DNA from: Alistipes sp.
Lineage (GTDB): Bacteria > Bacteroidota > Bacteroidia > Bacteroidales > Rikenellaceae
Length of the DNA: 42,758 nucleotides
Direction: 5' to 3'
Assembly (NCBI GenBank): GCA_017629985.1
Contig: JAGBWD010000014.1
Location: forward strand, 1-42,758
Made by a program: the position numbers and the translations under genes. This document shows, one piece after another, positions 1 through 42,758 of the stretch. Under the pieces are notes generated by a model. That model was not told the DNA's origin, searched no databases, and saw only the letters and a list, made by a program, of their open reading frames with translations. The first letter of the stretch is position 1. Each line of letters opens with the position of its first letter.

Positions 1-1104
1 AACTCTGCTATCGGTCCTTACAAGGGCGGTTTGCGTTTCCACCCAGCTGTTAACCCTTCAATGTTGAAGTTCCTCGGTTTCGAGCAGACTTTCAAGAACG
101 CTTTGACTACCCTTCCTATGGGTGGCGCAAAGGGTGGTGCTGATTTCAACCCAGTTGGCAAGTCTAACGGTGAGATCATGCGCTTCTGCCAGGCATTCAT
201 GCAGGAGTTGTGGAACAACATCGGCGTAGATACTGACGTTCCTGCTGGTGACGTAGGTGTTGGTGGCCGTGAGATCGGTTTCCTTAACGGTATGTATCAG
301 AAGCTTGCTCGCAAGTATCACACTGGCGTTTTGACAGGTAAGGGTGAGACTTGGGGTGGTTCTATCCTTCGTCCAGAGGCTACTGGTTACGGTGCGTTGT
401 ACTTCACAGAGCACATGTTGGCAAAGGCTGGTAAGAATATTAAGGATAAGACTGTTGCAGTTTCAGGTTTCGGTAACGTAGCTTGGGGTGCATCACAGAA
501 GGCTGTAGAGCTTGGCGCAAAGGTTGTTGCTATCTCTGGTCCAGACGGTGTATGTGAGATCCCTGGTGGTATCACTAACGAGATGATCGACTACATGCTT
601 GAGATGCGTGCTTCAAACCGCAACAAGGTTGAGGATATGGCTACAAAGTACCCAGAGGCATGTAAGTTCACAGCTGGTAAGAAGGCTTGGTCTGTAAAGT
701 GTGACATCGCTTTGCCATGTGCATTCCAGAACGAGTTGAACGAGGCTGATGCAAAGGAGCTTTTGGCAAACGGTACATGGTGTGTTGCTGAGGTATCTAA
801 CATGGGTTGTACTCCAGAGGCTATCAAGGCATTCCAGGACGCAGGTATCCTCTTCGCCCCAGGTAAGGCTGTTAACGCAGGTGGTGTAGCAACTTCAGGT
901 CTTGAGATGACTCAGAACTGTATGCACATCTCTTGGGCAGGTAAGGAGGTTGACGAGAAGCTTCACTTCATCATGGAGTCTATCCACGAGGCATGTGTTA
1001 AGTTCGGTCAGCAGCCAGACGGCTCTATCAACTACGTGAAGGGTGCTAACATCGCCGGCTTCATGAAGGTTGCACAGGCTATGCTTGAGCAGGGTATCAT
1101 CTAA
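1..1104 (+). CDS. gdhA: Glutamate dehydrogenase, NADP-type likely (5' truncated by window edge)
   Basis: Reversible reductive amination of 2-oxoglutarate to glutamate in the cytoplasm, the main ammonium-assimilation route in many Bacteroidales. The frame is open from base 1 and gives 367 residues; the hexameric family is usually about 445, so roughly 78 N-terminal residues lie outside the window. Visible signatures are GPYKGGLRFHP at the left edge, the catalytic-lysine motif PMGGAKGGADF (Lys about residue 44 of this fragment), PAGDVGVGGREIGF with the catalytic Asp about residue 84, and a Rossmann glycine motif SGFGNVAWGA. A Ser at the end of the second Rossmann strand (AISGPDG) suggests NADP(H), but that is weak evidence. 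The internal TTG at 31 is not a start, because homologous sequence runs upstream of it. A strong terminator follows, so this is the last gene of its transcript. Confidence 0.95.
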   Translation, partial: NSAIGPYKGGLRFHPAVNPSMLKFLGFEQTFKNALTTLPMGGAKGGADFNPVGKSNGEIMRFCQAFMQELWNNIGVDTDVPAGDVGVGGREIGFLNGMYQKLARKYHTGVLTGKGETWGGSILRPEATGYGALYFTEHMLAKAGKNIKDKTVAVSGFGNVAWGASQKAVELGAKVVAISGPDGVCEIPGGITNEMIDYMLEMRASNRNKVEDMATKYPEACKFTAGKKAWSVKCDIALPCAFQNELNEADAKELLANGTWCVAEVSNMGCTPEAIKAFQDAGILFAPGKAVNAGGVATSGLEMTQNCMHISWAGKEVDEKLHFIMESIHEACVKFGQQPDGSINYVKGANIAGFMKVAQAMLEQGII

Positions 1105-1145
1105 TAATTAGTTTGATAAGGGTCGTGTGACCCATCCCAAAGAAG

Positions 1146-1176
1146 AATCCCGAGGGTTTTCCCTCGGGATTTTTTT
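1146..1176 (+). terminator. Rho-independent terminator of gdhA
   Basis: Perfect 11-bp stem, AATCCCGAGGG (1146-1156) and CCCTCGGGATT (1161-1171), closed by a TTTT loop and followed by more T. A smaller hairpin, GGGTC-GTGT-GACCC, precedes it at 1120-1133. Confidence 0.93.
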
Positions 1177-1260
1177 GTTGTGATATTTGTGTGCTGGTGG
1201 CTCGTTAGAGGCTCTTTTCATAAGGTAATCCCCTCTGGCGAGAGGAAAAGTTTGTGATTA

Positions 1261-1296
1261 GGGAGTTTAGGGAATTTAGGGAATTTAGGGAATTTA
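1261..1296. repeat. 9-bp tandem repeat, four units
   Basis: Four head-to-tail copies of GGGAATTTA, the first with one change (GGGAGTTTA), followed by a partial GGGATT. It lies in the 254-base gap between the gdhA stop and the convergent PEGA gene. The rest of the gap (1177-1260 and 1297-1358) holds only a weak CCTCT-GGCG-AGAGG hairpin at 1232-1245 and no gene. Confidence 0.85.
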
Positions 1297-1358
1297 GGGA
1301 TTATGCTTTGCCGCCCTCTCCCCAAACTCACTATAGTTAGAAGCTTTAAGCCTAAATC

Positions 1359-3425
1359 TTAAAAAGCGGACACGGCACGCACAGAGACGATGCCGTCGTG
1401 GTACTTTAAGTTGTTGAAGGTGGTGGAGCCGTCATTCATATAGACACCCCACGCACGAATCTTTTTATTCTCCTCATACTCTGTTGAAGACCAGTACCAC
1501 TTGCTTTCTCCTATATCAATTAATCTAACGCCTCGCCACTTAAGAGTGCGATTTACGGCTTCGTGTACACTTCTATCAAGTAGCAATAGCTTCAACTCAT
1601 CCCTAGCTGGCAGATACCAATCCTTACCCTTGGCTCTGCACCACACAAAGGCTGGATACTCCGCACTATCCGAGCGCGACATAACCTTATCGGTATTAGC
1701 CTTACCATCACTCATGCTTGAAGCACCCGTTACAACTCTCCTTTTGTGTTGCGCACGACTACACCACTGCTTCTCAACTTGGTCGAGGCTCACAATCTTG
1801 CCATGCTGACCTGTGGCATCTACATAGAAGACAACACCCTGCTTTGTGCCATCATCGTAGTAGTCACCGACTTTATATACTTTGGTTGATTTGCCCGAAG
1901 TACTTGATGCCTGTGCTACAGGAACTATGCTCTTCACCTTTAATGACACACTTATCTCCTCGCTACCACCCTTGGCAACAACTATCTCCTTCTCGTAGGT
2001 GGTATAGCCATCGGCAACTATAGAGAGCTTATGCTTGCCTATTAAAACATTTTCTGTGAGGGGCGTGGTGCCTATCTCCTTGCCATTTATCAAAACGTGG
2101 GCTAGTGATGGCGTACTACGCACAGTGATAGTGCCGTAGATAGGTGTAGGCGCGGGAAGGGTAAACTGCTGGTTCATTGGCTCGCGCGTGAGCGTCTGCG
2201 ACAGCTGCATGCTACTATGTCCCTCCTTGCGAGTCTCGAAGATGTAGCTGCCTAGTGATAGCTTACCACTCCATGGTGACGGGCCAAGTAGCTGATTATT
2301 AGCATATATATCGCAGCTCGTGCCAGCATCGAGTGTGATATTCACATAGTCGGCAACAAGTGTTGGTGATAGGGTAAATGTAACCCCATCATCGATGGTG
2401 ATATTCTGCTCATATACCTCGTAATACTTCTGTATCACGCGCACCCTATGTTGGCCACTAGCGAGCTTATACTCTTTAATAGGCGCAGTGCCGATATTTT
2501 CGTCATCAACAAAGACCGCAGCACCGTGGAGTATCTCCGATTCTGGGGTATAGAGCCAGCCGTGTGCTGGGCGTAGCGAGATACTAGACTGAAGCTTTGT
2601 GCCTGCAACAACAAAGGTGCTACTCTCTGTGTAATAATCCTTTGCAGAGATGGTGTAGCTGTATGTGCCATTTGGTAGTAGAAGCTCCACTATACCCTGT
2701 GTATCAGGTATATACATCTTTTTATCTATGGTTACCGTAGCCTCTTTAGGCTCCACCTGCAGCACCACCCACTGTGGCTGCGACTGTGCGGTGTTCACCT
2801 CCACACGAAAGTGGATAGAGGTGGTAGTAACATCAATGTCACTCTCCGTGACGGCGCTACCATGCACCACGCGCACCTTATGGCTACCCATGGTGATACC
2901 CTCCACGGTAAGCTCCGAGGCGCTATTGGTGATGCCCTTGTACTCGCCATCGAGGTATATCTCGGCACCCTCGACACCGCCATTTATGATGATAGATTGC
3001 TGAATTCTCAACTCCGCCTCGAGGCGATACTCCTTATTACCCTCCAGATTTAGGGTTACTTCGTTAGAGTCGCCATACTTGTCGTGGTGGAGGTAGAAGC
3101 GTGTCTGCTCCTTGGCGGTCATCTCTAGGATAAGGCCGTTGCCCTCGGTGGCTACCTCGCGGCGCATAAGAGCTATGTTACCTCCCACAATCTTCACCGA
3201 GAGCTGGTCGATATCGGCTCTCGACATGCGGTTGATGCGCATCTTGATACGCGCACAGGGGCGCTTCGAGTGGTCGGGCTGAATCTTGTCGATAGCCACG
3301 CCCGTAAGCGCTCCCTGCTGCACAGGGGCAAAGCTCTGGGCGTCTATCTCGATGCTACGCTGTTGTTGCGCCATGACGACAACAGGGGCAATAATACTTA
3401 ATAGAAGTATGATTAGTTGTTTCAT
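1359..3425 (-). CDS. Secreted PEGA-repeat protein with C-terminal DUF1566-like domain
   Basis: Exact function unknown. A signal peptide (residues 1-20, ending VVVMAQ) sends it across the inner membrane. From about residue 145 to 490 I read five PEGA-type beta-sandwich repeats, each with a pattern like aeVyldGe.iGtaPl...l..G.H.i.v...gY. The clearest is the fifth (HVLINGKEIGTTPLTENVLI) and the fourth is degenerate. From about 515 a different domain starts with KVGDYYDDGTKQGVVFYVD and contains DWYLPARDELK and WYWSSTEYEENKKIRAW, resembling the DUF1566/Fibrobacter-major-domain family often found at the ends of surface proteins. PEGA repeats are generally thought to bind cell-surface material; that is family knowledge and not shown here. 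It is the last gene of a minus-strand run, 19 bases after the methyltransferase gene. Confidence 0.8.
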   Translation of the reverse strand: MKQLIILLLSIIAPVVVMAQQQRSIEIDAQSFAPVQQGALTGVAIDKIQPDHSKRPCARIKMRINRMSRADIDQLSVKIVGGNIALMRREVATEGNGLILEMTAKEQTRFYLHHDKYGDSNEVTLNLEGNKEYRLEAELRIQQSIIINGGVEGAEIYLDGEYKGITNSASELTVEGITMGSHKVRVVHGSAVTESDIDVTTTSIHFRVEVNTAQSQPQWVVLQVEPKEATVTIDKKMYIPDTQGIVELLLPNGTYSYTISAKDYYTESSTFVVAGTKLQSSISLRPAHGWLYTPESEILHGAAVFVDDENIGTAPIKEYKLASGQHRVRVIQKYYEVYEQNITIDDGVTFTLSPTLVADYVNITLDAGTSCDIYANNQLLGPSPWSGKLSLGSYIFETRKEGHSSMQLSQTLTREPMNQQFTLPAPTPIYGTITVRSTPSLAHVLINGKEIGTTPLTENVLIGKHKLSIVADGYTTYEKEIVVAKGGSEEISVSLKVKSIVPVAQASSTSGKSTKVYKVGDYYDDGTKQGVVFYVDATGQHGKIVSLDQVEKQWCSRAQHKRRVVTGASSMSDGKANTDKVMSRSDSAEYPAFVWCRAKGKDWYLPARDELKLLLLDRSVHEAVNRTLKWRGVRLIDIGESKWYWSSTEYEENKKIRAWGVYMNDGSTTFNNLKYHDGIVSVRAVSAF

Positions 3426-3444
3426 ATTTGCGCTAGAGTACGAT

Positions 3445-4182
3445 TTATCTTCGTCTGAATTCCGATAGGATGATGCCTGTTGCCATAGCCACGTTTAGTG
3501 ACTCCGAGGTGGGGCAGTCGGCAGGAAATGGAGGTATTAGAAGCTTGTGGGTGAGCATGTTGCGACACTCATCACTAACGCCACGACCCTCGTTGCCCAT
3601 AATGATAATACCCTTATTATCAAGTTTTTCGTGATATATATTGTTGCCATCGAGGAGCGTACCATATATATTCATGCCCATATCACGCGCCTCGTGGAGA
3701 AGTTTCGAAAGATTATCTACGTAGTGGATGCGAACACGAAGTATAGCACCCATTGTAGCCTGCACAACCTTTGGGTTGTAGCAGTCGGCACACTCCCTGG
3801 AGCAGATTATCTCCTCCACGCCAAACCAGTCGGCAAGGCGGATTATGGTGCCTAGGTTTCCGGGGTTTTGCACCCCGTCAAGTGCCACAACAAGCTTGTG
3901 GCAAAGCTTATCAATGGATAGTCGATTGTTAGGCTGCTCAACAACGGCAAGCATCGTGGTAGGCGTGGTGAGCTGCGAGATGCGCTCCATCTCCTGTTTT
4001 GTGATAAGCTCGATGTTTGCGCCCTTATGTTTCGCATCGGTGGTTAGCACTCTGCGCACCACAAAGTGTGAGTCAAGAATCTCCTCGACAAGTTTCTCGC
4101 CCTCGGCGATAAATAGTCGCTCTCTGTCGCGCTCACGTTTATCCTTAAGCGCACGAAGTTGCTGAATCTCTGCCTTTGTCAT
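3445..4182 (-). CDS. TrmH/SpoU-family RNA 2'-O-methyltransferase
   Basis: Predicted SAM-dependent 2'-O-ribose methyltransferase acting on rRNA or tRNA; the target nucleotide cannot be read from sequence. The N-terminal part (FIAEGEKLVEEIL) resembles the SpoU substrate-binding domain. The knotted SPOUT domain shows all three motifs: NPGNLGTIIRLADWFG, IIMGNEGRGVS and SESLNVAMATGIILSEF near the C-terminus. The frame is open further upstream to 4248, but I place the start at 4182 (245 aa). That ATG overlaps the rnz stop as ATGA, a standard coupling arrangement, and the extra 22 upstream residues look non-homologous and lie inside rnz. The PEGA gene follows after 19 bases. Confidence 0.9.
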   Translation of the reverse strand: MTKAEIQQLRALKDKRERDRERLFIAEGEKLVEEILDSHFVVRRVLTTDAKHKGANIELITKQEMERISQLTTPTTMLAVVEQPNNRLSIDKLCHKLVVALDGVQNPGNLGTIIRLADWFGVEEIICSRECADCYNPKVVQATMGAILRVRIHYVDNLSKLLHEARDMGMNIYGTLLDGNNIYHEKLDNKGIIIMGNEGRGVSDECRNMLTHKLLIPPFPADCPTSESLNVAMATGIILSEFRRR

Positions 4183-5099
4183 CGTTCTCCGATATAAAAT
4201 GTCTCGCCCTCGGTGGCGATATCCGTATTTGGAAATATGGTGCGACACTCCTCTACAAGCTCCTCAAGATTCTTATATCGCGATGAGAAGTGTCCTATAA
4301 TCAGGCGTTTAGCCTCGGCAAGTTCTGCCACACGTGCCGCCTGATGTGTTGTGGCATGACCACGTCCCTTTGCCCACTTATCCTCCTTTGCCGAGTAGGT
4401 GGTCTCGTGATAGAGGAGGTCTACGCCATGTACACGCTCTGCGGCCTTTGCCGAGTAGTTAGTATCTGAAAGATAGGCGTAGGAGCGTGCATCGTAGGGC
4501 TTGTAGGTGAGTGTGCTATTGGCTATCACCTCACCGCTCTCGAGGGTTATATCCTCGCCACGCTTTGCCGCAACAATTTGTGCTATGGAGAGTCCATAGC
4601 GCTCTATTTTGAATTTATCGACATTTAGCCCTGGCTCCTTCTCCTTGAATAGGTATCCTGCAGTGGGTATTCTATGTCGTAGGGGTACAGCCCACACCTC
4701 AAGAGTGCTATTCTCCATGACTATATAATGCTCCGTGGTGCGTACCTCGTGCCACTTCACTTCGTAGGGAAGGTCGTCCCAGAAGTATTTGCGGTGGTAC
4801 TCCAGAATCTCACCCATAGGCGCTGGGGCATATATATCCAATGGTGTGCGCTTACCCTCTAAACCTAGCGTTGCGATAAGCGGAAAGAGACCAAAGCAGT
4901 GGTCTCCGTGGAGATGTGAGATAAAAACAGCGCGTAGGCGTAGCGGATTAATGCCACGCCTTACGAGCTGTTGCTGGACGCCCTCACCAGCATCAACGAG
5001 GTAATACTGCTCGTTGAGATTTACCACCTGCGCCGAAGGGTGTGCCTTGGGCGTAGGCTTTGCCGATGAGTTTCCAAGTATCGTTACGCTAAACGACAT
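4179..5099 (-). CDS. rnz: Ribonuclease Z
   Basis: Zinc-dependent endonuclease of the metallo-beta-lactamase fold that removes 3' trailers from tRNA precursors. The 306-residue length is normal for the bacterial short form. Metal-binding motifs visible are SHLHGDHCFGL (the HxHxDH core, about residues 60-70), the Asp in LSDTNYS, the His in YHETTY, the exosite-side RGHATTHQAA, and GHFSSRY near the C-terminus. Its start lies 6 bases after the trxB stop and its stop overlaps the methyltransferase start by 4 bases, so these genes are probably translated from one message. Confidence 0.95.
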   Translation of the reverse strand: MSFSVTILGNSSAKPTPKAHPSAQVVNLNEQYYLVDAGEGVQQQLVRRGINPLRLRAVFISHLHGDHCFGLFPLIATLGLEGKRTPLDIYAPAPMGEILEYHRKYFWDDLPYEVKWHEVRTTEHYIVMENSTLEVWAVPLRHRIPTAGYLFKEKEPGLNVDKFKIERYGLSIAQIVAAKRGEDITLESGEVIANSTLTYKPYDARSYAYLSDTNYSAKAAERVHGVDLLYHETTYSAKEDKWAKGRGHATTHQAARVAELAEAKRLIIGHFSSRYKNLEELVEECRTIFPNTDIATEGETFYIGER

Positions 5100-5105
5100 G
5101 TGTGA

Positions 5106-6029
5106 TTACTGTGCAAGCAACCAACGCTCACAGTCAAGAGCTGCAATACAGCCTGAACCTGCAGCAGTGATAGCCTGACGGTAGTGTGGGTCCTTCACGT
5201 CACCAGCAGCAAATACACCCTCTACAGATGTCTTTGATGTGCCTGGAATAACCTTGATGTAGCCCTGCTCATCAAGCTCAAGCTGACCCTTCAACACCTC
5301 TACGTTAGGGTGGTGACCGATAGCTAGGAAGAAACCCATGATGTCGAGAACACGCTCCTCACCCGATGTGCTTACTACGCGAACACCTGTTACGCCATCC
5401 TCATCGCCGAGAACCTCTGCTGTGTTATGCTCGAAGAGAACCTCGATATTTGGAGTGTTGAACACACGCTCCTGCATAGCCTTTGATGCGCGGAGGTAGT
5501 TCTTGCGTACGATAAGATATACCTTCTTGCAGATAGATGCAAGGTATGTAGCCTCCTCACATGCTGTGTCACCGCCACCAACAACGGCAACATCCTGCTT
5601 GCGGTAGAAGAAACCGTCACATGTAGCGCAGGCACTAACACCCATACCACGATACTTTGCCTCTGACTCCAAGCCGAGGTACTTTGCTGAAGCACCTGTA
5701 CATACGATAACAGCATCTGCCTCAATCTGATGCTCGTGGTCTACGGTAGCCTTGAAAGGACGCTGTGAGAGGTCGATGTCGGTGATGATGCCGCGGCGTA
5801 CGTCAGCGCCAAAGCGCAATGCCTGCTTACGCAAGTCCTCCATCATTAGAGTACCTGTGATACCCTCTGGGTAACCTGGGAAATTCTCAATCTCGGTAGT
5901 AGTTGTAAGCTGACCACCTGGCTCAATACCCTCATAAAGAACTGGTGAGAGGTTAGCACGTGAAGTGTAGATAGCAGCAGTAAAACCTGCAGGGCCGCTA
6001 CCAATAATAAGAACTCTTACTTTCTCCAT
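5106..6029 (-). CDS. trxB: Thioredoxin-disulfide reductase
   Basis: FAD- and NADPH-dependent flavoenzyme that keeps thioredoxin reduced in the cytoplasm. The 307 residues match the low-molecular-weight type. The FAD-binding GSGPAGFTAAIYTSRA is at residues 10-25, the redox-active pair is in CATCDG, the NADPH-binding glycine motif is VVGGGDTACEEA, and the second FAD motif is FAAGDVKD near the end. A 40-base gap containing no clear promoter separates it from the DUF4954 gene upstream. Confidence 0.96.
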   Translation of the reverse strand: MEKVRVLIIGSGPAGFTAAIYTSRANLSPVLYEGIEPGGQLTTTTEIENFPGYPEGITGTLMMEDLRKQALRFGADVRRGIITDIDLSQRPFKATVDHEHQIEADAVIVCTGASAKYLGLESEAKYRGMGVSACATCDGFFYRKQDVAVVGGGDTACEEATYLASICKKVYLIVRKNYLRASKAMQERVFNTPNIEVLFEHNTAEVLGDEDGVTGVRVVSTSGEERVLDIMGFFLAIGHHPNVEVLKGQLELDEQGYIKVIPGTSKTSVEGVFAAGDVKDPHYRQAITAAGSGCIAALDCERWLLAQ

Positions 6030-6069
6030 AATTTTTAGTTTTTAGTTAAGTTGTATATAGTCTGAAACT

Positions 6070-7785
6070 CTATCGTGTATTTCTGAAGTCCGCCACTTGC
6101 TCCGCCTCCTCGCGGTAGTCGTAGCCGTAGCCCACCATCATATCTAGTCCTGTGTCGCGCTGTCGGTCCGCCTCGGTCGCCTCGCGCATGTGGTTCAGGA
6201 TGTTGTGTGATGAGGCGATGATGGCCTCCACCTCTCCGTCATCGGGCTGCGAACCTGTGAGTTGTGAGAGCAGGCCGTAGGCGTATGCCGCAGCCATATC
6301 TCGGTACTCTAACATCAACCTATCAAACTCCGCCTGAACCTGCTGAAGTGATATTTGTGATGTGGCTATTCGCTCCATTATCTGCTCAACAATGCCGAGG
6401 GGAAGATATTGTCCTGCAAGGTCTATCCACTCTGTGCCGTCATACCTGCCACTGCGATAATCACCACCCTCGAGGAGCGAGCCTATAGATGCGGCGATGG
6501 CACTATTGTAGAGCTTTATACCGCGCGTAACCATCGAGGCGCGTATCGTGGTGCGGTTATAGTTGTAGCTCTTTGCCTCGGGGTCCTCCTCCTGAAAGCG
6601 TGTGAGAGTGTCAATGCCGCGTAACATCTTACCAAGGATGAAGGGGTTAAACTCCTCGAAACAGATGTTGTCGCGCTTCAAGGTACGTTTGTCACGACTC
6701 TTCCACTTCTCAATATCGCGGATAGTACCATAACTCTTTAGCGCTAGAGCTGGCATAAGCAGCGACTCTCCACCCTCTTCGATGAGGTATGAGAAGGGCA
6801 TATCCTGTGTGTCGTGATGTCGTGTGTGACGTCCTAGAACTACGGTATATGGGCCCTCAATGGCTGGTGACATCACGTATGCGCTACTTCCAAACTTTGT
6901 ACCTCGCTGATGCACAGCCTGATGCACAGCGCCACTTTTGAAGAGGTGGTTAGATTGGTTAGTGCCGCTACCAGCGTTAAAGAACGAAAAGATACCAGCG
7001 ATAAGCAGCGATGACTTATGGTGTGACACGGTGAAGGGCCCTGCAAAGACCGATGCCGCCTCTCCATTCTCAAAGTGGCAGTTGGCAAACATAAGGGTAT
7101 CAACAGCCGTAAAGCCATTGCTCACAACGCTATTCTCACCTACGAAGCAACGCTCGATGCTCGAAGCTCCATCTACGCGAGCGTTGTTGTCGATGATAAA
7201 GTCTCGCGCACGAACATCAATACCCACATACGAACCTTGTCCCACTGTGCCATTCTCAAGGTGCGAGGTACCCTCAATGGTGCAGCTCTCCTCTATGGCC
7301 ACCTCGCGAATGAAGCGAGCGCCAACAACGGAGCTATTGTCACCTATGCGTCCCATCGAGGCTTTGTGCTTTTCTACACGCTCCATAACTAGGCTTTGTA
7401 GGCGCTCCACCATCGCCGTACGATTGCGCATCATGGTCATTAGGTATGCAACCTGTGACGACAACTCCCTGAAGATAAGTATGGCGCGACCCCCATTTTC
7501 ATTTACCGCAGCGACCCTAGTACCCTCGCCAAACGTAGTGCTATGGCGACACTCCATGCGTAGCACATCATCAACAACGCAGTTGCTGCCTATCACATAG
7601 TTCGAGATTGTGGAGTCTATAATACGTGTATTGCTGCCTATAGTAACATCACCCTCGAAGCGCACATTACGTAGTTGCTCCGCGCGAAAGTCCTCGGAAA
7701 CAAGAAGTCGCTCCCAACTCTCGGCGTGGCAACCGCGCGAGGTAAGCGCCTCACGCTCGGTATCTGTTGTTACTCTATACAGCAT
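6070..7785 (-). CDS. DUF4954-type protein with a predicted left-handed beta-helix
   Basis: Molecular function unknown. The start (LYRVTTDTEREALTSRGC) and overall plan match what I recall of the DUF4954 family, found mainly in Bacteroidota; members are usually somewhat longer than these 571 residues. Residues about 40-270 are rich in short hydrophobic repeats (for example VTIGSNTRIIDSTISNYVIG and VGENSVVSNGF) typical of hexapeptide left-handed beta-helices of sugar-nucleotide and acyl transferases. The C-terminal half is helical and charged and has no motif I recognise. It sits 2 bases after rsmG and so is probably co-transcribed with it. Family members are sometimes annotated as UDP-GlcNAc pyrophosphorylase-like, but I see no nucleotidyltransferase signature. 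Confidence 0.75.
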   Translation of the reverse strand: MLYRVTTDTEREALTSRGCHAESWERLLVSEDFRAEQLRNVRFEGDVTIGSNTRIIDSTISNYVIGSNCVVDDVLRMECRHSTTFGEGTRVAAVNENGGRAILIFRELSSQVAYLMTMMRNRTAMVERLQSLVMERVEKHKASMGRIGDNSSVVGARFIREVAIEESCTIEGTSHLENGTVGQGSYVGIDVRARDFIIDNNARVDGASSIERCFVGENSVVSNGFTAVDTLMFANCHFENGEAASVFAGPFTVSHHKSSLLIAGIFSFFNAGSGTNQSNHLFKSGAVHQAVHQRGTKFGSSAYVMSPAIEGPYTVVLGRHTRHHDTQDMPFSYLIEEGGESLLMPALALKSYGTIRDIEKWKSRDKRTLKRDNICFEEFNPFILGKMLRGIDTLTRFQEEDPEAKSYNYNRTTIRASMVTRGIKLYNSAIAASIGSLLEGGDYRSGRYDGTEWIDLAGQYLPLGIVEQIMERIATSQISLQQVQAEFDRLMLEYRDMAAAYAYGLLSQLTGSQPDDGEVEAIIASSHNILNHMREATEADRQRDTGLDMMVGYGYDYREEAEQVADFRNTR

Positions 7786-7787
7786 AG

Positions 7788-8414
7788 CTACTTAAATGGA
7801 GTGTACACCACTCTCTTTGTGTCGAAAAATTCATCCTCAAACATGGTACGTATGTCGTAGATATCCCATCTGCGGTGTGTCGCAGCAAGCTCCTCGGCGA
7901 GGTCGCCACCCTTGAGGTATAGGATACCATTGGGGAGTGTGCCTTGATGCCCCTTGCGGAGTAATGGCCATGCCCAAGGCATAAAACGTGCCATCTCTGT
8001 TACGGCGCGAGATACCACATAGTCAAACTTCTCGCCAACGCTTTCGGCACGGCAGTTTAGTGCGCGAAGGTTCTCAATCTTTGCACCCTCCTTAACGCCC
8101 TCGACAACACGAATCTTCTTACCTATAGAGTCTACACCTACAAACTCCACCTCGGGGAAGAGTATGGCAAGAGGTACTGAAGGAAATCCTCCTCCGCAGC
8201 CGATGTCGATAACCTTTGCTCCAGCCTCGAACTGACACACCTTGGCAATAGCCAATGAGTGGAGGATGTGGCGAGTATAGAGGTGTTCCATATCCTTGCG
8301 CGACACTACGTTTATGCGTGTGTTCCACTCCTCGTATAACGCACCAAGGGTCTTAAATTGCTCTCGCTGATAATCCGTAATGTCGAAATATTTCTCTATA
8401 ATCTCGTGTTTCAT
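7788..8414 (-). CDS. rsmG: 16S rRNA (guanine-527-N7)-methyltransferase
   Basis: SAM-dependent methylation of G527 in the 530 loop of 16S rRNA; loss gives low-level streptomycin resistance in other bacteria. The 208-residue length is normal. The class-I fold is clear: motif I VIDIGCGGGFPSVPLAILFP (about residues 70-90), an acidic strand end in FVGVDSIGKK, the RALNCRAESV strand and the FDYVVSRAVTEM motif characteristic of the GidB family. It lies 12 bases downstream of the ECF sigma gene and 2 bases upstream of the DUF4954 gene. Confidence 0.95.
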   Translation of the reverse strand: MKHEIIEKYFDITDYQREQFKTLGALYEEWNTRINVVSRKDMEHLYTRHILHSLAIAKVCQFEAGAKVIDIGCGGGFPSVPLAILFPEVEFVGVDSIGKKIRVVEGVKEGAKIENLRALNCRAESVGEKFDYVVSRAVTEMARFMPWAWPLLRKGHQGTLPNGILYLKGGDLAEELAATHRRWDIYDIRTMFEDEFFDTKRVVYTPFK

Positions 8415-8426
8415 AGTAGGTTAGCG

Positions 8427-8984
8427 TTACTCCTTATCAACAATAATTTTGCAGACAGCAGCACGCGCACGGCGTATTTGTGTCTTTATGGTATTTAGGG
8501 GTTTTCCCAATTTTTCAGCAATCTCCTCGTAGGAGTACTCCTCCAGGAAGCGCATCTCAATCACCTGGCGATACTCCTCTGAAAGCTCATCCAGAGCAGC
8601 GTAAAAGTGGTTGCGGCTCTGATTTATTATCACCGACTCCTCGGGAGTGGGCGTTGTAGCCTGTGGTGAGCGAAAACGCTCATCTATGGAGATGTCATCC
8701 ACGCGGCGGCGTAGGTGGTCTATCAACGTGTTGCGAGCTATGGTATATATCCACTGACCAAAGGAGTAGTTGGTGGAGTACTTATCGAGGTGTAGGTATA
8801 CCTTGATAAAGGTCTCCTGCAGCAGGTCACTTGCCATCGCCTTATCGCCTAGACGCTGCTCAAAGAGGAGTGTCAGAGCGTCACGATAGCGTGTGAAGAG
8901 GTGCTCAAAGGCCTGCTGGTCCCCCGCCGAGGCTAACTCCACAAGGTGGGTGTCCGTAGCTACGATATAATCATCTATCTCCAT
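8427..8984 (-). CDS. ECF-type RNA polymerase sigma factor
   Basis: A sigma-70 family factor with only regions 2 and 4. Region 2 covers residues about 25-95 and includes DLLQETFIKVYLHLDKY and WIYTIARNTLIDHLRRR. Region 4 covers about 130-180, with LSEEYRQVIEMRFLEEYSYE and a helix-turn-helix in IAEKLGKPLNTIKTQIRRAR. The 185 residues fit the class. Its first 10 bases overlap the 3' end of the glycosyltransferase gene. No anti-sigma gene lies next to it, which is unlike many ECF pairs. Conserved housekeeping ECF factors without a partner do occur in Bacteroidota. Target promoters cannot be inferred from this window. Confidence 0.92.
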   Translation of the reverse strand: MEIDDYIVATDTHLVELASAGDQQAFEHLFTRYRDALTLLFEQRLGDKAMASDLLQETFIKVYLHLDKYSTNYSFGQWIYTIARNTLIDHLRRRVDDISIDERFRSPQATTPTPEESVIINQSRNHFYAALDELSEEYRQVIEMRFLEEYSYEEIAEKLGKPLNTIKTQIRRARAAVCKIIVDKE

Positions 8985-10135
8985 AGCTTGGGTGTGTTGT
9001 GGCTCTCGTTAGAGCTAATTATCCACTCCATGAATGGCCCTAGGAGGTCGTATATCCAATACTTCAGAGCTACGCCACGCTCACCAAGCTTGCGTGCTGT
9101 GCGGTGTGATGACCACACTACAACCATGTATCGTAAGGCGATGAGTGCCGCAGCACCTAGCTTAAGCTCCAAAGGTAGTAGCGCAATGGCTATGATGGCA
9201 GTGAGAAGGAAGAGTACCCTGCTGCCGCGCTCGCGACTAATGAACGAGCGAACAGAGAGCGGATAGCTCTTGCGTGTAGCGCCATAGTAGCGTACATACT
9301 CCAGCCACTCACCCCACTTATCGGGGCGCTCCTCCGCGATTACAGAGTGTGGCGACATCACCACAGCAGTTGTCTCGGGAGTTACAATATCCTGAAGATA
9401 GAGGTCGTTGTCGCCAATATCTATGCCGAGGTGGTTGTAGCCACGCGTAGAGTTGTAGAGTCGGCGTGAGAAGCCATAGTTGCCACGTGGGGCGTAGTAT
9501 AACTTGTCTACTACGGCACGCGACATGGCGTTACGCAGGCGATGAAACTCCACCATGCGCATTATGAATGTGCGTAGGTTGCTCTGCTCGAATTGTGGCA
9601 CTGCCGAGCCTAAAACAACCTCACCACGCTCAAAACCCTTGGCCATGAACTCTATCCAATGTTCCGAGCGGGGCATGGCGCCTGTGGTGGTAAATAGCAA
9701 TGAGTCGTATTGTGCCGACTTTATACCAACGTTGAGAGCCTGCTTGGTGGTGATATATATTCTGCCACTTCCCGACATCTTTGTAAGACGCATGTAGGAG
9801 TAGTTGTTGCGGATGTTTTGCAACTCATCGTAATACTCCACATCGTTGCCAATGTATACCACAACTATCTCATAATGATTATATTGCTGGTGTAAAAGCG
9901 CAGGAAGCTCCTGTGTTAAGAACTGCTCATCTTCGCCACGCACAGTAACGATAACAGAGATAGGTGGGTTCTCGCAAATCTTATCTCTATGTCGCATTAG
10001 CTTAAATCTGTAGATGCGATAATAGGCTATGCCATAGTAGTAAATTTGCACAAAGAAAAGTATGATAACAATAGCCGACAAGGCTACTCCTTGCCAGGTG
10101 TAAAACTCGAGTATTTGGTTGAAAAAGTGTGTCAC
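8975..10135 (-). CDS. Membrane glycosyltransferase-like protein, family 2 fold, DxD residues missing
   Basis: An N-terminal membrane helix (about residues 15-37) is followed by a cytoplasmic GT-A domain that begins PPISVIVTVRGEDEQFLTQE. One or two C-terminal membrane helices follow (VLFLLTAIIAIALLPLEL and the next 25 residues), as in many polysaccharide synthases. Where GT2 enzymes usually have a metal-binding DxD-type motif (LLFTDADC.P), this protein reads LLFTTTGAMPRSEHW, so the acidic residues are absent. A later acidic motif, GDNDLYLQDI, is kept at the position of the catalytic ED/DD. The enzyme may have altered activity or none. It is the first gene of the minus-strand run and has a promoter-like element 24 bases upstream of its ATG. 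Confidence 0.8.
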   Translation of the reverse strand: MTHFFNQILEFYTWQGVALSAIVIILFFVQIYYYGIAYYRIYRFKLMRHRDKICENPPISVIVTVRGEDEQFLTQELPALLHQQYNHYEIVVVYIGNDVEYYDELQNIRNNYSYMRLTKMSGSGRIYITTKQALNVGIKSAQYDSLLFTTTGAMPRSEHWIEFMAKGFERGEVVLGSAVPQFEQSNLRTFIMRMVEFHRLRNAMSRAVVDKLYYAPRGNYGFSRRLYNSTRGYNHLGIDIGDNDLYLQDIVTPETTAVVMSPHSVIAEERPDKWGEWLEYVRYYGATRKSYPLSVRSFISRERGSRVLFLLTAIIAIALLPLELKLGAAALIALRYMVVVWSSHRTARKLGERGVALKYWIYDLLGPFMEWIISSNESHNTPKLWR

Positions 10136-10158
10136 GTTTTATAAAATATATAATCGCA

Positions 10159-10166
10159 CAAAGATA
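10159..10166 (-). promoter_or_regulatory. Bacteroidota-type -7 element for the glycosyltransferase/sigma/rsmG run
   Basis: Reverse strand reads TATCTTTG, matching TAnnTTTG, with its 3' end 24 bases before the ATG at 10135. A TTG lies about 23 bases further upstream. It is divergent from the tgt promoter, with about 93 bases between the two elements. Confidence 0.6.
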
Positions 10167-10259
10167 CTAAAAAAAGTGGAATATTTCTCCAACTCCATAC
10201 TTTTATTGCATAAACATTTTTGATGCCTAAAATAGAGGGTGTATTTCAATTATTTTTCC

Positions 10260-10267
10260 TATCTTTG
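10260..10267 (+). promoter_or_regulatory. Bacteroidota-type -7 element for tgt
   Basis: TATCTTTG, matching TAnnTTTG, ends 18 bases before the ATG at 10286. It lies inside the longer open frame that starts at 10220, which argues that the true tgt start is 10286. The -33 region is unclear. Confidence 0.6.
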
Positions 10268-10285
10268 TACGTTATATATACGTTT

Positions 10286-11416
10286 ATGAAATTTACATTG
10301 CAACATACGGCGTCTAGTACAAAGGCGCGTGCGGGAGTTATCGAGACAGATCATGGCAAGATAGAGACTCCTATTTTCATGCCGGTAGGAACTGCGGCGG
10401 CTATGAAGGGTATCTTCCACCGCGACATTGAGAATGAGGCCAAGGCGCAGATAATCTTGGCCAATACGTACCACCTCTATCTACGTCCAGGTATGGATAT
10501 TATTGAGCAGGCGGGTGGCGTTCATCGCTTTTCATCGTGGAACAAGCCTATGCTTACGGATAGCGGTGGTTTTCAGGTGTTTTCATTGGCGGCATGTCGT
10601 AAAATCAAGGAGGATGGATGCCACTTTCAGTCTCACATTGACGGTTCGCGACATATCTTCACCCCCGAGAGTGTCATAGATACGGAGCGTACCATAGGTG
10701 CTGATATCATGATGGCTTTCGATGAGTGTCCTCCAGGTGATGCTCCATACGACTATGCCAAGAAGTCGTTGGCACTCACCGAGCGCTGGCTCGAGAGATG
10801 CTTCAATCGCTATCATCAGACACAGCCAAAGTGGGGTCACTATCAGGCGTTATTCCCCATTGTTCAGGGTGCAGGATATGCTGATTTAAGAGAGAAGGCG
10901 GCACGTAACGTCTTGCAGTACAATGCTGATGGATATGCTATTGGAGGATTGGCTGTGGGTGAGCCTACAGATGTTATGTACTCGATGATAGAGGTGTGTA
11001 ATGCTGTGCTTCCCGAGGATCGTCCTCGCTATTTGATGGGAGTTGGTACACCAGTGAATATTCTCGAAGCCATAGATCGTGGTGTCGATATGTTTGATTG
11101 TGTGATGCCAACGCGTAATGGTCGTAATGGTCAGCTCTTTACCTCGGAGGGAGTTATAAATATCAGAAATAAGAAGTGGGAAAACGACTTCTCGCCAATC
11201 GACCCTAATGGTGTTACGTTTGTCGATCATCAATATACCAAGGCATATCTTCATCACCTTGTAGTATGTAAGGAGATGCTTGCTGCGCAGATAGCTTCGT
11301 TGCATAATACGGCCTTCTACTTGTGGCTTGTTGGAGAGGCTCGCAAGCATATTATATCTGGTGATTTTAAGAGTTGGAAAGAGGAGATGGTGATAAAGCT
11401 ATCTCGTAGATTATAA
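10286..11416 (+). CDS. tgt: Queuine tRNA-ribosyltransferase (tRNA-guanine transglycosylase)
   Basis: Exchanges guanine-34 of GUN-anticodon tRNAs for preQ1 on the way to queuosine. The start at 10286 (MKFTLQHTA, 376 aa) is preferred over 10220, because homology begins here and a promoter element lies between the two. Visible motifs are the DSGGFQVFSL general base (Asp about 92), MAFDECPPGD, GGLAVGEP for substrate binding, and FDCVMPTRNGRNGQLF with the nucleophilic Asp about 271. The C-terminal zinc site known from E. coli (CxCxxC plus His) is not present: the segment reads SPIDPNGVTFVDHQYTKAYL, with only the trailing YLHH kept. I recall other Bacteroidota enzymes lacking these cysteines too. 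The lptF-type gene follows after 20 bases. Confidence 0.95.
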   Translation: MKFTLQHTASSTKARAGVIETDHGKIETPIFMPVGTAAAMKGIFHRDIENEAKAQIILANTYHLYLRPGMDIIEQAGGVHRFSSWNKPMLTDSGGFQVFSLAACRKIKEDGCHFQSHIDGSRHIFTPESVIDTERTIGADIMMAFDECPPGDAPYDYAKKSLALTERWLERCFNRYHQTQPKWGHYQALFPIVQGAGYADLREKAARNVLQYNADGYAIGGLAVGEPTDVMYSMIEVCNAVLPEDRPRYLMGVGTPVNILEAIDRGVDMFDCVMPTRNGRNGQLFTSEGVINIRNKKWENDFSPIDPNGVTFVDHQYTKAYLHHLVVCKEMLAAQIASLHNTAFYLWLVGEARKHIISGDFKSWKEEMVIKLSRRL

Positions 11417-11436
11417 GTAATTTAAAGTATAAAAGC

Positions 11437-12546
11437 GTGAGGTTAATACCATCAATACCAGGTTACAGAACTCTTGATCGTTATATTCTCAAGAAGTTCC
11501 TGATGACATATATTTTTGGTCTATTGATGATGTCTGTCATCATCGTTGTCTTCGACTATGTGGAGCGTGTTGATGACTTTACGGAGTTGCATGCTCCTGT
11601 AGATGCTATCATCTTTGACTATTATATGAACTTCATCCCTCATCTTGTGAACCAGTTTAGTGCGTTGTTTACCTTTATCTCGGTAATCTTCTTCACCTCG
11701 AAGCTGGCTATGCAGACCGAGATTGTTGCGATACTCTCGGGTGGTGTGAGCTTCAGGCGCCTTATGTGGCCATATATGCTTGGCGCAGGTATCATCGCTA
11801 CAGTGAGTCTCTCGTTGAGTTTGTGGATAATCCCCGAGGGTCAGAAGGATAGCGTAGCATTCCAGGCGCAATATTTCAAGGGTAACCAGCTCATAGATTA
11901 CGATGAGCATATCTATAGACAACTCGAACCAGGCACCTATGCCTACATCCGTGGCTACTCACCTGGCACAGGGCGTGTGCCATTCTTTGCCATAGAGCGT
12001 TACGAGGGTTCGGAGATGGTAGAGGTGTTGAATGCCGCGAGTGCAACATTTGAGGAGGAGACAGGACGTTGGACAGCCCCACGATATGTGATATACACAC
12101 GTGGTGAGGATGGCACTATGGGCTATGAGCAGTTTAGAAATCTTGATACACTTATTAATCTAGAGGCTAGGGAGTTAGCAGGTACAAAGGGCCTTGTGAA
12201 AACCCTTACATTCGATGAGCTTAATGATTTCTATGTTCAGCAGCACCATAAGGGCTCTGATGACCTTTTCCTTATCGAGGTGGAGCGTCACACACGCTTC
12301 TCTTACCCCTTCTCAACATTTATCCTGACGCTTATAGGTGTATCTGTGGCATCGCGTAAGGTGCGTGGAGGTATGGGTATGCACATCGGCTTGGGTATCA
12401 CGCTATGCTTCACATATATCATGCTTGGACGAGTCTTCGAGCAGATTGCCCTTGGTGGCACGATGCCTCCATGGCTGGCGGTGTGGATTCCAAATATTGT
12501 CTTTGCGTTCATAGCTATCTACGTTTATATTAAAGCTCCAAAATAG
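11437..12546 (+). CDS. LptF/LptG-family permease (YjgP/YjgQ)
   Basis: Inner-membrane subunit of the LPS exporter, which passes lipopolysaccharide from the LptB ATPase to periplasmic LptC/LptA. There are three N-terminal membrane helices: one after DRYILKKF, one around HLVNQFSALFTFISVIFF and one around LGAGIIATVSLSLSLWII. A periplasmic beta-jellyroll domain follows (about 135-270), then three C-terminal helices beginning near FSYPFSTFILTLIGVSVASR. The VASRKVRGGMGMHIGLG segment is typical of the family. The start is a GTG 20 bases after tgt; the next in-frame ATG would cut into the first helix. No second permease is present in the window; LptC is encoded separately at 23886-24818. Whether it acts as LptF or LptG is uncertain. 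Confidence 0.9.
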   Translation: MRLIPSIPGYRTLDRYILKKFLMTYIFGLLMMSVIIVVFDYVERVDDFTELHAPVDAIIFDYYMNFIPHLVNQFSALFTFISVIFFTSKLAMQTEIVAILSGGVSFRRLMWPYMLGAGIIATVSLSLSLWIIPEGQKDSVAFQAQYFKGNQLIDYDEHIYRQLEPGTYAYIRGYSPGTGRVPFFAIERYEGSEMVEVLNAASATFEEETGRWTAPRYVIYTRGEDGTMGYEQFRNLDTLINLEARELAGTKGLVKTLTFDELNDFYVQQHHKGSDDLFLIEVERHTRFSYPFSTFILTLIGVSVASRKVRGGMGMHIGLGITLCFTYIMLGRVFEQIALGGTMPPWLAVWIPNIVFAFIAIYVYIKAPK

Positions 12547-12548
12547 AC

Positions 12549-14678
12549 ATGCTTACTATTAATGATATATCGGATGCTGTTCGCCGCGGTGAGCGTATCA
12601 CCACCGAGGAGGCAAAAATCTTATGGACGGAGGCTCCTCTATGGCTTCTTGGAGAGCTAGCCTCGGAGCGAAAGCGTCAGGCTAGTGGTGATGCTGTTTA
12701 CTACAACCGCAATGTACACCTGGAGCCTACAAATATATGCCTCTTTAACTGCGAATTTTGCTCGTTTAGGCGCCGTGAGGGGGACCCCGATGCGTGGTAT
12801 ATGTCGCTCGACGAGATTGAGGCTCGTGCCAAGGAGCTGCGCGGTGCAGATATCACCGAGGTACATATCGTAGGTGGCGTACATCCCAAGCACGACCTAG
12901 ACCTATATTGTGCCATGATACGCCGCGTGAAGAGCGCCTTACCACATGTCACCGTAAAGGCATATACGGCAGTGGAGATTTTCTATATGATACGTCATGC
13001 TGGGGTATCCATAGTTGAGGGCCTACGCCGCCTAAAGGAGGCAGGCATGGAGTGTATCCCTGGTGGTGGCGCCGAGATTTTTGATGCCACGCTACGTCAG
13101 AAGATATGTCCCGATAAGTGTAGTGCCGAGGAGTGGCTGGCAGTACACCGTGCGGCACACAACATGGGCATCGCAACAAACTGCACGATGCTCTATGGAC
13201 ATATAGAGACTCTTGAGCAGCGCATAGACCATCTAGACCGCCTGCGTAAGCTGCAGGATGAGGCCCCAGGTTTCGATGCCTTCATACCGTTGAAGTATCA
13301 TAGTCGCAACAACCGTCTGTCGGAGGCTGGGGAGTGTAGTGTGGAGGATGACCTACGCATGATTGCCATGAGTCGTATATTCCTCGATAATATCCCACAT
13401 ATCAAGGCATACTGGGTCTCTTATGGTCGTGCAACAACAGAGATGGCTCTGATGTTTGGTGCAGATGATATAGATGGTACTATTGGTGATACCACCAAGA
13501 TATACTCTATGGCTGGTGGTGTGCCACGCCCCTCTATGAGTGTCGCCGACTTGGAGGCTATGGTTGCTGCCGCGGGGTTCTGCCCCGTAGAGCGAGATTC
13601 GCACTATAACATCGTGGAGCGTGATAGGGATAACTCTGCTGCGGAGGATGTGGTTACAGAGCAGGAGAGAGAGATTCCACAACAAGAGAATGAAGATATT
13701 ATGCAGAAAGATACTAAAAGAGAGACGCCAAGGCGTAAGGCTACACCCAAAAGCAAGGATGGCTTCTTCGCACGAATAAAGAGTTTTTATGGCCGCAGGC
13801 CTATTATTTCGCACATCATACTTATCTGCCTCTTTGGACTATTGCTAATCTTTGGCCTCAATATAGGCCTTAAGCGTGGCACACGTCTAGGAACAGCAAT
13901 CGAGGTGCCTAATATGTTGGGTATGAACGTAGAGGAGGCTCGAAGATTGGCCGATATAGAGGATTTTCGTATCGTTGTCCGCGACTCTATATTTGATGTA
14001 GACCTCCCTGGAGGTACGATTGTCGATCAGCTCCCGCACACCTCTGCCGTGCGCAATGTTATGGTGAAGCCAGGACGTAAGATTTATGTCACTATAAATG
14101 CCTACAATCGCCGTGTTGTAGATATCCCATTTGTTGCAAAGCAGACGTTGCGTCAAGCAATAAACCAGCTGGAGCGTGCCGGGCTTACCGTTGCGGAGAT
14201 TATCTACGAGCCAGATATGACATCTACAGACTATGTCCTTCAGCAGTATGTAGATAATACGGAGATACTACCTACTACGAAGCGTAAGTGTTATGTGGGT
14301 ACGGGTGTTACCCTTGTGGTGAGCTATCGCTATGAGGAGCAGAGAGCCTATGCACCACGCCTTACGGGGTTGTCGCTACAGCAGGCGAAGGGAGCATTGT
14401 GGGATAATGGCCTTAACGTGGCACGTGTAGTCTACGATGATAGCATCGAGGATATCGTATCGCAGCGTAAGGCAAAGGTATATAGCCAATCTCCGAAGCT
14501 CGGAACGGCGATGAGTCGTGGCGAGGAGGTGACTATCTACTTAAGTTGCGATGAGCGACTTATCGACTCTATGAATGTCGTTGCACAGCAGGAGCAAAAG
14601 GCCTTTGAGAAGCAGCACCGTGAGGCGATGGAGGAGCCTGCAGATTCTCTAAATAATGAGACCGAATTTTATGAATAG
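12549..14678 (+). CDS. mqnE: Aminofutalosine synthase (MqnE) fused to a membrane-anchored PASTA-repeat protein
   Basis: Residues 1 to about 362 are a complete radical-SAM MqnE, which makes aminofutalosine from a chorismate-derived enolpyruvyl-benzoate in the futalosine menaquinone route. The 4Fe-4S cysteines are C64, C68 and C71 (NICLFNCEFCSF), with VHIVGGVHP, KAYTAVEI and PGGGAEIF as MqnE-type motifs. After an acidic linker (about 363-400) comes a basic stretch, one membrane helix (about 418-440) and three PASTA-like repeats (about 451-518, 519-595 and 600-676; first repeat EVPNMLGMNVEEARRLAD). The second half matches the stand-alone PASTA protein that I recall upstream of rluD-type genes in Bacteroidota, and an rluD-type gene does follow here. 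The frame is continuous, with no stop or shift. An in-frame ATG at 13701 could start a separate PASTA product. It begins 2 bases after the permease stop. Confidence 0.9.
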   Translation: MLTINDISDAVRRGERITTEEAKILWTEAPLWLLGELASERKRQASGDAVYYNRNVHLEPTNICLFNCEFCSFRRREGDPDAWYMSLDEIEARAKELRGADITEVHIVGGVHPKHDLDLYCAMIRRVKSALPHVTVKAYTAVEIFYMIRHAGVSIVEGLRRLKEAGMECIPGGGAEIFDATLRQKICPDKCSAEEWLAVHRAAHNMGIATNCTMLYGHIETLEQRIDHLDRLRKLQDEAPGFDAFIPLKYHSRNNRLSEAGECSVEDDLRMIAMSRIFLDNIPHIKAYWVSYGRATTEMALMFGADDIDGTIGDTTKIYSMAGGVPRPSMSVADLEAMVAAAGFCPVERDSHYNIVERDRDNSAAEDVVTEQEREIPQQENEDIMQKDTKRETPRRKATPKSKDGFFARIKSFYGRRPIISHIILICLFGLLLIFGLNIGLKRGTRLGTAIEVPNMLGMNVEEARRLADIEDFRIVVRDSIFDVDLPGGTIVDQLPHTSAVRNVMVKPGRKIYVTINAYNRRVVDIPFVAKQTLRQAINQLERAGLTVAEIIYEPDMTSTDYVLQQYVDNTEILPTTKRKCYVGTGVTLVVSYRYEEQRAYAPRLTGLSLQQAKGALWDNGLNVARVVYDDSIEDIVSQRKAKVYSQSPKLGTAMSRGEEVTIYLSCDERLIDSMNVVAQQEQKAFEKQHREAMEEPADSLNNETEFYE

Positions 14679-15768
14679 TAACGAAAAATATATCGAAGAC
14701 GAGCTACTAAATGATGTAGATATCGAGAACCCCGAGGGTGATGGCGAGGGTGATGAGATGTACGAGCATTTTGCCGTGACCGTAGATAAGGGACAGTCGC
14801 AGATGCGTCTTGATAAGTTCCTTACCATACGTCTTGAGAATACCTCACGTAATCGCATACAGACAGCTGCCGATGGTGGTAATATCCTGGTAAATGGTAA
14901 GCCCCAGAAGTCTAGTTATAAGATTAAGCCTCTCGACCAGATATCTATCGTGATGCCATATCCTCGCCGTAAGGAGGAGATTGTGCCAGAGAATATCCCT
15001 TTGGATATTGTCTACGAGGATGATGATATTATTGTGGTAAATAAGGCTGCAGGAATGGTTGTTCACCCTGGCGTAGGCAACCATAGTGGAACACTTGTCC
15101 ACGCCTTGTCGTATCATCTGAAGCACCTCGAGATGTTTAGCGAGGGAAATGCTCGTGCAGGCCTTGTGCATCGTATCGACAAGGATACCTCGGGTTTGCT
15201 TGTAGTGGCGAAAAATGAGAAGGCTCACGCACATCTTGCAAAGCAGTTTTTTGACCATACCATCTATCGCCGCTATGTGGCCCTAGTATGGGGAAATCTT
15301 GCTGATGATGAAGGTACTATCATCGGCCATATAGGTAGAAATCCGAAGGATAGAATGCAGATGTATGTCTTCCCTGATGGTGAGGAGGGTAAGCATGCAG
15401 TGACACACTTCAAGGTTCTCCGCCGTTATAACTATGTTACGCTTGTAGAGTGTCGTCTGGAGACAGGACGTACACATCAGATTCGTGTACACATGTCATG
15501 GCAGGGTCATCCACTCTTCAACGATGAGCGTTATGGTGGCGACCGCATCCTTAAGGGTACTACATTCCAGAAATATAAGCAGTTTATCGAGAACTGCTTT
15601 AAGCTCATTCCACGTCAGGCCCTTCACGCCCGCGCCTTGGGTTTTGTGCATCCCAGCACAGGGGAGTATGTGCAGTTTGAGTCGGAGATGCCCGAAGACT
15701 TGAAGGCTGTACTTCAAAAGTGGGAGGGGTATACCGCCTCCACAGGTCTAGACTTGGATGAGATTTAA
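14671..15768 (+). CDS. RluA/RluD-family 23S rRNA pseudouridine synthase
   Basis: Isomerises uridines in 23S rRNA (E. coli RluD makes 1911, 1915 and 1917); the exact sites here are inferred only. After an acidic N-terminus there is an S4 RNA-binding domain (MRLDKFLTIRLENTSRNRIQ), then the catalytic domain with HRIDKDTSGLLVVAKN, which holds the catalytic Asp. The RTHQIRVHMSWQGHPLFND motif is also present. Two ATGs are possible. The one at 14671 overlaps the previous stop by 8 bases and is preferred; 14656 would add five residues. Length 365 aa is slightly long because of the N-terminal acidic tail. Confidence 0.93.
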   Translation: MNSNEKYIEDELLNDVDIENPEGDGEGDEMYEHFAVTVDKGQSQMRLDKFLTIRLENTSRNRIQTAADGGNILVNGKPQKSSYKIKPLDQISIVMPYPRRKEEIVPENIPLDIVYEDDDIIVVNKAAGMVVHPGVGNHSGTLVHALSYHLKHLEMFSEGNARAGLVHRIDKDTSGLLVVAKNEKAHAHLAKQFFDHTIYRRYVALVWGNLADDEGTIIGHIGRNPKDRMQMYVFPDGEEGKHAVTHFKVLRRYNYVTLVECRLETGRTHQIRVHMSWQGHPLFNDERYGGDRILKGTTFQKYKQFIENCFKLIPRQALHARALGFVHPSTGEYVQFESEMPEDLKAVLQKWEGYTASTGLDLDEI

Positions 15769-15808
15769 TTAGGCATTGCAGATACCATATTTTAATTTTT
15801 ACTATAAT

Positions 15809-17620
15809 ATGTTTCTACCAACAACAATGAAAGAGGTCGAGGCTCGAGGCTGGGATGAGCTAGATGTTATCATCTTCTCGGGCGATGCCTATATCGACCA
15901 TCCTGCCTTTGGCCCTGCAGTCATAGGACGTATCCTCGAGGCAGAGGGTTATCGTGTGGCTATAGTGCCACAGCCAAACTGGCGTGATGACCTTCGTGAT
16001 TTTAAGAAGCTGGGTAAGCCACGTCTCTTCTTTGCTGTTACCGCTGGAGCGATGGACTCCATGGTTAATCACTATACGGCAAACCTTCGCCTGCGTTCCA
16101 ACGATGCCTACACTCCATGTGGAAAGACTGGCTTTCGTCCCGACCGCACGGTAGATACATATACGCAGATTCTTAAGAAACTCTATCCACATACGCCTGT
16201 TGTTGTGGGTGGTATAGAGGCATCGTTGCGCCGTTTGACGCACTACGACTATTGGAGTAATAGCCTGCAGCGCTCTATCCTTGCCACTTCGGGTGCCGAT
16301 TTGCTGATATATGGCATGGGCGATAAGCCTATCCGTGAGGTGGCGAAGGCTATGCGTAATGGCTTTAACATGAAGCTGTTGAGAGGATTAAGGCAGGTGG
16401 GATTCTTGGCGGATAAGGAGTATGTAGAGCGTCTTTATAATAGCAGTAGCCAGGTGTTGAGCAGCTATGAGGAGTGTGTGGCAGATAAGGCGAAGTTTGG
16501 TAAGAACTTCACGGTTATTGAGACGTTGAGTAATATGATGGAGTGTAAAACTACACTCATAGAGGGTGTCGGAGATAAGTATGTTGTCGTCACCCCACCA
16601 CACGAGACCCTCACCACCGAGGAGCTAGACCACTCGTTTGACCTCCCCTATGAGCGTGCGCCACATCCACGATATAAGGGCAAGGGCGATATCCCCGCGT
16701 GGGAGATGATAAAGCACTCTATAAATATCCATAGAGGGTGCTTTGGTGGTTGTGCCTTCTGCACTATCTCTGCGCATCAGGGTAAGTTTATAAACTCTCG
16801 CTCCGAGCGCTCTATCCTCGAGGAGGTGAAGCGTGTTGTTGCGATGCCCGACTTCAAGGGTACTATCTCCGATATTGGCGCTCCCTCGGCAAATATGTAT
16901 GGCATGAGAGGTAGGGATGAGCAGCTATGTAAGAGGTGTAAGCGCCCATCGTGTCTTCATCCGAAGCTATGCCCAAATATGAACAACGACCACTCGCGAC
17001 TCATAGAGCTATACCGCAAGGTGCGTGAGACAAAGGGTGTGAAACGAGCCTTCATAGGTAGTGGTATTCGCTACGACCTATTTGATGACTCTAACTACTT
17101 TGATATAGTTGTTAAGCATCACACCTCGGGACGTCTCAAGGTGGCCCCAGAGCATACAGAGGAGAGCGTGTTGAAGCTTATGCGTAAACCCTCGTTTACG
17201 ATGTTCGAGGATATGCATCGCCGCTTTAAGCAGATATGCCGCCGCGAGGAGCTTAGCTATCAGTTGATACCATATTTCATATCGTCACACCCAGGGTGTA
17301 CGGAGCGCGATATGCAGGCCTTGGCAGATAAGGTACTTGGAAAGTTGCACTTCAACCTCGAGCAGGTGCAGGATCTTACCCCTACGCCAATGACTCTCTC
17401 ATCGGTGATGTTCTATATGGGTGAGAACCCTTATGATAATAAACCACTCTATGTAGCACGCTCACAGGATGATAAGCGCCGACAGAAGAGCTACTTCTTT
17501 GGTGGAGAACTGCCAAAGGATACCCACCATAGCAGGCCATCACAGGGCGATAAGAGAGGAGCGTCACGTAGGGATGATAAACCATATAAGAGGAGTAAAC
17601 GTAGAAATTTTAACAGTTAA
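15809..17620 (+). CDS. ygiQ: YgiQ-family radical SAM protein
   Basis: Large uncharacterised radical-SAM enzyme, widespread in bacteria; its substrate is not established. The 4Fe-4S motif RGCFGGCAFCTI has cysteines at about 311, 315 and 318, preceded by the N-terminal extension typical of YgiQ (FSGDAYIDHPAFGPAVIGRI, VVGGIEASLRRLTHYDYWS). Further signatures are RLKVAPEHTEESVLKLMRKP and PYFISSHPGC, and an extra Cys cluster CKRCKRPSCLHPKLCP. The start at 15809 (603 aa, MFLPTTMKE) is chosen because the frame upstream, from a TTG at 15776, has no homologous look. The C-terminal 40 residues are basic and low in complexity. Confidence 0.93.
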   Translation: MFLPTTMKEVEARGWDELDVIIFSGDAYIDHPAFGPAVIGRILEAEGYRVAIVPQPNWRDDLRDFKKLGKPRLFFAVTAGAMDSMVNHYTANLRLRSNDAYTPCGKTGFRPDRTVDTYTQILKKLYPHTPVVVGGIEASLRRLTHYDYWSNSLQRSILATSGADLLIYGMGDKPIREVAKAMRNGFNMKLLRGLRQVGFLADKEYVERLYNSSSQVLSSYEECVADKAKFGKNFTVIETLSNMMECKTTLIEGVGDKYVVVTPPHETLTTEELDHSFDLPYERAPHPRYKGKGDIPAWEMIKHSINIHRGCFGGCAFCTISAHQGKFINSRSERSILEEVKRVVAMPDFKGTISDIGAPSANMYGMRGRDEQLCKRCKRPSCLHPKLCPNMNNDHSRLIELYRKVRETKGVKRAFIGSGIRYDLFDDSNYFDIVVKHHTSGRLKVAPEHTEESVLKLMRKPSFTMFEDMHRRFKQICRREELSYQLIPYFISSHPGCTERDMQALADKVLGKLHFNLEQVQDLTPTPMTLSSVMFYMGENPYDNKPLYVARSQDDKRRQKSYFFGGELPKDTHHSRPSQGDKRGASRRDDKPYKRSKRRNFNS

Positions 17621-17624
17621 GTAT

Positions 17625-17864
17625 ATGAAGAGAGTATTACTTGTAGCGCTGCTCGTTATTGCAGTTTCGTGTGGTAGCGATAAGCAGGGCAAAGACCAGA
17701 ATGGTCAGACGTTGGAATTTCCTTCGGCGAGTGCTTTAGAGTCTACAAAGAGTAGTGGCTTTAGGGCGAAGAGTGTTGAGTTGATAGATATGTCCGAGAA
17801 GATGAGGGCAAAGGCGGAGCGTGAGACTGTGGAGAATAATAATAACAACAATAACAATAAGTAG
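17625..17864 (+). CDS. Small lipoprotein with poly-Asn tail
   Basis: No family recognised. It encodes 79 residues. A short signal peptide ends in a lipobox (VIAVSC, Cys 16), so it is probably a lipoprotein. The mature part is short, polar and charged, with a predicted helix around VELIDMSEKMRAKAERETVE. It ends in eight consecutive asparagines and a Lys. The poly-Asn is coded by mixed AAT/AAC triplets (17835-17858), so it could change length by slippage. The gene begins 4 bases after ygiQ and is followed 4 bases later by a second small lipoprotein gene. The start is the ATG at 17625, although the frame is open upstream inside ygiQ. Confidence 0.75.
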   Translation: MKRVLLVALLVIAVSCGSDKQGKDQNGQTLEFPSASALESTKSSGFRAKSVELIDMSEKMRAKAERETVENNNNNNNNK

Positions 17865-17868
17865 TGGT

Positions 17869-18186
17869 ATGAAACGTATATTAGTGTGTATTGTATTAGC
17901 GCTATTTGGCATCTCTTGCTGTGGCGGTAATGGCGCAAGTAAAGAGGCTAACAAGCAGGATATTGAGGAGATTACAGATGCAGCAGCAGATGCTATCGAG
18001 AGTGGCTCCAAGCACCTTGCAGGGTGGATAGAGGATGCTGGTGAGGCGATATCTGATGGCGCCAAGGATATTGTGAAGAATAGAGATAAATACCTTGAGC
18101 AAGCAAAGGATGGTGCCGAGAAGGCGTGTGATAAGGTTGAGGAGGTATACGAACTAGCAAAAAATAAAATCGAGGAGAGTAAATAA
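17869..18186 (+). CDS. Small helical lipoprotein
   Basis: No family recognised. It encodes 105 residues with a signal peptide ending in a lipobox (LFGISC, Cys 17; a second Cys follows). The rest is one long, highly charged amphipathic-helix region (about residues 29-105) with irregular 11-residue-like periodicity, such as DAAADAIESGSKHLAGWIED and GAKDIVKNRDKYLEQAKDGA. This resembles the helical repeats of LEA- or apolipoprotein-like proteins, a similarity of composition only. It lies 4 bases after the other small lipoprotein gene and just before the shared terminator. Confidence 0.75.
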   Translation: MKRILVCIVLALFGISCCGGNGASKEANKQDIEEITDAAADAIESGSKHLAGWIEDAGEAISDGAKDIVKNRDKYLEQAKDGAEKACDKVEEVYELAKNKIEESK

Positions 18187-18208
18187 CTCTTCGTCTAGGA
18201 TGCTATAT

Positions 18209-18254
18209 AAAAGATGACCCCTAAAGTTGAAACTTTGGAGGTCATCTTTTTACC
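18209..18254. terminator. Bidirectional terminator between convergent runs
   Basis: Stem AAAAGATGACC (18209-18219) with GGTCATCTTTT (18240-18250), plus an inner CTAAAGTT/AACTTTGG pairing. T-runs follow on both strands. It serves the tgt-to-lipoprotein run on the plus strand and the pfkA/PfkB pair on the minus strand. Confidence 0.9.
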
Positions 18255-18270
18255 TATGGCAATGCCTATG

Positions 18271-19272
18271 TTAAAAGAGATACCTATTGCTACGCACTTG
18301 CTCGATAAGTCGCAATATCTCGTGCCATGTCTCCTCGCCTAGTGTTGTACCGACAATCTCAATCACCTTACCCGCGGTGATGGCTCCTACAGTGCCACAC
18401 TGACGGAGGCTCATACCCTCACATAGCGCAGCAAGGAATCCCGCAGCGTAGAAGTCTCCAGCACCTGTGGTATCTACTCTCTTTGCCGCAGCCATGATGC
18501 CAACCTCCACAATCTCATCACCGCGCTTGATGAGCGCACCCTTCATGCCTGTCTTAACTATTGTAAGCTCACACATATTGCTAATGTAGTGTAGTGAGTC
18601 AATAGCTTTGGCACAGCCGCTAAACTCGCGAGCCTCCTCCTCATTAGCAAATATGATATCCACGTAACGCTCTACGAGGTCGTGCAGAAACTCTCGGTTT
18701 TCGCGTACTACGTTAAACGATGCTAGGTCTATGGCAACCTTTAGACCATGCTCCTTGGCGCGAGCCATCGTAGTACGTATCAGGTTATGATCCTGCACGA
18801 GATACCCTTCAACATAGAGGCAGTCATAGCCATTAAACACTACGGGGTCTATATCTTCGGCTTGTAGCTCTGCTGCGGCGCCAAGGTGTGTGACAAACGT
18901 GCGCTCTCCATCGGGCGATACCAGTGCTAGGCACTTTCCCGAGCGATGCTCCGAGCGTAAGATAAATGGTTCAACATTTACGTTGCGAAGCGCCTGAATG
19001 TAGAAATCACCTGTGGTATCTTCGCCAACCTTACCCATAAAGCCAACTCTGACACCTAGACGTGCCATGGCGCGGATGGTATTTCCTGCCGAGCCACCTA
19101 GCGATAGGGTATATGGGCAGCCCGCAACAGATCTAGAGATATCGGTCTGAAATTGGCTATCTACAAGACTCATAGAGCCTTTGGCAAGCTGATACTCCTG
19201 AAGAACGTCATCGCTCGACAGCGTAACAAGCATATCTGTAAGCGAATTGCCAATGCCTAAAATATGTTTCAT
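18271..19272 (-). CDS. PfkB-family carbohydrate or nucleoside kinase
   Basis: Ribokinase-fold kinase that phosphorylates a sugar or nucleoside with ATP. Signatures are the substrate-side GGSAGNTIRAMARLG (about residues 58-72), GKVGEDTTGDFY, and the ATP/anion-hole motif VDTTGAGDFYAAGFL near residue 265, whose Asp is the catalytic base. The overall look (N-terminal GIGNSLTDMLV, 333 aa) is closest to adenosine-kinase-like members, but the substrate cannot be fixed from sequence. It lies 24 bases downstream of pfkA and probably shares its message. Confidence 0.88.
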   Translation of the reverse strand: MKHILGIGNSLTDMLVTLSSDDVLQEYQLAKGSMSLVDSQFQTDISRSVAGCPYTLSLGGSAGNTIRAMARLGVRVGFMGKVGEDTTGDFYIQALRNVNVEPFILRSEHRSGKCLALVSPDGERTFVTHLGAAAELQAEDIDPVVFNGYDCLYVEGYLVQDHNLIRTTMARAKEHGLKVAIDLASFNVVRENREFLHDLVERYVDIIFANEEEAREFSGCAKAIDSLHYISNMCELTIVKTGMKGALIKRGDEIVEVGIMAAAKRVDTTGAGDFYAAGFLAALCEGMSLRQCGTVGAITAGKVIEIVGTTLGEETWHEILRLIEQVRSNRYLF

Positions 19273-19296
19273 AGTTTGGGTAGTATGATGTTTATC

Positions 19297-20277
19297 TTAT
19301 ATGGAGAGAATCTTTACAATCTCAACATCGTGGCGGTCTATGGTGCTAGAGTGGTGTGTCGCCTTCGAGAATGGCACATAGACCAACTCGCCATTCTTTA
19401 TTCCTATCATCACGTTGCGCTGCCCCTCCAGTAGCGCTGTGATAGCCTGCGCACCCATGCGCGATGCGAGGATACGGTCGGCAGCCGTAGGGGAGCCTCC
19501 ACGTTGCAGATGTCCGAGGATTGTTACACGAGCATCATACTCGGGAAACTCCTCCTTGATGCGCTGTGCAAGACCCATAGCACCTCCTGTTGATGGATTC
19601 TCCGCAACAAGGACTATTGCTGAATTTTTGCTCTTGCGGAAACCGCGATTTATGAGGTCTCCAAGCTGATCTATCTCTGTCTCCATCTCTGGGATTATGG
19701 CAGCCTCGGCACCCGAGGCTATAGCTCCGTTGAGGGCAAGATATCCTGCCATGTGTCCCATAACCTCCACGAGGAAGAGTCGCTCATGGCTTGTTGCCGT
19801 ATCACGAATCTTATCCACAGCCTCTACGATGGTATTTAGCGCGGTGTCGTAACCTATGGTCTCGTCTGTTCCTCCTAGGTCGTTGTCTATGGTTCCTGGG
19901 AGTCCCACGATAGGTATGTCATACTCCTCGGCAAAGATACGCGCTCCGGTCAGTGAGCCATCGCCACCAATAACCACAAGAGCATCTATGCCCATCGCCT
20001 TCATATTAGCATACGCCATGGCACGTCCCTCCTTTGTTGCAAACTCCTTGCAGCGTGCGGTTTTAAGTATCGTGCCTCCCTGCTGTATGATGTTACTTAC
20101 AGACTTTGAAGAAAAAGCCTCCATCTCGTTGTATACCAATCCGTAGTAGCCGCGCTTAATGCCTACTACGTTCAGGTTGTTGTAGATAGCAGTTCGTGTC
20201 ACGGCTCGTATCGCTGCATTCATACCTGGAGCATCACCTCCCGAGGTAAGCACCCCAATACTCTTTATCTGTCCCAT
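19297..20277 (-). CDS. pfkA: ATP-dependent 6-phosphofructokinase
   Basis: Commits fructose-6-phosphate to glycolysis. The start at 20277 ([20 protein letters not shown], 326 aa) is chosen over the longer frame to 20346: it matches the family N-terminus, and the promoter-like element lies just upstream. The ATP-type motif GGDGS is present (the PPi type would read GGDD), with the catalytic Asp in PGTIDND and the substrate-binding [26 protein letters not shown] is also present. The segment [12 protein letters not shown] has His where E. coli has Arg171 (EVMGR), a residue contacting the product-side phosphate; I cannot judge how common this is in Bacteroidota. Confidence 0.94.
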
Positions 20278-20301
20278 ACCATTTGTCCTATTTTCTTGCG
20301 A

Positions 20302-20309
20302 TAAAGATA
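20302..20309 (-). promoter_or_regulatory. Possible -7 element for pfkA
   Basis: Reverse strand reads TATCTTTA, one mismatch from TAnnTTTG, ending 25 bases before the pfkA ATG. No convincing -33 element was seen. Confidence 0.4.
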
Positions 20310-20373
20310 CTAAAAATATACCAAAACTATTCAGCCCCCGCGCCAATTATTTGCAGATAGGTGCATGACCAAA

Positions 20374-20413
20374 CAAAAAAGAGAGTCTGTTCAACCGATG
20401 AACAGACCCTCTT
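20374..20413 (-). terminator. Terminator of the ppiD-like gene and the long minus-strand run
   Basis: On the minus strand a stem pairs TCTGTTCA and TGAACAGA, extended on both sides by AGAG/CTCT with one mismatch and a 5-base loop, and is followed by TTTTTTG. It lies 26 bases past the stop of the PpiD-like gene. Confidence 0.88.
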
Positions 20414-20439
20414 ATTTAGCTGTTATTGCCTAACCTCTA

Positions 20440-22392
20440 TTAGATCTCGCCCTCGCCGCGGAAATCCTTGATGTCAGCCTTTGATGTAAGAACATCCACT
20501 GCAGCACGACCCATCTCGCTCTCGCGCTGTGTCATATCTGGAGTGCGCTCTGTGTCGATAGTTGCTGGGTCTACCTCGCCATTGATAGCATCAACAACGA
20601 AGATGTATGCACCTGCATTACCCTTAACCTTTGTCTCTACGCCTGTAGCACGTGTAGCTGCGATAGCACCTGCCAATGCTGGCTCGTAACGCTTGTCGAT
20701 AGAGTTAGTTGTGAACTTAACATCGGTGAATGTGCCACTCTGTGCGCCCTCAACAGCTGCATCCATTGCGAGCTGTGACTCGAGTGCTGCATACTGCTTG
20801 TTACGCTTTAGGAGTGTCTCGATAGCCATGTTGTTCTTAAGCTGATACTGGCTCTCATCGATGCTTGCTACCATAACAACGTAGATTACGTTCTCGCTGT
20901 GGAAACTCTTGATATCGCCAACATTAGCGTTGTATGCCCATACTGCGATGTTGCGTGAGCTAGGGATGCCACGTGCGCTACGCTCACGGCTCTGCATAGG
21001 TACATAGTCGTTGCGGTTAGCTACTGATACCAATACCTGGTAGTGTGCGTTGTTAGCAGCCTCGTTGAATGACTCTACGCTGTTACCTGCCTCGGCCATG
21101 AAGCTATCTACGCTCTTAACGATGTTGTTGTTAGTAAGCTGGCTAGCCTTAACCTCCTTCTTTACATCTGCTGTGAGTACGAAACGCTCCTTATCACCAA
21201 CCTTTGTAATCTTAACAACTGCAGGCTTGTGGTTATAGGTATAGGTGAAGATATCACCAACCTTTGCGCCGATGAAGTTCTTTGCATCGCTCTCTGTCAT
21301 GCTTGTCATCTGGCGGCTATCTGTAGCAACGTCTACTGCAGACTCCAACTTTGTGAAGTCGCCACCATTAGCCTTAACCTCCTCTGCCAACTCCTTGGCA
21401 TCGATGATGTTAGCTGCTACAACAACCTCAAACTCATAAGATGCAGGAACAGTAACATCAGAGATAAGGTAGCTAGCGCTCCATGTCTTATCCTCCAATA
21501 CAGGGCCATAGTTCTTCTTTGCCTTGATAGCCTCCTGAACCTTTGGATCTACATCTGCCCACTTCTTATAAGTATCAGCCTTGCCACCTACAGAGCGTAC
21601 TGCCTGCTTGATAGCTGCGCCATCACCCTTTGCCTCTGCAACAGCCTTGTCTACAGCCATAATCTGCTCCTCTACAGCTGTCATATCCTCTGCTGTAGGC
21701 TCAATCTCAAATGTTACATAGCGGAGAGTACGTGCGCCATAGCTGTTGTTCTCAAGCTTGTTCTGCTCGTAGTATGCGTCAATCTCCTCCTGGCTAACCT
21801 CTACATCTGCTACGGTGCTGTAAGGAATCATAACATAACGACCGTTGAATGTAGTTGCTGCGTTGCGCAATGACTCCTCAACCTCAAGGCGATTAACGTA
21901 GTTTGCTGCGCTATATGCTGCAGAGAACTTCTCGTAACCGAGGTTAAGACTCATTGTTGGGAGGTTAGAGATCCACTGGTTCTGAATCATCATCTCCATC
22001 TGCTCTGTAGGAACACCATACATGCGATACATCTCTGTAATGCGCTGGCTATATACCTTTGCGTAGCTCTTAAGGTCGAGATCTGAAACGCCAAGACCAA
22101 CCTGCTCAAGAGCCTCCTTTGTGAAGGCGTTGTAGATAGCAGTCTGGTATGCGTAGTCAGACTTGTTGTCATCAGAGAGGTTAGCATCGCGGAAAATCTC
22201 CTGATACTTTGCATACTCCGATGCCTTAATCTCCTCACCGTTTACTGTAATAACAGTCTTGTCCTCTGGCACAGCGTTTGTGCGATTCTGCATTGAAAGC
22301 TGGTCGCCAAGAATAAATGCTACAAGTACCAATGCAATGACCACTGAGAGGACAATGCCGTACTTGGTTCTTAATGTGTTTAATGATGCCAT
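20440..22392 (-). CDS. PpiD/SurA-N-type membrane-anchored periplasmic chaperone
   Basis: Predicted to help fold outer-membrane and secreted proteins. There is an N-terminal membrane anchor (about residues 12-29, IVLSVVIALVLVAFILGD), then a SurA-N-like helical chaperone region (EIKASEYAKYQEIFRDA). A long region follows with internal similarity to the PpiD arrangement of Bacteroidota, where a parvulin rotamase domain normally sits. In the expected place (about 330-390, ANGGDFTKLESAVDVATDSR) the hallmark GGDLGW motif is missing, so the isomerase may be degenerate. At 650 aa it is a little shorter than the roughly 700-residue relatives I recall. It is the last gene of the long minus-strand run and also has a promoter-like element 47 bases upstream. 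Confidence 0.8.
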   Translation of the reverse strand: MASLNTLRTKYGIVLSVVIALVLVAFILGDQLSMQNRTNAVPEDKTVITVNGEEIKASEYAKYQEIFRDANLSDDNKSDYAYQTAIYNAFTKEALEQVGLGVSDLDLKSYAKVYSQRITEMYRMYGVPTEQMEMMIQNQWISNLPTMSLNLGYEKFSAAYSAANYVNRLEVEESLRNAATTFNGRYVMIPYSTVADVEVSQEEIDAYYEQNKLENNSYGARTLRYVTFEIEPTAEDMTAVEEQIMAVDKAVAEAKGDGAAIKQAVRSVGGKADTYKKWADVDPKVQEAIKAKKNYGPVLEDKTWSASYLISDVTVPASYEFEVVVAANIIDAKELAEEVKANGGDFTKLESAVDVATDSRQMTSMTESDAKNFIGAKVGDIFTYTYNHKPAVVKITKVGDKERFVLTADVKKEVKASQLTNNNIVKSVDSFMAEAGNSVESFNEAANNAHYQVLVSVANRNDYVPMQSRERSARGIPSSRNIAVWAYNANVGDIKSFHSENVIYVVMVASIDESQYQLKNNMAIETLLKRNKQYAALESQLAMDAAVEGAQSGTFTDVKFTTNSIDKRYEPALAGAIAATRATGVETKVKGNAGAYIFVVDAINGEVDPATIDTERTPDMTQRESEMGRAAVDVLTSKADIKDFRGEGEI

Positions 22393-22438
22393 AAAATTTA
22401 TTGTTTTTATTGTTTTGTCTTTGTATCAAAAAAGCCTT

Positions 22439-22446
22439 CAAAGGTA
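22439..22446 (-). promoter_or_regulatory. Bacteroidota-type -7 element for the ppiD-like gene
   Basis: Reverse strand reads TACCTTTG, a full match to TAnnTTTG. A TTG lies 16 bases upstream in an AT-rich stretch. The 206-base gap (22393-22598) holds this element and the hairpin of the upstream gene, so the ppiD-like gene probably has its own promoter. Confidence 0.55.
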
Positions 22447-22544
22447 GTAATTTTTTATTAAACAATACTATATTAGAGTCAAAAAATGCGATTATACCTA
22501 TCTATATAGTAAAATTATGGATGTAAATGGAGTGGAGAGTGCAT

Positions 22545-22578
22545 AAAACAATATAACCTAGGATACCGAGGTTATATT
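22545..22578 (-). terminator. Probable terminator after the CNNM/CBS gene
   Basis: Perfect 10-bp stem AATATAACCT/AGGTTATATT (22550-22559 and 22569-22578) with a 9-base loop. On the minus strand it is followed by GTTTTATG, a weak T-run. It lies 21 bases past the stop at 22599. Confidence 0.55.
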
Positions 22579-22598
22579 CTAAGATATCTTTTAAGGCT

Positions 22599-23846
22599 CT
22601 ATTTGCACCTTATCTCCACAAGATCGAGACGTGAGCCTGTGCTACGGACTATCTTAATTGAGAGGTTGTCGTTCTCAAAAACATCTCCCTCGTGAGGTAT
22701 GTCACCCCTCTCGGAGATGATATATCCTGCCAACGTATCATACTCCTCATCCTCGGGAATAGCTAAAGAGTACTTCTCGTTGAGATACTCCACCTCAAGA
22801 CGTGCCGAGAGCAGCCAATGACGCTCATCTATCTGCTTCTCAACAAGTTCCTGAACATCATGTTCATCCTCAATCTCTCCAAAAATTTGCTCTAGGACAT
22901 CCTCCAGTGATATGATACCTGCCGTGCCACCAAACTCATCAATAACCACGGCAATACTCGCCTTACGTTTTGTGAAGGTCTCAAGCATCGCCTGTAGGGG
23001 CATGGTCTCGGCAACATATATTGTCTTTATGATGACGTCAGAGATAGATGCTGGACGCTCAAAGAGACTTTTAGAGTTTACATATCCGATGATGTTATCT
23101 ATGGAGTCGTGCCACACAAAGATTCGTGAGTATTTGCTCTCAACAAATCGCTCTGTAAGCTCCTCTATGGTTGTTGATTCTAGGTCTACAGCCTCCACAT
23201 CTACGCGCGATACCATGCAGTCGCGGACACGGAGGTCGGCAAAATCGAGGGCATTTTGCAGTAGGCGGATATCCTCCTCACTCTCGCTATCTACCGATAC
23301 GTTGTCAGCTTCAACTAGCGATGCTAGGTCATCGCGGTTAAACTCTGTAGGCTCCTCACGCTCCTCTATGCGGTTACCCGTTAGGCGAATAATGCCATAA
23401 GAGAGAAGTGTGGTGAGACGTGAGATAGGGTATAACACTATGTAGAAGATGTACAGTACAGGCGCAAAGAGTGTATAGTAGAAATTTGGGTTATGGCGTA
23501 CTATAGACTTTGGGATATACTCTCCTATGAATATGATTAATATTGTTGAGATGATGGTTTGCCCCAGGGTATTCTCTATGCCGAGGCAGTAGAAGAGCAT
23601 CTCGGACATAAACATAGAGTAGACTACAAGGGCTATGTTGTTACCTACAAGGATTGTGGTGATGTAGTTGCTAGAGTTGCGCGAAAAGATATCCGCAATG
23701 TAGTTAAATAGTGGGCTCTGCTTACGGTCTATCTCCTCGCGTAGGCGGTTACGCCCGAGGAATGATATCTCCATTCCCGAGAAGAATGCCGAAAAAAGCA
23801 GCATTATAGCTATGGTTACAAATGTAGTTATAGTTACCTCTCCCAT
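22599..23846 (-). CDS. CNNM/CBS-domain membrane protein (hemolysin C / CorC family)
   Basis: Predicted inner-membrane ion-transport-related protein, often linked to magnesium or cobalt efflux; the hemolysin name is historical. An N-terminal CNNM (DUF21) domain with three to four membrane helices spans about residues 1-190 (TTFVTIAIMLLFSAFFSGME, then ITTILVGNNIALVVYSMFMS). Two CBS modules follow (about 210-330, including VRDCMVSRVDVEAVDL and SIAVVIDEFGGTAGIISLED), then a CorC-HlyC domain (about 340-415). At 415 aa it has normal length. GldE of gliding Bacteroidota belongs to the same family, but there is no gliding context here. It follows the lptC gene after 39 bases. Confidence 0.88.
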   Translation of the reverse strand: MGEVTITTFVTIAIMLLFSAFFSGMEISFLGRNRLREEIDRKQSPLFNYIADIFSRNSSNYITTILVGNNIALVVYSMFMSEMLFYCLGIENTLGQTIISTILIIFIGEYIPKSIVRHNPNFYYTLFAPVLYIFYIVLYPISRLTTLLSYGIIRLTGNRIEEREEPTEFNRDDLASLVEADNVSVDSESEEDIRLLQNALDFADLRVRDCMVSRVDVEAVDLESTTIEELTERFVESKYSRIFVWHDSIDNIIGYVNSKSLFERPASISDVIIKTIYVAETMPLQAMLETFTKRKASIAVVIDEFGGTAGIISLEDVLEQIFGEIEDEHDVQELVEKQIDERHWLLSARLEVEYLNEKYSLAIPEDEEYDTLAGYIISERGDIPHEGDVFENDNLSIKIVRSTGSRLDLVEIRCK

Positions 23847-23885
23847 GTCGTGTGGTCTTGAATGATGACCCGGTGATGACTATTG

Positions 23886-24818
23886 TTAATCTCTCTTGAC
23901 TACTGCTGCTTCAGTATCAACATTTAGATTTAGGCTTTCGTTTCCAAAGGTAGTGGTGCGCATCTTTGCTGCGCCATTTGGGGGTGCTACCTCCGATTCG
24001 TTTTTCAGTGTACTATTTTTAATATTTGTTGGGCGTACGGGAGCTGGTGAGAATTGGTTGTTTGCTGGTCTCTCGTTTCGCTTATTTGCAGAGTTGTTTA
24101 TGCCCCTAACGGTGTTATTATTAACTCTTTGCGACATATCCTTTGTCTGCTCCTTCTTTTTATCCTTCTTCTCTTTATCCTCCTCCGCACGCTTTGCTTC
24201 ACGCTCCTCGCGCTCCTCCTCTGTAGGCTGGCTCATGTCAAACTCCACCTCGGAGCTATATTTGCGGAAGTGGATATTTTTCAAATCCTCGTCAGCATCG
24301 AAACCTACGCCAAAGTGCCACCCATCAGGTTGCAGTACCTTGGTGTCTACGTTTGAGTATATCTTCTTTGTCGTTGCGTTCCAGAATAGCTGCTGGGTAT
24401 ATATCTCGGTATGTCCTGTGACGGTGGTGTCACCCTCCTCACGGTTATTTTTTATGATAACCACATTTCCCTTTGCCTCCCATAGCTTTTGGCGCTCATA
24501 GTAGATGGCATAGTTGGATGTGATTGTAGCATCTACAAGCGATAGAGTATCGGTGTAGGTTGTTAGCTTGATGCCACGGCGAAACTCCTGATAGGGGTTG
24601 GTCGCCATGCTATAACCCTCCATAAGAGGTGTTGTGAATGTATATGTGCGTTTACCATTCTCCATCATGGTTATCTCGCGCTCCTCACTAGACTCGGTTA
24701 TGAGGGACTCAAGGTCGTATTCTGTAGTGTTAGCCTTGGAGTCACAAGAGAATAGCAATGTAGCACTTGCCACCATGGCAAGTGCTATCATTGCATATTG
24801 TCTTATACTTCTATACAT
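23886..24818 (-). CDS. lptC: LptC-like LPS-export lipoprotein with a charged C-terminal tail
   Basis: Predicted periplasmic-side bridge of the LPS exporter. The signal peptide ends in a lipobox (ATLLFSC, Cys about 25), whereas E. coli LptC is anchored by a membrane helix; lipid-anchored LptC is common in Bacteroidota as far as I recall. Residues about 45-195 have the beta-jellyroll look of LptC/OstA proteins (LTTYTDTLSLVDATITSNYA, WEAKGNVVIIKNN, EIYTQQLFWNATTKKIYS). From about 200 a Glu/Lys-rich stretch (EEEREEREAKRAEEDKEKKD) and an Asn/Pro-rich tail of about 80 residues follow; these are unusual for the family. It comes 25 bases after the TPR gene. Confidence 0.85.
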   Translation of the reverse strand: MYRSIRQYAMIALAMVASATLLFSCDSKANTTEYDLESLITESSEEREITMMENGKRTYTFTTPLMEGYSMATNPYQEFRRGIKLTTYTDTLSLVDATITSNYAIYYERQKLWEAKGNVVIIKNNREEGDTTVTGHTEIYTQQLFWNATTKKIYSNVDTKVLQPDGWHFGVGFDADEDLKNIHFRKYSSEVEFDMSQPTEEEREEREAKRAEEDKEKKDKKKEQTKDMSQRVNNNTVRGINNSANKRNERPANNQFSPAPVRPTNIKNSTLKNESEVAPPNGAAKMRTTTFGNESLNLNVDTEAAVVKRD

Positions 24819-24843
24819 TTACAATAATGCTGTAGTAGCTCTA

Positions 24844-26190
24844 TTATCTGTATCGAATTGTTGTTGTCTGACCAGCTGCAAAACCGCAAAGGATTGTGTA
24901 ACGCTCATTCTCCTTAAGCTCTGCGAAGAAGCAGGTCTCCTGTGGAGGGAACGCTGAGCGGTATGAGTTCATGAAGTGCTGTGCTGCCTTCTGAAGCTCT
25001 GGCTCATCCTTAAGGAAATTAACAGCCTGTGCCATAGCATCATAAGCTATCCAGTATACTGAAGCACCGTTAATCTTATCATCCTTACATGGTGTAGATG
25101 CGTAGCACTGACCAAGGATGAAGAATGCGATACCATTCTGTGGGTTGATGCTACGAAGCTCACGTGCCGCATCTGCCGCAGCCGCGAAGTTCTGATTTGT
25201 AACCTCGATAAGAGCAATCTTTGCGTAGAGAGGCTCCTTCTTTGATGGGTCAGTCTCTACAGCAAGGGCCTCGCGCAAATACTTGAGAGCCTTGTCATTC
25301 TCGCCACGGTTCTGGAATCCCTGTGCAAGGAATAGAGCGATCTCTGATGATGGCTTTGCGATGTAATACTTCTCGGTAGTTGCGAAGAAGAAGTCGCTAG
25401 TACACTGTGCGCGTGACATAAGCTGTACTGCCTGTGCCAATAGAGCCTCGTTGTCAGGGTCTGCCTCAAGCTTTGCAGAGAACAATGTCTCAAGGTTCTC
25501 GCAGCTTGCAGCACCACTATTACCAAAGCTAGTCTCAAAAGCCTCCTTGAACTGCTCATCCTCGGCAGAGATCTCTGCGAAGAGTGGTGAAAGACGCTCA
25601 TACTCTGCAAGAATCATCTCGCTAGTTACGTTATCATCATACTCAAAATCCTCGCAAAGGTAGCGGTAGTATGATGCTACGATATCGAGGTTGATATTTC
25701 CGCTCTCGATAGCAGCATCTACAGCATCCTTCAAACCAGAACGAAGAAGAGGACGGTCAGTGGTGCAGTAACGCATCATATCACGAGCCTTCATATCGAG
25801 GATATAATCCTTACCATTCTTTGAGTGGTCACCAAAGTATACCACACGCTGGTCGTAGATGAAGAGGATAGAGTCGATGTATGTGCGGCGCTCTGCGACA
25901 CTACGTGCGCGCTGTGCCTTATTCTTGTAGATTGTCACACCACGTGCAAATGTCTGCTGTGATGCAGCTGGACAGTTGTTGAGCAACTGCTGGAAGTACT
26001 GTGTTGCAAGGTTGAAGTCTTTTGCATCAATAGCCTCCTTGAGGTAGTTACTTGCAAGGATGTTCTCCTTACGCTCTTCTAGTGTGTTTCCCCACTTACC
26101 ATAGGCCTTGTCATCGCTGAAATCCTGCGCTGAAACTGAAAATCCCACAGCTAGCGCAAAGATAGCCAAAAGAAATTTTACACTTTTCAT
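24844..26190 (-). CDS. Secreted tetratricopeptide-repeat protein
   Basis: Periplasmic or outer-membrane-associated scaffold of unknown partner. The signal peptide (residues 1-21, AVGFSVSAQ) is followed by helical repeats. TPR-like pairs are clear around residues 205-345 (NEALLAQAVQLMSRAQ, EIALFLAQGFQNRGENDKAL, LYAKIALIEVTNQNFAAAAD, GIAFFILGQCYA). The N-terminal 190 residues are helical without a clear TPR match. It sits between the outer-membrane protein gene and lptC, an order I recall from other Bacteroidota, so a role in envelope assembly is plausible but unproven. Confidence 0.8.
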   Translation of the reverse strand: MKSVKFLLAIFALAVGFSVSAQDFSDDKAYGKWGNTLEERKENILASNYLKEAIDAKDFNLATQYFQQLLNNCPAASQQTFARGVTIYKNKAQRARSVAERRTYIDSILFIYDQRVVYFGDHSKNGKDYILDMKARDMMRYCTTDRPLLRSGLKDAVDAAIESGNINLDIVASYYRYLCEDFEYDDNVTSEMILAEYERLSPLFAEISAEDEQFKEAFETSFGNSGAASCENLETLFSAKLEADPDNEALLAQAVQLMSRAQCTSDFFFATTEKYYIAKPSSEIALFLAQGFQNRGENDKALKYLREALAVETDPSKKEPLYAKIALIEVTNQNFAAAADAARELRSINPQNGIAFFILGQCYASTPCKDDKINGASVYWIAYDAMAQAVNFLKDEPELQKAAQHFMNSYRSAFPPQETCFFAELKENERYTILCGFAAGQTTTIRYR

Positions 26191-26240
26191 AGTTTTGTTT
26201 TAGTTTATGTTTGTTCCTGTATTAATTATTCAAGTGGTCA

Positions 26241-27632
26241 TTAGTCGAACTTCTGGCGCACAAACCAATAATCCGAAGTATCTCCCGAGAATAGCGAGAA
26301 TCCTATCGAGATTTTATAGTAGTTTTGTGTCACAAGACCCACCTTTTGAGCATTGACCATAACATCTCTATTAGATGATATGCGGCCATACTCAAATCCG
26401 AGGTTTATGGATGATGCTCCCCATATCTTTACGGGAAATCCCAAACCTGCGGTGATGGCTAATTGGTTGAGGCCCTCGCCACCAAATGTTTGGTAGTAGT
26501 TACCTAGGCGCGCTCCCACACGATATGAGATACGGTTTAGGTAGTTACGAACATCCGTAGGGCGTGGTGTAATCTCAAAACCTAGCTTGAGAGTGTGAGT
26601 ATTGGTATATGCTACGGCAATACTATTCACGCCGCTACTTTCAACGTATGAGCTATTGCCGCTACCCCATGCTGCGAAGGCATAGTCGGCACCTACAGCG
26701 ATAGTGCGGTCACGGAAATATACTCCCACGCCAACCTCATGTGGCACACGAAGCTCAAGGGTGTTATCATCATGCAGCACGTTATCCGACTGATTTATGT
26801 TGTTGCTGGTGCTTATCGATCTTCTCATCTCGGGGTTAAGGTTTCCACCAAGGTCATATGTAGCACCAAGGGTCAAGATGCGTGTCTCGTTGTGGATGAT
26901 GCTCCACTGTATACCCGCCTGAAGCTTAAAGTTGTTCACAACATACTTGTCGTTGCCGTATGTAGAGCTATAGTTTCCAAGACCTATAATCTGGTCGGTA
27001 ACCGTTGTCTGGTACTTACGCTCTATGTATCCCCAATAGTATTTTGCTGCCAAACCAATAGAGAGCTTCTGTATTGGCGCCCAGCCTATTGATAGCTTAA
27101 CCTCCGAGATATCACCGATACCCTCAAAGCCATACTGCACTCTACCAATGTTTGCCCAGTTATCCTCATTCTGGTCGGTGGTGTTTACCTTGTAGGCAAC
27201 ACTACTATATGGCGAGATGTTGAGTGACATTCCCAGGCCCTTTGCTAGTGGAAATGCAATAGCGATATTGTGGATGTTGCCACTATTGATAACTCCCATT
27301 GATTTGCCCATAAACTTGCCATTGCTGTCGTACTTTGGCTGGCTATTGCGATAGTGGGTACCATCGAGGCTAACATCAAAGATGAAGCTCTTGCGAGGAG
27401 TAACACTTGCCGATGCAGGGTTGAGAGTATTTACCTGACCTGCGGTGCGCTTGGCAATACCAATACCACCCATAGAGCGTATCTGCACACTACCAGGGGT
27501 GATAAGCTCGCCTGGGCCATACATCGAATATGGCGAGTAGGCGTTGATGCTACTGCTCTGCGCCATGCCACACAACGGCACTAGCATTAGTAGTAAAAGT
27601 ATGAGGTATCTATATTTAAAACTTCTCTGCAT
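26241..27632 (-). CDS. Predicted outer-membrane beta-barrel protein
   Basis: The signal peptide (residues 1-24, ending LCGMAQ) and the alternating-residue, aromatic- and Gly/Ser-rich strands across the whole 463 aa suggest a barrel, loosely like the OmpP1/FadL group. Recognisable segments are GIGIAKRTAGQVNTLNPASA and ISPYSSVAYKVNTTDQNEDN. The C-terminus is KFD, close to but not exactly the terminal aromatic expected for BAM recognition. Its first 17 bases overlap the 3' end of coaX, so the two genes are translationally linked. Substrate unknown. Confidence 0.75.
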   Translation of the reverse strand: MQRSFKYRYLILLLLMLVPLCGMAQSSSINAYSPYSMYGPGELITPGSVQIRSMGGIGIAKRTAGQVNTLNPASASVTPRKSFIFDVSLDGTHYRNSQPKYDSNGKFMGKSMGVINSGNIHNIAIAFPLAKGLGMSLNISPYSSVAYKVNTTDQNEDNWANIGRVQYGFEGIGDISEVKLSIGWAPIQKLSIGLAAKYYWGYIERKYQTTVTDQIIGLGNYSSTYGNDKYVVNNFKLQAGIQWSIIHNETRILTLGATYDLGGNLNPEMRRSISTSNNINQSDNVLHDDNTLELRVPHEVGVGVYFRDRTIAVGADYAFAAWGSGNSSYVESSGVNSIAVAYTNTHTLKLGFEITPRPTDVRNYLNRISYRVGARLGNYYQTFGGEGLNQLAITAGLGFPVKIWGASSINLGFEYGRISSNRDVMVNAQKVGLVTQNYYKISIGFSLFSGDTSDYWFVRQKFD

Positions 27633-28350
27633 TGTAATCTAAAATTCTATTGAGACCAAATAATACTGGCTCACAGTCTGCAAATATCGCGTTTTTAATT
27701 CTCTTTACAAAATATTTTGCATCACCTCCGGTGAAAATAATGCAATTTTCATGGTTTTTTAACAAAAATTGCTCAACATAACCCCTAATCTCATGCTCAA
27801 CACCTCGCATAACACCCTGTTCTATGGCCTCAGCTGTTGTGCGGCCATACTCCAAAACCTCCTCGGTAGGTGTGCAAAGAGGCAGGCATGCTGTGTAGTC
27901 GGCAAGGGCGCGAAAACGTGTGGTGACACCTGGCGAGATGTTACCTCCACGAAAGGTGTTGTCTATGACAAAGTCTATGGTTATGGCTGTGCCAAAGTCT
28001 ACAATCATAATCTCCTTGTCGGGGTATAACGCCGCGGCGCCCACAGCTGCAGCAAGCCTATCAGGGCCCAATGTTTTTGGGGTGTAGTAGCTGTTGCCAA
28101 GGGGTATTGGCGTTGTCGCTGGGTTGAAGAGTATAACCCTTTGAATTAAGCTTTGCAGTAGGGCTGCCACATGCTCGCCATCTCCACGTGTCGAGGCTAC
28201 TATAGCTCGGGAGATAGTGGGGTAGCGCAGAAGAGTGTCATCTACAATCTCCTGCGTAATTTCGGGGTGTGTCTCTTGCATTATCACCTCCCCCTGTTCA
28301 AGAATCGCAACCTTCGCTCTGCTATTTCCTATGTCTACGATAAGATTCAT
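27616..28350 (-). CDS. coaX: Type III pantothenate kinase
   Basis: First step of coenzyme A synthesis: ATP-dependent phosphorylation of pantothenate, with ADP as by-product. The type III enzyme of the ASKHA fold is not feedback-inhibited by CoA. Signatures are the phosphate-1 motif DIGNSRAKVAI (residues 6-16), GPDRLAAAVGAAALYP and DFGTAITIDFV with the catalytic-side Asp, then GGNISPG and the C-terminal FTGGDAKYF. Length 244 aa is normal. It starts 12 bases after mfd and overlaps the outer-membrane protein gene. Confidence 0.94.
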   Translation of the reverse strand: MNLIVDIGNSRAKVAILEQGEVIMQETHPEITQEIVDDTLLRYPTISRAIVASTRGDGEHVAALLQSLIQRVILFNPATTPIPLGNSYYTPKTLGPDRLAAAVGAAALYPDKEIMIVDFGTAITIDFVIDNTFRGGNISPGVTTRFRALADYTACLPLCTPTEEVLEYGRTTAEAIEQGVMRGVEHEIRGYVEQFLLKNHENCIIFTGGDAKYFVKRIKNAIFADCEPVLFGLNRILDYNAEKF

Positions 28351-28362
28351 ACATTCAAGATG

Positions 28363-31300
28363 TTATGCTTGTTGTGATGCAGACGCTAATTTGCGTAGCA
28401 TCTCCACACCTTCGGCAACAGAGTATATCTTCCTAACGGTCATCGATAGGCGATTATTGTATTGCTTAACAACAAAACGCTCTGGGTCAGAGACCACATA
28501 TCGCAACATATTTAGGAAGGTGTCGGTCTTGAAGAATGGTGAGTTGTTGTCGCCGACAAAGCGCACAATCATCAAGCCATTCTTTACCTTCACATGTTCC
28601 ATGCCTAGGTTTACAGCCTCATGGCGCAGACGCACCACATCCGTAAGCACTCGCACGGGTTCGGGGATGGCGCCAAAGCGGTCCTTGAGGCGTACCATGA
28701 GCGAGTCAAATTGTTCGTCAGTGTGCATTGCGTCAATTTCGCGATAGAGGCGTAGCTTCTCACTTTGTGAGCGTACGTAACTATCTGGGATAGAGGCGTC
28801 TACGTCAATATCTATGGTAGCATCATCAACAAACGAAATCTCCTTCATAGCATCATTCTCGGCCTGTGACAATCCCGATGTGTCGAGACCCTCGGCACGA
28901 AGCTCCGATATAGCCTGATTGAGAATTTTTTGGTAGGTCTCGATGCCGATGTCGGCGATGAAGCCACTCTGCTCGGCACCTAGGAGGTTTCCAGCTCCAC
29001 GAATATCGAGATCCTGCATAGCTATATTGAAGCCAGAACCTAGGTCGGAAAACTCCTCGATAGCCCTTAAGCGGCGCCGCGCATCGTCACCAAGAAGCTC
29101 GTTAGGTGGTGATAGCAGATAGCAGAAGCCCTTCTTGTCGGAGCGTCCTACACGTCCTCGAAGCTGATGAAGATCACTCAAGCCGAAGCGGTGTGCATCG
29201 TTGATAATTATGGTGTTAGCATTGCCAATATCGATACCATTTTCGATGATTGTCGTAGCCAGAAGCACATCAAACTCCCCATAAATAAAGTCCATGATGA
29301 GCTTTTCGAGCTGCTCTGCAGGCATACGTCCGTGTCCCACGCCCACACGTGCCTTGGGGCAGAGACGTGTGATGAGGCCCTGTATCGTTGTGATATCCTC
29401 CACGCGGTTATGCACGAAGTATACCTGTCCGCCGCGCGATAGCTCCTCCTCTATGGCATCGCGGATCACATCCTCGGAGAAGACGTGCGACTCGGTCACT
29501 ATAGGTTGTCGGTTTGGTGGCGGTGTTGATATCACCGACAAGTCGCGAGAGCCCATCAGCGAGAACTGTAGTGTACGAGGAATAGGTGTAGCTGTGAGGG
29601 TTAGCGTATCTACAGCTATGGAGAGCTGTGTGAGCTTCTCCTTTGCTGCCACGCCAAACTTCTGCTCCTCATCGATGATTAGCAGACCCAGGTCGCGAAA
29701 CTCTATCTGCTTCGATAGCATCTTATGAGTTCCGATGAGGATATCTATCTTTCCCGCCTTTAGGTCATCAGCAATGCGGCGAGCCTCCTTGGATGACTTG
29801 GTGCGATTTATATACTCCACCGTTACGGGGAGGTCGCGAAGTCGCTCCGAGAATGAGCGGTAGTGTTGCAGTGCCAATATCGTAGTAGGCACAAGGACTG
29901 CTGTCTGTTTGCCGTCACAAGCCGCCTTGAATGCAGCACGTATGGCCACCTCGGTCTTTCCAAAACCCACATCGCCACATACAAGACGATCCATAGGTTG
30001 CTCCGACTCCATATCCTTTTTTACTGCGGCTATGGCTGTTATCTGGTCGGGAGTATCTTCCCACTTGAACGAAGCCTCAAGCTCCTGCTGAAGATATCCA
30101 TCCTCGGAGAATGCAAAGCCCTTCGAGGCCTTGCGCTTTGCATACAGAGCTATAAGCTCACGCGAGATATCTTTTACAGCCTTCTTGGTTGTCGCCTTTA
30201 GCTTTTGCCATGCGCCATTGCCTAGTTTGTATATCTTGGGAGGCTCGCTCTCGCCACTCTTGTAACGCGAGATGCGATGCAGGGCGTGTACATTTACAAA
30301 TAGGATGTCGTTATCCTTGTATATCAGCTTTATAGCCTCCTTTGTTCGGCCATTCTCTTGTAGCTTTACAAGGCCTCCAAAGCGACCTACACCGTGGTCA
30401 ATGTGTACCACGAAATCACCAACCTTAAGGGCATTAAGCTCTGCAACGGTCATCTGCTCATCGCGCTTAATCTCGCCACGGATGCGGTAGCGTTGGTAGC
30501 GATCAAAGATTTGGTGGTCGGTATATATACACACCTTGAGGGTGTTGTCTATAAAGCCTTCGTGGAGTACTACATCCTCGGCGCGAAACGCCACATTGCG
30601 GCGACCCACCTGATGGAAGATGTTTGTAAGACGCTCTATCTGCGCCTTGTTATGCGAGAGTATGGTTGTTGTATATCCGCGCTCGTTGTTCCAGCGAATA
30701 TCATCGGCAAGCATCTCAAAATTGCGGTTGAAGGCTGGCTGTGGCGCTGTGTCAAAGGTTATTGTTGTTGTGGCCTGACGCTCACGGATGTTGTCTCTGC
30801 GAAGTACAATAGAGCTTGACTCTAAATCCTTTAGCACTATTTGGCGTGAGGTGACCTTGTGTGATAGACGCTGTGCATCCTCCTCGCTCTCGGCACTCTC
30901 TAATACCTTGCGTCTTATCTCCGATATCTTGCGTAGCGCAAAGTCGCCATCGTCAAGCCACCACGTGGCACGTGTAGCAAATCTGGCTAGCGATACTCTC
31001 TCGGCGTTATCGGCCGATTGGTGAATGTTGGGGATTATATCTACGGCATCGGGGCGCTCTGCAGAGAGCTGGCTAGAGATGTCAAAGCGGCGAAGAGAGT
31101 CTACCTGATTGCCAAAGAAGTCTACACGATAGGGCTTCGACTCGGCGTATGAGAATATATCGACAATACCTCCACGTACCGAATATTGTCCTGGCTCGTA
31201 TACGAAGTCTACGCGCACAAAGCCCTGCTCCATGAGCCACTCTACAAGGTCATTTTGCTCGATGGTATCTCCCGTAGCGATATGTAGCGACTGCGCATTG

Positions 31301-31710
31301 AGGCAACGCTCGTCAATCACCGTTTCGGCAAGGGCCTCGGGGTAGGTGCAGATGGCAAGATAGCCATCCTTGAAGTTGGTGATGGCATTTAGTGCGCCTG
31401 TGCGGCGTACGATGCCTTGAGGGTCCTCGGCGCCATACGCCACCGAGCGTTTGTAACCCGAAGCAAAGAATGCCACGCGCTGCTCATCGAGAAGCTCGTA
31501 GAGGTCGTTTACAAGGTATGCCGCAGCATCGCGGTCATCAGCAACGAAGATATGGATACCTCCCATACGCTCTACGATATCTGCTGCATAAAGCGAATAA
31601 GCTCCACCGACCATCTGTTCTAGATGGACGGTAGAGCCTATATTTTCCAAACTTTTTTTAAGCTTATCCGCATGTTTGGAGTTGCGGACAAGACTCTGTA
31701 AGTAGTTCAT
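28363..31710 (-). CDS. mfd: Transcription-repair coupling factor
   Basis: DNA translocase that removes RNA polymerase stalled at lesions and recruits UvrA. The 1115 residues show the normal order. A UvrB-like N-terminal region (GGAYSLYAADIVER) comes first, then the polymerase-interacting CarD-like domain (GDFVVHIDHGVGRFGGLVKL, about 435-455). The translocase core follows with Walker A GDVGFGKTEVA, motif II DEEQKFGV and motif III TLTATPIPRTLQ. Motif VI-region residues are in HQLRGRVGRS, and last comes the TRCF C-terminal domain (SYVRSQSEKLRLYREID). It is 17 bases downstream of rng and probably shares its transcript. Confidence 0.96.
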   Translation of the reverse strand: MNYLQSLVRNSKHADKLKKSLENIGSTVHLEQMVGGAYSLYAADIVERMGGIHIFVADDRDAAAYLVNDLYELLDEQRVAFFASGYKRSVAYGAEDPQGIVRRTGALNAITNFKDGYLAICTYPEALAETVIDERCLNAQSLHIATGDTIEQNDLVEWLMEQGFVRVDFVYEPGQYSVRGGIVDIFSYAESKPYRVDFFGNQVDSLRRFDISSQLSAERPDAVDIIPNIHQSADNAERVSLARFATRATWWLDDGDFALRKISEIRRKVLESAESEEDAQRLSHKVTSRQIVLKDLESSSIVLRRDNIRERQATTTITFDTAPQPAFNRNFEMLADDIRWNNERGYTTTILSHNKAQIERLTNIFHQVGRRNVAFRAEDVVLHEGFIDNTLKVCIYTDHQIFDRYQRYRIRGEIKRDEQMTVAELNALKVGDFVVHIDHGVGRFGGLVKLQENGRTKEAIKLIYKDNDILFVNVHALHRISRYKSGESEPPKIYKLGNGAWQKLKATTKKAVKDISRELIALYAKRKASKGFAFSEDGYLQQELEASFKWEDTPDQITAIAAVKKDMESEQPMDRLVCGDVGFGKTEVAIRAAFKAACDGKQTAVLVPTTILALQHYRSFSERLRDLPVTVEYINRTKSSKEARRIADDLKAGKIDILIGTHKMLSKQIEFRDLGLLIIDEEQKFGVAAKEKLTQLSIAVDTLTLTATPIPRTLQFSLMGSRDLSVISTPPPNRQPIVTESHVFSEDVIRDAIEEELSRGGQVYFVHNRVEDITTIQGLITRLCPKARVGVGHGRMPAEQLEKLIMDFIYGEFDVLLATTIIENGIDIGNANTIIINDAHRFGLSDLHQLRGRVGRSDKKGFCYLLSPPNELLGDDARRRLRAIEEFSDLGSGFNIAMQDLDIRGAGNLLGAEQSGFIADIGIETYQKILNQAISELRAEGLDTSGLSQAENDAMKEISFVDDATIDIDVDASIPDSYVRSQSEKLRLYREIDAMHTDEQFDSLMVRLKDRFGAIPEPVRVLTDVVRLRHEAVNLGMEHVKVKNGLMIVRFVGDNNSPFFKTDTFLNMLRYVVSDPERFVVKQYNNRLSMTVRKIYSVAEGVEMLRKLASASQQA

Positions 31711-31727
31711 ATCGCTTCAAAAAGTGG

Positions 31728-33278
31728 TTACTCTTTAGAGTTTGTGAGAAGCGACTCCCCCTTTTTGTCGAGGTAGCTGACATCAATCATACCTATACTC
31801 TGGTCGGTGGTTATCTTGATGTGTAGCTTGTACTTGAAAATCCAACGAAGTTTTCGTGATAGGAGACCCTGTTCTAGGTATGCCTTAACATAAGGACTCA
31901 CTCTCAAGTTTACGTAGCGCACTCCCTTGTCTGCGAGGTTATGTATCTCTCCCTCAATCTTCTTCTCGAGGAGTATTGTTGGTTCGACCTTACCTGTGCC
32001 GTGACATGTAGGACAGGTGTCCGAAATCTCGTTAATGGCAATAGGACGCACTCGCTGGCGAGTAATCTGCATAAGGCCAAACTTGGTAATGGGGAGTATG
32101 GTATGCTTTGCCTTATCCGTAGCCATTAATTTCTGCATCTCCTGATATAGGGTCTGTCGGCTTTGCTGCTGGCGCATGTCGATAAAATCGACAATGACAA
32201 TACCTCCCATATCTCGAAGACGTAGCTGGCGTGCTATCTCTGCTGCTGCTGCGAGGTTTACCTCGAGAGCTGTCTGCTCCTGATCATCCTCCGCCTTGGT
32301 ACGATTTCCCGAGTTTACATCTATGACGTGCATAGCCTCGGTATGCTCAATGATGAGGTATGCTCCACGGCGTAGTGATACATATTTTGCAAATAGCGAC
32401 TTAATCTGCTTCGTGATGTCGAAATTATCGAAGATAGAGACCTTACCTTTGTATAGCTTTACCATATGCTCCATCTCGGGCTTTATGGCATGGATATAGC
32501 TCTTAATCTCCGAATACATCGTCTCGTCATCGACAATTATCTGTGAGAATGTGTCGTTTAGCGAGTCACGAATTATAGTATTCACACGGCTCATCTCGCT
32601 CATTAAGCGAACTGGAGCCGCGCCCTTACGCAGTGCGTCAAGGGTTTTGTTCCATCTCTCAACAAGAGAGAGTATGTCTTGCATAATATCGATGTCTTCA
32701 GCCTCGGCAGCTGCCGTACGTATTATGACACCGAAGTTTTGTGGTAGAACCTCTAGGGCTACCTTTCTGAGTCGCTTCTTTGTGCTGTTTGAGCGAATCT
32801 TCGCAGATACATAAACATTGTTCGAGAATGGTACTAGCACCACGTTTCTACCCGCTAGCGATACATCGGCCGTGAGGCGTGGTCCCTTTGTTGATATCGC
32901 CTCTTTGGATATCTGAACCATTACCGTCTGTCCCACCTTTAGGTGGTCTCCGATACGGCCCTCCTTTGCTAGCTGTGGCTCGAGCTTCATGCTCTCCACG
33001 CGCAAAAGACGCTTCTCGCGGCTATCTACTATGCGCTGTAGTGAGGTGAAGTTTTGACCAAGGTCGAGGTAGTGGATGAAGGCATCCTTCTCGTGTCCTA
33101 TATTCACGAATGCTGCATTTAGACCAGGCATAATCTTTCGTACGCGACCCATATATATATCGCCTACGGAGAACCCTGTTTGGCAGCGCTCCTTGTTTAA
33201 CTCGACAAGCACCTTGTCTTCGCAGAGTGCTATCGATACCTCCGTTGGATTTACATTGATGAATAATTCTCTGTTCAT
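31728..33278 (-). CDS. rng: Ribonuclease E/G family endoribonuclease
   Basis: RNase G-like enzyme for rRNA processing and mRNA turnover. The N-terminal S1 RNA-binding domain starts near VGDIYMGRVRKIMPGLNAAF (about 38-57), followed by the RNase H-like and catalytic DNase-I-like regions. The active-site acidic residues lie in HVIDVNSGNRTK and IVIVDFIDMR. A Zn-link motif DTCPTCHGTGK (about 425) supports dimer or tetramer formation. At 516 aa it is G-type, lacking the long E-type degradosome tail. A 156-base leader with three hairpins precedes it. Confidence 0.94.
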   Translation of the reverse strand: MNRELFINVNPTEVSIALCEDKVLVELNKERCQTGFSVGDIYMGRVRKIMPGLNAAFVNIGHEKDAFIHYLDLGQNFTSLQRIVDSREKRLLRVESMKLEPQLAKEGRIGDHLKVGQTVMVQISKEAISTKGPRLTADVSLAGRNVVLVPFSNNVYVSAKIRSNSTKKRLRKVALEVLPQNFGVIIRTAAAEAEDIDIMQDILSLVERWNKTLDALRKGAAPVRLMSEMSRVNTIIRDSLNDTFSQIIVDDETMYSEIKSYIHAIKPEMEHMVKLYKGKVSIFDNFDITKQIKSLFAKYVSLRRGAYLIIEHTEAMHVIDVNSGNRTKAEDDQEQTALEVNLAAAAEIARQLRLRDMGGIVIVDFIDMRQQQSRQTLYQEMQKLMATDKAKHTILPITKFGLMQITRQRVRPIAINEISDTCPTCHGTGKVEPTILLEKKIEGEIHNLADKGVRYVNLRVSPYVKAYLEQGLLSRKLRWIFKYKLHIKITTDQSIGMIDVSYLDKKGESLLTNSKE

Positions 33279-33434
33279 AACAGCAATGTAAATCAGTTAG
33301 AAAATCAGAAGCATGGTTAGTGCTTCTCTCAATCACACATAGTCGATGACTATGCTAAAATGGCTGAAGCAAAGGTCTAGTCTACCGAAGTTGGAAACCT
33401 GCCTTTGCTCCAGCGATGTGTCGTAGAAGAGTTA
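33279..33434 (-). promoter_or_regulatory. Structured leader of rng (three hairpins)
   Basis: Gap between the 29-residue basic-protein gene and rng. It holds three inverted repeats: 33363-33375 with 33402-33414 (12 pairs with one mismatch, outer GCTG/CAGC and inner AGCAAAGG/CCTTTGCT), 33338-33354 (CATAGTC-GAT-GACTATG), and 33307-33327 (AGAAGCA/TGCTTCT). None is followed by a strong T-run on the minus strand, so they look like a structured 5' leader or mRNA-processing sites more than a simple terminator. No clear TAnnTTTG lies inside. Confidence 0.55.
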
Positions 33435-33524
33435 TTACTTCTTCTTATGACGATTCTTACGAAGACGCTTCTTACGCTTGTGAGTCGCCATCTTATGACG
33501 CTTGTGCTTCTTTCCGTTTGGCAT
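33435..33524 (-). CDS. 29-residue basic protein, AURKAIP1/COX24 (mS38/bS22-like) type
   Basis: An ORF too short for usual callers: it starts MPNGKKHKRHKMATHKRKKR and ends NRHKKK followed by TAA TAA. More than half the residues are Lys, Arg or His. The core KRHKM..HK.KKRLRKNR fits the pattern of the AURKAIP1/COX24 domain, shared by mitochondrial ribosomal protein mS38 and actinobacterial bS22, as I recall them. Near-identical short proteins sit at this place in other Bacteroidota. A role as a small-subunit ribosomal protein is inference. It lies 38 bases after the HU gene and probably shares its transcript. Confidence 0.8.
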   Translation of the reverse strand: MPNGKKHKRHKMATHKRKKRLRKNRHKKK

Positions 33525-33562
33525 AATTTATAATATTTAAGGTTTGTAACTATCTATATCAA

Positions 33563-33835
33563 TTATTTTACCTCGCCAGCGAAGCTCTTTGCAGGCTTGA
33601 AAGCTGGGATGTTATGCTCTGGGATAGTGATAGTAGTGTTCTTTGAGATATTACGAGCTACCTTCATAGCACGCTTCTTGATGATGAAGCTACCGAAGCC
33701 TCTCAAATAAACATTCTGACCATCCTTCATAGCATTCTTAACGCTCTCCATGAAAGCCTCAACGATAGCCTGAACCTGGATCTTCTCTACGCCGGTTGAC
33801 TTTGCAATCTCGTTTACGATATCTGCCTTTGTCAT
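33563..33835 (-). CDS. HU-family DNA-binding protein
   Basis: Nucleoid-associated dimer that bends DNA. It is 90 residues with the standard plan: a helical N-terminus (TKADIVNEIAKSTG), the beta-arm region beginning VYLRGFGSFIIKKRAMKVAR, then IPAFKPAKSF near the end. The intercalating Pro expected in the arm tip is present in TITIPEHNIP. The gene has a strong promoter match upstream and leads the run that includes the basic mini-protein and rng. Confidence 0.95.
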   Translation of the reverse strand: MTKADIVNEIAKSTGVEKIQVQAIVEAFMESVKNAMKDGQNVYLRGFGSFIIKKRAMKVARNISKNTTITIPEHNIPAFKPAKSFAGEVK

Positions 33836-33925
33836 AGTTGTAAATTGTTTTATTTAATCTATTTTTAATAACAAGTGTCAAACAATCTTTGCCCAAAAAT
33901 AGGGGCTTTTAGCAAAAAATGTCTG

Positions 33926-33956
33926 CAAATATACGGCAACTTTATATAATTTGCAA
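33926..33956 (-). promoter_or_regulatory. Bacteroidota-type promoter of the HU gene
   Basis: The minus strand shows TTG (33954-33956), a 20-base spacer and TATATTTG followed by C (33926-33933), a full match to the -33/-7 consensus. The predicted transcript start leaves a 5' leader of about 80 bases. This is the best promoter in the window. Confidence 0.8.
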
Positions 33957-34021
33957 GTAAAATGCTAAAAATAAGATAATTTCTTATTGTTGAGCAATAT
34001 ATATGATATGGTTGCTATGAC

Positions 34022-34061
34022 AAAAACCTCGGTGATATGTCCTAAAACTTATCACCGAGAT
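34022..34061 (-). terminator. Terminator after the SRPBCC gene
   Basis: Minus strand: TCTCGGTGAT (from 34060-34051), a 14-base loop, then ATCACCGAG (34036-34028) followed by GTTTTTG. It lies about 28 bases past the stop at 34089. Confidence 0.85.
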
Positions 34062-34088
34062 TTCTATGTGTGTTGCTCGTGCCTCCCT

Positions 34089-34499
34089 CTAGCGGAAGTT
34101 GTTGAGGGCTGTAGCAAGGCCTGTCACAGCTTGATCAAGGCCATCCTGTATTTTGCTACCTATCATCATCTTCATCATCATATTTAGCTCGGCGTGAAGC
34201 ACCATGCGGATACGTGTGTCGTGTTCTGTAACCTCCTTAAGCTGAATCCAAAAGCTAAAGTCGATGGGAATGCCGCCCTGGTCTGCAACAATCTTTACAT
34301 GTTTGTTCGTAACCCTCTCTGCAATGCGAAGCGCAACCTTCATACCCTTCACCTTAAATGAGCAGCTGTCGGGTGTAGCCTCCCACTCCTCAACCTTATC
34401 CTGCATAGCTGGGGTCATAAGATCCATGCGTGAGATGATTGGGAATACCAATGCTGCGGGGTGGTTTATCTGTTGCTGTTTTGATTCGTACTTCTCCAT
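34089..34499 (-). CDS. SRPBCC-fold (START/polyketide-cyclase-like) protein
   Basis: A small helix-grip protein that may bind a hydrophobic ligand; no reaction is known. Its 136 residues show the fold's order of an N-terminal strand (YESKQQQINHPAALVFPIIS), a central sheet (CSFKVKGMKVALRIAERV, PIDFSFWIQLKEVTEHDTRI) and a long C-terminal helix (IGSKIQDGLDQAVTGLATAL). It has its own promoter inside the 3' end of tsaE and its own terminator, so it may be expressed as a single gene. Confidence 0.82.
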   Translation of the reverse strand: MEKYESKQQQINHPAALVFPIISRMDLMTPAMQDKVEEWEATPDSCSFKVKGMKVALRIAERVTNKHVKIVADQGGIPIDFSFWIQLKEVTEHDTRIRMVLHAELNMMMKMMIGSKIQDGLDQAVTGLATALNNFR

Positions 34500-34528
34500 A
34501 GTTTAATGTATGTTGCTTAATAGTGGTG

Positions 34529-34557
34529 CAAAGGTAGTAAAAATTAGCGAATCACAA
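34529..34557 (-). promoter_or_regulatory. Promoter of the SRPBCC gene, overlapping the tsaE 3' end
   Basis: Minus strand: TTG (34555-34557), an 18-base spacer, then TACCTTTG followed by C (34529-34536). The -7 element ends 30 bases before the ATG at 34499; the -33 element lies within tsaE codons. Confidence 0.7.
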
Positions 34558-34957
34558 AACGGCGTGCTGTATCCGAGAGAATCTCAATCTTTACAACCAT
34601 GGTATCCTCCGGAAGTAGGGCCTCAATCTTCTCGGGCCACTCAACAAGGCATAGCTCTCCAGAGCTTAAATACTCCTCCGAGCCAAAGTCCAACGCCTCC
34701 TCGATGCGCTCGATGCGGTACATGTCGAAGTGATATATGGTTCGTTTGCCCTCATATTGGTTTACTATGGCAAATGTGGGACTTGTGACATCATCCTCGG
34801 CACCTAGGTATGCTGCAATGCGGCTTACAAGGGTGGTCTTGCCAGCGCCCATGGGAGCATCGAGGGCCACCACACTCCTTCCGTTGAGGGACTCTACTAC
34901 AGCCTCGGCAACCTTATCTAGTTCATTTAGAGACTCAATCTCAATAATCTTTTCCAT
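34544..34957 (-). CDS. tsaE: tRNA threonylcarbamoyladenosine biosynthesis ATPase TsaE
   Basis: Small ATPase that works with TsaD and TsaB to form t6A37 on ANN-decoding tRNAs. The Walker A is APMGAGKTTLVSRIA (about residues 34-48), followed by the family motifs VTSPTFAIVNQYEG and IYHFDMYRI. LCLVEWPEKI supplies the Walker B-like acidic pair. Length 137 aa is normal. It follows porX after 24 bases, an order I recall from other Bacteroidota. Confidence 0.95.
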   Translation of the reverse strand: MEKIIEIESLNELDKVAEAVVESLNGRSVVALDAPMGAGKTTLVSRIAAYLGAEDDVTSPTFAIVNQYEGKRTIYHFDMYRIERIEEALDFGSEEYLSSGELCLVEWPEKIEALLPEDTMVVKIEILSDTARRFVIR

Positions 34958-34981
34958 TATTTATATATATGTATTAATTCG

Positions 34982-36541
34982 TTATCGTTTTTTGGGTTTT
35001 AGTAGCGCAAATGGCACTATCATCTCCTCCATCGAGATACCGCCATGCTGGAATGTATTTTTGTAGTAGCGGATATACCTATTTGCATCGTTGTTATATA
35101 CGAGGAAGTCGCGGTTATAGGCGAAGATATAGCTCGAGGTGAGGCGTCCTGATGGTAGCTGCACATCCTCTGGGCGTGTGACCTCATACACCTCGCGTGG
35201 GTTATATGATAGGTTGCGGCCAGTCTTATAACGTAGGTTTGGTGAGGTCTCCTTGTCGCCTGTGACACGCACAGGATTATCAACGCGAATGGTGCCATGG
35301 TCGGAAGTGATGATCACCTGATGTCCATGCTCTGCGAGGAGCTTTAGCAGGGTAAAAAGCTCCGAATGTTCAAACCATGAGCGAGTTAGAGAGCGGAATG
35401 CCGCCTCGTCATCGGTAAGTTCGCGGATGATATCTGTCTCGGTGCGGGCGTGTGAGAGGATATCCAAAAAGTTATATATGATAACCGAGAATTGGGCATC
35501 GTAGATACGTTGCATGTTGTCCAATAATCGGCGTCCTGCCTCGGGGCGTACCAACTTATCGAAGGAGAGCTTATACTGCTTACCCGACTGTGTTATAAGG
35601 CGCCTCAAGAACTCCTCTTCGTACATGTTTTTTCCACCATCCTCATTGTCGTTGAGCCACTTGTCGGGCATGATGCGATCTATAGCTAGTGGCATAAGAC
35701 CAGCAAAGAGCGAGTTACGAGCATACTGCGTTGCTGTGGGGAGTATGGCGCAGTAGAAGTCATCTTGGGCAATGTCGAAGAGACCACGTAGCATAGGCTC
35801 TATGGTGCGCCACTGGTCGTAGCGCATGTTGTCGATAAGAAGTAGGGTGGTGTGAGGGGCGTTATCCACCACGGGGAATATGCGGCGGCGCATCAGCGTA
35901 TGCGACATTGTTGGTATCTCCTCCTCCGCGGCTCGCTGATTTATCCAGTTGAAGTAGTTGCGCTTAACAAATTTTGAGAACTCCTGATTTGCCTCATTCT
36001 TCTGGTATGACAGCACCTCGCGGATGCTCTTGTCTGATGACCCCGAAAGCTCTATCTCCCAGCCTACAATCTTGCGATATAGGGCGCACCAATCGGCAAA
36101 TGTTGAGGCCGTCATCTGCTGTGTGGCGATACGTCCAAACTCGGCACGGTAGTCTGCTGTCGTCTGCTCCGTAACTAGCTGCTCGGAGTGTAGGTTCTTC
36201 TTTATCGATAGGAGTACCTGATTGGGGTTTACAGGCTTGATGATGTAGTCGGCAATCTTCGAGCCTATGGCCTTATCCATGATATTCTCCTCCTCGCTTT
36301 TGGTCACCATGATAACAGGAAGTGACGGGTGTGCATCCTTAATGAGGGGTAGTGTCTCAAGGCCTGTCATGCCGGGCATCATCTCATCCAGTATAACAAG
36401 GTCATAAGATGCGCTATTGACCATCTCCACAGCATCATAACCATTGTTACAGGTCTCCACCTCGTAGCCCTTGCTTGTGAGGAACATCACGTGGGGTTTT
36501 AGGAGGTCTATCTCATCATCAACCCAAAGTATCTTATTCAT
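34982..36541 (-). CDS. porX: PorX-type response regulator with PglZ domain
   Basis: Two-component regulator tied in Porphyromonas and Flavobacterium to the type IX secretion system, acting with the sensor PorY. The receiver domain (about 1-120) has the acidic pocket VDDE (residues 7-10), the phospho-acceptor Asp52 in LVILDEMMPGM and the conserved Lys in MVTKS. A helical linker leads to a PglZ/alkaline-phosphatase-fold domain (about 210-519) with TTLLLIDNMRYDQW, ATQYARNSLFAGLMP and a metal-site ITSDHGTI. There is no DNA-binding domain. The 519 aa fit. No other T9SS gene is in this window. It lies 13 bases after the NUDIX gene. Confidence 0.93.
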   Translation of the reverse strand: MNKILWVDDEIDLLKPHVMFLTSKGYEVETCNNGYDAVEMVNSASYDLVILDEMMPGMTGLETLPLIKDAHPSLPVIMVTKSEEENIMDKAIGSKIADYIIKPVNPNQVLLSIKKNLHSEQLVTEQTTADYRAEFGRIATQQMTASTFADWCALYRKIVGWEIELSGSSDKSIREVLSYQKNEANQEFSKFVKRNYFNWINQRAAEEEIPTMSHTLMRRRIFPVVDNAPHTTLLLIDNMRYDQWRTIEPMLRGLFDIAQDDFYCAILPTATQYARNSLFAGLMPLAIDRIMPDKWLNDNEDGGKNMYEEEFLRRLITQSGKQYKLSFDKLVRPEAGRRLLDNMQRIYDAQFSVIIYNFLDILSHARTETDIIRELTDDEAAFRSLTRSWFEHSELFTLLKLLAEHGHQVIITSDHGTIRVDNPVRVTGDKETSPNLRYKTGRNLSYNPREVYEVTRPEDVQLPSGRLTSSYIFAYNRDFLVYNNDANRYIRYYKNTFQHGGISMEEMIVPFALLKPKKR

Positions 36542-36554
36542 ATTTCACTCTCTT

Positions 36555-37163
36555 TTACATCTTGTTGTATAACGCATCTATGACGCGAATAATTGTGGGA
36601 TAGCTTGTTTTTAGGGCCTCGGCAAGCTCCTCACTCGTAAACCACCTTGCCGTTGTGATGCCCTCCTCATGTTGTGCGGTAAGCTCTCCGCGGAGCCTTC
36701 TCATCTGCCACCAATCGGTAGATTTAAGCTCCCACTCACCATAGGTGTCGTAGGCATGCCATGTGGTTATGATGGGGCTGTCGCCAATAATCTCGCCACA
36801 TATACCTGTCTCCTCCTCTACTTCGCGCAGGGCGGCGCTGCGGCTGCTCTCGCCACTCTCGATATGTCCCTTGGGGAGGTCCCAGTGGTTACGTAGCTCT
36901 ATGAAAAGCATCTCTCCTAGCTCATTTTGTAGTACGCCACCCGCAGCTCTCACAACCTTAAACTCGCTGGCTAATAATGAGAAGGTGCGCTCTACATCGG
37001 GTGTAATTATAGCTATATATTTGTAGGTCTCGACTTTTTTTAGTAATTTCGCTCGCGAAATCGCTTTGTAGGTATCACACTCTACTATATGGTAGTGAGG
37101 TGCAGGGATAGTTCTTGATATAACTACCTCTGTACTACCGAAATATATAGAATATGCACACAT
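36555..37163 (-). CDS. NUDIX hydrolase with N-terminal extension
   Basis: Predicted pyrophosphohydrolase of nucleoside-diphosphate-linked compounds; the substrate is unknown. The Nudix box is intact (Gx5Ex7REVEEETG, from about residue 118: GHIESGESSRSAALREVEEE). The roughly 85 residues in front form a separate small domain (MCAYSIYFGSTEVVISR) that I recall in Bacteroidota relatives without a known role. The start at 37163 is the first in-frame ATG after a promoter-like element. Confidence 0.88.
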   Translation of the reverse strand: MCAYSIYFGSTEVVISRTIPAPHYHIVECDTYKAISRAKLLKKVETYKYIAIITPDVERTFSLLASEFKVVRAAGGVLQNELGEMLFIELRNHWDLPKGHIESGESSRSAALREVEEETGICGEIIGDSPIITTWHAYDTYGEWELKSTDWWQMRRLRGELTAQHEEGITTARWFTSEELAEALKTSYPTIIRVIDALYNKM

Positions 37164-37185
37164 GGCGACTGATGGTTTGCAACCA

Positions 37186-37193
37186 CAAAGATA
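37186..37193 (-). promoter_or_regulatory. Bacteroidota-type -7 element for the NUDIX-porX-tsaE run
   Basis: Reverse strand reads TATCTTTG, ending 23 bases before the NUDIX ATG. TTTG is found 14 bases upstream, closer than ideal. The 70-base region also separates the divergent S9 peptidase gene, for which I see no clear -7 element. Confidence 0.55.
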
Positions 37194-37233
37194 AAAAATA
37201 TAAGGAACAAACTAAACTACAACACAATAATTT

Positions 37234-39348
37234 ATGAAAAAAATTCTCTTTCTTATGACATTTGCAACAATGCTCGCTATGGGTGGTTGCGCTGTGGAGA
37301 GTGGTTCTGCACCAAAGCCTCTCCAGATCGATAATGCCCTTACGGCACAGGAGAAGGCAGAGGGTAAGTTTACCCCAGAGATTATGTGGAAGATGAGCCG
37401 TATTGGCGCACAGACACTCTCTCCCGATGGCTCAAAGCTTGTATATACCGTAACGCAGTATAACCTTGCGGAGAACCGTGGTGTGACCTTCTTGTGGTTG
37501 CGTGATATGGCTACAGGCCAGGAGTGCGCACTTACCGACAACACCTCTACAAACACCGCTCCACAGTGGCTTGACGACACCACCATCGCATTTATGTCTA
37601 ACCGTTCTGGCGCTATGCAGGCATGGACAATGAATCTCAATGGCAGCAACCTCACACAGGTAACAGACATCGAGGGTGGCATCGAGGGCTTTGGCATCGC
37701 TGGTGACCACGCCTTCTATGTGCAGCGCGTTAAGGTTGCTCCTCTAAAGGGTAGCGATAAGTATGCCGATATGGATAAGTCAAAGGCTCGTATCTATGAT
37801 GACCTTATGGTACGTCACTGGGATTATTGGGATGATGGCTCATACCTTCATATCTTTGCCGCAGACTATGCTAATGGTAAGATTGTAAATGGCAAGGATA
37901 TCATCGGTGCAGATAAGGCATACGATGCACCTTTGGCGCCATATTTCGACACTGCGGAGATTCGTCTTTCACCAGATGGCTCGCAGCTTGCTTATACATG
38001 CAAGCCATTGACAGGTGTAGATTACGCACTCTCTACCGACTCGGATATCTTCCTCTATGACTTTGCTACAGAGGCTACACGTAACCTCTCAAAGGAGGCT
38101 GCAGCAAAGGGCGCAGATAAGTTTGTGGGCTACGACAAATACCCTGTATTCTCGCCAGATGGCAAGAAGATTGCCTTCCGTTCGCAGCGCCGTCCAGGTA
38201 ACGAGGCTGACCAGCAGCGTTTGTGGGTATATGACCTCGATACAGATGAGTGTACATACATCACACGTGGTCAGGATTACTGCGTAACCGAGGTGGCATG
38301 GGATGGCAACGAGGCTATGTACTTTGTTCTTCCATGGCGTGGTACTCACCAGGTGGCTCATATCGACCTAGCGGGAAATATGAAGCATGTCACAAAGGGC
38401 AACCACGACATCAATAACTTCACATTTGCTGGAGGTAAGATTGTTGCAAACATGAACACAATCTCGAAGGCTGTTGAGCTTTACGATGTAAACCTTGAGA
38501 GTGGCGAGCTTACACAGCTTACAGATGTCAATCGCGAGGTTTACGACAACATTAAGTTTGGCGAGGTTCAGGAGCGTTGGATTACCACTACCGATGGCAA
38601 GAAGATGCTCACATGGGTTATTCTTCCTCCAAACTTCGACCCTGCGAAGAAGTATCCTACACTTCTCTACTGCCAGGGTGGCCCACAGAGTACCGTATCG
38701 CAGTTCTGGAGCTATCGTTGGAACTTCCAGCTTATGGCTGCCGAGGGATACGTCATCGTAGCACCTAACCGCCGTGGCTGTCCTTCATTTGGCCAGGAGT
38801 GGACCGACCAGATCTCTGGAGACTACTCTGGACAGAATATCAAGGATTACCTTGCAGCTATCGATGAGGTGTCAAAGGAGCCATGGGTAGATACCGAGCA
38901 TCGTGGTTGCGTAGGAGCATCTTATGGTGGTTACTCTACCTACTACCTAGCTGGTGTACATGAGAATCGCTTCAAGGCGTTTATCGCGCACTGTGGTATC
39001 TTCAACTTTGAGTCTATGTATGGCCACACCGAGGAGCTATTCTTCGTAACTAATGACTATGGTGGTGCATATTGGCAGACCGACAACGCTACAGCGATGC
39101 GCTCATACGCTAACTCTCCACATAAGAAGGTTGCTAACTGGAATGCGCCTATCATGATTATCACAGGTGAGAAGGATTACCGCATCCCATATAGCCAGTC
39201 TCTTGAGGCCTTCACCGCAGCACGTGTTCAGGGTCTTGATGCACGTCTTGTGTCGTTTGAGAATGAGGCACATCAGGTGTTCCAGCCACAGAACTCTGTA
39301 GTTTGGAACCGCGAGTTCTTCAGCTGGCTTAACAAGTATCTCAAATAA
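37234..39348 (+). CDS. S9-family serine peptidase (prolyl oligopeptidase / acylaminoacyl-peptidase-like)
   Basis: Exported peptidase that probably trims oligopeptides. The N-terminal signal (MKKILFLMTFATMLAMGGC) may end in a lipobox-like GGC, so it could be a lipoprotein. A beta-propeller region (about 45-430) contains WD40-like repeats such as LSPDGSKLVYTVTQ, LSPDGSQLAYTCK and FSPDGKKIAFRSQR. The alpha/beta-hydrolase domain (about 450-704) carries the nucleophile motif GASYGGYSTYYLAG, the Asp region GEKDYRIPYSQSLEAF and the His region ENEAHQVFQP, so all three catalytic residues appear intact. A short CCTTGAGTCAAGG palindrome at 39350-39362 follows the stop. Confidence 0.92.
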   Translation: MKKILFLMTFATMLAMGGCAVESGSAPKPLQIDNALTAQEKAEGKFTPEIMWKMSRIGAQTLSPDGSKLVYTVTQYNLAENRGVTFLWLRDMATGQECALTDNTSTNTAPQWLDDTTIAFMSNRSGAMQAWTMNLNGSNLTQVTDIEGGIEGFGIAGDHAFYVQRVKVAPLKGSDKYADMDKSKARIYDDLMVRHWDYWDDGSYLHIFAADYANGKIVNGKDIIGADKAYDAPLAPYFDTAEIRLSPDGSQLAYTCKPLTGVDYALSTDSDIFLYDFATEATRNLSKEAAAKGADKFVGYDKYPVFSPDGKKIAFRSQRRPGNEADQQRLWVYDLDTDECTYITRGQDYCVTEVAWDGNEAMYFVLPWRGTHQVAHIDLAGNMKHVTKGNHDINNFTFAGGKIVANMNTISKAVELYDVNLESGELTQLTDVNREVYDNIKFGEVQERWITTTDGKKMLTWVILPPNFDPAKKYPTLLYCQGGPQSTVSQFWSYRWNFQLMAAEGYVIVAPNRRGCPSFGQEWTDQISGDYSGQNIKDYLAAIDEVSKEPWVDTEHRGCVGASYGGYSTYYLAGVHENRFKAFIAHCGIFNFESMYGHTEELFFVTNDYGGAYWQTDNATAMRSYANSPHKKVANWNAPIMIITGEKDYRIPYSQSLEAFTAARVQGLDARLVSFENEAHQVFQPQNSVVWNREFFSWLNKYLK

Positions 39349-39457
39349 TCCTTGAGTCAAGGCTCTTTTGAGAGTAGGTATATTGTTAATTTTTCTACCT
39401 TATGTAGAATCAAATCAAACATTGAATAACATAATTTATAAACTAAAACTATTTGCT

Positions 39458-41743
39458 ATGAAGATTAAGAATCTATTATTGGCGCTTCTTGCATTGCCAC
39501 TTCTCTTTGTGGGTTGTAAGAATAGCGATCCTGTGGTGGATGAGACCCCAGAGATTAAGCAGCCTACTGTAGCTGTTACCGCTGGTGAGGCTACAGAGAA
39601 CACTATCACCTTTACCATCACATCTACTGATGCTGATAAGGTGGCGTATGTTGTTGTTGAGGGTACCGAGGAGCCTACAGCTTCAGAGGTGTTGAGCAAC
39701 GGTACCGAGGTTGATGCTAACAAGGCTGTAGCACTTACTGCTTCGGAGCTTGAGGCAGAGACAGAGTACACTATCGTAGCTGCTGCGAAGAACTCTAGCG
39801 CAGTGGTTAAGGCCTCTGCAACAAAGAAGACCTTGGCAGAGGGCGATGAGCCAGAGCCAGAGCCAGAGCCAGGTGACCCAAAAGAGTGGAAGGCTAGCTA
39901 CATTATGACAGATTTCGATGACTCGGAGGGTATTAACATATATGCTATAATGCTTGGCGATAAGGAGTTTGGTGATTCAGGCTGGGGTGTTGATGGCGGT
40001 ACATACTACTCAGTTTACTTCGTGTCATCATCAAAGGGTAATGGTAAGCTCCCTAACGGTATCTATACTCTAGACTCTACATACACTCCAGGTACTATCA
40101 TCGAGGACTACTCTTTCTACTACATCATGGAGAATGGTGAGCCAAAGAATGGTTTTGAGCTCTTCAAGAGCGCAAACCTAACAATCAGCGATGGCAAGGT
40201 TGTGCTTGATGTTGAGCTAGCGAAAGATGGCTCTGTTCACAAGGTAGTTTACGAGGGTGATCTCTCTGTTGAGGATGGCACTTCTGCAACTCCTGATGAG
40301 TTTGAGGCTACACACGTTGCTGATAAGTGGTACTGGGGTGGTAGCTCGATGTATGGTAACAAGTACTCTGTATCTGGCGAGAACTTCTCTGTGGATGTAC
40401 ACTTCCAGCCAAAGAACGCTACAGAGGAGGCTATCGTAGCTGGTGAGTACATCTGGACTACAACCACTATGTGGGGTTATAACGACTTCGAGGAGTTCAC
40501 AACACGCACCTTTACCGTAGATGGCACTTCGGTAGCTGTTGATGGTGGTATTGCTGTGGTGAGCAACGAGGGCGAGGAGTACCATATCGAGATGACCTTG
40601 CAGGGCCGCGATGGCTTTGTATATATGATTGAGTACAATGGTAAGATTAATGACAAGGGCAACGAAGGTGGTGATACACAGTTGGCTATCACCAAGCTTT
40701 CGGAGGGTACCTACAACGCATCATACTACTTCTATACCTTCAAGGCACAGGGTGATAACTTCTCTTTGGATCTTGTTGTGAACGAGTCTCAGGCAAAGCA
40801 GAACCAGATCCTTGCAGGTAGCTACCAGGGTGCTTCATCAGTTAGCATGACTGGTAACAATGGTTACTTCTATGCAAACAACTTCAAGTATGATGGTGTG
40901 TCGTATAAGCCTGCCGAGGCCTCTACAATGGTTGTCGAGGGTGATGGCACTAACGTAAATATCACCATGAACCTCACAATGCAGTCTGGCGATAAGTTTG
41001 TTGTTACCTACGCAGGTACTATTGGCGAGAGCGCATCAGGTGAGCCTACAAAGCTTGCTACACCTACTGTAAGTGGCCTTGTAGCGGGTAATGCAGCTAC
41101 CGTTAGCTGGAATGCTATTGCTGGTGCAAAGGACTACACTGTAACCCTTAACGGCACCGATGTACAGACTGTGGAGACTGCATATATCGTATATCAGAAC
41201 CTTGAGTACTCAACAACATACACCGTATCTGTTGTTGCTAACCCTGCAGATGCAGCCGCAAACCTCGCTTCAGATGCTGGTACTGCAACATTCACTACCG
41301 AGGCTGACCCAGGCACAGGTGGTGGTGACGACAGCGGTGACGACAATGAGGATGATGACCAGGGTGCTAGTGCAACACTTAAGTTCGTAAAGGACTATAG
41401 TGAGGAGTATGGCTCGGAGTACTCTATCCTTTGCTACTACGAGATTACATCTGGTGATGATGTTATCGGCTTTACAATTTTCAACAATAAGTCTGATAGA
41501 ACATCCCTCTACGATGGTACATATAACCATGTGTCGAGCCTTAACTCTTTGATCATGAATCAGGGTTCAGCAATCGTTATTGACAAGGTTATTATCGATG
41601 GCGTGGATAATGGTGGTGCGCAGTCATCATCAACTCTTGTAGTTGAGGGTAGCGGTGCTACAGTAACTCTTAAGCTTGACTACAATGTTATCAACGTAGG
41701 AGTTGAGAGCCGTACATACGTATGTAATGGTATAAGCTTGTAG
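39458..41743 (+). CDS. Modular surface lipoprotein: FN3-like domains and four beta-rich modules
   Basis: Function unknown. The start at 39458 (MKIKNLLLALLALPLLFVGC, 761 aa) is chosen because it puts a proper lipoprotein signal at the front; the frame to 39368 has no homology. The order is an FN3-like domain (about 30-125), an acidic PEPEPEPG linker, then three copies of a module of about 100-120 residues. A second FN3 domain follows (about 530-610, ending TATFTTEADPG), then a Gly/Asp-rich linker and a fourth module. Each module shows a GxY turn, a central vDG strand and a hydrophobic pair near an end like Y.G.I. Probably a cell-surface binding protein. It lies 109 bases after the S9 peptidase gene. 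Confidence 0.8.
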   Translation: MKIKNLLLALLALPLLFVGCKNSDPVVDETPEIKQPTVAVTAGEATENTITFTITSTDADKVAYVVVEGTEEPTASEVLSNGTEVDANKAVALTASELEAETEYTIVAAAKNSSAVVKASATKKTLAEGDEPEPEPEPGDPKEWKASYIMTDFDDSEGINIYAIMLGDKEFGDSGWGVDGGTYYSVYFVSSSKGNGKLPNGIYTLDSTYTPGTIIEDYSFYYIMENGEPKNGFELFKSANLTISDGKVVLDVELAKDGSVHKVVYEGDLSVEDGTSATPDEFEATHVADKWYWGGSSMYGNKYSVSGENFSVDVHFQPKNATEEAIVAGEYIWTTTTMWGYNDFEEFTTRTFTVDGTSVAVDGGIAVVSNEGEEYHIEMTLQGRDGFVYMIEYNGKINDKGNEGGDTQLAITKLSEGTYNASYYFYTFKAQGDNFSLDLVVNESQAKQNQILAGSYQGASSVSMTGNNGYFYANNFKYDGVSYKPAEASTMVVEGDGTNVNITMNLTMQSGDKFVVTYAGTIGESASGEPTKLATPTVSGLVAGNAATVSWNAIAGAKDYTVTLNGTDVQTVETAYIVYQNLEYSTTYTVSVVANPADAAANLASDAGTATFTTEADPGTGGGDDSGDDNEDDDQGASATLKFVKDYSEEYGSEYSILCYYEITSGDDVIGFTIFNNKSDRTSLYDGTYNHVSSLNSLIMNQGSAIVIDKVIIDGVDNGGAQSSSTLVVEGSGATVTLKLDYNVINVGVESRTYVCNGISL

Positions 41744-41766
41744 TATATTGCTCAATTTATAAGGTC

Positions 41767-41807
41767 GAGGCTGACTGAAGATTCCGTATGGGACTTCAGT
41801 CAGCCTC
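41767..41807 (+). terminator. Strong hairpin after the modular lipoprotein gene
   Basis: Perfect 14-bp stem GAGGCTGACTGAAG/CTTCAGTCAGCCTC with a 13-base loop that can add TCC/GGA pairs. The following bases (TGCTGTATC) have no T-run, so it may act as an RNA-stability structure or as a terminator. Confidence 0.6.
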
Positions 41808-41833
41808 TGCTGTATCTATTCATCTGATTATAA

Positions 41834-41867
41834 TTTGGATGGCACTTGTTGTATCAAAATATTTTTG
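41834..41867 (+). promoter_or_regulatory. Probable promoter of the small lipoprotein gene
   Basis: TTTG at 41834-41837, a 22-base spacer and TATTTTTG (41860-41867), a full TAnnTTTG match in an AT-rich stretch, 60 bases before the ATG at 41928. Confidence 0.5.
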
Positions 41868-41927
41868 TAAATTTATACCGCAAAACATAATGTGTAAGAT
41901 ATTTATACATGAGTCTTTTAATTAAAT

Positions 41928-42599
41928 ATGGGTATTATGAATAGGATGCTTAAATTTGGAGGATTAGTTATAGTGACTATTATGTCATTGGTATCGTGTT
42001 CGCGGAGCAACTCTAATGATGATGTCTCGGGCTCACAATATAGTAAGACGTATATAACTGGATATTTAATACCAGAGGCTTTGACAGCTGATAGTAGTGG
42101 CTCAAGTGTGGGCTTTACCATCAGTGGTGATGTGCTGACGCAGGGCGAAATGTTCGATGAGTTATCGAAGGCAAATAATGATACATCCTACAACAGAGAT
42201 AATGTTTCGGGGCCTCGCATAGCCATTGGTGAGACTATATCTAGCATGAGGGTTGTTGCACTCGATAATTTCGATAGCAACCATCAATCTGGTAGTGATA
42301 TTTCAGATTTGATAGAGTGTCAATATATCTCTTACTACGACTATGTGCAGAGTGGTTATCAGAATCAGGAGAAGAGTGTTGATGACTACAAAGATTGCAT
42401 GGAGTATTACAACATTGATGGCGCTAAACTATATCGTGAAACGCTAGCTGATATCGAGTTTGCGAATATAAACTTATGCGCTCCATATCTAATTCTAAAA
42501 TTCAAGGCGGAGCCAGAGAATATGGGTACTCATCAGTTTAAGTTGATACTTATGACACAAACACGAGAGATAGATATCACCTATTCTTATGAATTTTAG
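41928..42599 (+). CDS. Lipoprotein of unknown function
   Basis: No family recognised. It is 223 residues with a signal peptide ending in a lipobox (MSLVSC, Cys about 24), then a Ser/Asn/Asp-rich stretch typical after the lipidated Cys. The rest looks beta-rich, with an Asp/Tyr-heavy middle (CQYISYYDYVQSGYQNQEKS). ATG codons at 41928 and 41937 are both possible; the upstream one is used here. The coding sequence appears richer in A+T, and in codons such as ATA and TTA, than its neighbours, by eye only. It has its own promoter-like element. Confidence 0.7.
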   Translation: MGIMNRMLKFGGLVIVTIMSLVSCSRSNSNDDVSGSQYSKTYITGYLIPEALTADSSGSSVGFTISGDVLTQGEMFDELSKANNDTSYNRDNVSGPRIAIGETISSMRVVALDNFDSNHQSGSDISDLIECQYISYYDYVQSGYQNQEKSVDDYKDCMEYYNIDGAKLYRETLADIEFANINLCAPYLILKFKAEPENMGTHQFKLILMTQTREIDITYSYEF

Positions 42600-42678
42600 A
42601 TATGCAAACAGTAGCAAGAGAGTGAATAAAAAGTGTATTTTGTCGTTCTTTGTTGATATAACAGCGCATCTACTTCCG

Positions 42679-42758
42679 CTAACGAATTATCTCATCAATG
42701 GGCAGTACGCCTAAGTACAGCCCATCGCCTCGAAATTCGCCGAGCGAAAGTATCTGCA
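42679..42758 (-). CDS. Possible 3' end of a gene entering from the right edge
   Basis: Reading the minus strand from the edge gives 25 residues, GEFRGDGLYLGVLPIDEIIR being the last 20, then TAG. The composition looks coding, but no family is recognised and the stretch is too short to be sure. The 79 bases between it and the preceding lipoprotein gene hold nothing recognisable. Confidence 0.35.
   Translation of the reverse strand, partial: QILSLGEFRGDGLYLGVLPIDEIIR

Follow-up and report, generated by a model that had tools for sequence, protein, structure and literature searches.

A single reading frame in the genome of an Alistipes sp. joins the menaquinone enzyme MqnE to a transmembrane PASTA protein, and this frame probably yields two products: a membrane-tethered MqnE-PASTA protein and a free PASTA protein translated from an internal start codon. 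The fusion itself is real and old and no assembly slip. It is beyond chance because the uninterrupted frame recurs in 37 species of a single clade, whose linkers differ widely in length.

The fused frame and its domains

The window, i.e. the whole stretch of DNA analyzed here, comprises 42,758 nucleotides. The features relevant to the fusion are as follows.

11437 to 12546, forward strand: LptF/LptG-type permease gene preceding mqnE; 2 nt separate the end of its stop from the mqnE ATG
12549 to 14678, forward strand: fused mqnE-PASTA frame encoding the long product; 709 codons, ATG to TAG; open in 37 clade members
12549 to 13622, forward strand: MqnE part, residues 1-358; radical SAM and CofH_C
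12738 to 12761, forward strand: codons of the cluster motif C64-x3-C68-x2-C71; invariant in 13 aligned fused proteins
13623 to 13802, forward strand: linker, residues 359-418; an acidic half, then a basic half
13681 to 13715, forward strand: region around the inner ATG, -20 to +12, resembling a start context
13701 to 14678, forward strand: nested in-frame PASTA gene, ATG = M385, 325 codons; putative short product, its production being inferred
13803 to 13859, forward strand: predicted membrane helix; the 19-residue stretch of highest hydrophobicity, beginning at about residue 419, by hydropathy only
13899 to 14546, forward strand: three PASTA stretches; for the first two, borders were drawn by eye
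14355 to 14546, forward strand: third PASTA stretch, residues 603-666
14656 to 15768, forward strand: RluA/RluD-type pseudouridine synthase gene

The 3' end of the fused gene overlaps the start of the RluA/RluD-type gene, whose ATGs at 14656 and 14671 both precede the end of the fused gene's stop codon. A first-pass annotation of this DNA had described a single uninterrupted MqnE-PASTA frame, which was borne out: all 709 codons are open, and the same frame is found in 37 species of the clade. The domain search that it called for was carried out; the Radical_SAM, CofH_C and PASTA profiles matched, and the MqnE model scored best in its family, one bit below its cut-off. Pfam placed Radical_SAM at residues 59-232 and CofH_C at residues 240-357; PASTA (PF03793) reached 81.1 bits as compared to a gathering score of 23.2. 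Two PASTA stretches were detected at E ≤ 1e-3 with the whole protein, and three at a loose threshold with the C-terminal part alone. One membrane helix and three PASTA-like repeats, as annotated at first, were thereby seen by hydropathy, on which alone the position of the predicted helix is based, and by loose-threshold Pfam matches.

The cysteines C64, C68 and C71 and the motif PGGGAEIF had likewise been noted; they are present in the window and invariant in all 13 aligned fused proteins. A linker that is first acidic and then basic was confirmed for the window, but in several relatives the linker is rich in Pro, Lys and Glu or in Ala and an acidic half is not clear. Apart from the fused gene, the genome (83.8% complete) contained only MqnC and a weak radical SAM protein as matches to the fused protein, and no second PASTA copy was found in it.

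Integrity of the MqnE part

MqnE, the aminofutalosine synthase, acts early in the futalosine route to menaquinone. The best NCBIfam model for residues 7-356 was MqnE (TIGR03700) with 433.5 bits, one bit below the curated cut-off of 434.55; the competing models MqnC and CofH scored 344.4 and 308.2 bits, respectively, on the same protein. Both the CX3CX2C iron-sulphur motif and the conserved MqnE core are present. Residues 8-356 can be aligned with aminodeoxyfutalosine synthase (6xi9/6xig) at E = 3.8e-108; unlike the fused protein, this enzyme is a 419-residue chain without membrane helix or PASTA repeats.

Near-invariant MqnE columns were defined on 100 other rows, and 101 of 101 were kept in at least 90% of the 36 fused rows. 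Decay of MqnE after the fusion was ruled out on these grounds, despite a long stem branch of the fused clade. The length of this branch was 0.47 changes per column in a 99-row tree and 0.36 in a 113-row tree. The MqnE sequence underwent much change at about the time the fusion arose, though the near-invariant columns were kept.

Further genes of the futalosine route were found in the genome. The MqnC gene scored above its cut-off (432.2 as compared to 428.1 bits), and two genes of the MqnA/MqnD family (PF02621) were detected, neither of which was assigned to a named NCBIfam family. Across the 37 clade genomes, at least one PF02621 match was present in all and two matches in 29. Because the enzyme core is unaltered and MqnC is encoded in the genome, MqnE is probably active.

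Distribution of fused and split genes

Of 180 genomes surveyed in the genus, 114 gave a strong match, and in 112 of these the two genes could be read as neighbours; left out were G010, with the two genes on different contigs, and G103, with no PASTA seen in the stretch. Among these 112 loci, 38 were fused and 74 split. One gut Alistipes clade accounted for 37 of the fused loci, and the remaining one (G465) stood separate. The clade member G118 was placed by identity and left out of the tree, its locus being cut by a contig end.

In a 113-row MqnE tree (37 fused, 76 split) 36 fused sequences formed a clade with an SH-aLRT value of 100. Three split species, G075, G017 and G451, were nested inside this clade (SH-aLRT 99); a 99-row tree with bootstrap agreed on both the fused clade and the nested loss (100/100). 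The fewest changes are three: a gain on the clade stem, one loss in G075, G017 and G451, and a gain in G465. In the nested fission lineage MqnE ends and PASTA is open from an ATG downstream of the stops; one locus (L203 of G451; the others are L086 of G075 and L087 of G017) seems to retain a linker remnant before the stop. The survey of fused versus split forms proposed in the first-pass annotation thus showed close relatives to be fused and more distant ones to be split; that close relatives all carry two separate genes, by which the fusion was to be refuted, did not hold.

A separate genome scan gave 18 loci. Twelve of them (L056-L066 and L073) showed one frame of 709-814 codons, all from 'Alistipes sp.' assemblies of cattle, yak, buffalo, sheep, goat and deer hindgut, and several of these lie on the same contigs as genomes of the genus survey, hence they are no independent evidence. 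Three further Alistipes loci (L067-L069) have a stop after MqnE, and three from other groups were left unclassified.

Outside the genus, no fusion was found in the 26 MqnE loci fetched (two from the same family); PASTA adjoined MqnE in 19 and was absent beside MqnE in seven. In a sample of 295 genomes of the order, all MqnE open-frame values of at least 600 among the matches listed were fetched, and the long values outside the genus turned out to be split genes in the fetched loci. Fusions of LptG with MqnE, PASTA with RluD, or LptG with PASTA were not seen in 101 plus 40 loci; they only appeared as such because the open-frame value joins frames across a stop. A TAG within the match of G035 lies at the end of PASTA and does not break the frame.

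Proposed origin and products of the frame

Translation from the ATG at 12549 would give the long protein, composed of MqnE followed by a charged, flexible linker, a single membrane helix and PASTA repeats that face outward, and this protein would hold MqnE at the cytoplasmic side of the inner membrane. The nested in-frame ATG at 13701 would give the ancestral free PASTA protein. The arrangement would have arisen once, in the ancestor of one Alistipes clade, when the mqnE stop was lost beside a co-directional PASTA gene; the linker would then have grown, with the PASTA start retained. Tethering may bring aminofutalosine synthesis near the membrane-bound late steps of the pathway.

Two products are suggested by the open linker and the start signals taken together: separate proteins alone would lead to stops in the linker, fusion alone to decayed start signals. 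Domain order and general knowledge would place the long form in the inner membrane with MqnE inside. The membrane-tethered MqnE of the first-pass annotation follows from the domain order and would fit selection for an open frame. Its expectation of one protein of about 80 kDa is probably incomplete, as the conserved inner ATG suggests a second product.

The inner start codon

Where the genes are split, MqnE usually terminates near 'YNEI', with the PASTA ATG a short way behind it and 9-57 residues before the helix (72 of 74 loci of the genus were measurable). All 37 fused clade members have an in-frame ATG 24-80 residues before the helix, located at 13701 in the window; in each of them it sits where PASTA begins in the split relatives. 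A matrix for scoring starts was trained on the 72 split-gene PASTA starts. With 437 ATGs from within MqnE as reference, the best linker ATG lay above their 99th percentile in 28 of 37 members and below it in nine. Ranked among all positions of its own linker, it was in the top 10% in 24 members and outside in 13 (median 5%, combined p 4e-9). Such p-values are overstated because the species are related. At position -3, A was found in 17 and G in 18 of the 37 members, and A at position -6 in 20.

Bacteroidota ribosomes work without reliance on Shine-Dalgarno pairing. Codons for K, E and Q ended in A in 43% of cases in the eight codons before the inner ATG and in 42% in the six codons after it, as compared to 22% over the remaining linker, 9% in PASTA and 7% in MqnE. 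Taken one by one, 25 loci show this excess and 11 do not. The mean predicted folding energy was -4.2 kcal/mol around the inner ATG and -5.9 at the mqnE start; it was -12.7 in other parts of the linker and -14.9 within MqnE. Synonymous shuffles that kept the protein constant gave mean z values at the inner ATG of +0.87 for openness and +1.32 for A content; the corresponding values at 271 control linker positions were -0.17 and -0.28. In most tests the candidate ATG was the best-scoring one; in 21 loci with a single candidate the signal was weaker, yet it persisted (p 7.5e-4 and 2.2e-3, with 16 and 19 of the 21 loci positive). The inner ATG of the window itself has a clear A-count z of 1.73 and a folding energy of -3.0, its structure z being only 0.14. 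Initiation in Bacteroidetes depends on upstream A and low structure, as stated in PMC6847099, and the A content and low structure at the inner ATG fit the initiation rules given there.

Taken over the clade, an in-frame ATG is conserved in 37 of 37 members, and its context is strong in 24-28 of them. A clear exception is G086 (L096) with a poor context (rank 93/95, energy -15.3). Also weak by rank are G464 (48/86), G461 (28/66), G025 (23/51), G105 (23/80), G065 (23/91) and G004 (46/179). G086 has, 25 codons downstream of the inner ATG, a GTG whose surroundings are rich in A and weakly structured; the inner start may have shifted to it.

These data bear on the possibility that the long MqnE-PASTA protein is the sole product and the inner methionine a relic or an ordinary residue. 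Such a protein would alone supply both parts, the open frame is strongly constrained, and the inner ATG of G086 is devoid of a start-like context. However, a methionine 20-85 residues before the helix occurs in 37 of 37 linkers as compared to about 27 expected at their overall methionine rate, A-rich synonymous codons and low structure exceed the shuffles, and the three nested species with stops between the parts still have PASTA open from a later ATG. We consider a sole long product unlikely. The linker ATG is kept in 37 of 37 members, and most of these show a start-like context around it, so that the fused protein is probably accompanied by a free PASTA protein of about 325 residues.

Under the two-product reading, the nested starts might provide free PASTA mixed with MqnE-bearing PASTA, the two forms assembling together. 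This extension appears rather doubtful. If true, it would anchor aminofutalosine synthesis where the envelope grows or next to the late, membrane-bound enzymes of the quinone pathway, and the frequency of ribosome starts inside the frame would tune the enzyme dose of this membrane station.

The linker is kept open

In the fused clade, 21-145 codons separate the end of MqnE from the inner ATG. No stop was found in the 2039 codons of this piece at 37 loci; the other two frames contained 78 and 185. The piece includes 733 codons that are one step from a stop, and under neutrality about 83 stop gains would be expected on the terminal branches of 36 genes; these genes were chosen as fused, the fair observed count for the whole clade being one fission lineage. 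The residues themselves evolve fast: dN/dS in the five closest pairs was 0.27, 0.08, 0.17, 1.07 and 0.40, with no constraint in one of the five. Judged by these sequence counts, the stretch before the inner ATG is under constraint to stay open; neutral drift would give dozens of stops.

The same counts speak against two working proteins with a useless fusion, in which PASTA is made from its own start and the MqnE tail is tolerated or cleaved after translation. Separate genes are viable, as seen in the nested fission lineage of three species, and the linker residues diverge fast; the single fission lineage in the clade is, however, set against the roughly 83 neutral stop gains, and we regard this explanation as improbable. 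The genome assembly is incomplete, but a stop or indel missed in the window is hardly credible; for the clade this is refuted, because the same open frame recurs in 36 further genomes whose linkers vary in length. The joint of a few codons in G465 could be such an error. This locus (L209) is a separate in-frame joining of mqnE and PASTA, either a fresh fusion or a sequence error.

Relation to known systems

The closest counterpart is the split row mqnE - PASTA - rluD of other Alistipes and other Bacteroidales, with the same genes, order and strand. Its PASTA start lies close behind mqnE and shortly before the helix, as does the inner ATG; unlike the fusion, the split row has a stop after mqnE, no linker extension and presumably a soluble MqnE. 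PASTA Ser/Thr kinases (NF033483) share PASTA repeats behind a helix (75-80 bits), but the fused protein lacks a kinase domain and scores far below the cut-off of 450.

In-frame genes within genes that give a full-length and a C-terminal product via an internal start are described for RpnL/RpnS and Cas10d/Cas11d in PMC10327210. The likeness lies in two products from one frame, the second being putative here. In these systems the short product acts on or with the long one, whereas the putative short product of the fused gene corresponds to an older gene, once separate, that was captured when it became fused to a metabolic enzyme. No description of an MqnE-PASTA pairing was found in the open-access literature searched; a search of PMC4746308 gave no mention of Alistipes, and the fusions shown in it are MenI/MenY. 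Internal in-frame starts are already known, and the MqnE-PASTA pairing is undescribed in the papers searched.

At this locus two genes have fused naturally, and the second one seems to have kept its own start through the life of the clade; one later fission serves as a control. It provides a direct test case for starts of Bacteroidota ribosomes inside an actively translated frame, and a further one for whether a soluble quinone-pathway enzyme gains from a tie to the membrane. Annotation of one protein per frame would miss the putative second product.

Genus members without a strong MqnE match

A match to MqnE at E ≤ 1e-100 was missing in 66 of the 180 genus genomes; of the 70 genomes with a completeness of 90% or more, 33 lacked it. 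A PASTA match was kept in 14 of 15 such genomes checked; hence, PASTA outlives mqnE. Furthermore, in 14 genus genomes without strong MqnE just one PF02621 match was present, and a weaker one (E 1e-17 to 1e-35), which may reflect partial loss of the pathway or another use of this family.
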